A DNA stretch of 64,000 bases from an uncultured Kiloniellaceae bacterium (GTDB lineage Bacteria; Pseudomonadota; Alphaproteobacteria; Kiloniellales; Kiloniellaceae), in the NCBI GenBank assembly GCA_947493695.1, contig CANLSF010000001.1, positions 186,001 to 250,000 of the forward strand, read 5' to 3'. Positions 1 through 64,000 of this stretch are shown here, in pieces. The position numbers and the translations under genes are program-made. The notes under the pieces are model-generated. The model was given only the letters and a program-made list of their open reading frames with translations, was not told the DNA's origin and ran no database searches. The first letter of the stretch is position 1. Each line of letters starts with the position of its first letter.

Positions 1-224
1 CGATGTACCTCTCCACCGTCTGGAAGGGCGACGAGCGCATCGGATTTGTGACCTCGGGCGGCTACGGCCACCGAATCGGCAAGTCTATCGCCCTGGCGAC
101 GATCCGGACCGACTGCACCGACGAAGGTGCTGAAGTCGAGGTCGAGGTGCTGGGTGAGCGCCGTAAGGCCGTTGTTGCCCGCGATCCGCTTTACGATCCC
201 GAGAACGAACGCCTCCGCGCTTAG
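1..224 (+). CDS. GcvT-family C-terminal fragment (dimethylglycine/sarcosine oxidase-like or aminomethyltransferase), 5' truncated
   Basis: The last 74 codons of a gene that starts before the window. The visible peptide has the GCV_T C-terminal barrel pattern seen at the end of glycine-cleavage T proteins and of the folate domain of dimethylglycine dehydrogenase: VTSGGYGHRIGKSIAL followed by EVEVLGERRKAVVARDPLYDPENERLR. In these families the domain folds next to tetrahydrofolate and takes a methylene group from a demethylated amine. It lies 51 bases before an MttB-family methyltransferase in the same direction, so a shared role in quaternary-amine demethylation is likely. Because the N-terminal part is missing, I cannot tell whether an FAD oxidoreductase domain precedes it. 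Confidence 0.8.
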   Translation, partial: MYLSTVWKGDERIGFVTSGGYGHRIGKSIALATIRTDCTDEGAEVEVEVLGERRKAVVARDPLYDPENERLRA

Positions 225-275
225 TTCTCAGAGTCCCCGACACCTCTGCTCCAATCAGAACAGGAGTCCGCCGTC

Positions 276-1844
276 ATGACGCAAATGCAAAAAGAACGCA
301 AAGGACGCCGTGCCGGCGGACGGGATGCCCGCAAAGCCCTTCGTGCGGCTCCGCTCGCGGATGATGTCAACCCGATCCGCTCGGGACTGGAAGGCGGTAC
401 CTTCAAGCCGCTGGACGATGCCTCGATCCAGAAGATCCATCAGGCTGTCCTGAAAATTCTGGCGGACATCGGTCTCGCCGATGCTCCGGCATCCGGAATC
501 GAAGTCATGACCGCCGCCGGCGCTACGCTCGGTGACGACGGACGTCTGCGCTTCTCGGCTTCGCTGGTCGAAGACACTCTGGCAAAAGCAAACCGGAACG
601 TCACGCTGCACGGCCAGAGCGAAAAGCATGACATCCACCCCGGCGGCAATCGCGTTCATTTCGGAACTGCCGGGGCAGCCGTACATCTGGTCGATGTGGA
701 AAACCGAGAGTACCGGGAATCCAACCTGCGGGATCTTTACGACGCGGGCCGGATCGTAGAGACGCTCGACAACGTCCATTTCTTCCAGCGGCCCATGGTC
801 GCCCGCGACATGGAAGATCCCGTGGACCTGGACCTCAACACTGTCTACGCGGCGGTCAGCAGCACGCAAAAACATATCGGAACCAGTTTCACCACTGCCG
901 AAAACGCCCAGCAGTCCATCGATATGCTGCAGATGATTGCAGGTGGTGAAGATAAATGGCGGGCCCGGCCCTTCGTTTCCAACTCCAACTGTTTCGTGGT
1001 GCCGCCGCTGAAATTCGCGACTGAGTCCTGTCAGGTCATGGAAGTCTGCATCCGGGGCGGCATGCCGGTACTACTGCTTTCCGCCGGTCAGGCCGGGGCC
1101 ACCGCCCCCGCCGCGATCGCGGGCACCGTGACCCAGGCGACCGCCGAGTGCATTGCGGGCCTCATCTACGTCAACGCCATGAAGCCCGGCCATCCCGCGA
1201 TATTCGGCACCTGGCCTTTCGTCTCGGATCTGCGCACCGGCGCCATGTCCGGCGGGTCAGGCGAGCAGGCCCTGCTGAGCGCCGCCTGTGCCCAGATGCA
1301 TCATTTTTACGGTCTTCCCGGCGGCTCTGCCGCAGGCATGGCCGATGCCAAGCTGCCCGATCCACAATCAGGTTACGAAAAAGGCATCACCAATGTCATG
1401 GCCGGTCTCTCGGGCCTCAATATGGTTTACGAGTCCGTCGGCATGCATGGTTCCCTGCTGGGGTTCTGCATGGAGAGCCTGATCATCGACAACGATATGA
1501 TCGGTCAGTGCCTGCGTTGCGTGCGCGGCATCGAGGTCACCGACGAATCGATCTCGGTCGAAACCATGCGTCAGGTTTGCCTGGAGGGTCCGGGGCACTA
1601 TCTGGGCCATGAGCAGACCCTGGAGCTGATGCAGACCGAATACGTCTATCCCGCACTGGGGGACCGCACCTCACCAAAAGAATGGGAGGAGCTGGGCAAA
1701 CCCGATCTGATCCGCAAGGCAATCGACGAAAAACGCCGCATTCTCGGGAGCTTCTTTCCCGACCATATCTCGGACGATCTCGACCGGCAGATCCGGGAAA
1801 GCTTCGATATCAAGCTGCCGCGCGAGGTCATGCAAAAGGCCTGA
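276..1844 (+). CDS. MttB-superfamily (trimethylamine/glycine betaine-type) methyltransferase, non-pyrrolysine
   Basis: A 522-residue protein of the MttB superfamily, of about full family length. Conserved stretches include the central GTWPFVSDLRTGAMSGGSGEQ (within residues 309-330) and GGSAAGMADAKLPDPQSGYE further on. The frame is open without an amber codon, so it belongs to the large pyrrolysine-free group that includes the glycine betaine:corrinoid methyltransferase MtgB, not to true trimethylamine methyltransferase. Substrate is therefore probably glycine betaine or a related quaternary amine, by inference. An AGGAG ribosome site sits 9 bases before the ATG. No corrinoid-binding partner (MtgC/MttC) is present in the window; the methyl acceptor may be encoded elsewhere, or the upstream GcvT-like protein may take part. 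Confidence 0.85.
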   Translation: MTQMQKERKGRRAGGRDARKALRAAPLADDVNPIRSGLEGGTFKPLDDASIQKIHQAVLKILADIGLADAPASGIEVMTAAGATLGDDGRLRFSASLVEDTLAKANRNVTLHGQSEKHDIHPGGNRVHFGTAGAAVHLVDVENREYRESNLRDLYDAGRIVETLDNVHFFQRPMVARDMEDPVDLDLNTVYAAVSSTQKHIGTSFTTAENAQQSIDMLQMIAGGEDKWRARPFVSNSNCFVVPPLKFATESCQVMEVCIRGGMPVLLLSAGQAGATAPAAIAGTVTQATAECIAGLIYVNAMKPGHPAIFGTWPFVSDLRTGAMSGGSGEQALLSAACAQMHHFYGLPGGSAAGMADAKLPDPQSGYEKGITNVMAGLSGLNMVYESVGMHGSLLGFCMESLIIDNDMIGQCLRCVRGIEVTDESISVETMRQVCLEGPGHYLGHEQTLELMQTEYVYPALGDRTSPKEWEELGKPDLIRKAIDEKRRILGSFFPDHISDDLDRQIRESFDIKLPREVMQKA

Positions 1845-1954
1845 TGCAGTGTCATCGACGCAACACATTCGGACCTGCATGTAAAAAGTGATTGCAGCAA
1901 CGGAAGAACTCGCCATTCTTGCCGCTGTTTTGCAGATCCAGGGACCCCAGTGTC

Positions 1955-2935
1955 ATGATTGTCGTTGCCGGCGAAAGCCTGATCGATTTCGTCCACCGTC
2001 CGAATCTCTCCAGCGACAGCCAAAGCGGACCGCTTTACGAAGCCTGTCCCGGCGGATCGCCTTATAACTGTGCGATCGCGCTTGGACGTTTGCAGATTGA
2101 CACCGGTTTCCTCTGTCCGCTCTCTGAAGACTCTCTAGGCCGTTTGCTCGTGGCGCGCCTGGAGGATGCAGGCGTGAAGGTCCTGATGTCAGATCTGGTG
2201 CGAGCCCCCTCTTCTCTTGCCGTGGTCTCTCTCAGTGCGGAGGGGACGCCGAGTTACAGCTTTTACCGTCAGGAAACAGCGGACCGACAGCTTGAACCCG
2301 TGACCGTCACCGCCGTTCTTCCCGATGAGATCGAAGCCTTTCAGATCGGATCGCTTGCCCTGATCGAAAAGGACGACAACCCCTCATGGGCGGCGGTACT
2401 AGAAACTGCCGTTGCACGTGGGGCGATGGTGTCACTGGACCCCAACGTCAGAACCCGACTGATCACCGACCACGCAGATTACCGTGCGCGTCTGATGGCG
2501 ATGCTGCGACAAGCGGATATGATCAAGGCCAGCGACGAAGATCTGGACTATCTCTATCCCGGCCTCACCCCCGAAGACGCCATCCGTCGCGCCATGCGTG
2601 AGCAGGAAATCACTCTGACCATCCTGACCCGCGGCACAGAGGGCGCGACCGCCTTCACCGCGTCGGGTCTGGAAGTGGCTATGCCCGCGAAGTCCTTTGC
2701 CGAGGATCCTGCGAAAAAGGGTGACAGCATCGGTGCGGGAGACTCTTTTCAGGCCGGACTGCTGGCCTGGCTAAAAGACCATGGACAGCTCTCAAAGTCC
2801 GGATTGGCGGCTTTAAATGAGGACAGTCTCGCGCAGATGCTCGACTTCGCCAGCCTCATCGCGGGACTTAATTGCGCCGAGACCGGCTGCAACCCGCCGA
2901 CGCGCGAACGAGTGCAAAGGATGCTTGAGGGCTAA
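1955..2935 (+). CDS. PfkB-family carbohydrate kinase (fructokinase-like)
   Basis: A ribokinase/PfkB fold sugar kinase of 326 residues. The N-terminal MIVVAGESLIDFV and the glycine-rich CPGGSPYNCAIALGRL near residue 31 are the usual sugar-binding start, and GAGDSFQAG at residues 260-268 is the PfkB signature with catalytic Asp263. The frame is open from 1892, but the ATG at 1955 begins exactly at the family's first strand and follows AGGGA, so I prefer it. The gene converges on a small transaldolase with 5 bases between the stops. Together they suggest ketose handling. Exact sugar unknown; fructose is the usual annotation for this subgroup. Confidence 0.8.
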   Translation: MIVVAGESLIDFVHRPNLSSDSQSGPLYEACPGGSPYNCAIALGRLQIDTGFLCPLSEDSLGRLLVARLEDAGVKVLMSDLVRAPSSLAVVSLSAEGTPSYSFYRQETADRQLEPVTVTAVLPDEIEAFQIGSLALIEKDDNPSWAAVLETAVARGAMVSLDPNVRTRLITDHADYRARLMAMLRQADMIKASDEDLDYLYPGLTPEDAIRRAMREQEITLTILTRGTEGATAFTASGLEVAMPAKSFAEDPAKKGDSIGAGDSFQAGLLAWLKDHGQLSKSGLAALNEDSLAQMLDFASLIAGLNCAETGCNPPTRERVQRMLEG

Positions 2936-2940
2936 GTCCG

Positions 2941-3588
2941 TCAACCTCTGGCAGCGGCATCGAACTCGGCGACGGCCTTGGCGGCAAGATCGCTCTCCAA
3001 CAGGCCTTTGGCGACCGGAGGCGGAAGCGTGAAGCAGCGGTGCCCTTGGCTGCTCAATTGCACCACCTGATCGGCGCTCCGCAGGCTGGCGACCAGTAAC
3101 AAGGTCTGTGAGCCAGCGGCAGCCTGCATCTGGGTCAGGATCATGTCGGCATCTTCCCCGGCCTCCAGCAGGCGTGCGTAGTAGGGCGCGGCATAGGCGG
3201 CACCGAAAGCCGCAGCGGCAATCACCTGTCCGGTCGCGTAGATGGCCGTCATGGTCACACGGGTCTCTCGCCGTTCAACGCACAGTCGTTGCGCGGCGGC
3301 AAATCCGGCCTGCGTTGCCGGTAACTTGACCACGACCTCCGGCCCCAGGTCGGCCAACCTCAGGGCCATCTCGGACAGAGCGCCAGGCGTCTCGCCCCAG
3401 GACTGGATCTGGATCTCCCCGAAACCTTGAGCAATTGACACCCGATGGAGCTCCGCGACCGTATCGAGACTGCAGCTCAATCCGGCGCGCTGAAGCAGTA
3501 GCGGGTTGGTGGTAACCCCGGAATAGAAGCCGCAAGGTGCCAGGTCTTCCCAGACAGTCCGGTCAGCAGTATCGATCAAGAGCTTCAT
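2941..3588 (-). CDS. Small transaldolase / fructose-6-phosphate aldolase-like (FSA/TalC family)
   Basis: A 215-residue class I aldolase of the short transaldolase family (usual length about 215-220). Asp6 in LLIDTAD, the TTNPLL loop at residues 26-31 and the Schiff-base lysine Lys88 in VVVKLPAT are all in place. Family members either transfer dihydroxyacetone in the pentose phosphate pathway or cleave fructose 6-phosphate to dihydroxyacetone and glyceraldehyde 3-phosphate; which one applies here cannot be read. It follows the MFS gene on the same strand with a 91-base gap and ends against the convergent PfkB kinase. Confidence 0.82.
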   Translation of the reverse strand: MKLLIDTADRTVWEDLAPCGFYSGVTTNPLLLQRAGLSCSLDTVAELHRVSIAQGFGEIQIQSWGETPGALSEMALRLADLGPEVVVKLPATQAGFAAAQRLCVERRETRVTMTAIYATGQVIAAAAFGAAYAAPYYARLLEAGEDADMILTQMQAAAGSQTLLLVASLRSADQVVQLSSQGHRCFTLPPPVAKGLLESDLAAKAVAEFDAAARG

Positions 3589-3679
3589 TTTTGATGAGGG
3601 CCTGTTTGAAAACTCGGAAGGAGACGCAAGATGGCCCGACCCTAAACCGGCGGTTTCACCACCGCAACGATGAAGCGGT

Positions 3680-5113
3680 TCAAGCGGCGGAGTCCACCTT
3701 CGCTACGGACTTATCCTCTCCCCGGATAAAAGCCCAGGCCGCCACCAGACCCAGAGCCGCAAGCGGAAGCGTTCCGGCAAAAATCCAGAAACCGACGGAT
3801 CTGGCAATTTCGGGTGCAGTGTCATCGCTGAAGCCCGCGGCATTTGCGATAATCCCGACATAGGCTGCCCCGACCGCGTAGCCGAGCCGTTGAATTGTCG
3901 GCATGGCCGAGGCGATCCGGTCTTTGTCCTCATCCCCGGCAATGGCCGTCGCGCGGCGCAGGATGAAGGTCCAGGCCATGCCGAACCCGGCCCCCTCGAG
4001 AACCGCGACAACCGCGATCAGAGATAGAGGGCCGTTGGGGATGGCGTAGAGAAACCCCACGATACTGACCGTCAGCACAATCATGCCGGTCATGATCAGC
4101 CAGCGGTCCCGCCGCTCCGGCGCGCCGGAGGTCACAACAGCCGCGACCGTCCAGCTGATCGCAGAAAGCGCTAGGATATAGCCGGCCACCAGTGCGGAAG
4201 TATCAAAGAGGATAGTCATCAGTACCGGCCCGTAGGCACTGATCGCAATGGTCGAAGCGGCGAAGCAGAAGAGCATCAGCAAGGCGGCTCCGACTCCATG
4301 GCGCGGGTCGAGCGGTCGCAACGGCAAGAGACGATTGGCGTGACGGCGACTGTCCATGCGCAGAAACATCGCCAGGATCGCGAGACCTGCGAGAACGAGC
4401 AACGGCGACCAGAGCAATGAGACTTCGATCCCCGCTACAGCAATGGCGAGTACGCCCGTGGTAAGCACCAGGAGCCGCAGGATCGGTATGCGGCCCTCGT
4501 GGTTTTCTTCTCCAGAAGCCTGATCCCGCAGGCCGAAGAAGATCCAGACCGACAATGCGAAAGCCTGGACCGCGAAGAACCAGAAGCCGCCGCGCCAGAT
4601 TTCGAGTTCTGCAAAAACACCGCCAACCAGCGGACCGCTGAAGGCCGAAGCCCCCCAGAGGATCGAAAGAACCGCCATCACACGGGGCATATGTTCGCGA
4701 GGAAAGAGCCGGTTGATCGCCACGAAGGCCAAAGCCATCAATCCGCCGCCGCCCAGTCCCTGAAACAGGCGCCCCATCAGCATCACCGGCATATCCGGTG
4801 CCAGGGCGCTGACGATACAGCCAACGCCGTAGAGCAGGGCCGCCAGGGTCATGACCCGCTGCAGGCCGAAGCGCAGACTCAGCAGCGCACTGGCCGCTCC
4901 GGCGGCGATGGAGCCGATTTCATAGAGTGCGATGGTCCAGGCAACCAGCGCGGCCCCGCCGATGTCGGCCAGAATACTTGGAATAAGGGTCGCGACCATC
5001 AGGGCATCGGCGGCATGCAGCCAAACACCCGTGCAGATCAGCGCAAGCCGGGAGAAAGAACCTGATCGCAGCAGATCCCCCCACCCCAAAACCGCTTGCT
5101 CAGGTCTGCTCAT
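3680..5113 (-). CDS. MFS transporter, drug:H+ antiporter type
   Basis: A 477-residue integral membrane protein with about 12-14 hydrophobic segments. The MFS signature is recognisable near residue 110-135 (GRLFQGLGGGGLMALAFVAINRLFP, motif C-like) and the protein begins WGDLLRSGSFSRLALICTGVWLHAADALM, typical of the EmrB/QacA-like exporters. The likely role is proton-coupled export of a small molecule from the cytoplasm; substrate is unknown. The 93 bases upstream are AT-rich and could hold its promoter. The downstream transaldolase may be co-transcribed. Confidence 0.82.
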   Translation of the reverse strand: MSRPEQAVLGWGDLLRSGSFSRLALICTGVWLHAADALMVATLIPSILADIGGAALVAWTIALYEIGSIAAGAASALLSLRFGLQRVMTLAALLYGVGCIVSALAPDMPVMLMGRLFQGLGGGGLMALAFVAINRLFPREHMPRVMAVLSILWGASAFSGPLVGGVFAELEIWRGGFWFFAVQAFALSVWIFFGLRDQASGEENHEGRIPILRLLVLTTGVLAIAVAGIEVSLLWSPLLVLAGLAILAMFLRMDSRRHANRLLPLRPLDPRHGVGAALLMLFCFAASTIAISAYGPVLMTILFDTSALVAGYILALSAISWTVAAVVTSGAPERRDRWLIMTGMIVLTVSIVGFLYAIPNGPLSLIAVVAVLEGAGFGMAWTFILRRATAIAGDEDKDRIASAMPTIQRLGYAVGAAYVGIIANAAGFSDDTAPEIARSVGFWIFAGTLPLAALGLVAAWAFIRGEDKSVAKVDSAA

Positions 5114-5206
5114 GTCGTGATCCCGGGGTGATTAATACGAAGAGTTTATTTTATAAAGTTTTTTCTATCGTAATTCAAACACCAATCCAGGATCGTGAGA
5201 ATTCGC

Positions 5207-6121
5207 TCAGCGGATTTTGTGCCGTTCGGAAAGCCAGATGCCGCCAAGCACCAAAGCCAGCGCCACCGCATGATAGAGATGAAAAATCTCTGCAAGAATC
5301 ACCACAGCAAATCCCGACGCGAAAACCGGCACCAGATTTACGAAAATTCCTGCCCGCCCCGGTCCGATAAGTTCGACACCACGCATGAAAAAGATCTGGG
5401 CAATGAAGGAGGGAAAGAGCGCGATGTAGAGACCGACCGCCCAGCCCTTCGGCGTCGGCCAGATCACCGTCGCGGTGAAAACCTCATAAAGTGCCAGGGG
5501 CAGAGTCGTGACTGCCGCGACCAGGGACATAACTGTAAAGAACACCAGACCGGAGACTTTTGGCCGGTTGGGCAGCGCTGAGGTGTAGGCGGAATAGAAG
5601 AGGCAGGCAATCATCATGGTCACGTCGCCGGGATTAAAGGCCAGGGACGTGAGGCGCGATATGTCGCCACCCGTTGCGACCACCATAACCCCCAGAATCG
5701 TGATACCCGCCCCCACCAGCTGCAGCAAGCCGACCCGTGTGCGGTGCAGGGCAAATGCGCCCAAAAAGACCAGCACCGGGATCGAACCCTGCAAAATGCC
5801 GATGTTCACCGCCGTCGTATCATGCGAGGCGATGTAAAAGAGGGAGTTGAACCCGGTGAAACCGCAGATGGCCATCCCGGTGATCCAGAGAATACGCGGA
5901 CGCACGCCCGGCCATTCCGCAATCACCCGCCGCCCGGCAGTGACCCAGAGAAAACTGCAAACCATCAGCCAGCGCATGAACGTCAGCAGCAAAGGCGAAA
6001 CTTCCCCTACCACCAGCTGTCCGGCCACAGCATTGCCGCCCCAGAACAGCATGGTCAGGGTCAGAAGAAGATAAGGCCGATTGAAAAGGCCCTGACCGAA
6101 GGCCTTTGCCTGCAAAAACAT
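5207..6121 (-). CDS. DMT-superfamily (EamA) transporter
   Basis: 304 residues with ten predicted membrane helices and the two-repeat EamA organisation: the first half starts LLLTLTMLFWGGNAVAGQLVVGEVSPLLLTF and the second half repeats the helix pattern to a C-terminal LALVLGGIWLSERHKIR. Family members are mostly exporters of amino acids or metabolites, in the cytoplasmic membrane. It sits downstream of the LysR regulator on the same strand with a 106-base gap; whether the LysR protein controls it cannot be told. Confidence 0.82.
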   Translation of the reverse strand: MFLQAKAFGQGLFNRPYLLLTLTMLFWGGNAVAGQLVVGEVSPLLLTFMRWLMVCSFLWVTAGRRVIAEWPGVRPRILWITGMAICGFTGFNSLFYIASHDTTAVNIGILQGSIPVLVFLGAFALHRTRVGLLQLVGAGITILGVMVVATGGDISRLTSLAFNPGDVTMMIACLFYSAYTSALPNRPKVSGLVFFTVMSLVAAVTTLPLALYEVFTATVIWPTPKGWAVGLYIALFPSFIAQIFFMRGVELIGPGRAGIFVNLVPVFASGFAVVILAEIFHLYHAVALALVLGGIWLSERHKIR

Positions 6122-6227
6122 CCGCTGCGTTTTCCTGTGATCACCGCGCGGAGGTGTTCCGCGATGCTATGCCATGTCACAGATGCAAGTTGGCGGTCAA
6201 GCGCGGTCCTGTCGGGTCAGCCATGCG

Positions 6228-8978
<2,751 letters not shown>

Positions 8979-8987
8979 CGACTGCCT

Positions 8988-10985
8988 CTACATGCAGTCC
9001 CGGCCGATCTTGTCGGTCCATTCCCGCTCAAAGACGAGGGTTTCCCCCTCATAAGCCTCCAGGCTGGCTTCGAGATAGAAGAACGCGCTGTCCGCGGTCA
9101 GGCGCGTTCTTGTCTCGGTGCGCGTGGACCAGTCGCCCCGGCTCCGTTTCGCCGTAAGATGAGCCTCGCCCGTCACACTCAAGGGATCCTCCGGTTTGAT
9201 CGTCCAGCTTTCGCGGCGGATTTCATGCGAAACCATACCATGCCCCGGATGCTCGTTGGCACCAGTGTCATCCAGAATGTGATACTGCGTTACACCGGCA
9301 CTCAGATCCCGCTCGACCCAGCGGCGGGTCTCTCCCGGCTCCAGTGAACGATACTTGGGAAGCGGATCGGGATTGACCGGCTCAGGCATATCCGCGCGCT
9401 TTGCTGTCTGGAGGACTGGCAGCATGAAGCGGCTGTCCGGACCCGTCACAATTTGCGCCGTTACGTGACTGGGCGGCGGCAGGATCAAGGGCCAGTAGGC
9501 AGTCGAGATCGCAACACGAATACGATGCCCGACCCGGAAGAGATGACCCGATTCGTCGAGATTAATTTCGATCTCTTCGAAGGTGCCCGGTGTCATGGGA
9601 ACAGGCTCGGCGTTGCCACCACGATGAGCGAGATTGAGTACGCCCAGACTAACCCGCTGCGCCATACCGTCCGGGTGGACATCCACGAGCCTTACAATCA
9701 GATTCCCAAGTGGCGCATCGATGGCCAGCTTCACGTTCAGGCGGGGACGCCCCAGAAGTTCGAGCGGTTCCGCGAGGATGTCCGTCTCGAAGACCAGTGA
9801 CAGACCATCGTCTCCGCGCTGGTCGCCGGGCAAATCGGCCCCGGAGGCGAGGGTGAAATACTCGCCCGACGCCGTCCCGCAATCCTGCGGCGACGCCACC
9901 AGCGTCCTACCCTCGGATCCGGGTTCATCGCTCAAGCGGCCATCGGGCCCCAGATGCAGGGTATGGCTGCTCACATCGGGCGACGGCCAGTTTTCCATCG
10001 CCACCCAGCGGCCTGCGTCGCTTTCACGCCATGTTGAAGGGCGTATCCCTTCAGTGATGTAGGCGCGGTACGCGGGCAGATCCTCTGCCTTGTTTTTAAT
10101 TCCCTTCAGCCAGCGGTCCCACCAACGGATCGCCTCTGCATGAAAGTCAATGCGCGGTTTGGGCCAGGCGAAATGCGGATACTTGTGGATCCAAGGGCCG
10201 TTGATCGCTTTAACAGGTGCCTTCAGATGGGTCGCAGCAGTCGGTGGCGCATTGCGATAACCATCACCCCAGCCGGCGATGATCAGAACGGCGGCCTCAA
10301 CGGCGTCATAGTCTTCGCAGATCGAACCATGACGCCAGTAATCGTCGCGGCGTTGATGAGCCAGCCAGGTGGACAAAGGATAGTCCAGAGACTCCAGGCG
10401 CCTCAGCCACAGCTCCCGCCAGTCCTCGCCGACGATTTCAGGATCAGGCGGTCGCGAAGAATAGCACAGCATGTTGCTGGCCCAATAGAAGTTGGCCGAA
10501 AGCAGGCAGCCGTTCTTGAAATGAATATCATCGTTGTAGCGGTCGACGGTGGAACTCAGCGAAATCACGGCCTTGAGCGCCGGAGGCCGTAAAGCCGCAA
10601 CCTGCAGAGAATTGAAACCGCCCCAGGAGATTCCCATCATACCCACGGACCCGCTGCACCAGTCCTGAGCCGCAAGCCATTCAATGACCTCCACCGCATC
10701 GGCCATTTCCTGCGGTGAATACTCGTCCTCGACATCGCCCTCGGAATCGCCGCTGCCGCGCATATCGACCCGGACACCGGCATAGCCCGCTTCGGCGAAA
10801 ACCGGATAGGTGCTTTCGTCCCGGGGCGCGGTGCCGTCGCGACGCCGATAGGGAAGATGCTCAAGGATAGCCGGAATGGGATCCTTTTCGGTTCCGTCGG
10901 GCATCCAGATACGCGCCGCAAGTCGCGTTCCGTCGCGCAGTGGAATCCATGCGTCCTCGATAACCCGATAAGATCTTTTTGACAT
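8988..10985 (-). CDS. CocE/NonD-family alpha/beta hydrolase
   Basis: A 665-residue serine hydrolase of the X-Pro dipeptidyl-peptidase S15/CocE family, usual length. The catalytic Ser120 lies in GISWGG, after VRVDMRGSGDSEG that forms the conserved strand and loop; a jelly-roll C-terminal domain follows. Members cleave esters (cocaine esterase), beta-lactam side chains or peptides; substrate here is unknown. No signal peptide, so it is likely cytoplasmic. It lies 26 bases after the phosphodiesterase gene on the same strand, so the two probably share an operon; it converges on tmpB with 9 bases between. Confidence 0.82.
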   Translation of the reverse strand: MSKRSYRVIEDAWIPLRDGTRLAARIWMPDGTEKDPIPAILEHLPYRRRDGTAPRDESTYPVFAEAGYAGVRVDMRGSGDSEGDVEDEYSPQEMADAVEVIEWLAAQDWCSGSVGMMGISWGGFNSLQVAALRPPALKAVISLSSTVDRYNDDIHFKNGCLLSANFYWASNMLCYSSRPPDPEIVGEDWRELWLRRLESLDYPLSTWLAHQRRDDYWRHGSICEDYDAVEAAVLIIAGWGDGYRNAPPTAATHLKAPVKAINGPWIHKYPHFAWPKPRIDFHAEAIRWWDRWLKGIKNKAEDLPAYRAYITEGIRPSTWRESDAGRWVAMENWPSPDVSSHTLHLGPDGRLSDEPGSEGRTLVASPQDCGTASGEYFTLASGADLPGDQRGDDGLSLVFETDILAEPLELLGRPRLNVKLAIDAPLGNLIVRLVDVHPDGMAQRVSLGVLNLAHRGGNAEPVPMTPGTFEEIEINLDESGHLFRVGHRIRVAISTAYWPLILPPPSHVTAQIVTGPDSRFMLPVLQTAKRADMPEPVNPDPLPKYRSLEPGETRRWVERDLSAGVTQYHILDDTGANEHPGHGMVSHEIRRESWTIKPEDPLSVTGEAHLTAKRSRGDWSTRTETRTRLTADSAFFYLEASLEAYEGETLVFEREWTDKIGRDCM

Positions 10986-11011
10986 GATTTGTCCCTGCGC
11001 TCTGCGCTCTG

Positions 11012-11845
11012 TTACTTCAGGAAGCTGTCGAGCTTCATTGTGCCCGCCGGATTTGCGCCAAGCCTTGCAAGGACGCTTGGCGCGATCTGAAGCTGATCCA
11101 GGACCACACCGGAACTCGGCCCCATCGCATCGCCGAAATAGTAGAAGGCAACCTCACGCATTTCGTCCGTGGTTCCGCCGTGATGACCGCGCAGGGATTG
11201 ACCGTGATCGGCGGTGATCATGACCTCGTAACCCTGCTCCAGCCAACGTGGGAGCGTGTTACCGAGCACACCATCCAGCACATAGACCACGTGATCCATT
11301 TCGCTGGAATCGGGACCGTAGCGATGCCCGGTCGAATCCACCGTACAACTGTGCAGCAGCAGATAATCCGGCTGGTGCCGGTCAATCATGATGGCCGCCT
11401 GCGCAAAGAGGTCGACATCCGACGGCACGGCCATATTGGCCTTGGTCTCGCCGGTCATGGTGTAGAAGCGGCCGTGCTGGATCGGCAGGCTCTCGTCATC
11501 GACTTCCAGATCCCGATAGATGTTGAAGGGCGCCCGTTGGAAGTAGCTGGAAAAGAGTGAGTGGGCCGCCGCCGATGTGGTCCGACCGGCCTTGCGCGCT
11601 TGAGAGAAAATATCCGCGACGCTGACCCGTTCCTGTTTGTAGTTATCGACGATGCCGTGTTCCTGCGGCGTCACACCGGTGTGGATCGAAGCATAACAAG
11701 GGCCGGAAACCGACGGCAGGGTCGCGCGCATTTTCCAGACCGAGGCGTCCCCCTTCTCGACCCAGCCTTCGACATTGCCCAGCAGCGTACGCGCCGTCTT
11801 CCACCCCATTCCGTCCAGGATAATCAGGACGACTTTTCGACTCAT
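11012..11845 (-). CDS. Alkaline phosphatase-superfamily phosphodiesterase/phosphonate hydrolase-like protein
   Basis: 277 residues of the nucleotide pyrophosphatase/phosphodiesterase branch of the alkaline phosphatase superfamily. Metal and nucleophile motifs are visible: Asp11 in LDGMGW, Ser47 in LPSVSGPCYASIHTG where most relatives have Thr, DSTGHRYGP, and the ADHG box followed by GHHGGT. No signal peptide. The start at 11845 (MSRKVVLIILDG) is preferred over the 17-residue longer frame because it starts at the first core strand. The family includes phosphonoacetate hydrolase, so a phosphonate or phosphodiester substrate would fit the tmpAB neighbourhood, but this is inference. The Ser in place of Thr nucleophile is unusual. 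Confidence 0.75.
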   Translation of the reverse strand: MSRKVVLIILDGMGWKTARTLLGNVEGWVEKGDASVWKMRATLPSVSGPCYASIHTGVTPQEHGIVDNYKQERVSVADIFSQARKAGRTTSAAAHSLFSSYFQRAPFNIYRDLEVDDESLPIQHGRFYTMTGETKANMAVPSDVDLFAQAAIMIDRHQPDYLLLHSCTVDSTGHRYGPDSSEMDHVVYVLDGVLGNTLPRWLEQGYEVMITADHGQSLRGHHGGTTDEMREVAFYYFGDAMGPSSGVVLDQLQIAPSVLARLGANPAGTMKLDSFLK

Positions 11846-12052
11846 AGAGACTCTCCGTAGAGCGGCCGGCTCTACGAAGAACCCGGCAGGAACCATTAAA
11901 TCGCACGCAGAGTGCAGGCGATTTCAAAGCACGGCAAGCCGCATTCTGGAGAAAAACGCGGGGCAAGCAGAGAACGTAGTCGTGGACGCACAACCGCCGC
12001 CCGGACTCAAGCGCATCGCACGGTCTTGTTACAGGGCGCACCGCCTTTCCCG

Positions 12053-12080
12053 TTGACAGTTTTCCTGGCCGGGTTATTAT
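12053..12080 (+). promoter_or_regulatory. Candidate sigma-70 promoter of the nitrile hydratase operon
   Basis: A perfect -35 box TTGACA (12053-12058) and a -10-like TATTAT (12075-12080) are 16 bases apart, about 175 bases before the nitrile hydratase alpha start and in a stretch more AT-rich than its surroundings. Confidence 0.6.
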
Positions 12081-12100
12081 TTTCCCAAGAAAATACCTGC

Positions 12101-12122
12101 CACCTGTTTCCTCTAACAGGTG
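12101..12122 (+). promoter_or_regulatory. Perfect palindrome below the nitrile hydratase promoter (operator or leader hairpin)
   Basis: Arms CACCTGTT and AACAGGTG are perfectly complementary with the six-base spacer TCCTCT. It begins about 20 bases after the -10 box, a usual place for a repressor operator or the first hairpin of the transcript. There is no T-run after it, so it is not a standard terminator. Confidence 0.5.
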
Positions 12123-12212
12123 AAAACAAGTTGATGTACCCGTCGACTCGTCAGATGAGATTCCACAAGAACAAGAGCAGCGAAAATTTGATGGGTTTGC
12201 AGGTCTGTTGAA

Positions 12213-12231
12213 GTCCGGGATACCGCCGGAC
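12213..12231 (+). promoter_or_regulatory. GC stem-loop before the nitrile hydratase ribosome site
   Basis: GTCCGG (12213-12218) pairs with CCGGAC (12226-12231) across a seven-base loop. It ends 11 bases before GGAGAG, the ribosome site of the TTG start at 12255, so it might modulate initiation of the alpha subunit. Confidence 0.35.
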
Positions 12232-12254
12232 GGCTAAACAGTGGAGAGATAACC

Positions 12255-12866
12255 TTGGCTCACGATCATGATCATCACAATGCGCCGCCTTCAGATATAG
12301 CAATGCGCGTCAAAGCGCTTGAGACGCTGCTGAGTGAGAAAGGACTTGTGGATTCTTCGGCCATCGACACGGTGATCGAACTCTATGAGACAAAGATCGG
12401 CCCCCGGAACGGCGCCGCCGTGGTCGCACGTGCCTGGAGCGATCCGGACTATAAAGCGCGACTGCTCGAAAACGGAACAAAAGCAATTGCCGAGTTGGGT
12501 TTCGAGGGTGTTCAGGGTGAAGACATGATGGTCGTGGAGAACACGGACAGCGTCCACAATGTGGTCGTCTGCACGCTTTGCTCCTGCTATCCTTGGCCAA
12601 CTCTTGGACTGCCGCCGGTCTGGTATAAGAGCGCGCCCTATCGATCCAAAGTCGTTCGCGACCCGCGCGGTGTCTTGTCGGAATTCGGGGTCGAACTGCC
12701 GGATTCTGTCGAAATAAGAGTCTGGGACAGCAACGCGGAGCTGCGCTATCTGGTCCTGCCCAACCGCCCTGCCGGTACCGACGACCTGAGCGAAGCCGAG
12801 TTGGCCGAACTGGTAACTCGGGATTCGATGATCGGAACCGCACTGGTCGCAGCACCCGCGTCTTAA
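12255..12866 (+). CDS. nthA: Nitrile hydratase alpha subunit, cobalt type
   Basis: 203 residues matching the nitrile hydratase/thiocyanate hydrolase metal-binding subunit. The claw-setting motif [11 protein letters not shown] gives ligands Cys106, Cys109 and Cys111 with Ser110; Thr107 after the first Cys marks the cobalt type (iron enzymes have Ser). In the family two of the cysteines are oxidised to sulfinate and sulfenate. It hydrates nitriles to amides in the cytoplasm together with the beta subunit, here encoded by the next two genes. The start is a TTG preceded by GGAGAG; no ATG gives a better N-terminus. A histidine-rich start (HDHDHH) may help metal acquisition. Confidence 0.92.
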
Positions 12867-12900
12867 GTCAGCGTGCAATCAGACTCTAAAGGAACGCACC

Positions 12901-13215
12901 ATGAATGGAATCCACGATCTCGGCGGAATGCATGGCCTGGGGCCAATCGACCAGGAAGCGAATGAGCCCTACTTCCATGAAGAATGGGAGGGACGTGTTT
13001 TCGGCATGTTCTTCGCGAACTTCGCCCAGGGTCATTTCAACGTCGATCAGTTCCGCCACGCCATCGAACGGATGGATCCGGCGGAATATCTGCAAAGTTC
13101 CTACTACGAGCATTGGCTGCATGCCTTCGAAACCCTTCTGCACGAAAAAGGCATCATCAGCCCGGATGAACTCGACCGGAAACAGGCGGAACTGAGCCAA
13201 GCGGGAGATAGCTGA
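12901..13215 (+). CDS. Nitrile hydratase beta subunit, N-terminal half encoded as a separate gene
   Basis: 104 residues equal to the first half of an ordinary beta subunit: MNGIHDLGGMHGLGPI opens it, followed by EPYFHEEWEGRVF, Arg57 in AIERM (the conserved active-site-facing arginine) and YYEHWLHAFETLL. It stops before the barrel domain, which is the next gene in another frame. The two overlap in the form TGATG. Separate halves are known in thiocyanate hydrolase and in toyocamycin nitrile hydratase, so a true three-subunit enzyme is plausible. The alternative is a single-base sequencing error or a recent frameshift. Confidence 0.88.
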   Translation: MNGIHDLGGMHGLGPIDQEANEPYFHEEWEGRVFGMFFANFAQGHFNVDQFRHAIERMDPAEYLQSSYYEHWLHAFETLLHEKGIISPDELDRKQAELSQAGDS

Positions 13216-13574
13216 TGCCCCTCCTTACCCGAGATATCGTTGGTGGCCTGGTGGCGGGCGGCGCCTCCTGCCGAATGGATGCCGAGGTCGCACCAAAGTT
13301 CAAGGCCGGCGACAAGGTCGCGACCCTCAACATCAACCCGGCGAGCCACACGCGCCTGCCACGCTATGTGCGCGGGAAACACGGAACGATCACTCATGAT
13401 CACGGCGTCTTTGCTTTCCCGGACAGCTCTGCTGAAAGCGGAACACATAGCGACCCGCAACATGTCTACAGCGTGCGCTTCGAGGGGGAAGAGCTTTGGG
13501 GTAAAGATGCGAACGCGAATGCCTGTCTCTACATCGATATGTTCGACAGCTATCTGGAAGCGGCAGAGTCATGA
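13215..13574 (+). CDS. Nitrile hydratase beta subunit, C-terminal half encoded as a separate gene
   Basis: 119 residues forming the SH3-like beta barrel of the beta subunit. The conserved ASHTRLPRYVRGKHG (residues 43-57) carries the arginines that contact the oxidised cysteine ligands, followed by HGVFAFPD and QHVYSVRFEGEELWG. The ATG shares a base with the upstream stop and has its own GGGAG 8 bases earlier, which argues for real independent initiation. Its own stop overlaps the start of the accessory gene as ATGA, so all four genes look translationally coupled. Confidence 0.88.
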   Translation: MPLLTRDIVGGLVAGGASCRMDAEVAPKFKAGDKVATLNINPASHTRLPRYVRGKHGTITHDHGVFAFPDSSAESGTHSDPQHVYSVRFEGEELWGKDANANACLYIDMFDSYLEAAES

Positions 13575-13924
13575 CTGAGATGCCAGACTTACCCTGGACC
13601 ACCTCCGAGGGGCCGGTATTCAAAGCCCCCTGGGAAGCGGCGGCCTTTGCCATGACCGTACGGCTGCACGAAGAAAAGCACTTCACCTGGCCAGAGTGGG
13701 CGGATCATCTTGCTGCCGAGATTGCAGATGCCCGCCAGCGCGGCGAACCGGATCTGGGCGACACCTATTATGAGCACTGGTTGAATGCGTTGGAAAAAAT
13801 TGTCGTCGCCAAAGGGCTCGCGTCGCACGATGAGCTTGGTCAGCTAAAGCAAGACTGGATTCACTCGACACTTGCAACACCCCACGGACAACCGATCGAG
13901 CTCAAACGCAGCTCTCGCGCATGA
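13571..13924 (+). CDS. Nitrile hydratase accessory/activator protein
   Basis: 117 residues resembling the small protein found after cobalt nitrile hydratases (P14K/NhlE type), itself a relative of the beta N-terminal half: PVFKAPWEAAAFAMTVRLHEEKHFTWPEWADHL and YYEHWLNALEKIVVAKGL are the family hallmarks. It is thought to deliver cobalt-loaded alpha subunit by self-subunit swapping. It overlaps the beta C-terminal gene by four bases. The presence of a separate, later WTPEWADHL-type protein confirms that the gene at 12901 is a subunit and not the activator. Confidence 0.85.
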   Translation: MTEMPDLPWTTSEGPVFKAPWEAAAFAMTVRLHEEKHFTWPEWADHLAAEIADARQRGEPDLGDTYYEHWLNALEKIVVAKGLASHDELGQLKQDWIHSTLATPHGQPIELKRSSRA

Positions 13925-14012
13925 AGTAGAAAAGCCTCCCGGTCAAGCGATTGACTTAAAGGCACGGTCACATCACCCTCTTGTACTGAACAGTGATTGC
14001 CAGGACGGGCTG

Positions 14013-14969
14013 ATGACCAGACGCGACCCCACCTACGCGCCGCGAATTGATGATGAGACCTGGGCGTTCATCGACAAAACAAACGCGTTTTATCCCCCGG
14101 ATATGGTCGATACGAGCATCACCCAACAGCGCGCGGTCTATGATGAAATGTGCGCGGCCTTCCGACAGGCAAGACCGTCCGGTCTGTCTGTCCGGGATGA
14201 TACGGTCGCCGGCAAGACCACCGATATTCCGGTCCGCCGTTATCAATCCGATGCAACCGCACACCCCTCAGCCACCGTGATCTACTATCACGGCGGCGGC
14301 TTCGTGGTCGGAGGTCTGGAAAGCCATGACGATGTCTGTGCCGAAATAGCCGCTGCGACCGGTTTCGCTCTGGTCGCAGTCGACTACCGGCTGTGTCCGG
14401 AGTACCCGCATCCCGCCGCCTATGAGGATGCGCTTGCCGCTTGCGAAGCAATTATGACCGAGGGCAGGCCTGTCATCCTCTGTGGCGATTCTGCCGGTGG
14501 AAATCTTGCTGCCGCCGTTTGCCTTTCGCTACGCGGCAGACCCAACGGACCGGTCGGGCAGGTTCTGATCTATCCGGGACTCGGTGGCGAAAGCATGAGT
14601 CTACCGTCGTATCTGGCAGAGGCCCACGCGCCGCTGCTCACCACACGCGACGTAATGTTCTATAAAAATATCCGGGTCGAGGGCGCAGCCCCAATCAATG
14701 ACCCTACCTACGCGCCTTTGTGCACCACCGACCTTCGCGGCAGCGCGCCCTGTATGATCTTCACCGCCGATTGCGATCCTTTGCGCGACGATGGTGCGAC
14801 CTACGTCAAGCGCTTGCGCAATGCAGGTGTCGATGCCGAGTGGATCAACGAGCCTGGACTCGTTCATGGCTATCTTCGCGCACGAACAACAAGCACACGG
14901 GCAAAACAGAGCTTTACGCGAATTTGCGATGCCATTGCCCGCCTCGGGGAGACCAAGCGGGAAAATTAG
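14013..14969 (+). CDS. HSL-family alpha/beta hydrolase (esterase/lipase)
   Basis: 318 residues of the hormone-sensitive lipase family. The oxyanion motif YYHGGGFVVGG, the nucleophile in GDSAGGNLAAA, a late Asp in FTADCDPLRDDG and His in LVHGYLR complete the triad. It cleaves short-chain carboxylic esters or related amides; substrate unknown. The frame is open from 13872 but that would overlap the nitrile hydratase accessory gene; ATG 14013 gives the normal length. It follows the nitrile hydratase genes by 88 bases in the same direction, and its stop overlaps the convergent ABC ATPase stop by four bases. Confidence 0.83.
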   Translation: MTRRDPTYAPRIDDETWAFIDKTNAFYPPDMVDTSITQQRAVYDEMCAAFRQARPSGLSVRDDTVAGKTTDIPVRRYQSDATAHPSATVIYYHGGGFVVGGLESHDDVCAEIAAATGFALVAVDYRLCPEYPHPAAYEDALAACEAIMTEGRPVILCGDSAGGNLAAAVCLSLRGRPNGPVGQVLIYPGLGGESMSLPSYLAEAHAPLLTTRDVMFYKNIRVEGAAPINDPTYAPLCTTDLRGSAPCMIFTADCDPLRDDGATYVKRLRNAGVDAEWINEPGLVHGYLRARTTSTRAKQSFTRICDAIARLGETKREN

Positions 14970-16600
14970 TTCCCGGCAGCCTCCATTTTCCGATCAGATA
15001 GCGCCTTCTCCAACCATCCCAACTCCATCTCGGGCACGGACTTGAGCAGCAGGTCCGTGTAGTCGTCGAAGGGTGGCGAGAGCACCTGGCTCTTTGGGCC
15101 AAAACGCACCAGCCGCCCCTGGTACATCACGGCGATAGAATCGGCGATGGCCCGCACTGTCGCGATATCATGGGTGATGAAGAGATAGGAAACTTGGGTC
15201 TCCTTCTGCAGGCTCATCAGCAGTTTCAAGATATCCTCGGCCACCAGTGGATCGAGTGCCGACGTCGGCTCGTCGCAGATAATCAGCTTTGGGTCTGCTG
15301 CCAGCGAACGAGCAATGCAGACCCGCTGCTTCTGCCCGCCCGAAAGTTCCGCTGGATAGCGGTCGATGAAGGACTCGCCCATCTCGATCTGATCGAGCAG
15401 CTCGATAACCCGCTTTTCCTTCTCGCGCCCGCGCAGACCGAAATAAAAGCTGAGCGGGCGGCCGATGATATCACGCACTGTATGGCGCGGGTTCATCGCG
15501 ACGTCCGCCATCTGATAGATCATTTGCAGATCGCGGAGGTCCTCGCGCGGCCGGTCCGCCAGCTTCGGTGCCAGATCACGTCCATCGAAGGTAACCCGCC
15601 CACTGCGTTGCGGCAGCAATCCGGTGATCACACGCGCGGTCGTCGACTTGCCGGAGCCGGACTCGCCCACGACGGCCAGTGTCTGGCCCTTGGGCAGGTG
15701 GAAAGAAACATCGAACAGAACCTGCAGGGAATTACCATAAGCCGCATCGATGTTCTCGATGGTCAGCAGGGGTTTCGACTGATCCTCCGCCTCGGACTTG
15801 ATGTTTGAGCGCACGGACACCAGCTCCCGCGTATATTCCTCCTGCGGGGTCTCGATGATTTGCGCAACCGGTCCGTACTCGATGGTCTTACCGTGACGCA
15901 GGACCATGATGTCATCCGACACCTGCGCGACGACGGCCAGATCATGGGTGATGTAAAGCGCAGCCGTCCCGGTCTCCTCGATCGCGTGCTTGATGGCCGC
16001 GAGCACATCGATCTGAGTGGTGACGTCCAGAGCCGTTGTGGGCTCATCGAAGACAATCAGATCGGGCTGCGAACAGAGCGCCATGGCGGTCATGGCCCGT
16101 TGCAATTGCCCGCCGGATACCTGGTGCGGGTAACGCTGGCCGAACTCCTTCGGGTTGGGAAGCCCCAGAATGTCAAAGAGGTGGTCCGCCCGCTCCATGG
16201 CCTCGGCCCGGCTTGAAACGCCGTGCAGCACCGTTGCCTCGACAATCTGATCGCCAAGCCTGTGCGCCGGATTGAACGCCGCCGCGGCAGACTGGGCGAC
16301 GTAGCAGATCTTCGAACCACGCAGACCCCGGACCCGGGACTTTGAGGAGGCCAGAATGTCTTCGCCATTGAAGTGCGCCGTGCCGCCGGTGATCCGGCAA
16401 CCGCCCCGGCCATAAGCCATAGAGGCCAGGCCAATGGTGGACTTACCGGCACCGGACTCTCCAATCAGGCCAAGCACCTTGCCCTTCTCGAGAGTGAAAG
16501 ACACGCCATGCACGATCACGATATCCTTGGGCGTTTCGCCCGGCGGATAGACAGTTGCTTCGATGCGCAGGTTTTTAACGTTCAGCAGTTTATCAGACAT
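14966..16600 (-). CDS. Dpp/Opp-type ABC importer, fused double ATPase
   Basis: 544 residues with two complete ABC ATPase domains in one chain (equal to DppD plus DppF). Domain 1 has GESGAGKS and VSGGQLQRAM with VFDEPTTALD; domain 2 has GESGSGKST, LSGGQKQR and ICDEPTSALD. It powers uptake through the two permeases encoded just upstream. The start overlaps the end of the second permease gene by eight bases. Such fused ATPases are common in alphaproteobacterial peptide/opine/glutathione-like importers. The cargo is unknown. Confidence 0.9.
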   Translation of the reverse strand: MSDKLLNVKNLRIEATVYPPGETPKDIVIVHGVSFTLEKGKVLGLIGESGAGKSTIGLASMAYGRGGCRITGGTAHFNGEDILASSKSRVRGLRGSKICYVAQSAAAAFNPAHRLGDQIVEATVLHGVSSRAEAMERADHLFDILGLPNPKEFGQRYPHQVSGGQLQRAMTAMALCSQPDLIVFDEPTTALDVTTQIDVLAAIKHAIEETGTAALYITHDLAVVAQVSDDIMVLRHGKTIEYGPVAQIIETPQEEYTRELVSVRSNIKSEAEDQSKPLLTIENIDAAYGNSLQVLFDVSFHLPKGQTLAVVGESGSGKSTTARVITGLLPQRSGRVTFDGRDLAPKLADRPREDLRDLQMIYQMADVAMNPRHTVRDIIGRPLSFYFGLRGREKEKRVIELLDQIEMGESFIDRYPAELSGGQKQRVCIARSLAADPKLIICDEPTSALDPLVAEDILKLLMSLQKETQVSYLFITHDIATVRAIADSIAVMYQGRLVRFGPKSQVLSPPFDDYTDLLLKSVPEMELGWLEKALSDRKMEAAGN

Positions 16601-17423
16601 CTCCGCGTCCTCCCTTCAGGCTAGAGGTTCGGTTCAGCAGCCAGTCCACAATCAGATTGACGGAGATCGCCAGCGCCGCGATGGCGCCGCCCGGGATCAG
16701 TGCTGCGGGAACGCCAAAAATGATCCCGTCCTTGTTGTCCTTGACCATGCCGCCCCAGTCGGCCTCCGGTGGTTGAATGCCAAGCCCCAGGAAGGAGAGC
16801 GAAGAGAGGAAAAGAACCGCAAAGGCAAAGCGCAGGCCGAATTCAGCCAGCAAGGGCGAGAGTGCATTCGGCAGGATCTCCCGGAAGATAATCCACATGC
16901 GCCCTTCGCCACGTAGCCGCGCAGCCTCGACGTAGTCCATCACCACGATATCGACCGCAACCGCCCGGCCCAGGCGGAACACGCGTGTTGAATCGATCAA
17001 CGCCATGACCAGCACCAGGATCCAAAGCTCCTGAGGCAGAGCCGCGAGGACCACGAGCGCAAAGATCAGCGTCGGAATGGCCATCATAAGATCGTTGAGC
17101 CGCGAGAGGACCTGATCGGTCCAACCGCGCATGACCGCTGCCAGGAAGCTCAGGAAAATCCCGAGCGAAAAGGACAGCACCGACGCCGCCGCTGAGATAA
17201 AGATCGTGGTTTGCGCGCCATACATCATGCGCGACAGCAGATCCCGCCCCAGATTATCGGTCCCCATCAGGTATTTTGCGGACGAAGGTTCCCAGACATC
17301 GCCCACAATCTCCCGCTCCCCGTAAGGCGCAAGGACATCAGCGAAGACCGCCGAGAAAAGGAAAATGAAAACCCCGAGCAAACCGATACGGGCACTCCAG
17401 GGCATAGCTTTGATCATCTGCAT
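16593..17423 (-). CDS. Dpp/Opp-type ABC importer permease, DppC-like
   Basis: 276 residues, about six membrane helices, with the DppC pattern: an N-terminal helix and GTDNLGRDLLSRMMYGAQTTI, then the EAA loop EAARLRGEGRMWIIFREILPNALSPLLAE and a C-terminal FLGLGIQPPEADWGGMV. The frame is open further upstream to 17486, but MQMIKAMPWSARIGLLGV at 17423 begins after the neighbour's stop and suits the family. It pairs with the permease encoded 10 bases upstream. Confidence 0.88.
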   Translation of the reverse strand: MQMIKAMPWSARIGLLGVFIFLFSAVFADVLAPYGEREIVGDVWEPSSAKYLMGTDNLGRDLLSRMMYGAQTTIFISAAASVLSFSLGIFLSFLAAVMRGWTDQVLSRLNDLMMAIPTLIFALVVLAALPQELWILVLVMALIDSTRVFRLGRAVAVDIVVMDYVEAARLRGEGRMWIIFREILPNALSPLLAEFGLRFAFAVLFLSSLSFLGLGIQPPEADWGGMVKDNKDGIIFGVPAALIPGGAIAALAISVNLIVDWLLNRTSSLKGGRGDV

Positions 17424-17433
17424 GTTCCGGCCC

Positions 17434-18450
17434 TCACTTCGGATGCCGGAGGCGAGGATTCGCAAGAATCCCGAGCACGTCCGCAATCATATTCAGGATG
17501 ATGTAGACCGCCGCGAACACCAGTCCGCAGGCCTGCACCACCGGCATATCGCGGATGGTCACCGCGTCCACCAGATACTGTCCCATCCCCGGGTAGACGA
17601 AAATCACCTCGACCACGACCACGCCGACAACCAGATAGGCGAGATTGAGTGCCACCACGTTGATAATCGGCGCAATCGCGTTAGGTGCCGCGTGCTTGGC
17701 GATAATCCGGAAGGCATCCAGGCCCTTCAACTCGGCGGTTTCGATATAGGCCGAGGACATGATGTTCAGGATCGCCGCCCGCGTCATGCGCATCATGTGC
17801 GCCAGGACCACGAGCACAAGCGTTGCGCAGGGCAGAACGATGGCTGCAAGACGATCAGTGAAGGCCATATCGGCGAACACCGTCGAGGGGAAAACCGCGA
17901 CGCCCCAGTTCACCGCGAAAAATAGAATAAGCAGATAGCCAGTGAAAAACTCAGGCAGGGAAATCGCCCCCAGGGAAACGACGTTGATCAGCCGGTCGAT
18001 GAAGCGATTGCGATAGTGTACCGCGATCATGCCCAGGCCGATTGCCAGAGGCACCGAGACCACGGCAGCCCAGAATGCAAGAAACAGGGTATTGCCGAGA
18101 CGTTTGCCAATCTGCTCGGAGACACTGGCCTTGTTGGCCCAGGAAGTGCCGAAATCACCCTGCAGAACACCGCCAAGCCAGCTCAGGTAACGCTCATGAA
18201 CCGGCGCGTTAAGGCCAAGTTCTTTGCGAATATTCGCGACGGCTTCGGGTGTTGCGGATTGACCGAGATAGCTTTGGGCAAAGTCGCCGGGCAGGAATTC
18301 GATGCCCATGAAAAGCAGGGCAGAAATGGCAAGAAGAAGAACAAACCCGAGAAGTATGCGCTGAAGAATCAGAGCAAGCAGAGGGTTGCTGCTAAAGAAT
18401 CCGCCAGCCGGGCCGGGACCGGCCGGCGGGCTGGTATTTGCATTGGACAT
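17434..18450 (-). CDS. Dpp/Opp-type ABC importer permease, DppB-like
   Basis: 338 residues with six helices. The DppB hallmarks are LPGDFAQSYLGQSATPEAVANIR after the first helix, the EAA loop ETAELKGLDAFRIIAKHAAPNAIAPIIN, and VVVEVIFVYPGMGQYLVDA near the C-terminus. A 30-residue proline/glycine-rich N-terminal extension (MSNANTSPPAGPGPAGGFF) precedes the first helix and is longer than usual. Second gene of the SBP-B-C-DF operon. Confidence 0.88.
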   Translation of the reverse strand: MSNANTSPPAGPGPAGGFFSSNPLLALILQRILLGFVLLLAISALLFMGIEFLPGDFAQSYLGQSATPEAVANIRKELGLNAPVHERYLSWLGGVLQGDFGTSWANKASVSEQIGKRLGNTLFLAFWAAVVSVPLAIGLGMIAVHYRNRFIDRLINVVSLGAISLPEFFTGYLLILFFAVNWGVAVFPSTVFADMAFTDRLAAIVLPCATLVLVVLAHMMRMTRAAILNIMSSAYIETAELKGLDAFRIIAKHAAPNAIAPIINVVALNLAYLVVGVVVVEVIFVYPGMGQYLVDAVTIRDMPVVQACGLVFAAVYIILNMIADVLGILANPRLRHPK

Positions 18451-18530
18451 GGTTCATTTCCGAAGCTCTGTGACGAGGAATCATCAACTCGGCCGCGGAA
18501 AAAAATCTGTTGCCCCGGCCCAGATCGAAA

Positions 18531-18554
18531 CGGGCGGCCCCTAAGGACCGCCCG
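18531..18554 (-). terminator. GC-rich hairpin after the solute-binding protein gene (attenuator or 3' stabiliser)
   Basis: CGGGCGG pairs with CCGCCCG across a 10-base interval, 15 bases after the binding-protein stop and 80 bases before the permease start on the minus strand. There is only a short T-run. Such hairpins commonly raise binding-protein levels over permease by protecting the upstream message. Confidence 0.55.
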
Positions 18555-18568
18555 CTCTCTCCGACTCG

Positions 18569-20158
18569 TCAGGCCAGCCAGGACCTGATTGGCGCGAAGC
18601 CATTCGACATTTCGCCACCGGCATCGTGGACATAGTTGCCGACTTTGTTGGAAACAGCCGCAATGAAGTCGTTGAACATCGGCAGGATCAGGCCGCCGTC
18701 ATCGCGCACCATCAATGCCATTTCACGATAGAGTTCGACACGGCGTGCTTCGTCGAGTTCCGCACGGGCCGCAACCAGCAGCTCGTCAAATGCAGGACGG
18801 CTCCATTTCGTGTCGTTCCAGTCCGCACCGGTCTGATAGGCCACCGAATACATCTGATCCTGGGTCGGGCGTCCGCCCCAGTAGGAGGTGCAGAAAGGCT
18901 GCACATTCCAGACGTTGGACCAGTAACCGTCGGCAGGTTCCCGCTTGATCTCGATGGGAATTCCGGCTTCTGCGCAGGACTGCTGAAACAGAACCGCGGC
19001 ATCTTCCGCACCGTTGAAGGCAGCATTGGATGTGCGCAGAAGAACGGCACCGTCATGACCCGATTTCTTGAAGTGGAACTTCGCTTTGTCGGGATCGAAG
19101 GTACGCTGCGGAATATCGGACGAGAAGTTTGCGTAAGCCGCATTGATCGGGAAATCGTTCCCAACCGTACCGTAGCCACGCAGGATCTGCTCAACCATCT
19201 GCTCCCGGTTCATCGCATGCTTCAGCGCGAGACGAAGGTCGACGTTGGTGAAAGGCTCTTTATCGGTGTGCATGATGAAGACGTAGTGTCCCCGACCCGC
19301 GGTGTTCTCGATCGAAACCGTCGGCGCACGCTTCAGGAGACCGATGGTCTTCGGATCGACCCGGTTGATCATATGGACCTGCCCGGAAGTCAGAGCCGCC
19401 ATACGCGCGGTCAGGTCATTGATCACCAGGATCTCGATTGAGTCCGCATGACCGACTTCTGGACGCCAATGGCCTTCGTGTCTCTCAGCGGCATAGCGGA
19501 CACCGGGCTCATTCACGGAGACCTTATAAGGGCCGGTCCCGATTCCAGCCGCCGGCTCGTCAACCCCACCGTTCGGCTGAATAATCAGATGATAATCCGA
19601 AAGCATGTACGGCAGATCGGCATTGCCCGAGTCCAAGGTGACCAATACGCCGTCGTCACCGTCCTTCTTGATGCCCTGGATGGTCTTCATCACGCCAAGC
19701 GCGCCGGATTTCGCATTTTCATCCGAATGGCGCAGCAGCGTGGCAACCACATCGTCCGCTGTCATTTCCTTGCCGTTGTGGAAGGTCACGCCCTTGCGGA
19801 TCTTGAAACGCCAGCTCTTGGCATCCGCGGAAGCTTCCCAGGACTCGGCCAGAACCGGCACCGGCGAACCATCGACCGGGCTGGTCTCGGTGAGAGTTTC
19901 ACCCCACACGCGGCCAAAAACAAAAGGAATGGAGCTTGAGAAGGTCGCGGGGTCGAGGCTGTCGGCAGAGGTACCGCCGTTCATGCCCACTTTCATGTGT
20001 CCGCCCTTCTTAGGGCCTGCAGCAAGTACGGTGGAGGACAAAAGGCTCGTCGCCAAAGGCGCAGCCAATCCCAATGCTGCCGCCCGTCCCATAAAGTCAC
20101 GGCGATTAACCTGTCCGCGCGCGACCAATAATCCTAGATCTTTGAGTTCGTCTGTCAT
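18569..20158 (-). CDS. Dpp/Opp-type solute-binding protein (SBP family 5), Tat signal
   Basis: 529 residues of the DppA/OppA family. The start MTDELKDLGLLVARGQ leads to a twin-arginine motif NRRDFMG (Arg19-Arg20) and a hydrophobic stretch ending VLAAG, so it is exported folded to the periplasm. Family signatures such as WRFKIRKGVTFHNGKEMTADDVVATL and a C-terminal NDFIAAVSNKVGNY are present. It heads an operon with two permeases and a fused ATPase. Ligand unknown; the adjacent nitrile hydratase and esterase genes make a nitrile, amide or ester compound a reasonable guess. The 19-residue upstream extension of the frame is unlikely since it would bury the Tat motif. Confidence 0.88.
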   Translation of the reverse strand: MTDELKDLGLLVARGQVNRRDFMGRAAALGLAAPLATSLLSSTVLAAGPKKGGHMKVGMNGGTSADSLDPATFSSSIPFVFGRVWGETLTETSPVDGSPVPVLAESWEASADAKSWRFKIRKGVTFHNGKEMTADDVVATLLRHSDENAKSGALGVMKTIQGIKKDGDDGVLVTLDSGNADLPYMLSDYHLIIQPNGGVDEPAAGIGTGPYKVSVNEPGVRYAAERHEGHWRPEVGHADSIEILVINDLTARMAALTSGQVHMINRVDPKTIGLLKRAPTVSIENTAGRGHYVFIMHTDKEPFTNVDLRLALKHAMNREQMVEQILRGYGTVGNDFPINAAYANFSSDIPQRTFDPDKAKFHFKKSGHDGAVLLRTSNAAFNGAEDAAVLFQQSCAEAGIPIEIKREPADGYWSNVWNVQPFCTSYWGGRPTQDQMYSVAYQTGADWNDTKWSRPAFDELLVAARAELDEARRVELYREMALMVRDDGGLILPMFNDFIAAVSNKVGNYVHDAGGEMSNGFAPIRSWLA

Positions 20159-20660
20159 TTTTGTTCTCCCTGCTTTTCGTTCTTTATTCGCTGATATTGA
20201 AGCAACCCCCTTCACAAGGCTGCTGTTCTAAATGCGACAGGCAAATTTGATATCAGCGAAGCAAATCAGTCTCGTTTCATATCTACAGTCTATTAAGTGG
20301 GTAATGCAAACCTCCATGTGTTTAAGATTTGCAACTCTTAGGGGCGTTTGAGATATATTTAGATCTAAGTGATTGTTATTCTGACGATATCGTGGATTCG
20401 AGGATGGGTCCAATGAATGCTTCACGAGTTCTTGCACTAGAAAGTCGCGGCGAAGCCATCGCTTTTGAGGGTAGTCGAACAGTAGTGACATCTGCGCCAG
20501 AAATGCTTTCTTCTGAGGCACCTGGATATCGCAAAGAGCAAGTTAACTCCGTCCCTCAGAACAGGGGGCACAAAAGGTCAAAACAAAGAAGGGCATGGAA
20601 CACAAGCTCCACGCCCCTCTTCTCGACTACATCGTCAGATGACAGTTTGCGTCGGTCGCC
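20159..20660. other. 502-base AT-richer intergenic region
   Basis: No supported gene. Small frames on both strands (for example 20228-20521 minus) lack a ribosome site and any family resemblance. The region should contain the promoter of the importer operon on the minus strand near 20160-20300 and holds the terminator of the aldehyde dehydrogenase gene at its right end. Base composition is clearly lower in GC than the flanking genes. Confidence 0.5.
20581..20616 (-). terminator. Rho-independent terminator of the aldehyde dehydrogenase gene
   Basis: On the minus strand GGGCGTGGA pairs with TCCATGCCC (one G-T pair, eight-base loop) and is followed by TTCTTTGTTTT. It lies 45 bases after the aldehyde dehydrogenase stop. 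Confidence 0.75.
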
Positions 20661-22100
20661 TTAAGCCGTCGCCTGATACCCGCTGACGGCCTTGACTTCC
20701 AGGAAATCCTCGAGACCGTAGGTACCGCCTTCACGACCATTGCCTGATTGCTTATAACCACCGAAGGGGCTGCCGGCAGGACGCTGCGCACCGTTGATCT
20801 GGACCATACCGGCGCGAAGTCGACGGGCTACGCGGTTCGCCCGCTCCGGATTTCCACTCTGCACGTAAGCCGCCAAACCATACGGCGTGTCATTGGCCAT
20901 CTCGACCGCTTCTTCTTCGGTATCGAAGGGGATCATGCAAAGGACCGGCCCGAAGACTTCTTCACGGGCGATAGTCATCTGGTTATTCACATCCGCAAAG
21001 ATTGTCGGACGCACGTAGTAACCCCGGTTCAAACCTTCCGGACGCCCGGTTCCACCGATGACGACACGCGCACCTTCGCCGATAGCCGTCTCAATCAGGC
21101 CCTGAACCTTGTCGAACTGCATCGAACTGACCAGCGGGCCGATATGACGGCCTTCCTCGGCGGGGTCACCGACCTGGACCTTCTGTCCCACCTCGGCGGC
21201 AATCTCTACGGCATTATCGTAGACATCACGCTGCACCAGCATACGTGTCGGTGCGTTGCAGGACTGGCCGGTATTGTTGAAGCAATGCAGAACACCGGTC
21301 TTTACGGCCTTGGCGAGATCCGCATCGTCGAACACGATGTTGGGCGATTTGCCGCCCAGTTCCAGCGTCACCCGCTTGACCGTATCCGCAGCCGCCTTGG
21401 TAACGGCGGTGCCGGCTCGGGTGGAGCCGGTAAAGGACATCATATCGATACCCGGATGGCGCGACATCGCCTCACCAACCACGGCCCCCTCACCGTTCAC
21501 CAGATTGAAGACACCGGCAGGGAAACCGGCTTCATCGACCATTTCCGCGAAGAGAATTGCGGACATCGGCGCAATCTCGCTCGGCTTCAGGATCACGGTA
21601 CAGCCAACCGCCAGCGCAGGCGCAACCTTAAGCGCGATCTGGTTCATGGGCCAGTTCCAGGGCGTGATCAGGCCGCAGACACCGATTGCCTCCTGCACAA
21701 TCCGCTCGCCGGAATCGTTGAAATCGCGCTCGAACTCGAAGCCCTTGAGCGCCTCGATGAAAGCGGCCAGGTGCCCGGCGCCAGCCGCGGCCTGGCTGTG
21801 GTTCGCCATGGAGATCGGCGCGCCCATTTCCTGGGAAATAGCCAAAGCCATTTCACCGGCACGGCGCTTGTAGACCTCCAGGAGCTTCTCAAGCAGAGCC
21901 ACGCGTTCTTCGCGGTTGGTCACGCTATAGGTCTCAAAGGCCTTTCGCGCGGCGGTAACCGCACGGTCGATGTCGGCTTCGGAGCCAAGAGAGATCGTGG
22001 CGTAGGCGGTTTCATTCGCCGGATTGATCACCTCGAAACCCTTCGCAACCGCAGGCGCGGTCCACTTTCCATCGATGTAAAAGTCGGTTTTATTCAGCAT
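20661..22100 (-). CDS. NAD(P)-dependent aldehyde dehydrogenase
   Basis: 479 residues, the normal length. Catalytic Glu lies in VTLELGGKSPNIVF and catalytic Cys in FNNTGQSCNAPTRM; PWNWPMNQIALKVAPALAVGCTVILKPSE is the cofactor site. It oxidises an aldehyde to the acid; the substrate is not readable, though the group with this C-terminal KQSGNGREGGTYGLEDFLEVK ending is usually annotated as a broad-range enzyme. It is a single gene with its own terminator, downstream of the LuxR-type regulator on the same strand with a 183-base gap. Confidence 0.88.
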   Translation of the reverse strand: MLNKTDFYIDGKWTAPAVAKGFEVINPANETAYATISLGSEADIDRAVTAARKAFETYSVTNREERVALLEKLLEVYKRRAGEMALAISQEMGAPISMANHSQAAAGAGHLAAFIEALKGFEFERDFNDSGERIVQEAIGVCGLITPWNWPMNQIALKVAPALAVGCTVILKPSEIAPMSAILFAEMVDEAGFPAGVFNLVNGEGAVVGEAMSRHPGIDMMSFTGSTRAGTAVTKAAADTVKRVTLELGGKSPNIVFDDADLAKAVKTGVLHCFNNTGQSCNAPTRMLVQRDVYDNAVEIAAEVGQKVQVGDPAEEGRHIGPLVSSMQFDKVQGLIETAIGEGARVVIGGTGRPEGLNRGYYVRPTIFADVNNQMTIAREEVFGPVLCMIPFDTEEEAVEMANDTPYGLAAYVQSGNPERANRVARRLRAGMVQINGAQRPAGSPFGGYKQSGNGREGGTYGLEDFLEVKAVSGYQATA

Positions 22101-22283
22101 GATTTCCTAAACTCCCAAGCCGGCCACAGCCGCGATATGCAGAGGCCTTTCAACGGCCCCGATTTCTGACGTCATCTTCGCCAATCTGACGCTCCGCGCA
22201 AGATGTATTCCTGTCCCGATTTCCAGCTTCGGGATACCAAAAATACTCTCAAGACATCTTACATAGAAACACTCAGGCCGCAG

Positions 22284-22964
22284 TCAATCGTCCTTCGCGC
22301 CGTCGGCGCTCAGATCAGGAAATTGCTGAGACTGCCCGACAATCGAGGAATAGTAGAAGGCAATCGCCTGCGCCCGGTTATTGACCGAGAGTTTCTCGAA
22401 GAGATTACGCAGATGAAATTTTACAGTATTGATCGAAATATCGAAATCGTGTGCCAGCTGTTTGTTGGTACAGCCTTGAGACAACGCTGTCAGAAGTGTG
22501 CGTTCGCGCTCGGTCAGACTGTACATCGGGTCCTGGCGCAGCTCTCGCACGTCGAGAAAGGGAAACACCATCTGACCGTTCGCCACATCAGCGGCGATAT
22601 CCAGCAGGTTCTCGGGAGACTCACTGCGAGCGCAAAACCCGGCGGCCCCGGCCGCCATGGCCCGACGCGGCACCTCACGACCTTCCCCGTGGGAGTAAAC
22701 GATGATCCGTGGCGCCGAAACCTGCGCGCGGAGGATTTCGATCAGTTTTTCACCCCCCAGCATCGGCAGAGTCCAGTCGATGACCCCGACCACAACCGGA
22801 ACCCGCAAAACCGCCTCCAGGAAACCTTCCGCCGAACTGGCAGTCGCAACCAGGCTGAAACGGGCATCCCGGTCGAAAAACTCGGACAAGGCGGACAGCA
22901 TTATGGAGTTGCTGTCAGCCAGAGCGATCTCAATCGGTGCAGCCGTTTTTTTAGCGGACTCCAT
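22284..22964 (-). CDS. LuxR/NarL-type response regulator with atypical receiver, divergent from the serine-cycle cluster
   Basis: 226 residues: a receiver-like domain (residues 11-130) and a LuxR helix-turn-helix (150-205, LTERERTLLTALSQGCTNKQLAHDFDI then NTVKFHLRNLFEKLSV). The phospho-acceptor position is kept as Asp63 (VIDWTLP), but only one of the two acidic residues at the end of strand 1 is present (LADSNS) and the conserved Lys is Arg113 (GFCARS). It may therefore work without classical phosphorylation. No histidine kinase is adjacent. It is transcribed away from sga, with a pair of direct-repeat dyads between them, so it is the best candidate regulator of the serine-cycle operon. The ten-residue upstream extension is less likely. 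Confidence 0.82.
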   Translation of the reverse strand: MESAKKTAAPIEIALADSNSIMLSALSEFFDRDARFSLVATASSAEGFLEAVLRVPVVVGVIDWTLPMLGGEKLIEILRAQVSAPRIIVYSHGEGREVPRRAMAAGAAGFCARSESPENLLDIAADVANGQMVFPFLDVRELRQDPMYSLTERERTLLTALSQGCTNKQLAHDFDISINTVKFHLRNLFEKLSVNNRAQAIAFYYSSIVGQSQQFPDLSADGAKDD

Positions 22965-22990
22965 GGATTTCTCCTCAGATTCTAAGAAAA

Positions 22991-23008
22991 CCACCTGAAT
23001 GGGTAGGT
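22991..23008. promoter_or_regulatory. Putative operator, copy 1 (serine-cycle divergent promoter)
   Basis: CCACCTGAATGGGTAGGT, matching copy 2 at 23035 in 15 of 18 positions, with inverted outer ends ACCT/AGGT. It lies 27 bases before the LuxR-type gene start, so it may mediate autoregulation. Confidence 0.6.
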
Positions 23009-23034
23009 ACAGTACAAGATAAATCCGCTTTTTA

Positions 23035-23052
23035 CCACTTAATTGGGTAGGT
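23035..23052. promoter_or_regulatory. Putative operator, copy 2 (serine-cycle divergent promoter)
   Basis: CCACTTAATTGGGTAGGT, 44 bases from copy 1, close to four helical turns, so two bound dimers would lie on the same face of the DNA. The AT-rich stretch TTTTTGCCTATTCTAATAGA follows immediately and could hold the -10 region for sga. Confidence 0.6.
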
Positions 23053-23273
23053 TTTTGCCTATTCTAATAGACACTCAAAAGCAGGAGTTATGGGTGTTGT
23101 GTGATGGATCAATCAGCGGTGTTATGGCGGGAACGGCGCACAAGCATTTGTTTCGGGTCATCGGGTTGTAACCAGAACTGCCACCCAACCGCTTCGAATC
23201 AAACAAAGGTCTCAAAAGAAGAGGCGTTTGAAAAGAAGCAGCCCAACAAAAAATACGAGGGAGGAGTTGAAGC

Positions 23274-24482
23274 ATGCAAGGTACGAGAGGCTTGTTTGTC
23301 CCGGGACCGACCAATGTTCCCGAGCAGGTTCGCAAAGCAATCGACGTTCCGATGGAAGACCACCGAGCCCCCGATCTTCCGGCCTTCACACTCCCGCTCT
23401 TCGCCGACCTGAAGAAGATTTTCAAGACCGAAACCGGCCGGGTGTTTTTATTCCCTGCATCCGGCACCGGGGGCTGGGAGGCGGCGATCACCAACACGCT
23501 GAAACCCGGCGACAAGGTACTCGCCTCCCGCTTCGGTCAGTTTTCACATCTCTGGATCGACCTCTGCCAACGCCATAACCTGGACGTTGAAATCGTCGAC
23601 GTCGAGTGGGGCGAGGGTGTTCCACTCGATATCTACGCAAACAGACTCAAGGCGGATAAAGACCACGCTATCAAAGCCGTTCTGGTCACACAGAATGAGA
23701 CTGCAACCGGCGTCCAGAGCGACGTTGCGGGTGTCCGTCAGGCCCTTGATGACGCAGGCCATCCGGCCATGCTTTACGTCGATGGGGTCAGTTCCATTGC
23801 CTCAGTCGATTTCCGCATGGACGAGTGGGGGGTCGATCTTGCGGTCTCGGGATCGCAGAAGGGGTTCATGCTGCCCGCCGGTCTCGCGATTATGTGCGCC
23901 AGTGAAAAAGCGCTGGAAGCTTCGAAAACCGCAGGCCTCGCGCGCTGCTACTTCGACTTCAAGGACATGATCCAGACCAACGACCTGGGCTACTTTCCCT
24001 ACACGCCACCCATGACCCTTATCCGTGGCCTGAGGTGCTCCGTCGACCGTTTGCTGGACGAGGGCCTGGAAAACGTATTCGCACGCCATCACTATCTGGC
24101 GGAAGGCGTCCGCAAGGCCGCCGAAGCCTGGAGCCTTCGGCTCTGCGCCAAAGAACCGAAGTGGTATTCCGACACGGTCAGCGCCATCTGCCTGCCGGAC
24201 GGGTACGATTCCGGCGAACTGCTGACCCGAGCCTATCACCGCTACGGCATTTCCCTGGGTGGCGGTCTCTCCAAGGTCGCTGGCCGGGTGTTCCGCGTTG
24301 GCCACCTGGGCGACGTGAACGAAATCATGCTTCTTTCCGCCCTCGCCGGCACGGAGATGGCCCTGCGCGATCTCGGTGTGCCGATTGTCGCCGGAAGCGG
24401 TGTCGCTGCGGCGCAGGAGTACTATCGGACCGCCGCCAACGGCTATAGCGATATCCTTATCACGCGGGCTGCCGCCGAATAA
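23274..24482 (+). CDS. sga: Serine--glyoxylate aminotransferase
   Basis: 402 residues of the class V aminotransferase family, typical of SgaA. The start LFVPGPTNVPEQVRKAIDVPMEDHR, the PLP lysine Lys196 in VSGSQKGFMLPAG and GGGLSKVAGRVFRVGHLGDVNE near the end are diagnostic. In the serine cycle it converts serine and glyoxylate into hydroxypyruvate and glycine. GGGAGGAG is a strong ribosome site 7 bases before the ATG. First gene of the cluster with mtkA 57 bases after it. The 5' leader from the operator pair is about 220 bases and shows no obvious gene. Confidence 0.93.
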   Translation: MQGTRGLFVPGPTNVPEQVRKAIDVPMEDHRAPDLPAFTLPLFADLKKIFKTETGRVFLFPASGTGGWEAAITNTLKPGDKVLASRFGQFSHLWIDLCQRHNLDVEIVDVEWGEGVPLDIYANRLKADKDHAIKAVLVTQNETATGVQSDVAGVRQALDDAGHPAMLYVDGVSSIASVDFRMDEWGVDLAVSGSQKGFMLPAGLAIMCASEKALEASKTAGLARCYFDFKDMIQTNDLGYFPYTPPMTLIRGLRCSVDRLLDEGLENVFARHHYLAEGVRKAAEAWSLRLCAKEPKWYSDTVSAICLPDGYDSGELLTRAYHRYGISLGGGLSKVAGRVFRVGHLGDVNEIMLLSALAGTEMALRDLGVPIVAGSGVAAAQEYYRTAANGYSDILITRAAAE

Positions 24483-24539
24483 AACGGCAGAAAAAACGGC
24501 GCGATTTGCGGAATCAGATATCGAAGCGGGGTTAAGTCC

Positions 24540-25739
24540 ATGGACATTCACGAGTATCAAGCCAAAGAAATTCTGAGCGGTTTCGGCGTCCCCGTGCCGC
24601 GCGGAGGACTCGCCTACAGTCCGGAACAGGCAGCTTACAGAGCGCGGGAGATCGGTGGCGACACATGGATTGTCAAGGCACAGGTCCACACCGGCGGACG
24701 CGGCAAGGCCGGCGGCGTCAAGGTCTGCGAGGACGAACACGAGGTCTACGATGCCGCCGATGAACTCTTCGGCAAAAGACTGGTCACCCATCAGACCGGC
24801 CCGAAGGGCAAGGTTGTCTACCGGGTCTACGTCGAAGGAGCAGCCGCCATCGAGCGGGAAATCTATCTGGGTTTCGTGCTGGACCGAAAAAGCGAGCGTG
24901 TCATGGTGGTTGCCTCGGCGGCTGGCGGCATGGAGATTGAGGAGATTTCCGCCACCAAACCCGAGAGCATCATTCGGTCCGTCATCGAGCCTGCCGTCGG
25001 CATTCAGGATTTCCAGGTGCGCGAGATCGCCTTTGCGCTGGGCCTCAAACCCACCCAGATACAACAGGCCGTCAATACCATCAAAGGCTGCTACCGCGCC
25101 TTTCGGGAACTCGACGCAACCATGGTGGAGATCAATCCTCTCGTGGTCACAAGCGACGGCGCAATCGTTGCACTCGACGCCAAGATGACCTTCGACGACA
25201 ACGCCCTGTTCCGTCACCCCAGCGTTTCCGAGCTGCGGGATAAGTCACAGGAAGATCCGCGGGAATCCCAGGCGGCGGACCGCGGCCTGAGCTACGTGGG
25301 ACTTGAGGGAAAAATCGGCTGCATCGTCAACGGCGCCGGTCTCGCCATGGCCACCATGGATATGATCGAACTGGCCGGCGGCAAGCCTGCGAACTTTCTG
25401 GACATCGGCGGGGGCGCCTCGCCCGAACGGGTCGCCAAGGCCTTTCGACTGGTCATGTCGGACGGCGACGTGGAAGCAATCCTGGTCAATATCTTCGCCG
25501 GCATCAATCGCTGCGACTGGGTCGCCGAGGGGATCATCCAGGCGCTTGAGGCCAATCCGGTGAACGTGCCGGTGATTGTCCGCCTTGCGGGCACCAACGT
25601 CGAGGAAGGCCGCAAGATCCTCTCCAAGAGTGGCCTGCCGATCATCCGCGCGGCGACCCTCAAGGAAGCTGCGGAACGGGCGGTCTCCGCGTGGCAGAAC
25701 GACATCAAACACAACGTCAAGATGGTGGCATCGTCATGA
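24540..25739 (+). CDS. mtkA: Malate--CoA ligase beta subunit (malate thiokinase large subunit)
   Basis: 399 residues of the succinyl/malate-CoA ligase beta family with an ATP-grasp start [23 protein letters not shown] and the C-terminal [19 protein letters not shown] and [16 protein letters not shown]. By sequence alone it could be sucC; placement between sga and hprA next to ppc and glyA makes malate thiokinase much more likely. With mtkB it makes malyl-CoA from malate, CoA and ATP. Its stop overlaps the mtkB start by four bases. Confidence 0.88.
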
Positions 25740-26626
25740 GCATTCTGATTGATCGCGCAACACCGGTTCTGATCCAGGGCATCACCGGAAAGATCGGTAA
25801 GTTCCATGCAAAGGAAATGATCGATTACGGCACGCATGTGGTCGGTGGAGTGGTCCCGGGCCGGGGCGGCGAAACTGTACATGGCCTTCCGGTGTTCGAT
25901 ACGATGAAAGAAGCCGTGAAGCAGACCGGGGCGAGCGTCAGCGCAATCTTCGTGCCACCGCCCTTCGCGGCTGACTCCATCATGGAAGCCGCCGATTCCG
26001 GGATCACCTTCTGCGCCGCAATTACCGACGGAATCCCCGCCCAGGATATGATCCGGGTCAAACGCTATATGCGCCGGTACCGCCAGGAAAACCGCATGCG
26101 CCTGATAGGGCCGAACTGCGCAGGCATCATCAGCCCGGGCAAAGCGCTGATGGGCATCATGCCTGGTCATATCTATCAGGCCGGAAGCATCGGTGTCGTT
26201 GGACGTTCCGGTACATTGGGTTACGAGGCCGCCTCGCAAATGAAAGAACTGGGCATCGGTGTCTCGACGTCTGTCGGCATCGGCGGCGACCCCATCAACG
26301 GTTCCTCTTTCAAGGACATCCTGACCCTCTTCGAAGAGGACCCGGAAACCAGCGCCATCGTGATGATCGGCGAGATCGGTGGGCCGCAGGAAGCTGAAGC
26401 TGCCGAGTTTATCCGCGATCACATGACAAAACCGGTCGTCGCCTATGTCGCAGGCCTGAGTGCCCCCAAGGGACGCACGATGGGTCACGCAGGGGCGATC
26501 ATCTCGGCCTTCGGCGAGAGTGCGAGCGAAAAGGTCGAGATCCTGCGGGATGTCGGCGTCACCATCGCTCCCAACCCCTCGCAGATCGGATCCACAATCG
26601 CAGAAGTCATCGCGAAAGCAGCCTAG
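25736..26626 (+). CDS. mtkB: Malate--CoA ligase alpha subunit (malate thiokinase small subunit)
   Basis: 296 residues of the succinyl/malate-CoA ligase alpha family. The CoA-binding Rossmann start [28 protein letters not shown] is present and the phosphorylated histidine lies in [20 protein letters not shown] 25736 overlaps the mtkA stop; the frame extends upstream inside mtkA without meaning. The stop codon TAG is also the first three bases of a 272-bp foldback element, so the natural end of the gene may have been altered or supplied by that insertion. Confidence 0.88.
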
Positions 26627-26895
26627 GTTGAGGACTTGTAAATTATGATGGCCTTGATCGTGTTTTGAGGGTTTTTAGCCAGGCGAGGGCTCAAAGGCGG
26701 GCCCGTAGGCCCGGTGATAGACCTCAACGCACCAAAAAACTTTCAAAACACGACCTCAGAAGGCGACAAGATTATGAGTTCTGAACATCGTCGCGTCGTC
26801 AGTCTCGATGCTTCGGCATCGCTCCATTCCTAACTCCTTGTCAGAAAACATAATTTTATCGTCAAGACCGTCATAATTTACAAATCCTCAACCTA
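26624..26895. mobile_element. 272-bp foldback/MITE-like element with 34-bp terminal inverted repeats
   Basis: The left end starting TAGGTTGAGGACTTGTAAAT (26624-26657) is complementary to the right end (26862-26895) at 31 of 34 positions. Inside lie a second inverted pair, 26658-26676 with 26735-26753 (17 of 19), and a perfect CGATGC-TTCG-GCATCG tetraloop hairpin at 26806-26821. There is no open reading frame of note. The ends are TA...TA, as after insertion of an IS630/mariner-like non-autonomous element into a TA site. It fills the whole gap between mtkB and hprA and would fold strongly in the mRNA. No second copy was seen in the window, so mobility is inference. Confidence 0.7.
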
Positions 26896-26908
26896 AGGGA
26901 AGCGCATC

Positions 26909-27880
26909 ATGATCAAGCCGAAAGTTGTCATCACCCGACGTTGGCCGAAAGCGGTCGAGGCTGCGCTGGTCGAAGATTTTGACGTCACCTTCAACAGGCA
27001 GGACCGCGCATTGACATCCGACGAATTGAAGGACGCGGTCCACTGCGCCGATGCCATCCTGCCGACAGTGACCGATCGTATCGACGCGCGCGTGCTCGAC
27101 GATGCAAATCCACGCACTAAGATCCTGGCGAACTACGGTGTCGGCTACAGCCATATCGATATCGACAGCGCCAAGACCCACGGCATCGCCGTCACCAATA
27201 CCCCAGATGTTCTGAGCGAATGCACCGCTGATCTGGCTCTGACGCTGATGCTCATGGCGGCCCGGCGCGCCAGTGAAGGGGAGCGCGAAGTCAAAACAGG
27301 TGCATGGTCCGGTTGGCGCCCGACACATCTTCTGGGCTCGAAAGTTTCCGGCAAGACATTGGGCATTATCGGATTTGGGCGTATCGGACAGGAAGTCGCA
27401 AAGCGGGCCCATCACGGCTTTGGCATGCGGGTTTTGGCCTTCAACCGCTCGCCAATCTCGCAGGATGTTCTGGCAAAAACCGGAGCGGAAAGCGTTGGCT
27501 CAATCGATGAACTCCTGCCTCGCGCCGACTTTGTCTCGCTCCATTGCCCCGGTGGTACCGCCAACAAACACCTGATCGACTGCCGCCGCCTCGGCCTGAT
27601 GAAGGAGTCCGCCTTTCTGATCAACACCGCACGCGGCGAAGTTGTCGATGAGCGCGCGCTGGTCCAGGCGCTCACCTTTGAAACCATCGCAGGTGCCGGA
27701 CTGGACGTCTTTAACGGCGAGCCCAATGTGCTGCCGGAACTGCGCGGCTGCGAGAACGCGGTGCTCCTGCCTCACCTTGGGAGCGCGACACTTGAGACCC
27801 GCGAAGCCATGGGCTTTCGCGTCGTACAGAACCTGAAGGACTTCTTCGAGGGCCGCGCGCCCCGCGATCTCGTGGCGTAA
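26909..27880 (+). CDS. hprA: Hydroxypyruvate reductase / D-glycerate dehydrogenase (D-2-hydroxyacid dehydrogenase family)
   Basis: 323 residues. The nucleotide-binding GKTLGIIGFGRIGQEVAKRA, the catalytic Arg in NTARGEVVDERAL, Glu in LDVFNGEPNV and His in LLPHLGSATLETREAM are all present. In the serine cycle it reduces hydroxypyruvate to glycerate. AAGGGAAG precedes the ATG just after the foldback element ends. Its TAA stop overlaps the ATG of ppc (TAATG), so the two are coupled. Glyoxylate reductase activity is an alternative or additional role. Confidence 0.9.
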   Translation: MIKPKVVITRRWPKAVEAALVEDFDVTFNRQDRALTSDELKDAVHCADAILPTVTDRIDARVLDDANPRTKILANYGVGYSHIDIDSAKTHGIAVTNTPDVLSECTADLALTLMLMAARRASEGEREVKTGAWSGWRPTHLLGSKVSGKTLGIIGFGRIGQEVAKRAHHGFGMRVLAFNRSPISQDVLAKTGAESVGSIDELLPRADFVSLHCPGGTANKHLIDCRRLGLMKESAFLINTARGEVVDERALVQALTFETIAGAGLDVFNGEPNVLPELRGCENAVLLPHLGSATLETREAMGFRVVQNLKDFFEGRAPRDLVA

Positions 27881-30630
27881 TGTCCACATCGGTTTTAAAC
27901 GACATTCGAAGGCATGCGGAACCGTCTCCGGTGCAACAGGCGGAACCAAGCTATCTGGATGAGATAACCGACCTGCTGTTCGGTCTGCTGCGCAGTGTCG
28001 TCGCTGAACGGGCACCTGGTGTATTGCCGTTCCTGGTAAATTCGCCCGGTGACCTGGTTCCCGGCAGCGACGAACGCATCCCTTTCCTGCAGGCCATCGG
28101 CATTTGGTTTCAGCTGACCAGGATCGCTGAAGAAAACGCCTTGATGCGCGCCCGCCGAAAACTGGAAACCGCCGGCGGCCCGGATCAGGTCAGGGGCTCC
28201 TTCTCAAATGTGCTCGCCGATGTCGCGGCATTGGGGGTAGACCCCGCGCAGGTTTCCAAGACGTTGAAGGCTTTCGACGTCGGCCCCACCCTGACCGCAC
28301 ATCCCACCGAGGCAAAACGCGTCACGGTTCTCGAAATTCACCGCCGCATCTACCGAAAGCTCGTGGACCTGGAAGCCCAGCGCTGGACGCCGCGCGAACG
28401 GGATACACTGACTGCGGAGCTGCGCAACGATATCGACCTGCTCTGGATGACCGGTGAATTACGGCTGGAGCGGCCCAGCCTGGATCAGGAAATCGCCTGG
28501 GGCCTGCATTTTTTCCGCGAAACCCTGTTCGACGCCACGACCCAGCTCTACGGCCAATTCGCCCGCGCCCTTCATCGACACTACGGTGAAGACGGGCTGC
28601 GCGCCCCCTCGTTCCTACATTTTTCTTCCTGGATCGGCGGCGATCGCGACGGCAACATCAATGTAACCTGCGACGTGACCCGGGAAACCCTGAAGGTCAA
28701 TCGCGCCGCAGCTTTCGAGCGTCTGGGCGAACGCCTCGCCGCGCTCATTCCCCTGATCAGCGTCAGCAGAAACCTGGTCAAAACGCCCTCGGGATTCGAA
28801 AACACACTTGGGAAGCTTCTCGACACCACAGACGAAGCAGAACAAATACGAGCACGCAATCCCGATGAACTATTGCGCCAGTATCTGGTGGCGCTGAACC
28901 TGCGTCTGACAGCGACCGCGGGCAAGGGAGAGAAGGCCGCGCCCTATCAAACTCCCACCCAGCTTGCCGACGACCTGAAGGTGCTGGAACAGGCTTTGGT
29001 TGCCATGAAGGCCGGGGCACTCGCCGGATCACTCGTCACGCCTCTGCGTTGGGAGGTCGAAACCTTCGGCTTTCGCACGGTCTCACTGGATATTCGTCAA
29101 AACTCGACGGTGATCAATCGTGTGCTTCAGGAAATCTGGCGCGCCAACACTGCGAAGCCATCCGACCTCCCTGTCCCAGGTACGCAGGCCTGGTCTCAAC
29201 GGCTGCGCAACGACCTGCGCGCGCAGCAGTTTTCGACACCGGATCTCACACAGCTCTCGGAGGAAGCGGCCGAGACCATGGCCCTTTTCGGTCTTATCAA
29301 GGAAGTCCAGAACGGCGTCGACCGCCGCGCTATCGGTAGCTTTATCCTGAGTATGACCACGTCAGCGGATGACCTGCTGGCTGTATATCTACTGGCAAAG
29401 TACGCCGGCCTCTGCGCTGGGCATGATAACAGTGGCGCGGTTCCCCTGCCGATCCTCCCGCTCTTCGAGACCATCTCCGATCTGCGGGCGGCCCCGGCTA
29501 TTTTAACCGACCTGCTGACTATACCTCTCGTGCGCCGGAGCCTGCAGGAGGCCGGGAACGTTCAGGAAGTGATGTTGGGATACTCGGATTCCAACAAGGA
29601 CGGCGGCTTTGTGTGCTCGACCTGGGAATTATTCAAAGCCCAGAAGAAGATTATCGCGACCGCCGAAAGCCTGGGCATTGAAGTTCGCTTCTTTCACGGT
29701 CGCGGCGGATCCGTGAGCCGCGGTGGCGCGCCGACCGGACGGGCCATCGCGGCGCAACCGAACGCGACGGTCCTCGGGCGCATGCGCACGACCGAACAAG
29801 GCGAAGTCGTCTCGTCAAAGTACGCCAACCGGGGAACAGCGCTTTATCAGTTGGAACTCCTCAGTGCCAGCGTACTCGCGCACAGCCTGAAATCACCTAT
29901 CGAGGCCGCGGCGCAGAACCACGCGGTCTTCGATGAAGCCATCGATGCGCTCTCGGGCATGTCACAGGCGCGCTATAGCGGCTTGCTGGAACAGCCTGGT
30001 TTTGTCGACTACTTCCTGCAGGCCAGCCCGGTGGAAGAACTGGCCCTGCTGAACATCGGGTCCCGCCCGGCCCGCCGCTTCGGCTCTGCAAGCATCAGCG
30101 ATCTGCGCGCCATACCCTGGGTCTTTGCCTGGAGCCAGAACCGGCATCTCATCACCGGATGGTATGGCTTCGGCAGCGCTCTGCAGTCTTTTGTGCGCGT
30201 GCGCGGCAGAGAGGGCAGGAAACTCCTGACGGCGATGTTCGAAGAGTCCCGCCTGTTTCGTTTGATAGTAGATGAGGTCGAAAAAACTCTCTACCAAACA
30301 GATATGGATTTGGCCGGACGTTACGCTGGTCTTGTAGAGGATAAGGAAACGCGGGACCGCATTTTCTCGATGATCCGGCAAGAATACAAAACGACGTGCG
30401 GCGAACTCTCCAACCTGACCGGGTCAAACGAACCTGCGCAGAGGTTTCCGGCATTCCGAAAGCGGATCGATGATGCCAAACCCCTGCTTGAGCAGACACA
30501 TCTTCTGCAGGTCGAACTGCTTGACGAATTCCGGACTGCACAAAGCAACGAGGCGCTTCGCAAGTCCATAACGGTTCCGCTTCTGCTCTCAATGAACTGC
30601 ATTGCCGCCGGACTGGGCTGGACCGGATAG
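27880..30630 (+). CDS. ppc: Phosphoenolpyruvate carboxylase
   Basis: 916 residues, normal length. Signature 1 LTAHPTEAKR (with catalytic His) is near residue 143, GYSDSNKDGGF near 568 and the glycine-rich FFHGRGGSVSRGGAPTGRA near 605; the C-terminal SMNCIAAGLGWTG is the usual end with the conserved Asn and Gly. It fixes bicarbonate onto PEP to give oxaloacetate, the carboxylation step of the serine cycle. The start overlaps the hprA stop. Confidence 0.95.
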   Translation: MSTSVLNDIRRHAEPSPVQQAEPSYLDEITDLLFGLLRSVVAERAPGVLPFLVNSPGDLVPGSDERIPFLQAIGIWFQLTRIAEENALMRARRKLETAGGPDQVRGSFSNVLADVAALGVDPAQVSKTLKAFDVGPTLTAHPTEAKRVTVLEIHRRIYRKLVDLEAQRWTPRERDTLTAELRNDIDLLWMTGELRLERPSLDQEIAWGLHFFRETLFDATTQLYGQFARALHRHYGEDGLRAPSFLHFSSWIGGDRDGNINVTCDVTRETLKVNRAAAFERLGERLAALIPLISVSRNLVKTPSGFENTLGKLLDTTDEAEQIRARNPDELLRQYLVALNLRLTATAGKGEKAAPYQTPTQLADDLKVLEQALVAMKAGALAGSLVTPLRWEVETFGFRTVSLDIRQNSTVINRVLQEIWRANTAKPSDLPVPGTQAWSQRLRNDLRAQQFSTPDLTQLSEEAAETMALFGLIKEVQNGVDRRAIGSFILSMTTSADDLLAVYLLAKYAGLCAGHDNSGAVPLPILPLFETISDLRAAPAILTDLLTIPLVRRSLQEAGNVQEVMLGYSDSNKDGGFVCSTWELFKAQKKIIATAESLGIEVRFFHGRGGSVSRGGAPTGRAIAAQPNATVLGRMRTTEQGEVVSSKYANRGTALYQLELLSASVLAHSLKSPIEAAAQNHAVFDEAIDALSGMSQARYSGLLEQPGFVDYFLQASPVEELALLNIGSRPARRFGSASISDLRAIPWVFAWSQNRHLITGWYGFGSALQSFVRVRGREGRKLLTAMFEESRLFRLIVDEVEKTLYQTDMDLAGRYAGLVEDKETRDRIFSMIRQEYKTTCGELSNLTGSNEPAQRFPAFRKRIDDAKPLLEQTHLLQVELLDEFRTAQSNEALRKSITVPLLLSMNCIAAGLGWTG

Positions 30631-30663
30631 AAACACACAAAAGATCATACAAGGGATGAAGAA

Positions 30664-31968
30664 ATGAACGATCAGGCTCCACTTCAGACAGGAAAACTTT
30701 TCCCCGGATTTTTCGGCGGCTCGCTTCAGGCCGGTGACCCGGAAATGCAAGCCGTCATCCAGCAAGAGCTCGGGCGCCAACGGCATGAGATCGAACTGAT
30801 CGCATCGGAAAACATCGTCTCCTCGGCAGTGATGGAAGCCCAGGGCTCTGTACTGACCAACAAATACGCCGAAGGCTATCCCGGGCGACGCTACTATGGC
30901 GGCTGTCAATTCGTCGATACCGCCGAAGATCTTGCCCGAGACAGGGCAAAGCAGCTCTTCAACTGCAGCTACGCGAACGTCCAGCCTCACTCGGGCGCAC
31001 AAGCCAACCAGGCAGTGTTTTTTGCGCTGTTGCAGCCCGGCGACACCTATATGGGCCTGAACCTTGCCGCAGGCGGACACCTGACCCACGGCGCACCGGT
31101 CAATCAGTCGGGCAAATGGTTCAATGTAGTTCCCTACGGCGTTCGCGAGGATAACCAGCAGATCGACTACGACGATCTTGAACGCCTCGCCAAGGAAACC
31201 AAACCGAAGCTTATCATTGCCGGTGGCTCCGCCTATCCGCGCAGCATCGATTTCGCCCGCTTCCGCAAGATCTGCGATGACATCGGCGCCTATTTCATGG
31301 TCGACATGGCCCACTTCGCCGGTCTGGTCGCCGGGGGCGTGCATGCCAACCCACTCGACCATGCAGACATCGTCACCACCACGACGCACAAAACGCTGCG
31401 CGGCCCGCGCGGCGGTATGATCCTCTCCAACGACGAGGCGATTGGTAAAAAGATCAACTCAGCGGTCTTTCCCGGCCTTCAGGGCGGACCGCTGATGCAT
31501 GTGATTGCTGCCAAGGCCGTGGCCTTCGGTGAAGCGCTGCAACCGGATTTCAAAAGCTACGCCCAGGCTGTGGTCAACAACGCCAAGGTTCTCGCCGGCA
31601 CCATGATCGAAGGCGGGCTGAACATCGTCTCCGGCGGCACCGACACGCATCTCATGCTGGTCGATCTGCGGCCCAAGGGTCTCACCGGCAAAGCCGCCGA
31701 AGCTGCCCTCGGCCGCGCCAACATTACCTGCAACAAGAACGGAATTCCCTTCGACCCGGAGAAACCCATGGTGACTTCCGGTGTACGTTTGGGGTCTCCA
31801 GCCTGCACGACCCGTGGCTTCGGCACGGCTGAATTCAAACAGGTCGGTGATCTGATTATCGAGGTTCTGGACGGCCTGGCGCTCAACGGAGACGACGGCA
31901 ACGCAACGGTCGAAGCTAACGTGAAGCAAAAAGTCATCGCATTGACCGACCGCTTCCCGATTTATTGA
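30664..31968 (+). CDS. glyA: Serine hydroxymethyltransferase
   Basis: 434 residues. It shows [37 protein letters not shown], the PLP lysine in [14 protein letters not shown] and the C-terminal [17 protein letters not shown]. It joins methylene-tetrahydrofolate with glycine to make serine, the entry point of C1 units into the cycle. It is 33 bases after ppc and last in the cluster. Whether this is the only glyA of the genome cannot be known; a dedicated serine-cycle copy is likely. Confidence 0.95.
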
Positions 31969-32011
31969 AGGCCAGGCAGAGCCTGACACGGAGGCGCCGG
32001 GTTTCCGGTAC

Positions 32012-32704
32012 TTACCGCCTTGTGGTCATACAAACTCTACGGATGGGACAGTCAACGCAGGCCGGAACGTCATGATGGCATGTTGTCTGTCCCAGCAGTT
32101 TAATGAGTTGATGGTGCTCGTCGACGTCAGCGGCGGTCCAATGATGAGGAAGACGCGGCATCATCTGGCTATAGGCTTGCATGAAGTTTGCTTGCCTTTG
32201 CAGCAGACCGAGCCGTTTCATCACGCGTAGATGATGCGTGTCGATTACCAGCGCCTTCATTTTTAGGCTGCTGAAATTGAGCGTTGCCGCGCTGACTTTG
32301 CGTCCAACACCCGGTAAGCGCTCCAGCCAGGCAAGAGCTGCGTCCACCGACCAGTCGGCAAGAAACCCGAGCTCCAACCGTCCCCGCGCAGCGGTCAGTT
32401 GACGCAAAGCAGCCTGCAGATAGCGCGCCTTGTTATCGGCGTAGGTAACCCTTGCGATTGTCTTTCGCACCTCGTCATAGGACGCGTCGCGCACCACCTC
32501 CCAGGACTCGAAGCGCCGCATCAGAGCCTCAAGAACCGATAGCGAAACAAAGCCGCGAGTCCGCCCGCCGAGAATCCCCAACACCAACTGGCTCACGGGA
32601 TCGAGGTGATGCCATGGCCCTTGCCGCCCGAAATGCGCCAACAAACTGGAATGAATATCTACGAGGGTCGCGGCTCCATCGTCAAACGCGAACAGGAGCT
32701 GCAT
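32012..32704 (-). CDS. Endonuclease III-like DNA glycosylase/AP lyase (HhH-GPD, 4Fe-4S)
   Basis: 230 residues. The helix-hairpin-helix LPGVGRKVSAATLNF carries Lys136 and the catalytic Asp155 follows in VIDTHHLRVMKRLG, as in Nth. The iron-sulfur loop Cys209-x6-Cys216-x2-Cys219-x5-Cys225 is intact at the C-terminus. It removes oxidised bases and nicks abasic sites. It differs from standard Nth in its N-terminal part (LDPVSQLVLGILGGRTRGF), so it is probably a paralogue. Single gene, convergent with glyA. Confidence 0.82.
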   Translation of the reverse strand: MQLLFAFDDGAATLVDIHSSLLAHFGRQGPWHHLDPVSQLVLGILGGRTRGFVSLSVLEALMRRFESWEVVRDASYDEVRKTIARVTYADNKARYLQAALRQLTAARGRLELGFLADWSVDAALAWLERLPGVGRKVSAATLNFSSLKMKALVIDTHHLRVMKRLGLLQRQANFMQAYSQMMPRLPHHWTAADVDEHHQLIKLLGQTTCHHDVPACVDCPIRRVCMTTRR

Positions 32705-32901
32705 AACATACTTAGAGTAGCAATTACGCAGAACAAATCAAGAACAATCTGCAGTAGTCGCGACACCACCACCTGCAGGCGTTACCCCTCGTGAATTAAC
32801 AAACCACACAGCAGCGAACAGGCCCTGCTTGCGCTTATCAGTCAGTGGCAACGCACGGTCATTGCGGCGGAAACTCGGATCTGAAAGGGTCCGTTTTGAT
32901 G

Positions 32902-33336
32902 TTAAACGGCGCTTTGTTGCCCGTTCAGTTTTCGCAGCAACCCGTTCAACTGCGCGGCATCGTCCGGATTAAGCCTGCTCTCCAAAGACGCCTGAACCGG
33001 CGAGAGATGACTTTCGCAACGCGCCAAAAGCTCAAGGCCAAAATCAGAGATATAGACCAGGACCCTGCGCTGGTCTCCAATATCCTGTTTGCGGTGAACC
33101 AACGAGCGTGTGGTCATACGGTCGACCACCTTTGATAGAGCCGACATCGTCATCAACACGATTTGCGAGAGTTCAGACATTGTCCGGCCTCCGCCATTGT
33201 CCAAAGCCCGCAAAACCCGCCAGTGTTCGACCGGCAGCTCTTCCTGCCTGAGAGCAGCGTCCAACTGACCATGTACAGACCGATGCGCCTGAGCCAGGAG
33301 ATAAGGCAAAGAATTCGTCAGAGAGTCAGCTGACAT
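32902..33336 (-). CDS. MarR-family transcriptional regulator
   Basis: 144 residues with the MarR winged helix: PVEHWRVLRALDNGGGRTMSELSQIVLMTMSALSKVVDRMTTRSLVHRK followed by the wing DIGDQRRVLVYIS. The frame is open 25 residues further upstream, but those residues are hydrophobic and out of family, so ATG 33336 is chosen. It is divergent from the AmiC-like gene and may control it; the ligand could be an amide or aromatic acid. Confidence 0.83.
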   Translation of the reverse strand: MSADSLTNSLPYLLAQAHRSVHGQLDAALRQEELPVEHWRVLRALDNGGGRTMSELSQIVLMTMSALSKVVDRMTTRSLVHRKQDIGDQRRVLVYISDFGLELLARCESHLSPVQASLESRLNPDDAAQLNGLLRKLNGQQSAV

Positions 33337-33421
33337 GAAAGATCCCAAAGTAACAAAACACGCTAAAGTCACGAGATAGCCCGTCCGCAGCAAAAATGGA
33401 AGGGCAATCAATCACGAGCCT

Positions 33422-33610
33422 TTGCCTTCATACTCTACAATCACCGAGATTGGACCAGATTTAACGGCCTTGCTTATCCCAAGTCTGCGCCCTGAATCAA
33501 CGCTTTACGCGGAAGACTTGGAATTCCTGCGGTTATATTGGACACTGCGTCAACAAGAAGCGGCGGAACAAAGCCGTGCAGAAACAAATGCGATGGGGAG
33601 CATGGCTTGA
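33422..33610 (+). CDS. Small hypothetical protein coupled to the AmiC-like gene
   Basis: A 62-codon frame starting at TTG whose TGA stop overlaps the TTG start of the next gene (TTGA), a usual coupling arrangement. The peptide is acidic with a helical, glutamate-rich C-terminal half (EDLEFLRLYWTLRQQEAAEQ). I do not recognise it; it does not look like the ANTAR domain of AmiR. There is no good ribosome site at its own start, so expression is uncertain. Confidence 0.4.
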   Translation: MPSYSTITEIGPDLTALLIPSLRPESTLYAEDLEFLRLYWTLRQQEAAEQSRAETNAMGSMA

Positions 33611-34662
33611 AAACGAGCGGATCCTATCGGGTCGGTCTTTTCATCCCCACGAGCGGTGCCGCCGGAATCTGGGGATCGTCTTGCCGAGCCTGCGCCGAAC
33701 TTGCAGCTGAGGAGTTAAACTCCGAAGGCGGCATTGACGGTCGCCCGATCAGTCTGACCCTTGTAAATGCCGGTAACGACCCGGAGCTCGTCGCGCGGGA
33801 GGCCGAAAGCCTTCATGAAAGCGGCATGATCGATGCCGTGGTCGGCATGCATACCAGCGACGTACGCGAAGCCATCGCGGACCGGATTGCAGGTGACCTC
33901 CCCTACGTCTACACACCGTTGTTCGAAGGCGGACCGGCAGGACAGGGCGTGTTCTGTATCGGAGAGACGCCGGGCCAACAACTCCTGCCGGGCCTCGACT
34001 GGCTCTCGGAACGCTTCCGCTTGAAGCGCTGGTTCCTACTTGGCAACGATTACATCTGGCCACGCGCCTCGCACGCTGCCGTGCACCGGCATTTTCACAG
34101 CGGCGACCGCGGTATTGTGGGGCAGGCTTACCTGCCCTTCGGGACAAAAAACTTCGATCACGTCCTTGAGCGTATCCGCCGTGCCCGGCCCGACGGCCTG
34201 CTCCTCTCGCTGGTCGGAGACGACTGTATTCGCTTCAACCGGGCCTTCGCTCGAAACCCCATAGCCAGCAAGGTGATTCGTTTTTCCTGCGCAGTAGAGG
34301 AAAATACTCTGCTTGGCATCGGTGCGGATTCCACTGATGGCCTTTTTTCTGCGTCCGGCTATTTCTCGGCGCTTGAAACCGCCGCCAACGGCGCCTTCCG
34401 CGAGCGCTATCATACCCGCTTCGGGGAGCGCGGGCCGATGCTCAATTCTATCGGTGAATCCCTCTATGAAGGCCTGTATTTTTTGCAGGCACTCTCGGAG
34501 GCCTCACAAACATCCCATTGGAGCAAACCCGGAACGGCGCTGCCGATGAAGGGCCCCCGGGGCGCCATATTTCAGGAAACCGGGCATTCCCGGATGCCGA
34601 TGTATCTCGCGGAAGCCGAAGGCCATGCCTTCCATCTCGTCGAAAAGCTGTCGGACGAATAA
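33607..34662 (+). CDS. AmiC-like amide-sensing/type I periplasmic-binding fold protein, cytoplasmic
   Basis: 351 residues of the branched-chain/amide-binding fold: YRVGLFIPTSGAAGIWGSSCRACAELAAEELNSEGGIDGRPI at the start, then LPYVYTPLFEGGP and FLLGNDYIWPRA, as in AmiC and urea/amide-binding proteins. There is no signal peptide before the first strand (LKTSGSYRVG), so it is likely a cytoplasmic sensor rather than a transport protein. In Pseudomonas AmiC binds amides and restrains the antiterminator AmiR; no AmiR is found here. The TTG start at 33607 overlaps the stop of a small frame; an upstream start at 33538 is possible in frame but not preferred. Confidence 0.75.
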   Translation: MKTSGSYRVGLFIPTSGAAGIWGSSCRACAELAAEELNSEGGIDGRPISLTLVNAGNDPELVAREAESLHESGMIDAVVGMHTSDVREAIADRIAGDLPYVYTPLFEGGPAGQGVFCIGETPGQQLLPGLDWLSERFRLKRWFLLGNDYIWPRASHAAVHRHFHSGDRGIVGQAYLPFGTKNFDHVLERIRRARPDGLLLSLVGDDCIRFNRAFARNPIASKVIRFSCAVEENTLLGIGADSTDGLFSASGYFSALETAANGAFRERYHTRFGERGPMLNSIGESLYEGLYFLQALSEASQTSHWSKPGTALPMKGPRGAIFQETGHSRMPMYLAEAEGHAFHLVEKLSDE

Positions 34663-34793
34663 CGACAGACCCGCCAACCTGTGCGCGCATTCACAGCAAA
34701 AAATCCCTGAACACCGACGTCCCAGGTAACTCGAAAAAAAACATATTGATTTCCTGGGAAAATAAAATGACCCTTGGGCGGTTAAGACACCGT

Positions 34794-34844
34794 TAGAGCC
34801 GAACGTTTCTCTTCGTCGAAAAGAGAAAGGGGAATCGGGCTCTA
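34794..34844 (+). promoter_or_regulatory. Nested stem-loop in the flotillin/amide-importer leader
   Basis: Outer arms TAGAGCC (34794-34800) and GGCTCTA (34838-34844) enclose inner arms TTTCTCTT and AAGAGAAA with a seven-base loop. Together they form a two-level hairpin ending about 20 bases before the GTG start of the flotillin gene. There is no T-run, so it is a leader or antiterminator-type structure rather than a simple terminator. Confidence 0.45.
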
Positions 34845-34866
34845 TTGAAAAAAAGAGGGGAGATCC

Positions 34867-36447
34867 GTGGACATAGTTGTAACTCTTATTGTCCTCGTCG
34901 TCGTCCTGGCGGTTGCGATTGCCTTTCTGCAAAGGTTCTATCGCAAGGCCACGCGAGAGAAGGCCTTGATCCGGACCGGTGCCGGAGGACAAAAGGTGGT
35001 TATGGACGGTGGTGCACTCGTCCTGCCCTTCCTGCATCGCGCCGATCAGATCGACATGCGCACCATGCGACTGGAAATCCTGCGGACCGGCGAAAAGTCG
35101 ATGATGTCCGAAGACCGCCTCCGCCTTGATCTGGAGATGGAGTTCTACCTGCGGGTTCAGCCCACACCCGAGGGCATTGCAACCGCCGCGCAGGCAATCG
35201 GCTCACGGGCGCTAAATCCCGAGAACCTGAAGAACCTCTTCGGCGGCCGGTTTATCGACGCCATGCAAGCCGTAGTCGCAACCCAGACTATGGACGACCT
35301 GCACGAAAACCGGGGTATCTTCGTTACAAAAGTGGCCGAAACCCTGAAAGAAAACCTGGCGCAAAACGGCCTTTATCTTGAGTCGGCCTCCCTCGTACGC
35401 CTCGACCAGGCCCCCTTCAGCGCGTTGGATGACAACAACGCCTTCAATGCCGTGGGCATGCGCCGTCTGGCCGAAGTGATCTCCGCCAATAAGAAAAAGC
35501 GTGCCGAGATCGAAGCCGACGCGGATGTCGCTGTCCGTCACACGCAACTGGACTCCCTGAAGCGAAAACTGGAACTCGACCGCGAACAGCAGCAGGCCGA
35601 AATCGCCCAAACCCTGACCATCGAGAAACTGAAGGCCAAATCCGCGGCGGAAACCGAATCGACGCGCCAACAGGCGGAAGAAACCTCGGCGCGGGCAAGG
35701 ATCGAACGGGAACGCGGCGTCAAGGTCGCGGAGATCGAGCGCGACCGCTCCCTGCGAGAAAACGAGGTTACAGCCCTTCTGGCAGCGGAAACCGCAAAAC
35801 TCGACAGTCAGATCGCACTGGCCCGCAAACGCGCCGAAGAAATCTCGGCTCAGGCCGAAACCGAAGCCAAGCGCGGTGAGATCATCGAAGCTCAAGAGAA
35901 GGTTCAACTTGAAAAGGACCGCCTTGCCGCCGAGCGCGAGCGGGCAACCGCGATGATCCGTGCTAAGCAGGAAAGCGAGGTTTCGGGCGAACAGACCCGC
36001 AGCGCCAATTCCACCCTGCAGGAAAGCGCCGCCGCAGAAGCCAGCGCAACCGAGCGCCGGGCAGAGGCGACCCTGAAACTGATGCAGGCGGAAGCCGAAG
36101 GCAAAGCCGCGATGATCGAGGCGGAAAATATCGCCAGCAGCGAACTTCTGCGCATGAAGCTCGATACTCACAAGATCGACAAGCTGCCTGAGATTGCAGA
36201 ACGCATGGCGAAACCCCTTGAGAAGATCGATTCCATCCGGATCAATCAGGTCTCGGGACTAGGTCAGATGGGTGGTGGCAACGGCGGCGGTTCATCAGGT
36301 GCGCCCATGTCCGGCGCGGTCGATGGCATCCTTAACCTCGCCCTCCAGCTTCCCGCCATGCAGAAACTCGGTGAAAGCATCGGCGTCAACCTTGACCTGG
36401 GGAATAGGGAGAGCGACGCTTCAAACACAGCGGACAAAGCAGATTAA
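34867..36447 (+). CDS. Flotillin/YqiK-type SPFH membrane protein
   Basis: 526 residues. One membrane helix at about 2-24 (VVTLIVLVVVLAVAIAFL) is followed by an SPFH domain to about residue 200 and a long alanine/glutamate/arginine-rich coiled coil (about 205-450), then a glycine-rich linker and short C-terminal helix. Flotillins scaffold membrane microdomains and hold protein complexes. The start is GTG with GAGGGGAGA before it. It precedes the amide/urea-type importer by 54 bases in the same direction, which suggests it is part of that operon and may organise the importer in the membrane. That role is inference. Confidence 0.85.
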   Translation: MDIVVTLIVLVVVLAVAIAFLQRFYRKATREKALIRTGAGGQKVVMDGGALVLPFLHRADQIDMRTMRLEILRTGEKSMMSEDRLRLDLEMEFYLRVQPTPEGIATAAQAIGSRALNPENLKNLFGGRFIDAMQAVVATQTMDDLHENRGIFVTKVAETLKENLAQNGLYLESASLVRLDQAPFSALDDNNAFNAVGMRRLAEVISANKKKRAEIEADADVAVRHTQLDSLKRKLELDREQQQAEIAQTLTIEKLKAKSAAETESTRQQAEETSARARIERERGVKVAEIERDRSLRENEVTALLAAETAKLDSQIALARKRAEEISAQAETEAKRGEIIEAQEKVQLEKDRLAAERERATAMIRAKQESEVSGEQTRSANSTLQESAAAEASATERRAEATLKLMQAEAEGKAAMIEAENIASSELLRMKLDTHKIDKLPEIAERMAKPLEKIDSIRINQVSGLGQMGGGNGGGSSGAPMSGAVDGILNLALQLPAMQKLGESIGVNLDLGNRESDASNTADKAD

Positions 36448-36501
36448 AAAAATAAGATCGCTTGTCCGGAAATCTGGATCCAAAAAACAGGGAAACTGAA
36501 T

Positions 36502-37722
36502 ATGTCTGTAAATCGCAGAAAAGTTTTAAAAGGCGCAGCCGCCACCACCGCGCTCCTGGCGGCGCCATCTGTTCTCCGTGCGGAAGAAACCATCAAACTC
36601 GGTTCCATTCTCGACACTTCCGGCATTTTCGATCTCTATGGCAAGCCGATGGATAAGGCCGTCGATATGGCCATCGACGAGATCAATACCGATGGCGGTA
36701 TTGCCGGACGTATGATCGAGAAGGTCGCATACGACACCCAGTCGGATATGGCACTCTACACCCAGTACGGCCAGCGCCTTGCGCGACAGGATAAAGTGGA
36801 TGTGGTACACGGTGGTATTCTCTCGGCATCCCGCGAGGCCATCCGGCCAACCCTGCGCAAAAACAAAGTGCTCTACTTCTATAACGTCCAATACGAAGGT
36901 GGCGTCTGCGACCGCAACATCTTCTGCACAGGCATCACTCCCGCGCAGCAGGCAGAGGTGCTCGTCCCGGCGGCTATGGAGAAATGGGGCAAGAAGGTCT
37001 ACGTGCTGGCCGCCGACTACAACTACGGCCAAATCACCGCAAAATGGATTCAGCACTACGCCAAGCAGGCCGGCGGCGAAGTCGTTCAGGTCGATTTCTT
37101 CCCGCTTGATGTTGCCGACTTCGGGTCTACCATCACCAAGATCCAGGATGCCGCACCCGATATGATCATGTCGGTGCTGGTCGGCGGCGCGCACCTGTCG
37201 TTTTACCGTCAGTGGGCCGCGGCAGGCATGAACAAGAAGATCCCTATGGCTTCGACCGTGATGGGCGCAGGCAATGAGCATGTCGTCCTGACCAAGGAAG
37301 AAGGCGACGGCATCATGCTGGCCTATTCCTTCTCGAAAGAACTCGACACGCCCGCCAACACAAGCTTCCTGGAGCGCTGGACCAAACGCTTCGGCGCGAC
37401 GGATGATGTGCATGAGCTTGCGGTAGCGACCTACCAGGGCGTTCACCTCTGGGCTGAAGCCGCGCGCAAAGCAGGTTCAGTTGAACGCGAGGACGTTATC
37501 GCGGCGCTGGAAGCCGGTGCGTCGTTCGATGGTCCAACCGGGAAGATCTCCATCGACCCCAAAACCCATCACGCGACCTTCGACGTTCATCTGATCGAGG
37601 TCAAAGATCAGAAAATGGCCGTTCAGAAGACCTTCGTGCAACGGCCACCGGTCGATACACAAACGGTCTGCAATCTGGAAGAAAATCCAAAGGACACCAC
37701 GCAGTACGAGATCGACATCTGA
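36502..37722 (+). CDS. Amide/urea-type ABC importer solute-binding protein (UrtA/FmdD-like), Tat signal
   Basis: 406 residues. A twin-arginine signal NRRKVLKGAAATTALLAAPSVLRA (Arg5-Arg6) exports it folded. The mature start IKLGSILDTSGIFDLYGKPMDKAVDMAIDEIN and ADYNYGQITAKWIQHY fit the urea/short-chain amide group of the branched-chain amino-acid-binding family. It is followed by two permeases and two ATPases in the standard order. The amidase fused to the last ATPase supports an amide as the cargo rather than urea; there are no urease genes here. Confidence 0.85.
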   Translation: MSVNRRKVLKGAAATTALLAAPSVLRAEETIKLGSILDTSGIFDLYGKPMDKAVDMAIDEINTDGGIAGRMIEKVAYDTQSDMALYTQYGQRLARQDKVDVVHGGILSASREAIRPTLRKNKVLYFYNVQYEGGVCDRNIFCTGITPAQQAEVLVPAAMEKWGKKVYVLAADYNYGQITAKWIQHYAKQAGGEVVQVDFFPLDVADFGSTITKIQDAAPDMIMSVLVGGAHLSFYRQWAAAGMNKKIPMASTVMGAGNEHVVLTKEEGDGIMLAYSFSKELDTPANTSFLERWTKRFGATDDVHELAVATYQGVHLWAEAARKAGSVEREDVIAALEAGASFDGPTGKISIDPKTHHATFDVHLIEVKDQKMAVQKTFVQRPPVDTQTVCNLEENPKDTTQYEIDI

Positions 37723-37777
37723 TTTTCGTGGTGTGGCAGAGCAGAGTTAGTAAAACGACCGGTCCGGAGCGTCCTTG

Positions 37778-38644
37778 ATGGATTATTCTGCAGTCGTCGT
37801 CATGGAGATCTGTTACGCAATCGCGGTGCTGATATTAATCAGCGCAGGGCTTGCAGTGATCTTTGGCATGATGCGCGTCATCAATCTAGCCCACGGCGAA
37901 TTCCTGACGCTTGGCGGCTATGCGGCCATTATGTCGAACCAGGCCGGTCTCAACATCTATCTGTCGATCCTGGTTGCCGCCCCCTTGGCGGCAGCCATTT
38001 TCGGCTTCCTGGTCGAGCGGCTGATCGTGCGGTTTCTCTATGGCCGCCTGATCAACACCATGCTCGCCACCTGGGGACTCAGTCTGGCCATGATCGGCGG
38101 CTTCAGTATGATCTTCGGTAATACCACGACCGGTATCGCCACGCCGATTTCCGGGTTCGCGCTCGGGAACTATCAGGTCAGCGGCTACAACCTCTTTGTC
38201 ATCGCCATCGCGGTACTGGTCATCGGCGGGGTTTATCTGATCCTGAAGACCACCCGCGCCGGTCTGGTCGCACGCGGTGCCATGCAGAACCCGGAAATGG
38301 CACAGGCTTTCGGCTACAACACCAGCCGCGTCTATATGTTCACCTTCGTGGCGGGTTCCGCGCTCGCCGGGCTGGCAGGTGGGGTTATGGCACCGCTGGT
38401 CGGGATTAACCCAGCCGCAGGCGCCGCCTACATCGCAAAGGCCTTTATCACCGTGATCTCCGGTGGCACAGCGGTGATTTCAGGGACGCTGGCAAGCGCA
38501 GGACTCTTCGGTTTTGTATCACAGACCTTCACCTTTCTCGCGACTCCGGTGGTGGGCGAGATCGCCCTGCTTGTGGCCGCCGTGATCCTGCTGCGCCTCC
38601 TGCCGACCGGGATCACCGGTCGCTTCCTGAAAGATAAGGTGTAG
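37778..38644 (+). CDS. Amide/urea-type ABC importer permease 1 (LivH/UrtB-like)
   Basis: 288 residues, about eight helices, LivH family. The hallmark VIFGMMRVINLAHGEFLTLGGYAA is near residue 27 and a coupling region EMAQAFGYNTSRVYMFTFVAGSALAGLAGG near residue 167. A TTG just upstream (37775) could also initiate, but the ATG at 37778 is preferred. Cytoplasmic-membrane half of the transport channel. Confidence 0.88.
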   Translation: MDYSAVVVMEICYAIAVLILISAGLAVIFGMMRVINLAHGEFLTLGGYAAIMSNQAGLNIYLSILVAAPLAAAIFGFLVERLIVRFLYGRLINTMLATWGLSLAMIGGFSMIFGNTTTGIATPISGFALGNYQVSGYNLFVIAIAVLVIGGVYLILKTTRAGLVARGAMQNPEMAQAFGYNTSRVYMFTFVAGSALAGLAGGVMAPLVGINPAAGAAYIAKAFITVISGGTAVISGTLASAGLFGFVSQTFTFLATPVVGEIALLVAAVILLRLLPTGITGRFLKDKV

Positions 38645-38650
38645 TCGGCA

Positions 38651-39682
38651 ATGTTACGCGAAACCGCCTTCTCCGCCGCTATCGGGCTTGCCATCCTTGT
38701 GGTGGCGCCTTTGCTCTTCGATGACATCTACACCCTGACGGTTTTGACGATTTACGGTCTGCTCGCCCTGAGCCTAGGATTCATCTGGGGCTTCGGCGGC
38801 ATTCTCTGTTTCGGTCAGGCGGCCTTTTTCGGTCTGGGCGCTTACGGCTTTGCCATCGCCTCAATCAACTTCGCGGACCCCTGGATCGCTGCCCTCGTTT
38901 CACTGATCATTCCCGCGCTCTTCGCCGCAGTGCTGGGCGCCATGCTGTTTTATGGCCGCCTGAGCGATGTCTACCTCGCGGTGGTCACGTTGGTGGTCAC
39001 TCTGATTCTCTTCAAGTTCATGAATTCCACGGCCGGCAACGCCTACAAGATCGGCGATGCCCGGCTCGGCGGCTTTAACGGCATTCCCGGCTTCGACACC
39101 CTGACCCTGCCCTGGGATTCCAGCGAGTACCTGATCAATGAGTCGCTCTATTACTTCTGCGCCCTGATCCTGTTGCTTGCGTTTCTGGGCTTGCGCTGGC
39201 TGCTGAGTGCGCCCTTCGGACGCATCCTGGTCGGTATCCGCGAAAATGAGTTGCGTGCGGAGTTGGTCGGCTACGACGTCCGCCTTGTCAAAACGCTGGC
39301 CTTCGCCATCGGCGGAATGCTGGCGGGAATGTCCGGGATGCTCTTCGCCAATTGGGCAGAGATCGTCACACCCGCCCTCTTCAGCCTCAGCCAGTCGGCG
39401 GAGATCATCATCTGGGTCATCGTGGGCGGTGCGGGCAGTCTGCTGGGACCGATCGTCGGGGCCTTTGTTTTAGGCGCGCTGAAATTTTTCCTCGGTCAAC
39501 AGACCCTGGTGAACAATCTCTTCGTCCTCGGCAGCATCCTGGTGGTGACAGTCCTGTTCCTTCCGCGCGGGATCGTGCCCACGCTGACGCCTTTCTTCAA
39601 AAGACATCGGCGCAGGTCGAGAGCTGCGGGGAACGGCAAACGCGGACGTGGCTCCAGACGGAGGGCGCGCCATGCACGCTGA
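38651..39682 (+). CDS. Amide/urea-type ABC importer permease 2 (LivM/UrtC-like)
   Basis: 343 residues with about nine helices. LivM traits include YGLLALSLGFIWGFGGILCFGQAAFFGLGAY and the coupling helix RENELRAELVGYDVRLVKTLAFAIGGMLAGMSG. The C-terminal tail is highly basic (KRHRRRSRAAGNGKRGRGSRRRARHAR). It overlaps the start of the first ATPase gene by 11 bases; the basic tail is partly the price of that overlap. Confidence 0.88.
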   Translation: MLRETAFSAAIGLAILVVAPLLFDDIYTLTVLTIYGLLALSLGFIWGFGGILCFGQAAFFGLGAYGFAIASINFADPWIAALVSLIIPALFAAVLGAMLFYGRLSDVYLAVVTLVVTLILFKFMNSTAGNAYKIGDARLGGFNGIPGFDTLTLPWDSSEYLINESLYYFCALILLLAFLGLRWLLSAPFGRILVGIRENELRAELVGYDVRLVKTLAFAIGGMLAGMSGMLFANWAEIVTPALFSLSQSAEIIIWVIVGGAGSLLGPIVGAFVLGALKFFLGQQTLVNNLFVLGSILVVTVLFLPRGIVPTLTPFFKRHRRRSRAAGNGKRGRGSRRRARHAR

Positions 39683-40391
39683 CGCCATCCTGGAGACCCG
39701 TGCCGTGACCATGCGTTTCGGCGGTGTGACGGCGTTAGAGAATGTCGACTTCCGGCTGGAGAATGACGAGTTGCGCTGTCTGATCGGCCCCAACGGCGCG
39801 GGAAAGAGTACCTTTTTCAAATGCCTGACCGGCCTGCTGACTCCAAGCGAAGGCAGCATCTACCTGCAGGGCGAGGACTGCACCGGTATCCACCCTCACG
39901 CCATCGCACGGCGCGGCGTAGGCATCAAAACCCAGGTGCCAAGCGTTATGAACACGCTCTCTGCCCATGAAAACATCTGGCTTTCGGCAAGGCAGGCTCA
40001 GAGCAGCCGCGAAGCGAACCGCACGACCGCGGAAGTTCTCGAACGCCTCGATCTCGAAGACATTGCGTACGACGAAGTCGCGACCCTGGCCCACGGCAAA
40101 CGGCAGCTGGTGGAGCTGGGCATCGTCATGGCTGGGCGACCTTCCCTTGTGCTCCTCGACGAACCGGCAGCGGGCCTGACCGGTGAGGAGGTCGAGCGTA
40201 TGGTTGCGGTGATCCACGAACTGAACCGGGACGCGGCCTTGGTCATCGTGGAACACGACATGCATTTCGTGCGCAGTATCGCCAAGACCGTGACGGTCTT
40301 TCATCAGGGCCGGGTTCTGACCGAAGCGCCGGTCGACGCGGTCATGGCCGATCCGGCGGTCCGCGACGTCTATCTGGGAAAACGGGCATGA
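39672..40391 (+). CDS. Amide/urea-type ABC importer ATPase 1 (LivG/UrtD-like)
   Basis: 239 residues. Walker A GPNGAGKST, signature region ATLAHGKRQLVELGIVMAGRPSLVLLDEPAAGLTGEE and the switch His in VIVEHDMHFV are present. The signature loop reads LAHGKRQ instead of LSGGQ, as is normal for the LivG/UrtD group. The start ATG 39672 lies inside the end of the permease gene and its stop overlaps the next start by four bases. Confidence 0.88.
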   Translation: MHADAILETRAVTMRFGGVTALENVDFRLENDELRCLIGPNGAGKSTFFKCLTGLLTPSEGSIYLQGEDCTGIHPHAIARRGVGIKTQVPSVMNTLSAHENIWLSARQAQSSREANRTTAEVLERLDLEDIAYDEVATLAHGKRQLVELGIVMAGRPSLVLLDEPAAGLTGEEVERMVAVIHELNRDAALVIVEHDMHFVRSIAKTVTVFHQGRVLTEAPVDAVMADPAVRDVYLGKRA

Positions 40392-42862
40392 ACGCGATCA
40401 CCTCCACCGCCCCGCAGAGAGATCAGGACAACGGAGACAAGACGCCGCTCCTGCTGGAAGTCAAAAACCTGCTTGGCGGGTACGGTGACATTCCGGTTCT
40501 GCGCGGCGTTAACCTGGCGGTGCGCGAAGGCGAGGCCGTCGGTCTGCTCGGCCACAACGGCATGGGAAAATCCACCCTGCTGAAAAGCGTCATGGGCTTT
40601 CTGCCGACCACCGGCGGGTCCGTAATTTTCGATGGCGACGACATCACCAAAAGCAGCCCACATGAGCGCGCCCGCGCCGGGCTGGGCTACGTACCCCAGG
40701 GCCGGGGCATCTTCAGCCAGCTCAGTGTGCTGGACAACCTGCGCTTTGCCTGGTCGTCGGAAACCGGCGGTACCGCGGACGAAGCCGTGGATCGCCTGCT
40801 GGGATGGTTCCCGCGCCTCACTCGCCTGCTGGATCGCCAGGGCGGTGCGCTCTCCGGTGGTGAGCAACAGTTGCTTGCGCTCGCGCGCTGCCTGATCGCT
40901 GAACCCTTGATGATGCTGCTGGACGAGCCGACCGAAGGTATCCAGCCCTCGATCATCGAGGAGATCGAAGAGACCCTCAACACCATCCGGGCCGAAACCA
41001 ATCTGACCATTCTGGTGGTGGAGCAGAACCTGGAATTTCTGAGCGCCGTGTCCAGTCGTCTCATGATCCTGGAACGTGGTGCGATCACCGGTGAAGTGCC
41101 CATCGATGCGGCGGTCAATCCGGCCTTGATCGAGGAATTCGTCGGCTTCGGTGCAGCCCGGCAGACAAGCGGTGGAGCAGTTGCCCCCAAAAGCATCGCA
41201 CCAATAGCAGCGCCCCCTGCCCGAGCCGCCGCGAGCCCCACAGATGCCGATTTGTCCTTTACCCGTCCGGGCACGACGACGGCGAAACGCCCTGCTGCCC
41301 AACCCGCCCCTGACAATACCCCACCGGCGCCACCTAGGGAGACCTACATGACCGTTCGACGCCCCACACTGGACCAAATGCGCGGAGTCGTCGGCGGGCT
41401 CGGCATGTCCATGAACGACCGCGAGATCATGGATTACATGGCGATCATGGAGGATACTTTTCAGGCCTATGACCGCGTTGATGCCCTGCCGGATAATCTG
41501 CCGCAGGTGAAGTATCCGCGCACGCCAGGCCGCCGTCCGAGCCAGGAGGAAAACCCGCTCAACGCCTGGTACATCAAGACCGATATCCGGGGTGCACCGA
41601 CCGGGCCGCTGGAAGGCAAGCGCATTGCCCTGAAGGACAACGTCTGCCTTGCGGGCGTGCCGATGATGAACGGTGCCTCGACCCTGGAAGGTTACACCCC
41701 TGATATCGACGCCACTATCGTCACCCGCATTCTCGATGCGGGCGGCACCATCGTCGGCAAGGCCCATTGCGAGTACTTCTGCCTTTCGGGCGGCAGCCAT
41801 ACCAACGCCACCGGCCCGGTGCATAATCCCTACAAGCTGGGTCATTCGGCGGGCGGGTCTTCCTCGGGTTCCGGTGCACTGGTCGGACTGGGCGAGGTCG
41901 AGATGGCCATCGGCGGCGACCAGGGCGGTTCCATCCGTATCCCCGCCTCGCTTTGCGGCTGCTATGGCATGAAGGCAACTCACGGTCTGGTGCCCTACAC
42001 CGGCGTCATGCCCATCGAGCCGACCATCGACCACACTGGCCCCATGACTGCAAACGTGCAGGACAACGCCTTGATGCTGGAGGTCATCGCGGGCGAAGAC
42101 GGCCTCGATCCGCGCCAGTATGCGCCGAAGATCGACAAATATCAGAGCGCGCTGGGACGCGGCGTCGCCGGGATGCGCATCGGTCTGGTGCGCGAGGGTT
42201 TCGGCCTGCCCAACAGCGAAGCCGACGTGGACGCCAAGGTGCGGCAGGCGGCCGATACTCTGCGCGGTCTGGGCGCGACGGTCGATGAGATTTCCGTGCC
42301 CATCCACCTGGACGGTACCGCGATCTGGACACCCATCGCCCTGGAAGGCCTGACCGACATCATGATGCACGGCAACGGCTTTGCGACCGGGTGGGAAGGC
42401 CTCTACGTGACCAGCCTGCTGGATCATCATGCCAACTGGCGCAGCCGCGCCGACGAACTCTCGCCGAGCCTGAAGATCTGTATGTTCATCGGCGAGTACA
42501 TGCTCAAGCATCATCGCGGGCACTACTACGCCAAGGCACAGAACCTGAACCGCCGCCTGAAGGACGAATACGATCAGGCCTTGCAGCGCTATGACCTGCT
42601 GATGATGCCGACTCTGCCCATGAAGGCGCCACCGATTCCCGCACCGGACGCACCGTTGTCGCTATATATCCAGCGCGCCTTCGAGATGATCCCCAACACC
42701 GCGCCCTTCGACGCCAGCGGCCATCCGGCCATGTCGATCCCCTGCGGCTTGAGCGAGGGTCTGCCGGTCGGTCTGCAGCTGATCGGCAAGCACTATGACG
42801 AAAGCACCATCTACCGTGCCGCCCATGCCTTCGAGCAGGCGGGCGACTGGAAGACGATGTAA
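40388..42862 (+). CDS. ABC importer ATPase 2 (LivF/UrtE-like) fused in frame to an amidase-signature hydrolase
   Basis: 824 residues. Residues 20-255 are a complete UrtE/LivF ATPase: GHNGMGKS (55-62), LSGGEQQ (155-161), [10 protein letters not shown] and VVEQN. Residues 260-320 are a proline/alanine-rich linker with no fold. Residues 321-824 are an amidase-signature enzyme with Lys416 (ALKDN), cis-Ser in [13 protein letters not shown] and nucleophile Ser515 ([13 protein letters not shown]). The [13 protein letters not shown] and [17 protein letters not shown] segments resemble the enantioselective amidases linked to nitrile hydratases in Rhodococcus. Met321 (ATG 41348) is preceded by AGGGAGA at good spacing, so amidase alone may also be made. 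The family normally encodes these two as separate proteins. Confidence 0.85.
41348..42862 (+). CDS. Possible independent amidase from an internal start within the fusion
   Basis: The ATG at 41348 starts [20 protein letters not shown], the natural beginning of the amidase family, and TAGGGAGACCTAC before it contains a strong ribosome site. The 504-residue product would be a full-length amidase hydrolysing amides to carboxylic acid and ammonia. It is in frame with the upstream ATPase, so the cell may make both a fused and a free form. This is an alternative product of the same DNA, not an additional gene. Confidence 0.6.
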
Positions 42863-42863
42863 A

Positions 42864-44639
<1,776 letters not shown>

Positions 44640-44747
44640 GCCCGCAATGCAATCCAAGCTTACTTACCGCAAATCTGTATCACGATAGTCAATCAGGCGT
44701 TAGTGTCACATTCCCGGCAGATACCTGTGGAAAGAAACGCCTGCTTT

Positions 44748-45320
44748 ATGAACCCTGTTTATGTGGTCACGGATGTCGAGGTAGACGGACCGACACCTGG
44801 CGAGAATTCCATGCTGTCCTTTGCATCAGTTGCCATTGATGCCAAGGGTGAAGAGATTGATGACTTCCAAGCCGTAGTAAAACCCTTGGAGGGTGCTACA
44901 CCAGATGCAGTAACCATGACCTGGTTCCGAAGCCAACCAGATGCTCTTGCCGCGGCCACCGAAAATCCGAAACCCAGCGGCGAGATCATGGGTTACTATG
45001 TCAACTGGATCAAAACGCTACCTGGCGACCCGGTCTTCGTTGCACACCCACTCGCTCTCGACGGCGCCTGGCTTGATTTCTACCTTCGTCGCTTCGCGAG
45101 CATGCGCCTTTTCAAAGGCCCTTGGCGTGGTGAACGGCTGTTCTATACCAGCGGGCTCTGCCTACAGTCTTACGCGGCCGGAAAGTTGGGTTGGCCACTC
45201 TGGCAATGCACGCTGGACCAGTACAAACCTGAATGGCTCGGATATCTCAATTCCACGCACAAAGCAATTGACGATGCACGTACCTCTGCGCGATTACTGG
45301 CGTATTTGATGGGACGTTGA
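44748..45320 (+). CDS. DEDDh-type 3'-5' exonuclease (DnaQ fold)
   Basis: 190 residues. The metal-binding residues are visible as Asp9-x-Glu11 (VVTDVEVDG), Asp105/110 (HPLALDGAWLDFYL) and His171-x4-Asp176 (HKAIDDA), the DEDDh set. Target nucleic acid unknown. The ATG at 44748 gives a family-like start; the GTG frame from 44703 is less likely. Codon use is slightly more AT-rich than the neighbours, and this gene with the next one may be an acquired patch. Confidence 0.75.
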   Translation: MNPVYVVTDVEVDGPTPGENSMLSFASVAIDAKGEEIDDFQAVVKPLEGATPDAVTMTWFRSQPDALAAATENPKPSGEIMGYYVNWIKTLPGDPVFVAHPLALDGAWLDFYLRRFASMRLFKGPWRGERLFYTSGLCLQSYAAGKLGWPLWQCTLDQYKPEWLGYLNSTHKAIDDARTSARLLAYLMGR

Positions 45321-45389
45321 TTTGAAGAGAGCCTGTTCGGCAATATCTATGGGGATTAGAATTTTATGTGCTTAGGTAGCGTAAATCCT

Positions 45390-45833
45390 ATGCGGCAACT
45401 TATTCTGTCGAGCTTCTTCAACCGACTTGCGCTGGCTTTGGTTCTAATGGCGTTTCAGTTTACAGTGCAGTTGAGCGCCGCAGAACCAAAGCCACTGGAA
45501 CTCCACATCGTAGAAACAGATTCGATCACACCTGTCGAGATTCTCCACAAAGTCGAAGAAATCTTCATCGATGGTCGTCTCGAACAACACTACAACTACT
45601 ACATATATCGTTTTGAGAAGTACGGTGCGTTCCTCCATGCTCGCACGTACTATGATAACAACAGTGTCGTAAGCGTGTACGGTCCCTTTTCCGACAGAGG
45701 GAGTATTAAGAAGACCAAGGCGCCTAAGCTCTACAATGAAGTCCTCGATTACCTGAAACGTCGCTTCATGGTGATTGATACCCTGGGAACAGAAGGTTAC
45801 GTGACTATTTGGAAACAACCGGATTTCGAATAA
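45390..45833 (+). CDS. Hypothetical secreted protein
   Basis: 147 residues. Residues 1-31 form a clear Sec signal peptide (basic MRQLILSSFFNR, hydrophobic ALALVLMAF, cleavage near LSAA-E). The mature part has a mix of acidic and aromatic residues (HYNYYIYRFEKYGAFLHARTYYD) and no recognised domain. The frame is open from 45366; the shorter start gives a more regular signal peptide. The gene is distinctly AT-richer than most of the window. No function can be assigned. Confidence 0.65.
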   Translation: MRQLILSSFFNRLALALVLMAFQFTVQLSAAEPKPLELHIVETDSITPVEILHKVEEIFIDGRLEQHYNYYIYRFEKYGAFLHARTYYDNNSVVSVYGPFSDRGSIKKTKAPKLYNEVLDYLKRRFMVIDTLGTEGYVTIWKQPDFE

Positions 45834-45882
45834 GTTACGTCTTCGAGAAGCTTCTTACTTCCAACACCAAAGGCCCCGTCCC

Positions 45883-46506
45883 ATGTCTATCACGCCCCTC
45901 GCAACCGACCTCCTTCTCGTCATCGACGTGCAGTATGACTTCTGTCCCGGCGGAGGACTCGCGGTTACAGACGGCGATGCGGTGGTGCCGGAGATTAATC
46001 GCATTGCAGAGGACTTCGCGCATGTGGTGGTGACCCAGGACTGGCATCCGGCGGGGCATTCTTCCTTTGCCTCCAGCCATGACGGCGCGGCGCCTTTTTC
46101 GCAGGTGACCATGCCGTACGGGGCGCAGACGCTCTGGCCGGATCATTGCGTGCAGGGCACCAGAGGTGCGGAGCTGCATGACGGGTTGGAACTGCCGCAG
46201 GCGGAGATGGTGATCCGGAAGGGCTACCGGACCGAGATCGATTCCTACTCGGCCTTTTTCGAGAACGATCAGAAGACCCCGACCGGCCTCGCGGGCTATC
46301 TGCGCGAGCGTGGGTTTCAGAGGGTCTTTTGTGTCGGGCTGGCCACGGATTTCTGTGTGCGCTTCTCGGCGGTGGATGCACGCAAACAGGGCTTCGAGGC
46401 GACCGTGATCGACTCCGCCTGCCGGGCCATCGATCTGGACGGTTCGCTGGCCGCCGCCAAAAGCGAGATGACCGGGTTGGGTGTGGAGCTCATGCCGGGC
46501 TGGTAG
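45883..46506 (+). CDS. pncA: Nicotinamidase/pyrazinamidase
   Basis: 207 residues of the isochorismatase-like fold. The catalytic triad Asp15 (VIDVQYDF), Lys113 (VIRKGYR) and Cys158 (GLATDFCV) and the metal ligands Asp53, His55 and His59 (DWHPAGH) are present. It hydrolyses nicotinamide to nicotinate for NAD recycling. It is separate from its neighbours and likely has its own promoter. Confidence 0.9.
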   Translation: MSITPLATDLLLVIDVQYDFCPGGGLAVTDGDAVVPEINRIAEDFAHVVVTQDWHPAGHSSFASSHDGAAPFSQVTMPYGAQTLWPDHCVQGTRGAELHDGLELPQAEMVIRKGYRTEIDSYSAFFENDQKTPTGLAGYLRERGFQRVFCVGLATDFCVRFSAVDARKQGFEATVIDSACRAIDLDGSLAAAKSEMTGLGVELMPGW

Positions 46507-46548
46507 TATCTAAGATCGGCCGGTTATGGAGCGAGCAGGATAACGACC

Positions 46549-46785
46549 ATGCAATTCACCGTAGACGAAGCTCAAAAGCACTTTTCAACACTTCTGGCCG
46601 CCCTCGAAAGCGGTGAAAAGGTGACGATTTATCGGGATGGCAAGCCGGTCGTCGAGTGTGTTCCAGCAAAACCTCGGTCAGCCTTCCCCTTCGGGGCCTG
46701 GACGGGAGAGCGGAAAGAAAGTCATACATTGGACCACATGGTAGGACCAACTGAAGCACATCTGCTGGGTGGTGGGGACTTCTGA
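46549..46785 (+). CDS. Phd/YefM-type antitoxin-like protein, without a visible toxin
   Basis: 78 residues. The N-terminal half has the Phd fold (MQFTVDEAQKHFSTLLAALESGEKVTIYRDGKPVVECVP), used for DNA and toxin binding, and the C-terminal tail is flexible. In functional pairs a PIN-domain or RelE toxin follows directly; here the next gene is acoR on the other strand only 14 bases away, so the antitoxin is an orphan or its toxin was lost. Confidence 0.7.
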   Translation: MQFTVDEAQKHFSTLLAALESGEKVTIYRDGKPVVECVPAKPRSAFPFGAWTGERKESHTLDHMVGPTEAHLLGGGDF

Positions 46786-46799
46786 GTCGATCCTGCCGA

Positions 46800-48740
46800 C
46801 TACCTCCGAATTTCCAAACGCTTCATGCGTCGGTGCAGAGTCGAGCGGCTGACCCCGAGCAGCTCGGCGGCTGCCGAGACCTTGCCGCCACAACGCTTCA
46901 AGGTCTGCTCGATCACAAGGCGCTCGGTATCGACCTTGTGCGAGGAAGCCTCCTTCGGATCCAACGTCGCGGTCAGGCGCGCGGGGAGCGCGTCGAGTTC
47001 CACCGCCTCGCCTTCGCTCACCGCGATTGCGTAGCGCAGAGTCTGCTGCAGCTCGCGGACATTGCCGGGCCAGGGGTAGGTTTCGAAGAGATGGGACACC
47101 TCCGGCGCGAGCGTGAGATGCCGCCCCGCCGCTTCGCAGAGTCCATCGAACATTTCGGCAATGAAGAGCCTGCGGTCCCGGCGGGCGCGTAGCGGCGGAA
47201 TAATCAGGTTCGCCCCGGCGATGCGATAGAAGAGGTCTTCCCGGAAGCGTCCTTCCGCCACCAGCGCCTCAAGATCCTGATGGGTCGAGGAGATCACCAG
47301 AAGGTCCAGCGCAATCGGCGCGCCGCCCAACGGGGTCAGTTCCATCTCCGACAACACCCGCAAGAGGCGCGTCTGCAGCTCCAGCGGCATGTCACCGATT
47401 TCGTCCAGGAAGAGCACGCCGCCGTTGGCCTCGGCGACCTTGCCGCGATAGCCGCTCTTGGCAGCCCCGGTGAAGGCGCCCGGGCGGTAGCCGAAGAGTT
47501 CGCCCTCGATCAGCGTCTCGGGAATGGCCGCGCAGTTGACCGCCACGAAAGGGCCCTTGGCGCGCGTGCTGATCCGATGGAGGTGCTTGGTGAAGACCTC
47601 CTTGCCGCTGCCGGTCTCACCCGTGACCAGGATCGGCAGGCCCGCATCCACAATCCGTGCGGCGAGCGCGAAGTTGCGTTCCATCGCAGGATCGGCGCCG
47701 AAGATGACGTCGGAGGTTTGAGCCGGTTTTGTTTTCCGTCTTGCCTTGACCGGTGGCGTGTCTTCTCGCGCAACCGGTCGACGCGGGGGTTCGCCGTCCG
47801 AAAGACAGCGCGCGAAGAAGCGGCCTGACGTGACGTCTTCCAGGACTATCGGCTCCTCGCTTTCGGCGCGGTTTCGGATGAAGAGATCCACTTGATCCTG
47901 CAGCCGGTATTCCATCGTCGAACGTTCGATCACCGGATCCAGCAGTGTCTTGGCCGCAGGCGACCAGGCTGCAATCCGACCGTTCGACGCCATGGCGAGA
48001 AGAGTTGAACTGGCCAGATCGCTGAAGCGCGAATCCTGCGAGAGAGCGACTATAGCGTGATCAGTCTGGAACTGCGCCATGAAGAGCTGATTCTCGATCC
48101 TGCGCGCGGCATTGGCAACGATCTGCATGACAAGCTGTTGGGTCTGATGATCCGTCGGGCGCGGTGTCGACACGTCCAATGCCGCGACCAGTTCCTGGTC
48201 CGGAGAATAGATCGGCGCGACCGTACAGGTCAGCGGCGTGTTATGGATCGCGAAGTGGTCATCCATCACCACCGAGATCGGCTGACCGGTCGCGAGGCAG
48301 GTACCAACGCCATTGGTGCCTTGAAAATCCTCTTTCCAGATCACACCCGGATACAGCCCGGAATCCCGGGCTTCCTTGTCGATTTCATCACTGCAGCGCA
48401 CATCGACGGTGATGCCGTCTGCGTTGGCCAGCAAGACCACATAATCCAGTTTCGCCAGGCGCTCATGCAGCCGGTCCAGCTCCGGCGCGAAAATCGATTT
48501 CAGCACATCGAACTGATCGCGCAGCGGCGTGACCTCGACATGACTTAATATGACGGGTTGGCGCACTTTGTGGGGCTCAATGCCATGCGACAGTACACAG
48601 CGCCGCCAGGACGCCTCTATGGTCCGGGGGATTGCATTTCGTTTCGAGCGTGTCTTCGGGTTGGGGACCGCCGCGTCGTGCGCGATTGCAGCGAGCACCC
48701 GTTTTACGTGACGTGTTTCCGCACCACCATCCAGGTTCAT
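46800..48740 (-). CDS. acoR: Sigma-54-dependent acetoin catabolism regulator (AcoR-like)
   Basis: 646 residues. An N-terminal GAF-type sensory region (about 60-240, with TNGVGTCLATGQPISVVMDDHF) precedes an AAA+ domain containing GETGSGKE, the sigma-54 contact loop GAFTGA and FLDEIGDMPLELQTRLLRVL, and a Fis-type helix-turn-helix at the C-terminus (CGGKVSAAAELLGVSRSTLHRRMK). It would activate the divergent acoABC promoter in response to acetoin. The start at 48740 is preferred over the 30-residue longer frame. Divergent from acoA with a sigma-54 promoter and dyad sites between them. Confidence 0.87.
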   Translation of the reverse strand: MNLDGGAETRHVKRVLAAIAHDAAVPNPKTRSKRNAIPRTIEASWRRCVLSHGIEPHKVRQPVILSHVEVTPLRDQFDVLKSIFAPELDRLHERLAKLDYVVLLANADGITVDVRCSDEIDKEARDSGLYPGVIWKEDFQGTNGVGTCLATGQPISVVMDDHFAIHNTPLTCTVAPIYSPDQELVAALDVSTPRPTDHQTQQLVMQIVANAARRIENQLFMAQFQTDHAIVALSQDSRFSDLASSTLLAMASNGRIAAWSPAAKTLLDPVIERSTMEYRLQDQVDLFIRNRAESEEPIVLEDVTSGRFFARCLSDGEPPRRPVAREDTPPVKARRKTKPAQTSDVIFGADPAMERNFALAARIVDAGLPILVTGETGSGKEVFTKHLHRISTRAKGPFVAVNCAAIPETLIEGELFGYRPGAFTGAAKSGYRGKVAEANGGVLFLDEIGDMPLELQTRLLRVLSEMELTPLGGAPIALDLLVISSTHQDLEALVAEGRFREDLFYRIAGANLIIPPLRARRDRRLFIAEMFDGLCEAAGRHLTLAPEVSHLFETYPWPGNVRELQQTLRYAIAVSEGEAVELDALPARLTATLDPKEASSHKVDTERLVIEQTLKRCGGKVSAAAELLGVSRSTLHRRMKRLEIRR

Positions 48741-48820
48741 TATGTCCTCCCACGCCGCTTTTTTCGCAGCTTGTGGGGAGGAGTATAGCACCCAATGGGT
48801 TAAAAACGGAGTCGCTTCGA

Positions 48821-48861
48821 ACTGTGTCATTGCGACAGTCCTGGCTGCGACAGTTGTCGCA
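48821..48861 (+). promoter_or_regulatory. Putative AcoR upstream activating sites
   Basis: Two dyads. The second, TGCGACAGTTGTCGCA (48846-48861), has perfect seven-base arms. The first, ACTGTGTCATTGCGACAGT (48821-48839), has five-base perfect ends. They share the half-site TGCGACAGT and lie 50-90 bases upstream of the sigma-54 promoter, the usual place for enhancer binding. Confidence 0.65.
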
Positions 48862-48912
48862 TCTGCAACACCCCTACGGCGCTATCCAGTTGAAAGACAA
48901 GGAAAGCGAATG

Positions 48913-48927
48913 TGGCACGCCCTTTGC
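48913..48927 (+). promoter_or_regulatory. Sigma-54 promoter of acoABC
   Basis: TGGCACGCCCTTTGC is an exact match to the -24/-12 consensus TGGCAC-N5-TTGC. It lies about 80 bases before the acoA start and follows the dyad sites, matching control by the divergent AcoR-type activator. Confidence 0.88.
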
Positions 48928-49009
48928 GGGTAAGAGAGCAAGAAACAAAAGCTCCGCCTCACTCAGGCGGCACGAGAGCTGTAACAAATCAAAAAGGGAG
49001 GATCCGCAG

Positions 49010-49975
49010 GTGCAGTTAAACCGCGATGACCTGAAAGAAGCCTATCGGCGCATGTGTCTTATCCGTGAATTCGAAGACAAGGTTCACGACGAATTTGCCG
49101 CCGGGAACATTCCCGGTTTCGTCCATCTCTACGCGGGCGAAGAAGCCTCTGCAGTCGGCGTCTGTATGCACCTGGAAGACCGGGACGCCATCGCCTCGAC
49201 CCACCGGGGTCACGGCCACTGTATTGCCAAGGGCTGCGACGCCGAGGGCATGATGTCGGAAATCTACGGCAAGAAAGACGGTCTTTGCGGCGGCAAAGGC
49301 GGCTCCATGCATATCGCCGACCTCAGCAAGGGCATGCTGGGCGCGAACGGCATTGTCGGCGGCGGCTCGCCCCTGATCTGCGGCGCAGCACTGACGGCCA
49401 AGACCCTGAAGACCGGAGGCGTCGCCATCGCTTTCCTGGGGGACGGTGCCTCCAATCAGGGCACCACGCTGGAATCCTACAATCTTGCTAAGGTCTGGAA
49501 CCTGCCGGCCATCTTTGTCGTGGAGGACAACGGCTACGCGGAATCCACCGCCTCGGCCTGGTCCGTTGCAGGAACCCAGACCAAACGCGCCGAGGGCTTC
49601 GGCATGCCGGGTGCAGAGGTTGACGGTCACGACTTCTTCGCGGTCTGGGAAGTGGCGCGCGAAGCCATCGAACGGGCACGGAACGGCGAAGGCCCCTCCC
49701 TCATCCATGTGAAGCTCAACCGCTACTACGGTCACTTCGAAGGCGATGCCATCACCTACAAAGGCGAGGGTGAAATCGACAAGATCAAGGCAACCAAGGA
49801 CTGCCTGAATCTCTTCAAGCAGCGGGTCATTGAGACGTCACTGCTGGAATCCGACGACCTCAGCGAGATCGAAACCAGCGTCAAGAGCTACATCGATCAG
49901 TGCGCGGCCACGGCAACAAACGGAAGCACACCGACGGAAGCCGACCTGATGACCGATGTGTATTTGAAATACTGA
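49010..49975 (+). CDS. acoA: Acetoin dehydrogenase E1 component, alpha subunit
   Basis: 321 residues. It has the E1-alpha pattern: STHRGHGHCIAKG, GGKGGSMH and the thiamine diphosphate site GDGASNQGTTLESYNLA with FVVEDNGYAEST. The start is GTG at 49010 preceded by AAGGGAGG; the longer open frame upstream would run through the promoter and is rejected. Together with acoB it decarboxylates acetoin and passes acetyl to the lipoyl group of acoC. Confidence 0.92.
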   Translation: MQLNRDDLKEAYRRMCLIREFEDKVHDEFAAGNIPGFVHLYAGEEASAVGVCMHLEDRDAIASTHRGHGHCIAKGCDAEGMMSEIYGKKDGLCGGKGGSMHIADLSKGMLGANGIVGGGSPLICGAALTAKTLKTGGVAIAFLGDGASNQGTTLESYNLAKVWNLPAIFVVEDNGYAESTASAWSVAGTQTKRAEGFGMPGAEVDGHDFFAVWEVAREAIERARNGEGPSLIHVKLNRYYGHFEGDAITYKGEGEIDKIKATKDCLNLFKQRVIETSLLESDDLSEIETSVKSYIDQCAATATNGSTPTEADLMTDVYLKY

Positions 49976-50002
49976 GAGCGGCATCAACCCGCAGCGAGTC
50001 GT

Positions 50003-50121
50003 TTAATTTAGTTTCGACTGACGTCGAAACCGGCACCAGCCCGCTCCCCCTCCCAACCACCCAATGCGATTATCCTGTGGGTGGTTGGCAGGGGGAGCGG
50101 GCCGGCACCGAGCTAAATCAA
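50003..50121 (+). repeat. Strong multi-stem foldback element between acoA and acoB
   Basis: Three nested or adjacent inverted repeats. Outer: TTAATTTAG with CTAAATCAA (8 of 9). Next: GTTTCGAC-TGAC-GTCGAAAC, perfect, at 50011-50030. Main: 50039-50063 pairs with 50078-50102 at 24 of 25 positions over a 14-base loop. It sits inside the operon, has no T-run and is much stronger than a typical terminator, so an mRNA-stabilising or processing element, or an inserted palindromic repeat, is likely. Confidence 0.75.
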
Positions 50122-50134
50122 TGGGAGCAAATAA

Positions 50135-51148
50135 ATGTCCGTAAAAAGCTATCGGCAGGCATTCAACGAAGCCATTCGTCAGGAAATGGAACGGGACGAA
50201 CGGGTCATCGTTATGGGCGAAGACATTTCCGGGGGCATGGGCGCGCCCGGTGAGGACGACGCCTGGGGCGGCGTATTGGGCGTCACCAAAGGCCTGATGC
50301 CGCAGTTCGGCCGGGAACGAGTGCTGGATACCCCCATCAGCGAGAGCGCCTTTATCGGCTGCGCTGCAGGGGCCGCCGCCACAGGATTGCGACCGGTTGC
50401 CGAGCTGATGTTCGTGGACTTCATGGGGGTCTGCTTCGATCAGATCTTTAATCAGGCGGCCAAGTTCCGCTACATGTTCGGCGGCAAGGCGGTTACCCCA
50501 CTGGTGATCCGGACCATGTACGGGGCGGGCTTCAGGGCGGCGTCGCAACACAGTCAGTGCCTCTATCCTCTCTTCACGCATATTCCGGGATTGAAAGTGG
50601 CTCTGCCCTCCAATGCCTACGAGGCCAAAGGCCTGATGACCCAGGCGATCCGAGATGACGATCCGGTCGTGATCTTCGAGCATAAAGCGATGTACGACGA
50701 AGAGATGGAAGTTCCCGACGAGGCCTACGGCATTCCCTTCGGCGAGGCCAATGTGACCCGAGAGGGTGATGACGTCACTCTGGTTGCTTTCGGCCGGATG
50801 GTGAACCTTGCCAACGAGGCAGCAGATAGTCTGAGTGCTTCGGGTATCACCTGCACCGTAGTCGACCCCAGGACCACTTCGCCGCTCGATACGGAAACGA
50901 TCCTGGAAACAGTCTCCGAAACCGGGCGTCTGGTGGTAATCGACGAAGCCCATCCGCGCTGCAATATGGCCACGGATATTTCGGCCCTGGTCAGTCAGGA
51001 AATCTTCAGCGACCTAAAGGCGCCCGTGAAGATGGTGACGTCACCGCATTGCCCCGTGCCTTTCTCTCCAGCGCTTGAAGATCTTTATATTCCCAGTACG
51101 GCAAAGATCGAAGCCGCGGTGCGAGAAGTGCTCGGAAAAGGCCACTAG
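50135..51148 (+). CDS. acoB: Acetoin dehydrogenase E1 component, beta subunit
   Basis: 337 residues of the transketolase-like E1 beta family: RVIVMGEDISGGMGAP, FMGVCFDQIFNQAAKFRYM and the C-terminal DPRTTSPLDTETILETVSETGRLVVIDEAH and SPHCPVPFSPALEDLYIP. GGGAGCAA precedes the ATG. It pairs with acoA. The TAG stop is the start of an inverted-repeat element in the following gap. Confidence 0.92.
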   Translation: MSVKSYRQAFNEAIRQEMERDERVIVMGEDISGGMGAPGEDDAWGGVLGVTKGLMPQFGRERVLDTPISESAFIGCAAGAAATGLRPVAELMFVDFMGVCFDQIFNQAAKFRYMFGGKAVTPLVIRTMYGAGFRAASQHSQCLYPLFTHIPGLKVALPSNAYEAKGLMTQAIRDDDPVVIFEHKAMYDEEMEVPDEAYGIPFGEANVTREGDDVTLVAFGRMVNLANEAADSLSASGITCTVVDPRTTSPLDTETILETVSETGRLVVIDEAHPRCNMATDISALVSQEIFSDLKAPVKMVTSPHCPVPFSPALEDLYIPSTAKIEAAVREVLGKGH

Positions 51149-51307
51149 AGCAGGTCAAGTTGAGATGGAATCGCCATAGGCGATCTGTCGTACTTGTGAA
51201 TCTGCTCTGATCGTTTGAGCTGGATCGGATTCACATCTTTAGACGAAGCCGAAACGCGATTTCGACTAAAGATGACCAGAACCAGGAATTGCATTCTTTA
51301 CAGAATG
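51147..51307. repeat. Cluster of small inverted repeats between acoB and acoC
   Basis: The first unit is a foldback with arms AGAGCAG (51147-51153) and CTGCTCT (51202-51208) and an inner ATCGCC-ATA-GGCGAT stem at 51170-51184. It resembles a dispersed intergenic repeat common in alphaproteobacteria. Further dyads follow: GTGAATC with GATTCAC (51196-51234), ATCTTTAG with CTAAAGAT (51235-51273) and CATTCT-TTAC-AGAATG (51292-51307). No gene lies in the 253-base gap. Confidence 0.6.
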
Positions 51308-51401
51308 TAAACTACCTGTGCGGTTACTGAGGTCGTTGATGAAGCAGGGCTTTTTAGCTTCAATTCGACATAAAGAAGACGAAATATTTCGGAGATGCTG
51401 A

Positions 51402-52520
51402 ATGAGCGGCAATATCGAACCAATCCTGATGCCCAAATGGGGCCTCGCGATGGAAGAAGGCATGCTGGTTGAATGGCAGGTCGAAGAGGGCGACACGATC
51501 GAGAAGGGTCAGGAGATCGCCGACATCGAAACGACTAAAATCACAAATGCCTTTGAATCGCCCATGAGCGGTCAGCTGCGCAGGTTCGTAACCATGGACG
51601 GTGAGACTGTTCCGGTTGGCTTCTTACTTGCCGTTTGCGCAGAGGACGACGTGGATGACGCCGAAATCGACGGCTATGTCCGGGACTTCAAGGATAACTT
51701 CGTTCTGGATGAAGCCGCTGCGGGTGCGGCTGAACCTGAAACGGTCGAAATTCTGCCGGGTCAGTCCATCCGCTATATGACGATGGGATCCGGTGGCGCG
51801 GAACCCATCCTCTTCGTTCACGGCTTCGGCGGCGGCTTCGACAACTGGATGCTGAACCAGGAGGCACTCTCTGAAAATCTCCAGACCTACGCGGTGGATT
51901 TGCCCGGTCACGGCGGCTCCACCAAACAGGTCGGTGACGGTGATCTCGCGTCCATGACCGACATGCTGCACAGCTTTATGACCGTCATGAAAATTGAGCG
52001 CGCGCATCTTGTCGGGCACTCCATGGGGGGCGGCATTGCCCTTGACCTCGCCTATCGATACCCGAGCCAGGTGGCGAGCCTCTCCCTCATCGCGCCAGTC
52101 GGTTTCGGGTCCGATATCAATATGGAATACATTGACGGATTCATTACTCAGACCCGAGCAAGAAAACTCAGGGCGGTCATCGAACTTCTGGTCGATGACC
52201 CCACTGGAATTTCTCCTGATATGATTGAGGAGATTATCAAGTACAAGCGCCTGGACGGCGTAGGCCCCGCTCTGGAGCGCCTGCGCGACAGCATTATGCC
52301 GAATGGGCAGCAAGCGCGCCTGCTGAATGATCGTCTTGATGACCTCGTCGTGCCCGCACAGGTCTTCTGGGGGCAGAACGACAAAATTATTCCTGCGTCC
52401 CACGCGGAAGGTCTGCCGGAGAGAATCCGGGTCAATCTATACGACAACACCGGGCATATGCCGCACATGGAACGCGCCAACGAGGTGAATGCTCTCATCA
52501 GCGCCATTGCCAACGGCTAA
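51402..52520 (+). CDS. acoC: Acetoin dehydrogenase E2 component (lipoyl domain plus alpha/beta hydrolase)
   Basis: 372 residues. Residues 5-80 are a lipoyl domain with Lys46 (IETTKI). Residues 120-372 are an alpha/beta hydrolase-like acetyltransferase with FVHGFGGG, nucleophile Ser207 in VGHSMGGG and late His in NTGHMPHM. There is no E3-binding domain, the usual AcoC layout. It transfers acetyl to CoA. No dihydrolipoyl dehydrogenase (acoL) follows, so E3 must come from elsewhere. Confidence 0.92.
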   Translation: MSGNIEPILMPKWGLAMEEGMLVEWQVEEGDTIEKGQEIADIETTKITNAFESPMSGQLRRFVTMDGETVPVGFLLAVCAEDDVDDAEIDGYVRDFKDNFVLDEAAAGAAEPETVEILPGQSIRYMTMGSGGAEPILFVHGFGGGFDNWMLNQEALSENLQTYAVDLPGHGGSTKQVGDGDLASMTDMLHSFMTVMKIERAHLVGHSMGGGIALDLAYRYPSQVASLSLIAPVGFGSDINMEYIDGFITQTRARKLRAVIELLVDDPTGISPDMIEEIIKYKRLDGVGPALERLRDSIMPNGQQARLLNDRLDDLVVPAQVFWGQNDKIIPASHAEGLPERIRVNLYDNTGHMPHMERANEVNALISAIANG

Positions 52521-52533
52521 GCGTCACGCAGAA

Positions 52534-53622
52534 TCAATGCAACGTTCGACTGGGGGTTTCGTTGCCTTCCAGGTGCCAGGAACGAGGATGATGTTCTCTG
52601 GAATCATAAGACGTCGGGCGCGTTCGCAGGGGCAGTATCAATCCGGCGCCTCTGAGGCTTTGAGCCAAACTTGAAAGTGCGCCGGCAGAGAGCCGAATCG
52701 CACTGGGTGGAAGCCAGTTGGCAAGGGCGTCGTAGGCTGGCGTACTATCGCTCCGCTGAAAACCGGCGACCGCATGGAGCAGATCGGCCTCATCCGGGGA
52801 TAGATTCGGGCAGGCCGAGCCGCGAACATCGACCATGCGGCTCGCGGCAAATGCGATGTTGCGCAGCACAGCATTCAATCCTGCTGCGCAGCCGGCAATG
52901 CCGTAATGCGCGAAATGCGCCTGAAGCGCAGGCAAGGGTTCCTGCTCCTGATGGAGGCAGGCAACCCAGCGCCGTGTGCCTTGTAGAATGACCGCCTCGC
53001 CCAGTGTCAGTTCTTCAACCCGGCTGACATAAGGCGCCTGTTGTGTTTCATGCTCATGCGTGATCAGTGTTTCTTTACCGGAAACTCTTGTACTGAAATC
53101 CTCGGTAATCGCACCGGTTAAAGAATGCCCTGCCTCCAAGAGCAGATTGGCGAAACACCTGGCCTGCCGGATAAAGAGGCTGTCAAAATCGGAGCTGATC
53201 AGCCATTGAACAAGCATCTTCGCACGTTCAATCTCAGCCTGCTGATAGGCAGCGAGGATAGAGAGAAAGTGCTCTTCATGTATCGACAAGCATTCCTCGT
53301 CATAGGCATTGATACGAAGCTGACATCTCGCTCCCTTCTGAAAAGCCTCCATGAGCTGGCCAAAGGACTCGATTGCCTCAGGCAACTGCGCTTTGCCGAA
53401 CACCTTCACAAAGGTCGCGGAAAGGCCCATCAGATTTCCCGACGCTCCGTCCGAATTTTCGTCGGGCCCATCACATCTTACATTGCGGCAGGTCTGGTCA
53501 TGATGGCTCTGATGGTTTTTCCGCAACGCCCAGATCACTAACGCTTCCGGTAAGGTAAGGTCGGCGACGACGCGGTCTCTACGCGTGTCCTGATAACCTG
53601 CACCACCATCCATTTTACCCAT
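52534..53622 (-). CDS. Hypothetical protein with an internal duplication
   Basis: 362 residues, no recognised family. Two halves look homologous: DLTLPEALVIWALR (about 21-34) matches ELTLGEAVILQGTRRW (204-219), and LSIHEEHFLSILAAYQ...LVQWLISS...FANLLLEAGHSL (112-168) matches LSPDEADLLHAVAGFQ...LANWLPPS...LAQSLRGAGLIL (274-330). The protein is soluble, alpha-helical by composition and cysteine-containing. LTLxEA followed by a helix-rich region might be a regulatory or structural repeat. Transcription is convergent with acoC, 13 bases apart, so it is a separate unit. Confidence 0.75.
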   Translation of the reverse strand: MGKMDGGAGYQDTRRDRVVADLTLPEALVIWALRKNHQSHHDQTCRNVRCDGPDENSDGASGNLMGLSATFVKVFGKAQLPEAIESFGQLMEAFQKGARCQLRINAYDEECLSIHEEHFLSILAAYQQAEIERAKMLVQWLISSDFDSLFIRQARCFANLLLEAGHSLTGAITEDFSTRVSGKETLITHEHETQQAPYVSRVEELTLGEAVILQGTRRWVACLHQEQEPLPALQAHFAHYGIAGCAAGLNAVLRNIAFAASRMVDVRGSACPNLSPDEADLLHAVAGFQRSDSTPAYDALANWLPPSAIRLSAGALSSLAQSLRGAGLILPLRTRPTSYDSREHHPRSWHLEGNETPSRTLH

Positions 53623-53794
53623 CTCCTGCCGTCATGATGATTTCTAATCTTATATTGATTTATTGAGAATGAGTTGCATTTGCATTTTAGTCAAGCAAAG
53701 ACTCCTTTCAACAACCCGGAGAGATCGAGTTTGAATGGAAGGGTCAGGCTTGCAGGTAGCAATCCGAGATATGAAACAGGAGAGTTTTGCGTGT

Positions 53795-54928
53795 TTAGCG
53801 TGGCTGCGGACGGGGCGGTGGTTCCTTCATGAAGTGTTCCGCCGCCAACGCTGCCCGGGGATCGACTTCCTTCAGTTTTTCCAGTGCGGACTTGGCAAGA
53901 GCCGGATCCTTCCCCCAGACTCCCGCCTGGATCGCAAAGCGCAACACCTGTGGGTCTTCAGGGGCGTGCTGCATCAGGAAATGCAGGTGCGGCAGCTCTT
54001 CCTCGTAGCGCATGGCCATGTGATAGGTGATGACAAGACCGATCCGGCTGTTCAGAGCATGAGGGTCCTGCGCGAAAGCATCTTTGAAGAGTGCCAGGGA
54101 TTCTTCAGTCATCCTGCGAATGCCGAAGGCCTGGCCAGCATTGTCGTAGAGTTGCCGGTTTCCGCTGCGCCGGCACGCGGTCGTCAGCGCCTTTATCTGC
54201 TGTTCGTCCAGTGACCCGCGGCGGCCACGCAGATTTTCCAGCTGCAGCGTACAGATTCGGACCGCGGCCCCGATCTCCGCGCTGGCAGATTCGTATTCGG
54301 GCCCACTTCGTTCGGCAAGAACAGCGAGAGCACTGGAAGGTATAGCTTCAGACCGGCCTTCACCTCCGGCAGTCGTAATGCCGATCAATCTGCCTTCCTG
54401 ATCAACCAGCGCGCCTCCGCTATTGCCGGGCTGACTGTGCGCGGTGTGATGCAGGCGGGCGAAAGTTTTTCCCTCTGCCGGCATCAGTGTGACGCCCCCA
54501 GGGTCGTAGGCTCTGATCCGTTGAAGCCGGAGGTCAGCGCCCACAGTGTAGAGTTTCGAGGCATCCTGCACGCCCGCCACTTGTAGAATCGGCCCGGGTG
54601 GAACGTCCGGCGCCGAAAGCAAAATGAGATCTCCCTTGTAATCGCTGGGCACCACCTGAGCTTCAATCTTGGTCCCGTCCTGAAGGAAGAGTTCAACCGT
54701 CGTACGGTCGGCCACCACATGCCGTGAGGTCACCAGTCGGTTCGCGCTGATGCGCACGGCACTGCCCACTGGCTCAAAGGCCGACACCGCAAAGACAGCC
54801 ATCCGCGCATCACAAACAGCCGCCGGCTGCCTGCACGCGTCGTTTTGCGCAGAAGCCGGAAACGGCAACAGCAGGACTGCGAACACAAATGTGACGAAAG
54901 ACAGAAGCTTCAAGAAATCGGTTTTCAT
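53795..54928 (-). CDS. Secreted trypsin-like serine protease with C-terminal TPR-like region
   Basis: 377 residues. A Sec signal (KLLSFVTFVFAVLLLPFPASA) leads to a chymotrypsin-fold domain with the triad His70 (TSRHVV), Asp100 (YKGDLILL) and Ser170 (QPGNSGGAL). The C-terminal third (about 235-360) is helical with TPR-like spacing (AFGIRRMTEESLALFKDAFAQDPHA). Periplasmic by prediction. It is divergent from a second, HtrA-like protease with 100 bases between the starts, so they may share control. There is no PDZ domain. Confidence 0.8.
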   Translation of the reverse strand: MKTDFLKLLSFVTFVFAVLLLPFPASAQNDACRQPAAVCDARMAVFAVSAFEPVGSAVRISANRLVTSRHVVADRTTVELFLQDGTKIEAQVVPSDYKGDLILLSAPDVPPGPILQVAGVQDASKLYTVGADLRLQRIRAYDPGGVTLMPAEGKTFARLHHTAHSQPGNSGGALVDQEGRLIGITTAGGEGRSEAIPSSALAVLAERSGPEYESASAEIGAAVRICTLQLENLRGRRGSLDEQQIKALTTACRRSGNRQLYDNAGQAFGIRRMTEESLALFKDAFAQDPHALNSRIGLVITYHMAMRYEEELPHLHFLMQHAPEDPQVLRFAIQAGVWGKDPALAKSALEKLKEVDPRAALAAEHFMKEPPPRPQPR

Positions 54929-55028
54929 ACGCACGCTCAACAGCTTTCCGTCAATTCCGGACCGATGGTTTACCTTGCGAAGGGAGTCTGCTCTAGTCGG
55001 TGACGAGCGGCAATTGGTAATTGGTTGG

Positions 55029-55745
55029 ATGACGGCTATGACGAGAACACTGGCAACAATACGAACCCTCCTCCTTGGTGTCAGCGCACTCCTGTTCTTA
55101 GTGACATCACCCGTAGCTGCAGATCACGCAGAGAAGGCCTGGAAGCTTGCCTCTCCCGCTGTGGTTTCCGTGCTACCGACCTGGCCCGGCTACAACAGAC
55201 CTGGCTTTGGCGCACCACCGGGCACCGCACCTGAGGGCACGGGCGTGGCGATTTTGGAACCGGGTCTGATCGTGACCGCCGCCCATGTCGTCGCTCGCGC
55301 CACTGAGGTCGTGGTGCGCGATTACGAGGGAAAACGAGTACAGGCGAAGATCCTCGCGGTTGATCGTGAGTCAGATATTGCGTTGCTGCGGGTTGACGCT
55401 CCGACGCAGCCCATTGAGATCGCCGTCGCCCGCCCCAACACCGGCGCCCATGTCTGCGCAATCGCCAACGCCTTTGGGCTCGACTTGAGTATCACCTGCG
55501 GCATTGTCTCGGCCAACGCGCGTTCAGGTATCGGTTTCAACCCGATTGAGGATTTCATTCAGACCGACGCCGCCGCGAATCCCGGAGCCTCAGGAGGCGC
55601 GCTGATCGATAAAGAAGGTCGGCTCGTCGGGATGCTCAGCGCCATCTTCACCAAAGAGTCCGACGCCAATGCCGGGGTCAACTTCGCAGTTTCCGCAGAG
55701 CTCCTGCTCAAACGGGTCGATAAGATGTTGGCACAACCAAATTAA
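55029..55745 (+). CDS. HtrA/trypsin-like secreted serine protease without PDZ domains
   Basis: 238 residues. Signal peptide to about residue 31 (TLLLGVSALLFLVTSPVAADH), then the triad His86 (VTAAHVV), Asp116 (ESDIALL) and Ser188 (NPGASGGAL) of the DegP protease domain. It ends soon after the protease fold, so it lacks PDZ regulation. ATG at 55029 or 55038; the frame open from 54750 is a shadow of the divergent gene. Likely periplasmic quality control or signalling, by inference. Confidence 0.82.
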   Translation: MTAMTRTLATIRTLLLGVSALLFLVTSPVAADHAEKAWKLASPAVVSVLPTWPGYNRPGFGAPPGTAPEGTGVAILEPGLIVTAAHVVARATEVVVRDYEGKRVQAKILAVDRESDIALLRVDAPTQPIEIAVARPNTGAHVCAIANAFGLDLSITCGIVSANARSGIGFNPIEDFIQTDAAANPGASGGALIDKEGRLVGMLSAIFTKESDANAGVNFAVSAELLLKRVDKMLAQPN

Positions 55746-55754
55746 CCCGGAAAC

Positions 55755-56723
55755 TCAAGCGCTGCGCTGATCCCGTTCGTGAAAAATAAAGCCCAGAACA
55801 TTCATCAGGAATTGTGCCGCCAGAAAAGCGGTCGAGCCACTTTGATCGTAGTCCGGCGCGACCTCGACAAAATCAATTCCCACGATATCGCCGCGCTTGG
55901 CCAAACCCTGGAAGAGCTCCAGCACCTCGTAGTAGAGAAAACCACCATGGCTGGGTGTTCCGGTGCCAGGCGCGATAGACGGATCGAAGCCGTCGACGTC
56001 GACTGTCGCATAATAGCGCACACCCTCGGGAATACGCGCCAGCACGCCTTCCGTCCCCAGCCTGCGCACATCACGCACAGATAGAATGTCCGAACCTGCA
56101 TTGCGCGCGGCTTCGTAATCTTCCCGGTTCGACGAGGAAACATTGCGGATGCCCATCTGGGTAAAACCGGTGACATGAGACATTTCCGATGCCCTGCGCA
56201 GGGGGTTGCCGTGTCCGTAGCGCACACCATGGCGCTCATCCACGAAGTCCAGATGGGCGTCGATATGAATGATGTGTACGGGCGGTTGGTCGTCGAAAGC
56301 GCGGATACAGGGAATATGAACCGAGTGGTCGCCACCGAGCACCACAGGCAAGGCGCCAGCCTTCAGGATGGCGCGGACGCCGGTTTCAATGTTGGCATGA
56401 CTGTAAATGGTATCGGTGTGGATGATATCCGCATCTCCGATGTCCACCATCCTGACCTTGTCGACCGGCAGATAGGTGATGTCGTCCTCGAAGTCGTAAG
56501 CGCCGCCGTGGCCAAACGAGAACAGAGTTGAGGCTTCACGGATCGAACGGGGGCCAAACCGGGCACCGGCACGGTACTGAGTCCCCATGTCGAAAGGTGC
56601 ACCGAGAATCGCCACATCGGCCTCTATCTTGTCCCAGTCCAGACAGACCGGCTGCTTCCCGAAGGTGCAGTGACCAACAAAAGGAAGGTTGAGGCGTCCT
56701 TTTTCATAACCGTGCTCCGACAT
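55755..56723 (-). CDS. Agmatinase/ureohydrolase-family enzyme
   Basis: 322 residues of the arginase/agmatinase fold. The manganese ligands are in GGDHS, DAHLDF and DVDGFDPSIAPGTGTP, all intact. Substrate could be agmatine, guanidinobutyrate or guanidinopropionate; the family split cannot be read with certainty. It ends 9 bases after the convergent protease gene. Confidence 0.87.
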   Translation of the reverse strand: MSEHGYEKGRLNLPFVGHCTFGKQPVCLDWDKIEADVAILGAPFDMGTQYRAGARFGPRSIREASTLFSFGHGGAYDFEDDITYLPVDKVRMVDIGDADIIHTDTIYSHANIETGVRAILKAGALPVVLGGDHSVHIPCIRAFDDQPPVHIIHIDAHLDFVDERHGVRYGHGNPLRRASEMSHVTGFTQMGIRNVSSSNREDYEAARNAGSDILSVRDVRRLGTEGVLARIPEGVRYYATVDVDGFDPSIAPGTGTPSHGGFLYYEVLELFQGLAKRGDIVGIDFVEVAPDYDQSGSTAFLAAQFLMNVLGFIFHERDQRSA

Positions 56724-56800
56724 CCGCTCTCTCCCTCTTTAACTCTCTGTGAACCAGGATAGCGCCTGCCTCTCAATTCACGACATTAAATTTTCCGCCG

Positions 56801-57334
56801 CTAGGCAAGCTCGCTGCAGTGATCGATCCGCCACTGTGGAATAGGAATCCCCTTGCCCGAATAGGCGTAAGCCAGTCGGTCGAAACGAACCGAGCGCTGG
56901 TTAAACTCGCCTTTCAATCTGGTCCTCAAGGCATCCTTTACCGCCTGGTCGATCTGACCGTAGGCCAGCGAGATATGAGGCATGAATTCCACAGGCGGAT
57001 ACATCGATCCCGAGCCAAAATCCTTTGCCTGACTGAAAAGCGCTTCCAAGCCTGGATGCATCTTGAGCCGAAGAAAAAAAGCAGTGAAAAACTGGGATGT
57101 CATGTCGATCCCGGCGATTTCCGCATCAAATGCAGTCTGCCCCCTGGAGAGATCCCGAAGGTCGCTCTCAACCTGCGCCCCTTCTGCCGAGAATCCACCA
57201 ACCAGGGTCACATGCGGAAAGAAAGCCTGCGTTCCAAGTTCGGACGCCAGACTGGTGATGAGGCCTCGAATCCAGAATTCGTCCTCTTCACAGAGTAAAA
57301 GCCAAAGCGTGTAACACCCGGCATCATCTTTCAT
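56801..57334 (-). CDS. 2H phosphoesterase (2'-5' RNA ligase/cyclic phosphodiesterase-like)
   Basis: 177 residues with the paired H-x-T/S motifs of the 2H family: HVTLVGG at 41-47 and HISLAYG at 120-126. These catalyse opening of cyclic phosphates or transesterification in RNA or ADP-ribose derivatives. ATG 57334 is chosen over a 19-residue longer frame (MGFCEHRSRNGNWECGLTQ) that is out of family. It follows the agmatinase on the opposite side of a 77-base gap, same strand. Confidence 0.75.
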   Translation of the reverse strand: MKDDAGCYTLWLLLCEEDEFWIRGLITSLASELGTQAFFPHVTLVGGFSAEGAQVESDLRDLSRGQTAFDAEIAGIDMTSQFFTAFFLRLKMHPGLEALFSQAKDFGSGSMYPPVEFMPHISLAYGQIDQAVKDALRTRLKGEFNQRSVRFDRLAYAYSGKGIPIPQWRIDHCSELA

Positions 57335-57567
57335 TTGCGTCAAGCCGCACTCCCAATTCCCGTTTCTCGATCGGTGTTCGCAGAACCCCAATCAGACCTG
57401 TTATCCTCTAGCATCGAAAGAACGTCGTTGAAACGGCTCAGCATCAAAAACTACAGAGCATTTTTCCGGAGAAGCCGGCTTGGACAGGAAGGCTCGACGA
57501 GCGTAGCTTAAGATATCCGCAATTGGTAATCTGCTCCGTCCCTGGCACGCCAGAAAGGAACGCCTCC

Positions 57568-57891
57568 ATGAAGCTCGACAAAATCGCCGAACAGCAAATC
57601 AAACAGGCACAACGCAGGGGGGAACTGGATAACCTGGAGGGTGCAGGTAAACCCTTGCCGGCGCGTGAGGCAGAAGGCGGACCGAACGCCGTCGGCTACA
57701 AGATCATGGCGGGAGCCGGCGCAATACCAGAAGAAATCAAGCTGCGGAAAGAAGTCGAAGCACAAAGGGCGGTTCTGCAGACGTTGACCGATCCGCAGGA
57801 ACGCAAAGCCGCAATGGCAAAGCTTGCGGATATCCAAATGCGGCTCGCCATTCAGGAAGAAGCACGCCGAAGCCAGAACCGTCATATGTAG
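57568..57891 (+). CDS. DUF1992 domain protein
   Basis: 107 residues. The DUF1992/DNAJC28-type motif is clear: AEQQIKQAQRRGELDNLEGAGKPLP followed by NAVGYKIMAGAGAIPEEIKLRKEVEAQ and a helical C-terminus. The role of the family is not established. ATG 57568 is chosen over an upstream frame extension of 15 residues because GGAACGCC precedes it and the family starts there. Confidence 0.85.
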   Translation: MKLDKIAEQQIKQAQRRGELDNLEGAGKPLPAREAEGGPNAVGYKIMAGAGAIPEEIKLRKEVEAQRAVLQTLTDPQERKAAMAKLADIQMRLAIQEEARRSQNRHM

Positions 57892-57920
57892 TAGGCTGGC
57901 GCTTAACACCCTATCGGCAT

Positions 57921-58583
57921 TTATCGCCAAAGAATCGCAAAGGTTCGATCAGAAAACTGGCTGATTCCCCAGAGCAAAATCCAAACAAGAGTCCGAACGA
58001 TATGAAACGTTAGAGTTGCAAAAGCAACGCTCGAAATCACTGTCCAAGCCCCTACCGCTAGGTCGCTTTTCAACGCCCAGTCCATAAAAAGATCGGCATT
58101 GCTGTGTTGAGGGTTTGCAAGGAGCATCTCGGGCAAATAGGGCAGCAGCGAAACCAATACCAGGACAGCGAAGTATGACTGAACAGCGCTGTACTTAGCA
58201 CTCATTTCAGTCCGGCGCCTCAACAACGTTAATGGCCGGGACGTAAGACGCACCAGAGACAACGCATACATCCCAAAGATCGTAGTCAGCAGAATGGATA
58301 GATTCATCGCAAAAAGATGCGATGCAAAAAGCGAGCGCGATGGTTCGTCACGCGCGACGAGTTCGTTCACTATTGAGGACACGTAGTCCAAGTGCACAGC
58401 AGTGAGATCGGTAAAAGGAATCCAGATGCTTATCCAAATATGGACAGCCTCGTTCAGTCGGACTGCGACAAACAGAGCAAGTGTATAGAACACTGATAAA
58501 AGTAAACCCGCACGAAGGCATCGACGATTTACAACATCGCTCGAAGCGTCCAAAGCGAACAGGACTTCCAGAAAATTTATCAT
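57921..58583 (-). CDS. Hypothetical integral membrane protein
   Basis: 220 residues with four to five predicted membrane helices (for example LLLSVFYTLALFVAVRLNEAV, LFAMNLSILLTTIFGMYALSL and AVQSYFAVLVLVSLLPYLPEML). No recognised domain. It is AT-richer than the flanking genes. It starts MINFLEVLFALDASSDVVNRRCLRAG, a soluble N-terminus likely in the cytoplasm. Function unknown. Confidence 0.65.
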   Translation of the reverse strand: MINFLEVLFALDASSDVVNRRCLRAGLLLSVFYTLALFVAVRLNEAVHIWISIWIPFTDLTAVHLDYVSSIVNELVARDEPSRSLFASHLFAMNLSILLTTIFGMYALSLVRLTSRPLTLLRRRTEMSAKYSAVQSYFAVLVLVSLLPYLPEMLLANPQHSNADLFMDWALKSDLAVGAWTVISSVAFATLTFHIVRTLVWILLWGISQFSDRTFAILWR

Positions 58584-58657
58584 CTCGGTTCTTAAAGTCT
58601 TTATACGTTATGTACACAATAGTGCCGCAGAGTGACTACAAATGCGCTTAAAGAGGG

Positions 58658-59467
58658 TCACAGCGAATAGGATATCGCCCGCGCGGTTTCAATCGCCAGC
58701 GGCACGATTTTTTCGCGTGTACTTTCCAGATCCCACAGGGGCATGTAGACCGGAATCTGGAGGGCGGCAACGGCACGCCCTTCACTGTTGAAGACCGGGG
58801 CGGCGGTGCTGATTTCATGCACGATGATCTGGCTTTCCCCAATGTCGAAACCGTTGCGCCGCGCAGTTTCCAGGCGGGTTTGAACTGCTTCAGGGTCCGT
58901 GATCGTGTGGTCGGTGTAGGCACGAAATTCAGACCCGTTAAGAACCGCCTCACGCTCTTCAGCCGGTTGGTTTGCCAGAATCACCACACCACCCGCGGCA
59001 CAAAATGCTGGCACGCGACGGCCGGGAACGGTTGCCTCGTAGCGTGCCTTCTCATGCGGAATGCGGATCGTATAGACGATATCGCTTCCCGAGAGCTCAC
59101 AGAGGTTGACCGTGGTGTCAAACCTCTTGCTGGCTTCAATCATCCTGGGCATCGCGATCTCGGCGATCCGGTTGCTCAGGACATAGGTGTAATAGAAATC
59201 TGCAAGGCCGATTGCCGGACTGTAACGCCGTGTCCGCGGGTTTTTGTTCAGGTAGCCAAGGGTCACCAGCGTATTGGTGAAGCGTTGCGCCGCGCTCTTA
59301 TCCAGCTCCGCAAGTTTGGCGATCTCCGTCAGGCTCAGATCCCGAAGACCTAACTCCCGCTGCGCCTGACGAAACACCCGCAGAACCCGGAATCCCTTCT
59401 CGAGGGAGCTAACGAAAAGCGTGTCCGAGCGCACCGGCGCATCCTTTATCTGGGAATCTTTGGACAT
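58658..59467 (-). CDS. IclR-family transcriptional regulator
   Basis: 269 residues: a winged helix-turn-helix (about 22-85, LRDLSLTEIAKLAELDKSAAQRFTNTLVTLGYLNKN) and an IclR effector domain with YFYTYVLSNRIAEIAMPRMIEAS and VPAFCAAGGVVILA. It is divergent from the second Dpp-type importer and probably its regulator. A dyad lies just before its start. Confidence 0.87.
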   Translation of the reverse strand: MSKDSQIKDAPVRSDTLFVSSLEKGFRVLRVFRQAQRELGLRDLSLTEIAKLAELDKSAAQRFTNTLVTLGYLNKNPRTRRYSPAIGLADFYYTYVLSNRIAEIAMPRMIEASKRFDTTVNLCELSGSDIVYTIRIPHEKARYEATVPGRRVPAFCAAGGVVILANQPAEEREAVLNGSEFRAYTDHTITDPEAVQTRLETARRNGFDIGESQIIVHEISTAAPVFNSEGRAVAALQIPVYMPLWDLESTREKIVPLAIETARAISYSL

Positions 59468-59882
59468 ATTCTGGGACGCTTGACGCCTTTCAATTGGACG
59501 GATACGCTATCAATTAATAATACAGAGTATTGAATAATAATACTCATCTTTCGCTTGGCCAAGACAAACTAATGTGTGCTGGGAAATAGCCAGGCGGTAC
59601 AGGGGGCCAGAAATGCGGCCCGATCCCAGCGATGTTCTATAGCGTGTTGCGTAGAATCAAGGAGACGTATTCGAAGGCCAGCCCAAGGCAGCATTTGTAC
59701 AGCAGAATGCGTCCAGGTGAGTCAGAGAATGCAAGTAAACGCAACATGTGCGAGTGGGCGACTGTTCCGGTTTGAAACGGTCGACATCTAACGGGCGGCT
59801 GCGGAATTCTCCGGGGAGACAGGTGCGGAAAAACCGTGATCGTCCTTGTTCGTCAAAACGAAGAACAGGGAGTAATGGGGCT
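59468..59882. other. 415-base intergenic region upstream of the second Dpp-type importer
   Basis: No supported gene. Near the IclR start an AT-rich dyad is annotated separately. The plus-strand importer leader contains a short imperfect hairpin around 59847-59871, just before the AGGGAG ribosome site of the binding-protein gene. No strong sigma-70 promoter stands out. Confidence 0.45.
59525..59545. promoter_or_regulatory. Candidate IclR operator
   Basis: GAGTATT and AATACTC are perfect seven-base inverted arms with the seven-base spacer GAATAAT, in an AT-rich stretch 58 bases before the IclR start. A second, overlapping dyad AATAC-AGA-GTATT adjoins it. Confidence 0.6.
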
Positions 59883-61433
59883 GTGAAAACAAAATTGCAT
59901 TGGCTGGCGACGGTCGCCGTAACGGCGGGGTTGGCCGCAGGTTTAACCTGGGGCGCGCCGGTAGAAGCCGGTAAAGCCGACGATACCCTCAACTGGTCGA
60001 CAAACCGTGAAATCGCTGTCGTCGATCCTTACTATAACAATACTCGAGAATTGGTCATTATGGGGCACATGGGCTGGGACGGCCTGGTGCTGCGCGACCT
60101 TGAAACCGGCGAGATCAAGCCGTTGCTTGCCAAGAGCTGGAAGTGGGTCGGCGACACGGCCATCGACTTCGAGCTCCGTGACGACGTTGTTTTCCACGAT
60201 GGCAGCGCCTTCGATGCCGACGACGTTGTCTACACGCTCAATCACGTTTCCAATAAGGACAACGCGGTCCTGACGCTGCGCAACGTCAGCTGGATCAAAA
60301 ACGCGGAGAAACTTGGAAGTCATTCCGTCCGCGTCAACCTCCACAAACCCTTCCCACCTGCGTTTGCCTATCTCTCGAACGCCGTCTTCATTCTGCCCTC
60401 GGGACACTACGACAACGCCCCGATCCTGGCGGAGGGCAAGCCCGACTACGGCGCGGTCAAGCCAGTCGGTACCGGACCTTATAAGGTGGCCGACGTGAAG
60501 GCCGGCGAATACGTGCTGATGGAGAAGAACGATAACTACTTCGCAGACAGCGCTAAGGGTCAACCGCAAATCGGCAAGATGCGCTTTCGCACCATTACGG
60601 AAATGAACACCCAGATCGCCGAGCTGATGACCGGCGGTCTGGACTGGATCTGGGATGTGCCCAAGGAGCAGGCCGAACGCATGGACGGCACGCCAGCGCT
60701 GACCATCGAAAATGCCAAGACCTTTCGGATTTCTTACATGGCCTTCGATGTCGATGGCGATTCCGGGACCGATGTCTTCACCAACAAGAAAGTTCGCCAG
60801 GCGCTCTCACATGCTATCAATCGTGAGTCCATCGCCAAGAATCTAGTAGGTCCGGCATCGGAGGTCATTCACTCCGCTTGTCATCCGGACCAGTTCGGCT
60901 GCACCCAGGATGTCACCAAGTACGAGTACGACCCCGCAAAGGCCAAGGCGATGCTGGCGGAAGCCGGTTATCCGGACGGCTTCGAATTCGACATCTATGC
61001 CTACCGGCAACGTGAGTTCACCGAAGCGGTGATCGGCGATCTGGCCAAAATCGGCGTGAAGGCGAAGTTGAACTTCATGCAGTACCGCGCGCTGCGCGAC
61101 ATCGTGCGCAAGGGCGAAACGCCGATCAACCACATGACCTGGGGCTCCTACTCAATCCCCGATGTCTCTGCGGTTGTCAGCCACTTCTTCACCCATGGGC
61201 CGGAAGATCCTGCCAAGGATCCAAAGACCAAGGAACTGCTGGACGTTGCGGACAATTCGGTCGAGCCGGACACGCGAAAACTCTACTACAATCAGGCCTT
61301 CGAGCGCATTGCCAGCGAAGCCTATTGGCTGCCGATGTTCACCTACGCCAAATACTATGCCTTTTCGAAGGATCTGAACTTCAAGGCATCATCGGACGAA
61401 ATCCCAAGGTTCTATACGACCAAGTGGAATTGA
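59883..61433 (+). CDS. Second Dpp/Opp-type solute-binding protein (SBP family 5)
   Basis: 516 residues. GTG start (59883) with AGGGAG upstream; a Sec signal KTKLHWLATVAVTAGLAAG leads to a mature chain with the family pattern FELRDDVVFHDGSAFDADDVVYTLNHV and TGPYKVADVKAGEYVLMEKND. No twin arginines, unlike the first importer's binding protein. It heads a second operon with two permeases and an ATPase. Ligand unknown. Confidence 0.88.
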   Translation: MKTKLHWLATVAVTAGLAAGLTWGAPVEAGKADDTLNWSTNREIAVVDPYYNNTRELVIMGHMGWDGLVLRDLETGEIKPLLAKSWKWVGDTAIDFELRDDVVFHDGSAFDADDVVYTLNHVSNKDNAVLTLRNVSWIKNAEKLGSHSVRVNLHKPFPPAFAYLSNAVFILPSGHYDNAPILAEGKPDYGAVKPVGTGPYKVADVKAGEYVLMEKNDNYFADSAKGQPQIGKMRFRTITEMNTQIAELMTGGLDWIWDVPKEQAERMDGTPALTIENAKTFRISYMAFDVDGDSGTDVFTNKKVRQALSHAINRESIAKNLVGPASEVIHSACHPDQFGCTQDVTKYEYDPAKAKAMLAEAGYPDGFEFDIYAYRQREFTEAVIGDLAKIGVKAKLNFMQYRALRDIVRKGETPINHMTWGSYSIPDVSAVVSHFFTHGPEDPAKDPKTKELLDVADNSVEPDTRKLYYNQAFERIASEAYWLPMFTYAKYYAFSKDLNFKASSDEIPRFYTTKWN

Positions 61434-61555
61434 TCTGAGGACATGACTGCTCCGGCCGGACAGGAGGTTCGGCCGGCAGTTTCCTCTTTCCATTGAACCT
61501 GCGATTGACGAGAGATCGCTGCGGACCGCAACGCGATGATAAGCAGTAGAAAACT

Positions 61556-62473
61556 ATGATCCAATTCGCATTGAAACGGCTGGGCGTGGCGGTTTTGGTC
61601 GCCTTGACCGTATCGATCCTGTCGTTTTCGATGATATACCTCTCTGGCGACCCGGCAATTGCGCTGGCCGGTGAAGGTGCCAGCGAGGAAGACATCGAGA
61701 ATGTCCGCCGGGTTTACGGATTCGAACGGCCCATCATCGTGCAATACGGCGATTGGCTCCTGCGCGCTCTGCAGGGAAATCTCGGACACTCGAACTATCT
61801 GAAAGCCGATGTCGCCAGCGTCGTGTTCGAACGCCTGCCCACCACCATGATACTCGGGGCCAGCGCTCTGATCTTTGCGCTCGTGCTCTCGATCCCCTTG
61901 GGAGTGCTCGCCGCAATTCGTCCCAACTCCATGATCGACCGCTTTGCCCTGACGGTCGCCATGATCGGACAGGCCATGCCGAGCTTCTGGTTTGCCCTGA
62001 CGCTGATACTCTGGTTCGGTATCAACTGGCGTCTGCTCCCCATATCCGGCACAGCCAGTTGGCAAAACTTCGTCATGCCTTCGATCGCGCTTGGATACTA
62101 TGTGACCCCGGCGGTCATGCGCCTGACCCGCGCCGGCATGCTGGAGGTGCTCTCCTCGGATTACATCCGCACAGCACGCGCAAAGGGCCTGCGACCCATG
62201 ACGGTGCTGTTCAAGCACGCTCTGCGCAACGCCATCATCCCGGTGGTTTCCCTCTCCGCGGTGCAATTTGGCTTCATGCTCGGCGGTTCGATCGTGATTG
62301 AGACCATCTTCGCCATCAACGGCCTCGGGTTCCTCGTTTGGGAATCGATCCTGCGCGCCGACTTGCCCATGATGCAGGCGATCGTGCTGGTGCTCAGCAT
62401 CATCTACATTTTGCTGACTTTCCTGGCCGACTTGCTGAACGGTTTCCTCGATCCACGCATAAGGGTGTCGTGA
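61556..62473 (+). CDS. Second Dpp/Opp-type permease, DppB-like
   Basis: 305 residues, six helices. LSGDPAIALAGEGASEEDIENVRRVYGFERPIIVQY is the DppB start, and the EAA loop RTARAKGLRPMTVLFKHALRNAIIPVV and VIETIFAINGLGFLVWES follow. Gap to the binding-protein gene is 122 bases and to the next permease 1 base. Confidence 0.9.
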   Translation: MIQFALKRLGVAVLVALTVSILSFSMIYLSGDPAIALAGEGASEEDIENVRRVYGFERPIIVQYGDWLLRALQGNLGHSNYLKADVASVVFERLPTTMILGASALIFALVLSIPLGVLAAIRPNSMIDRFALTVAMIGQAMPSFWFALTLILWFGINWRLLPISGTASWQNFVMPSIALGYYVTPAVMRLTRAGMLEVLSSDYIRTARAKGLRPMTVLFKHALRNAIIPVVSLSAVQFGFMLGGSIVIETIFAINGLGFLVWESILRADLPMMQAIVLVLSIIYILLTFLADLLNGFLDPRIRVS

Positions 62474-62474
62474 T

Positions 62475-63416
62475 ATGACGGATGCTACGAAATCCCCCAG
62501 CGTGCCTCAGGGCGGCTCAATCTTGAGCAGCGGCCTCGACGATGTTCTCGAGCCCTCACCGGGGTCGCTGATGCGAAAGCGCGTTTTCGGTCACACGGGT
62601 CTGGTGATCGGCGGCGGCGTGCTGCTGATCATCTTCCTGATGGCTGTTCTCGCGCCAGTGATTTCACCCGGCGATCCCTATGACCAGGATCTCTCGCGCA
62701 AGCTGATCCCGCCAATCTGGCATGACTCGGACAAAGTGACCTGGGATCATCCACTGGGCACTGACCTTCTGGGCCGGGACTATATGACCCGCCTTTTCTA
62801 TGGGGCACGGATCTCCCTTCTGATCGGCTTTGCGGCCATGCTTATCTCGGGCGTGATCGGCACCACCCTGGGCGTACTTGCTGGCTACTTCGGTGGCAAA
62901 GTCGACATGGTGGTGAACTTTATCATTACGACACGCCTCTCCATGCCGGTGGTCCTGGTAGCCCTGGCCGTCGTGAGCCTTGTTGGTTCATCTTTGACCG
63001 TGGTGATCTGGGTGCTCGGGTTGTTGATCTGGGATCGCTTTGCCGTAGTCATGCGCAGCGCGACCCAGCAGGTTCGCGGACTCGATTTCGTTGCGGCAGC
63101 GCAGTCTCTCGGTTGCTCTACGCGACGCATCATTCTCTCCGAAATCATGCCCAACATCGCCAATCATCTGATTGTGATTGCCACGATTGAGATGGCCCAC
63201 GCAATTCTTCTGGAAGCAGCCCTGTCTTTCCTGGGGCTTGGTGTTCAACCACCGGACCCAAGCTGGGGCCTGATGATCGCCGAAGCCAAGGGCATGATAT
63301 TCTTCGATGCCTGGACCATCACCATCCCGGGTATCGCACTCTTCGCCCTTGTGCTCTCCATCAATCTTCTGGGTGACGGCATGCGCGATGTCACCGCCCC
63401 TGAAAATCGGAATTGA
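62475..63416 (+). CDS. Second Dpp/Opp-type permease, DppC-like
   Basis: 313 residues. An N-terminal cytoplasmic region of about 40 residues precedes the first helix, then HPLGTDLLGRDYMTRLFYGARISLLIGF, the EAA loop AAAQSLGCSTRRIILSEIMPNIANHLI and FLGLGVQPPDPSWGLMIAEAK. Completes the channel with the gene just upstream. Confidence 0.9.
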   Translation: MTDATKSPSVPQGGSILSSGLDDVLEPSPGSLMRKRVFGHTGLVIGGGVLLIIFLMAVLAPVISPGDPYDQDLSRKLIPPIWHDSDKVTWDHPLGTDLLGRDYMTRLFYGARISLLIGFAAMLISGVIGTTLGVLAGYFGGKVDMVVNFIITTRLSMPVVLVALAVVSLVGSSLTVVIWVLGLLIWDRFAVVMRSATQQVRGLDFVAAAQSLGCSTRRIILSEIMPNIANHLIVIATIEMAHAILLEAALSFLGLGVQPPDPSWGLMIAEAKGMIFFDAWTITIPGIALFALVLSINLLGDGMRDVTAPENRN

Positions 63417-63427
63417 GAGGCGATCGG

Positions 63428-64000
63428 ATGAGCAACAAAATCCTCGAAGTGCAAGATCTGACGATCGACATTCCCACACCCTCCGGCACTCTGCACGCGG
63501 TTCAGAAAGTCTCGATCCATGTCGATAGGGGTGAAACCCTCTGCATCGTCGGTGAATCCGGCTGCGGAAAATCACTGACCTCTCTTGCGATAATGGACCT
63601 CTTGCCAAAAAAGGCCATGCGCACGGCGACTCGTCTCGAACTCGCAGGCGAGTCCGTTTTTGAAATCGGCGAGCGTCGTATGTCCGACATTCGCGGTAAT
63701 CGCATGAGCATGATCTTTCAGGAACCCATGACATCGCTCAACCCGGCATACACAATCGGCGACCAACTGACGGAAGCCTTACGCCGCCACAGGAAGGTCT
63801 CGCGCAGCGAGGCCAGAGACCGCGCGGTTTTCCTGCTGGAGAAAGTCGGGATCACAGCGGCTGCCAGCCGTCTGGGCCAGTATCCGCACCAGCTTTCGGG
63901 CGGCCTGCGGCAACGCGTGATGATCGCTATGGCGCTGATGTGCGGTCCGGATCTCATCATCGCCGACGAACCCACAACCGCCCTGGACGTCACCATTCAG
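63428..64000 (+). CDS. Second Dpp/Opp-type ATPase, DppD-like, 3' truncated by the window end
   Basis: 191 codons are visible, running off the end. It starts MSNKILEVQDLTIDIPTPSG. Walker A GESGCGKS, Q-loop FQEPMTSLNPAYTIGDQL, signature LSGGLRQR and Walker B LIIADEPTTALD are all present, so the first ATPase domain is almost complete. Whether a second domain follows in the same chain, as in the first importer, cannot be seen. Confidence 0.92.
   Translation, partial: MSNKILEVQDLTIDIPTPSGTLHAVQKVSIHVDRGETLCIVGESGCGKSLTSLAIMDLLPKKAMRTATRLELAGESVFEIGERRMSDIRGNRMSMIFQEPMTSLNPAYTIGDQLTEALRRHRKVSRSEARDRAVFLLEKVGITAAASRLGQYPHQLSGGLRQRVMIAMALMCGPDLIIADEPTTALDVTIQ

Follow-up and report, generated by a model that had tools for sequence, protein, structure and literature searches.

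A fused importer ATPase-amidase gene with a conserved internal start in a flotillin-linked operon

In the window, by which we mean the whole 64,000-nucleotide stretch of DNA analyzed, a single gene at 40388..42862 (+) encodes a UrtE-type ABC ATPase and an amidase in one frame of 824 amino acids, with an ATG and a ribosome-binding site inside that frame at the start of the amidase. Comparison with many genomes supported both the fusion and the internal start. We consider it fairly probable, from sequence comparison, that the gene specifies two products within a flotillin-linked module for amide uptake, hydrolysis, and activation. Initiation at 40388 would yield an importer ATPase tethered to an amidase by a disordered linker, and initiation at 41348 would yield free amidase. 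The importer, consisting of UrtABCD-like proteins and the fused UrtE, would take up an amide, which the tethered amidase would hydrolyze at the point of entry, and the CoA ligase encoded next would activate the resulting acid.

Anatomy of the fused gene and its operon

The window's reading frame at 40388-42862 contains 824 codons and zero internal stops. Pfam placed an ABC_tran domain at residues 38-182 (110.8 bits) and an Amidase domain at residues 395-808, and the NCBIfam amidase model PRK07235.1 matched residues 321-823 over model positions 1-505 of 506 with 810 bits against a cutoff of 545, which assigns the enzyme to the PRK07235 subfamily. Since this match starts at model position 1, the amidase begins at the internal Met, residue 321. 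The ATPase part (residues 1-258; 40388..41161, +) is thus followed by a linker (residues 259-320; 41162..41347, +) and by a full-length amidase (41348..42862, +), the proposed separate product of 504 amino acids. The linker, put at 60 residues in the initial annotation, has 62, of which 28 are Ala or Pro. The annotated internal ATG at 41348 is codon 321 and is separated by six bases from its AGGGAG site (41336..41341, +); the ATG and a similarly placed ribosome-binding site recur across relatives. The computed masses of the fused and internal-start products, 88.1 kDa and 54.4 kDa, agree with the sizes of about 88 and 54 kDa that had been expected. The frame was intact at 87 to 91% identity in three searched genomes of the same genus besides the window's own, so a local sequencing error does not account for it; together with the intact frame in many other genomes, this rules out an assembly error or frameshift.

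Both halves carry the residues expected of their families. In the ATPase, residues 55-63, 155-161, and 177-184, which we take to be the Walker A, signature, and Walker B motifs, were invariant or at least 90% conserved among 38 fused proteins, with the exception of S62, and identify an ABC ATPase of the UrtE/LivF type. In the amidase, K416, S491, and S515 (amidase numbering 96, 171, and 195) were invariant among 38 fused proteins, and an alignment with PDB entry 3a1k over residues 17-497 placed the same letters at the same positions. Lys96, Ser171, and Ser195 presumably form the Ser-cisSer-Lys triad, by which the protein is an amidase-signature enzyme; the next-best amidase match in the bacterium's own genome was just 32% identical. 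A structure model of the fused protein built from 38 sequences (mean pLDDT 75.1, pTM 0.55) was confident for the ATPase, with block means of 84 to 96 over residues 21-240. Nearly all of residues 253-318 fell below 50, consistent with a disordered linker, and the chain was folded again from about residue 320, with helices from residue 328. Parts of the amidase core also had values under 50, and the assignment of the amidase fold is therefore based on sequence.

The fused gene lies in a compact operon. A MarR-family regulator gene (32902..33411, -; Pfam MarR_2 44.4 bits, cutoff 27) is divergent from the operon, which starts with a gene for an AmiC-like protein of the periplasmic-binding fold (33538..34662, +; Peripla_BP_6 221.5 bits). 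Genes at this position in relatives carry the annotation amiC or substrate-binding domain protein, and the product is a probable amide sensor. Next comes a flotillin with SPFH/Band 7 and Flot domains (34867..36447, +; Band_7 54.1 and Flot 110.5 bits, both above cutoff), which belongs to the flotillins by these domains and scored 52.3 against 700 bits for the FloT equivalog. It is followed by a UrtA-like substrate-binding protein (36502..37722, +; Peripla_BP_6; NCBIfam urea_ABC_arch 364 bits, below 494.8), UrtB-like and UrtC-like permeases (37775..38644 and 38651..39682, both +; Pfam BPD_transp_2 in each, with the UrtB and UrtC models below cutoff), a UrtD-like ATPase (39648..40391, +; NCBIfam UrtD 234 bits, below 304.1), the UrtE-amidase gene, and an AMP-binding acyl-CoA ligase (42864..44639, +; NCBIfam PRK12583 865.9 bits, cutoff 832). 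The stop codon of the UrtD-like gene and the start codon of the fused gene share bases (ATGA), and the CoA ligase gene starts one base past the amidase stop. Urt/Liv-type systems import their substrates, and amidase-signature enzymes hydrolyze theirs. The earlier description of the transporter as an amide/urea-type importer was right as to kind, but urea itself is not indicated as the substrate, because all five subunits fell under the NCBIfam cutoffs for urea transporters (UrtE, 253.7 versus 285.8 bits).

Several neighboring genes were also recorded. A nicotinamidase-like gene at 45883-46506 (NCBIfam 198.2 bits, cutoff 174) recurs downstream of the fused gene in loci of the same genus and in L022, L028, L032, L036, and L038, and a gene for a GAF/sigma-54 activator/Fis-type regulator (46800-48830, -) adjoins the operon here and in the same-genus loci L013, L014, and L155. 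About 21 kb before the flotillin gene is a nitrile hydratase operon (12255-13924). Its alpha subunit scored 312.8 against the equivalog cutoff of 249.85 and stayed under that for thiocyanate hydrolase (185.3 versus 291.45), its beta subunit is split into genes for the N-terminal half (12901-13215) and the C-terminal half (13215-13574), and an accessory protein gene follows (13571-13924). The genome has four nitrile hydratase alpha genes, including the one in the window, and these genes fit a host that uses nitriles and amides.

Distribution of the fusion, its linked genes, and its linker

A search of other genomes for the same fusion yielded 81 fused loci, nonredundant at 98%. Four of 23 genomes in the family sample had a match at E 1e-110: the window's own genome and three others from its genus, each with the fusion; none of the 19 genomes from other genera matched at that threshold. 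The class sample gave 52 matches in 385 genomes at E 1e-140, and 11 of these genomes, including the window's own and one of the same genus, carry the ATPase and amidase in one stop-free frame, one more, G207, being truncated by its contig end. Among 398 genomes of the phylum sample, 20 matched at E 1e-170 and only the window's own was fused; both parts were matched as separate genes in G752. Within the class to which G724 belongs, a sample of 369 genomes gave five matches at E 1e-150, none of them fused. A contig scan returned loci whose record titles name Alpha-, Beta-, and Gammaproteobacteria and SAR324, with many metagenome bins among them; the scan favors fused loci, because the query was the fused protein and the best 80 of 162 loci were kept. 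Where an ATPase lay upstream of the amidase (78 places from the contig scan and 2 from same-genus genomes), 79 of 80 were fused, L082 being separate. Altogether, the fusion was present at 90 of the 115 amidase places, a count in which some genomes appear twice. A plasmid search gave at least 28 records, among the matches listed, in which a single place covered 80% or more of the query; six of them were examined.

In the larger amidase tree, one change with support 95 separated 81 fused from 49 unfused rows, two contig-cut rows being uncounted, and no counted unfused row lay inside the fused clade. A quick IQ-TREE tree of 73 rows gave one change when the two contig-cut rows were left out and three if they were counted as a group of their own. 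The tree of the ATPase part, which is shorter and has long branches, required two changes, and a single clade was not rejected (p-AU 0.474). A single origin of the fusion fits the one change on the amidase tree, on which repeated recent fusions, a trivial explanation for a leftover start, found no support.

The fusion is associated with the flotillin and CoA ligase genes. In loci with at least 6.9 kb of upstream sequence, nonredundant at 98%, flotillin was found upstream in 66 of 67 fused loci (undetected in L061), in none of 10 loci with adjacent but separate genes, and beside 1 of 9 lone amidases, that one being the second amidase of L077, which sits beside a fused gene. The CoA ligase was downstream in 69 of 74 fused loci, five having none detected at the score used, in 0 of 11 adjacent but separate loci, and in 2 of 13 lone amidases (98% nonredundant), the last two being L090 and L091, both of which end at contig ends. 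On the tree this association reads as one joint gain followed by retention, not as many events. Two Sulfitobacter plasmids (L120 and L122) keep the gene order of the window in their public annotation. The whole operon is plasmid-borne in both, the plasmids are typed as nonmobilizable, and the fused protein is publicly named only "amidase," which hides the ATPase. The second amidase of L077, at 9095 and 58% identical, directly follows the fused gene and takes the place that the CoA ligase has in other fused loci.

The initial annotation had suggested that a transport motor bearing the enzyme for its cargo would couple the uptake of that cargo to its hydrolysis at the membrane. The linked flotillin and CoA ligase genes lend this coupling circumstantial support. 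Both products may exist with the fusion only setting the stoichiometry or location of the enzyme, without kinetic coupling or channeling, and we give this reading a substantial chance, somewhat short of even. A long, variable, disordered linker implies no fixed geometry and would at most raise the local concentration; against this, the co-gained flotillin and CoA ligase suggest, indirectly, a localized assembly line. The reading overlaps with our preferred explanation of two products within an uptake module, which does not require channeling.

The linker itself provided a test of whether the fusion is retained. The initial annotation named a stop or frameshift in the linker as evidence against it; none was present in the same-genus genomes, and in-frame stops occurred in 0 of 85 distinct linkers, compared with 38/85 and 33/85 in the other two forward frames. 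These linkers are hypervariable in sequence and range from 22 to 118 codons (median, 55), and they are rich in Ala, Pro, Ser, and Thr, a composition that fits a flexible tether. Between linkers L001 and L012, differences at the three codon positions numbered 17, 13, and 31; since third-position differences lead within the genus, its pattern is that of coding sequence under loose constraint (dN 0.280 and dS 1.072, against dN of 0.035 to 0.038 in its neighbors). Open linkers by chance are countered by the product of the shuffled no-stop probabilities, about 1e-20.8 over 41 representatives with relatedness ignored.

These observations bear on the proposal that the free amidase is the working enzyme and that the fused frame is merely translational coupling, the tethered form having no role of its own. 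The tight packing of the operon, with the ATGA overlap before the gene and the one-base gap after it, would suit such coupling, as would the strong internal Shine-Dalgarno (SD) site of most representatives. However, coupling needs no stop-free linker of 22 to 118 codons, the linker composition fits a tether, and the fused clade includes no counted unfused row; we regard the proposal as unlikely. Were the fusion of no use, stops and frameshifts in the linker ought to be tolerated, since the internal start would rescue the amidase. Stops would be harmless to the amidase, yet zero occur; the open linker and the internal start thus reinforce each other as arguments. Selection signatures were found for both products, and both the fusion and the free amidase look selected.

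Conservation of the internal start

All 90 fused places have an ATG that either coincides with the amidase start or precedes it by one to two codons. We compared the strength of the SD site there with that at other in-frame ATGs and other linker positions in sets of 90 sequences, 41 representatives at 85% identity, and 13 at 75% identity, and it was stronger at the internal ATG in each. In the 41 representatives, whose shared ancestry means that the P values overstate independence, the mean anti-SD energy was -6.11 at the internal ATG versus -2.77 at 1266 other in-frame ATGs (P = 7.6e-14), and energies of -4 or below were reached by 31/41 compared with 27.3% of the other ATGs. In the set of 13, the P value was 1.7e-4, with 9/13 at or below -4. 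An exact SD core of at least 4 bases was found in 78.0% versus 18.7%, in all three codon phases and in differing codons. With the amino acids fixed, synonymous choice favored the SD site (35/41 below the median, P = 1.3e-6); taken one by one, 6/41 representatives beat the synonymous null at 0.05. The SD site was weaker than -4 in 10/41, five of which fall in one divergent branch (L043, L089, L098, L099, and L100), and a longer anti-SD sequence, picked afterwards, left 8/41 weak. With that longer sequence the energy profile peaked sharply at the ATG (-6.57), whereas positions at least 9 bases away gave values between -0.03 and -1.7. In the divergent fused branch (L098, L099, L120, L122, and L124), GGTGA often precedes the internal start instead of an AGGAG-type sequence; L098 and L099 score -7.2 and -7.4 with the longer anti-SD.

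Local folding at the ATG averaged -7.66, against -13.24 at 1236 control ATGs, and was loosest from 0 to +15 relative to +45 to +120 at similar GC content. In the window's own gene this dip was not clean, a linker position 45 bases upstream of the ATG being equally loose. The fused frame therefore contains a conserved start codon and, in most representatives, an enriched ribosome-binding site.

A start of this kind might be a leftover of the separate amidase gene that preceded the fusion, with only the fused protein made and relevant. The internal ATG was once a true start, because the subfamily model starts at this Met and unfused relatives have a start and an SD site there; the 25 places not scored as fused, of which L090, L091, and L101 end at contig ends and may be fused, had a mean SD energy of -8.82 at their start. 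The weak SD site in 10/41 representatives would also suit a relic. Under the one-change tree, however, the relic would have persisted throughout a deeply diverged clade, in which amidase identity to the window's falls to 62.9%, and the start survived while the surrounding linker was rewritten in both sequence and length. The Met moves by one or two residues relative to a conserved Arg-Pro and is still kept in 90/90, and the SD site appears in every codon phase and is favored beyond what the amino acids require. These data make a leftover start improbable.

Proposed assembly and comparison with known systems

Under the favored explanation of one gene with two products, one UrtD/UrtE motor would carry one tethered amidase. 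Assuming that the enzyme is dimeric, the second subunit would come from the free amidase, which would also provide a soluble pool, and flotillin would scaffold the importer-amidase assembly. We put forward tentatively, as a doubtful but possible extension, an assembly rule in which each importer holds one tethered amidase that pairs with a free one; flotillin, the importer, the amidase dimer, and the CoA ligase would then make up an assembly line in a membrane microdomain. If so, the line would pass imported amide straight to hydrolysis and CoA activation, and the operon would encode a metabolon for uptake in bacteria, locked in from a single ancestor onward by the gene fusion and the internal start. 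The hand-off of cargo from importers to enzymes and the roles of flotillins in Gram-negative bacteria are hard to test, their partners being mostly unknown. This operon binds a transporter motor and an enzyme in one chain, apparently keeps the free enzyme, and links both to flotillin and a CoA ligase. With a small number of minor alterations, it could be used to probe the coupling of uptake and metabolism directly.

A search of open-access literature, by titles and abstract openings of the papers listed, found no fusion of an importer ATPase and a catabolic enzyme with a conserved internal start in an operon with flotillin and CoA ligase genes. The nearest known systems include Urt/Liv-type importers whose amidase gene lies separately downstream. 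Those of Tistrella mobilis pTM2 and Pleomorphomonas pSM30-1, for example, have the order UrtA-B-C-D-E-amidase with MarR and AmiC-like genes, but their ATPase and amidase are separate, and no flotillin or CoA ligase was detected beside them. The amidase of PDB entries 3a1i and 3a1k, which we take to be from Rhodococcus sp. N-771, is also an amidase-signature enzyme but stands alone without an ATPase. Fusions of enzymes with ABC proteins are known for exporters: PCAT exporters carry an N-terminal C39 peptidase, which acts on the cargo, within the ABC transporter polypeptide. They share with the fused gene a cargo-acting enzyme in a transporter polypeptide but differ in direction of transport and in having the enzyme N-terminal on the membrane-spanning chain.

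An excerpt of a study of Agrobacterium reports that detergent-resistant membranes contain some ABC transporter components, and that excerpt draws no tie to the present system (PMC8656257). The principle of one gene giving a long and a short product has precedents. In the C-rings of type III secretion systems, the internal-start C-terminal fragment of SctQ/YscQ is described, in the excerpt available, as required alongside the full-length form (PMC4295842); SctQ/YscQ is a ring component, whereas the gene described here places an enzyme on an ABC ATPase. A further precedent is the MthK potassium channel, where, according to an excerpt of the report, one gene gives a tethered domain and an internal-start free domain that co-assemble (PMC9440719). 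MthK builds a channel regulatory ring in this way rather than joining a transporter motor to a catabolic enzyme, and the co-assembly that is reported for MthK is proposed here for the tethered and free amidase.
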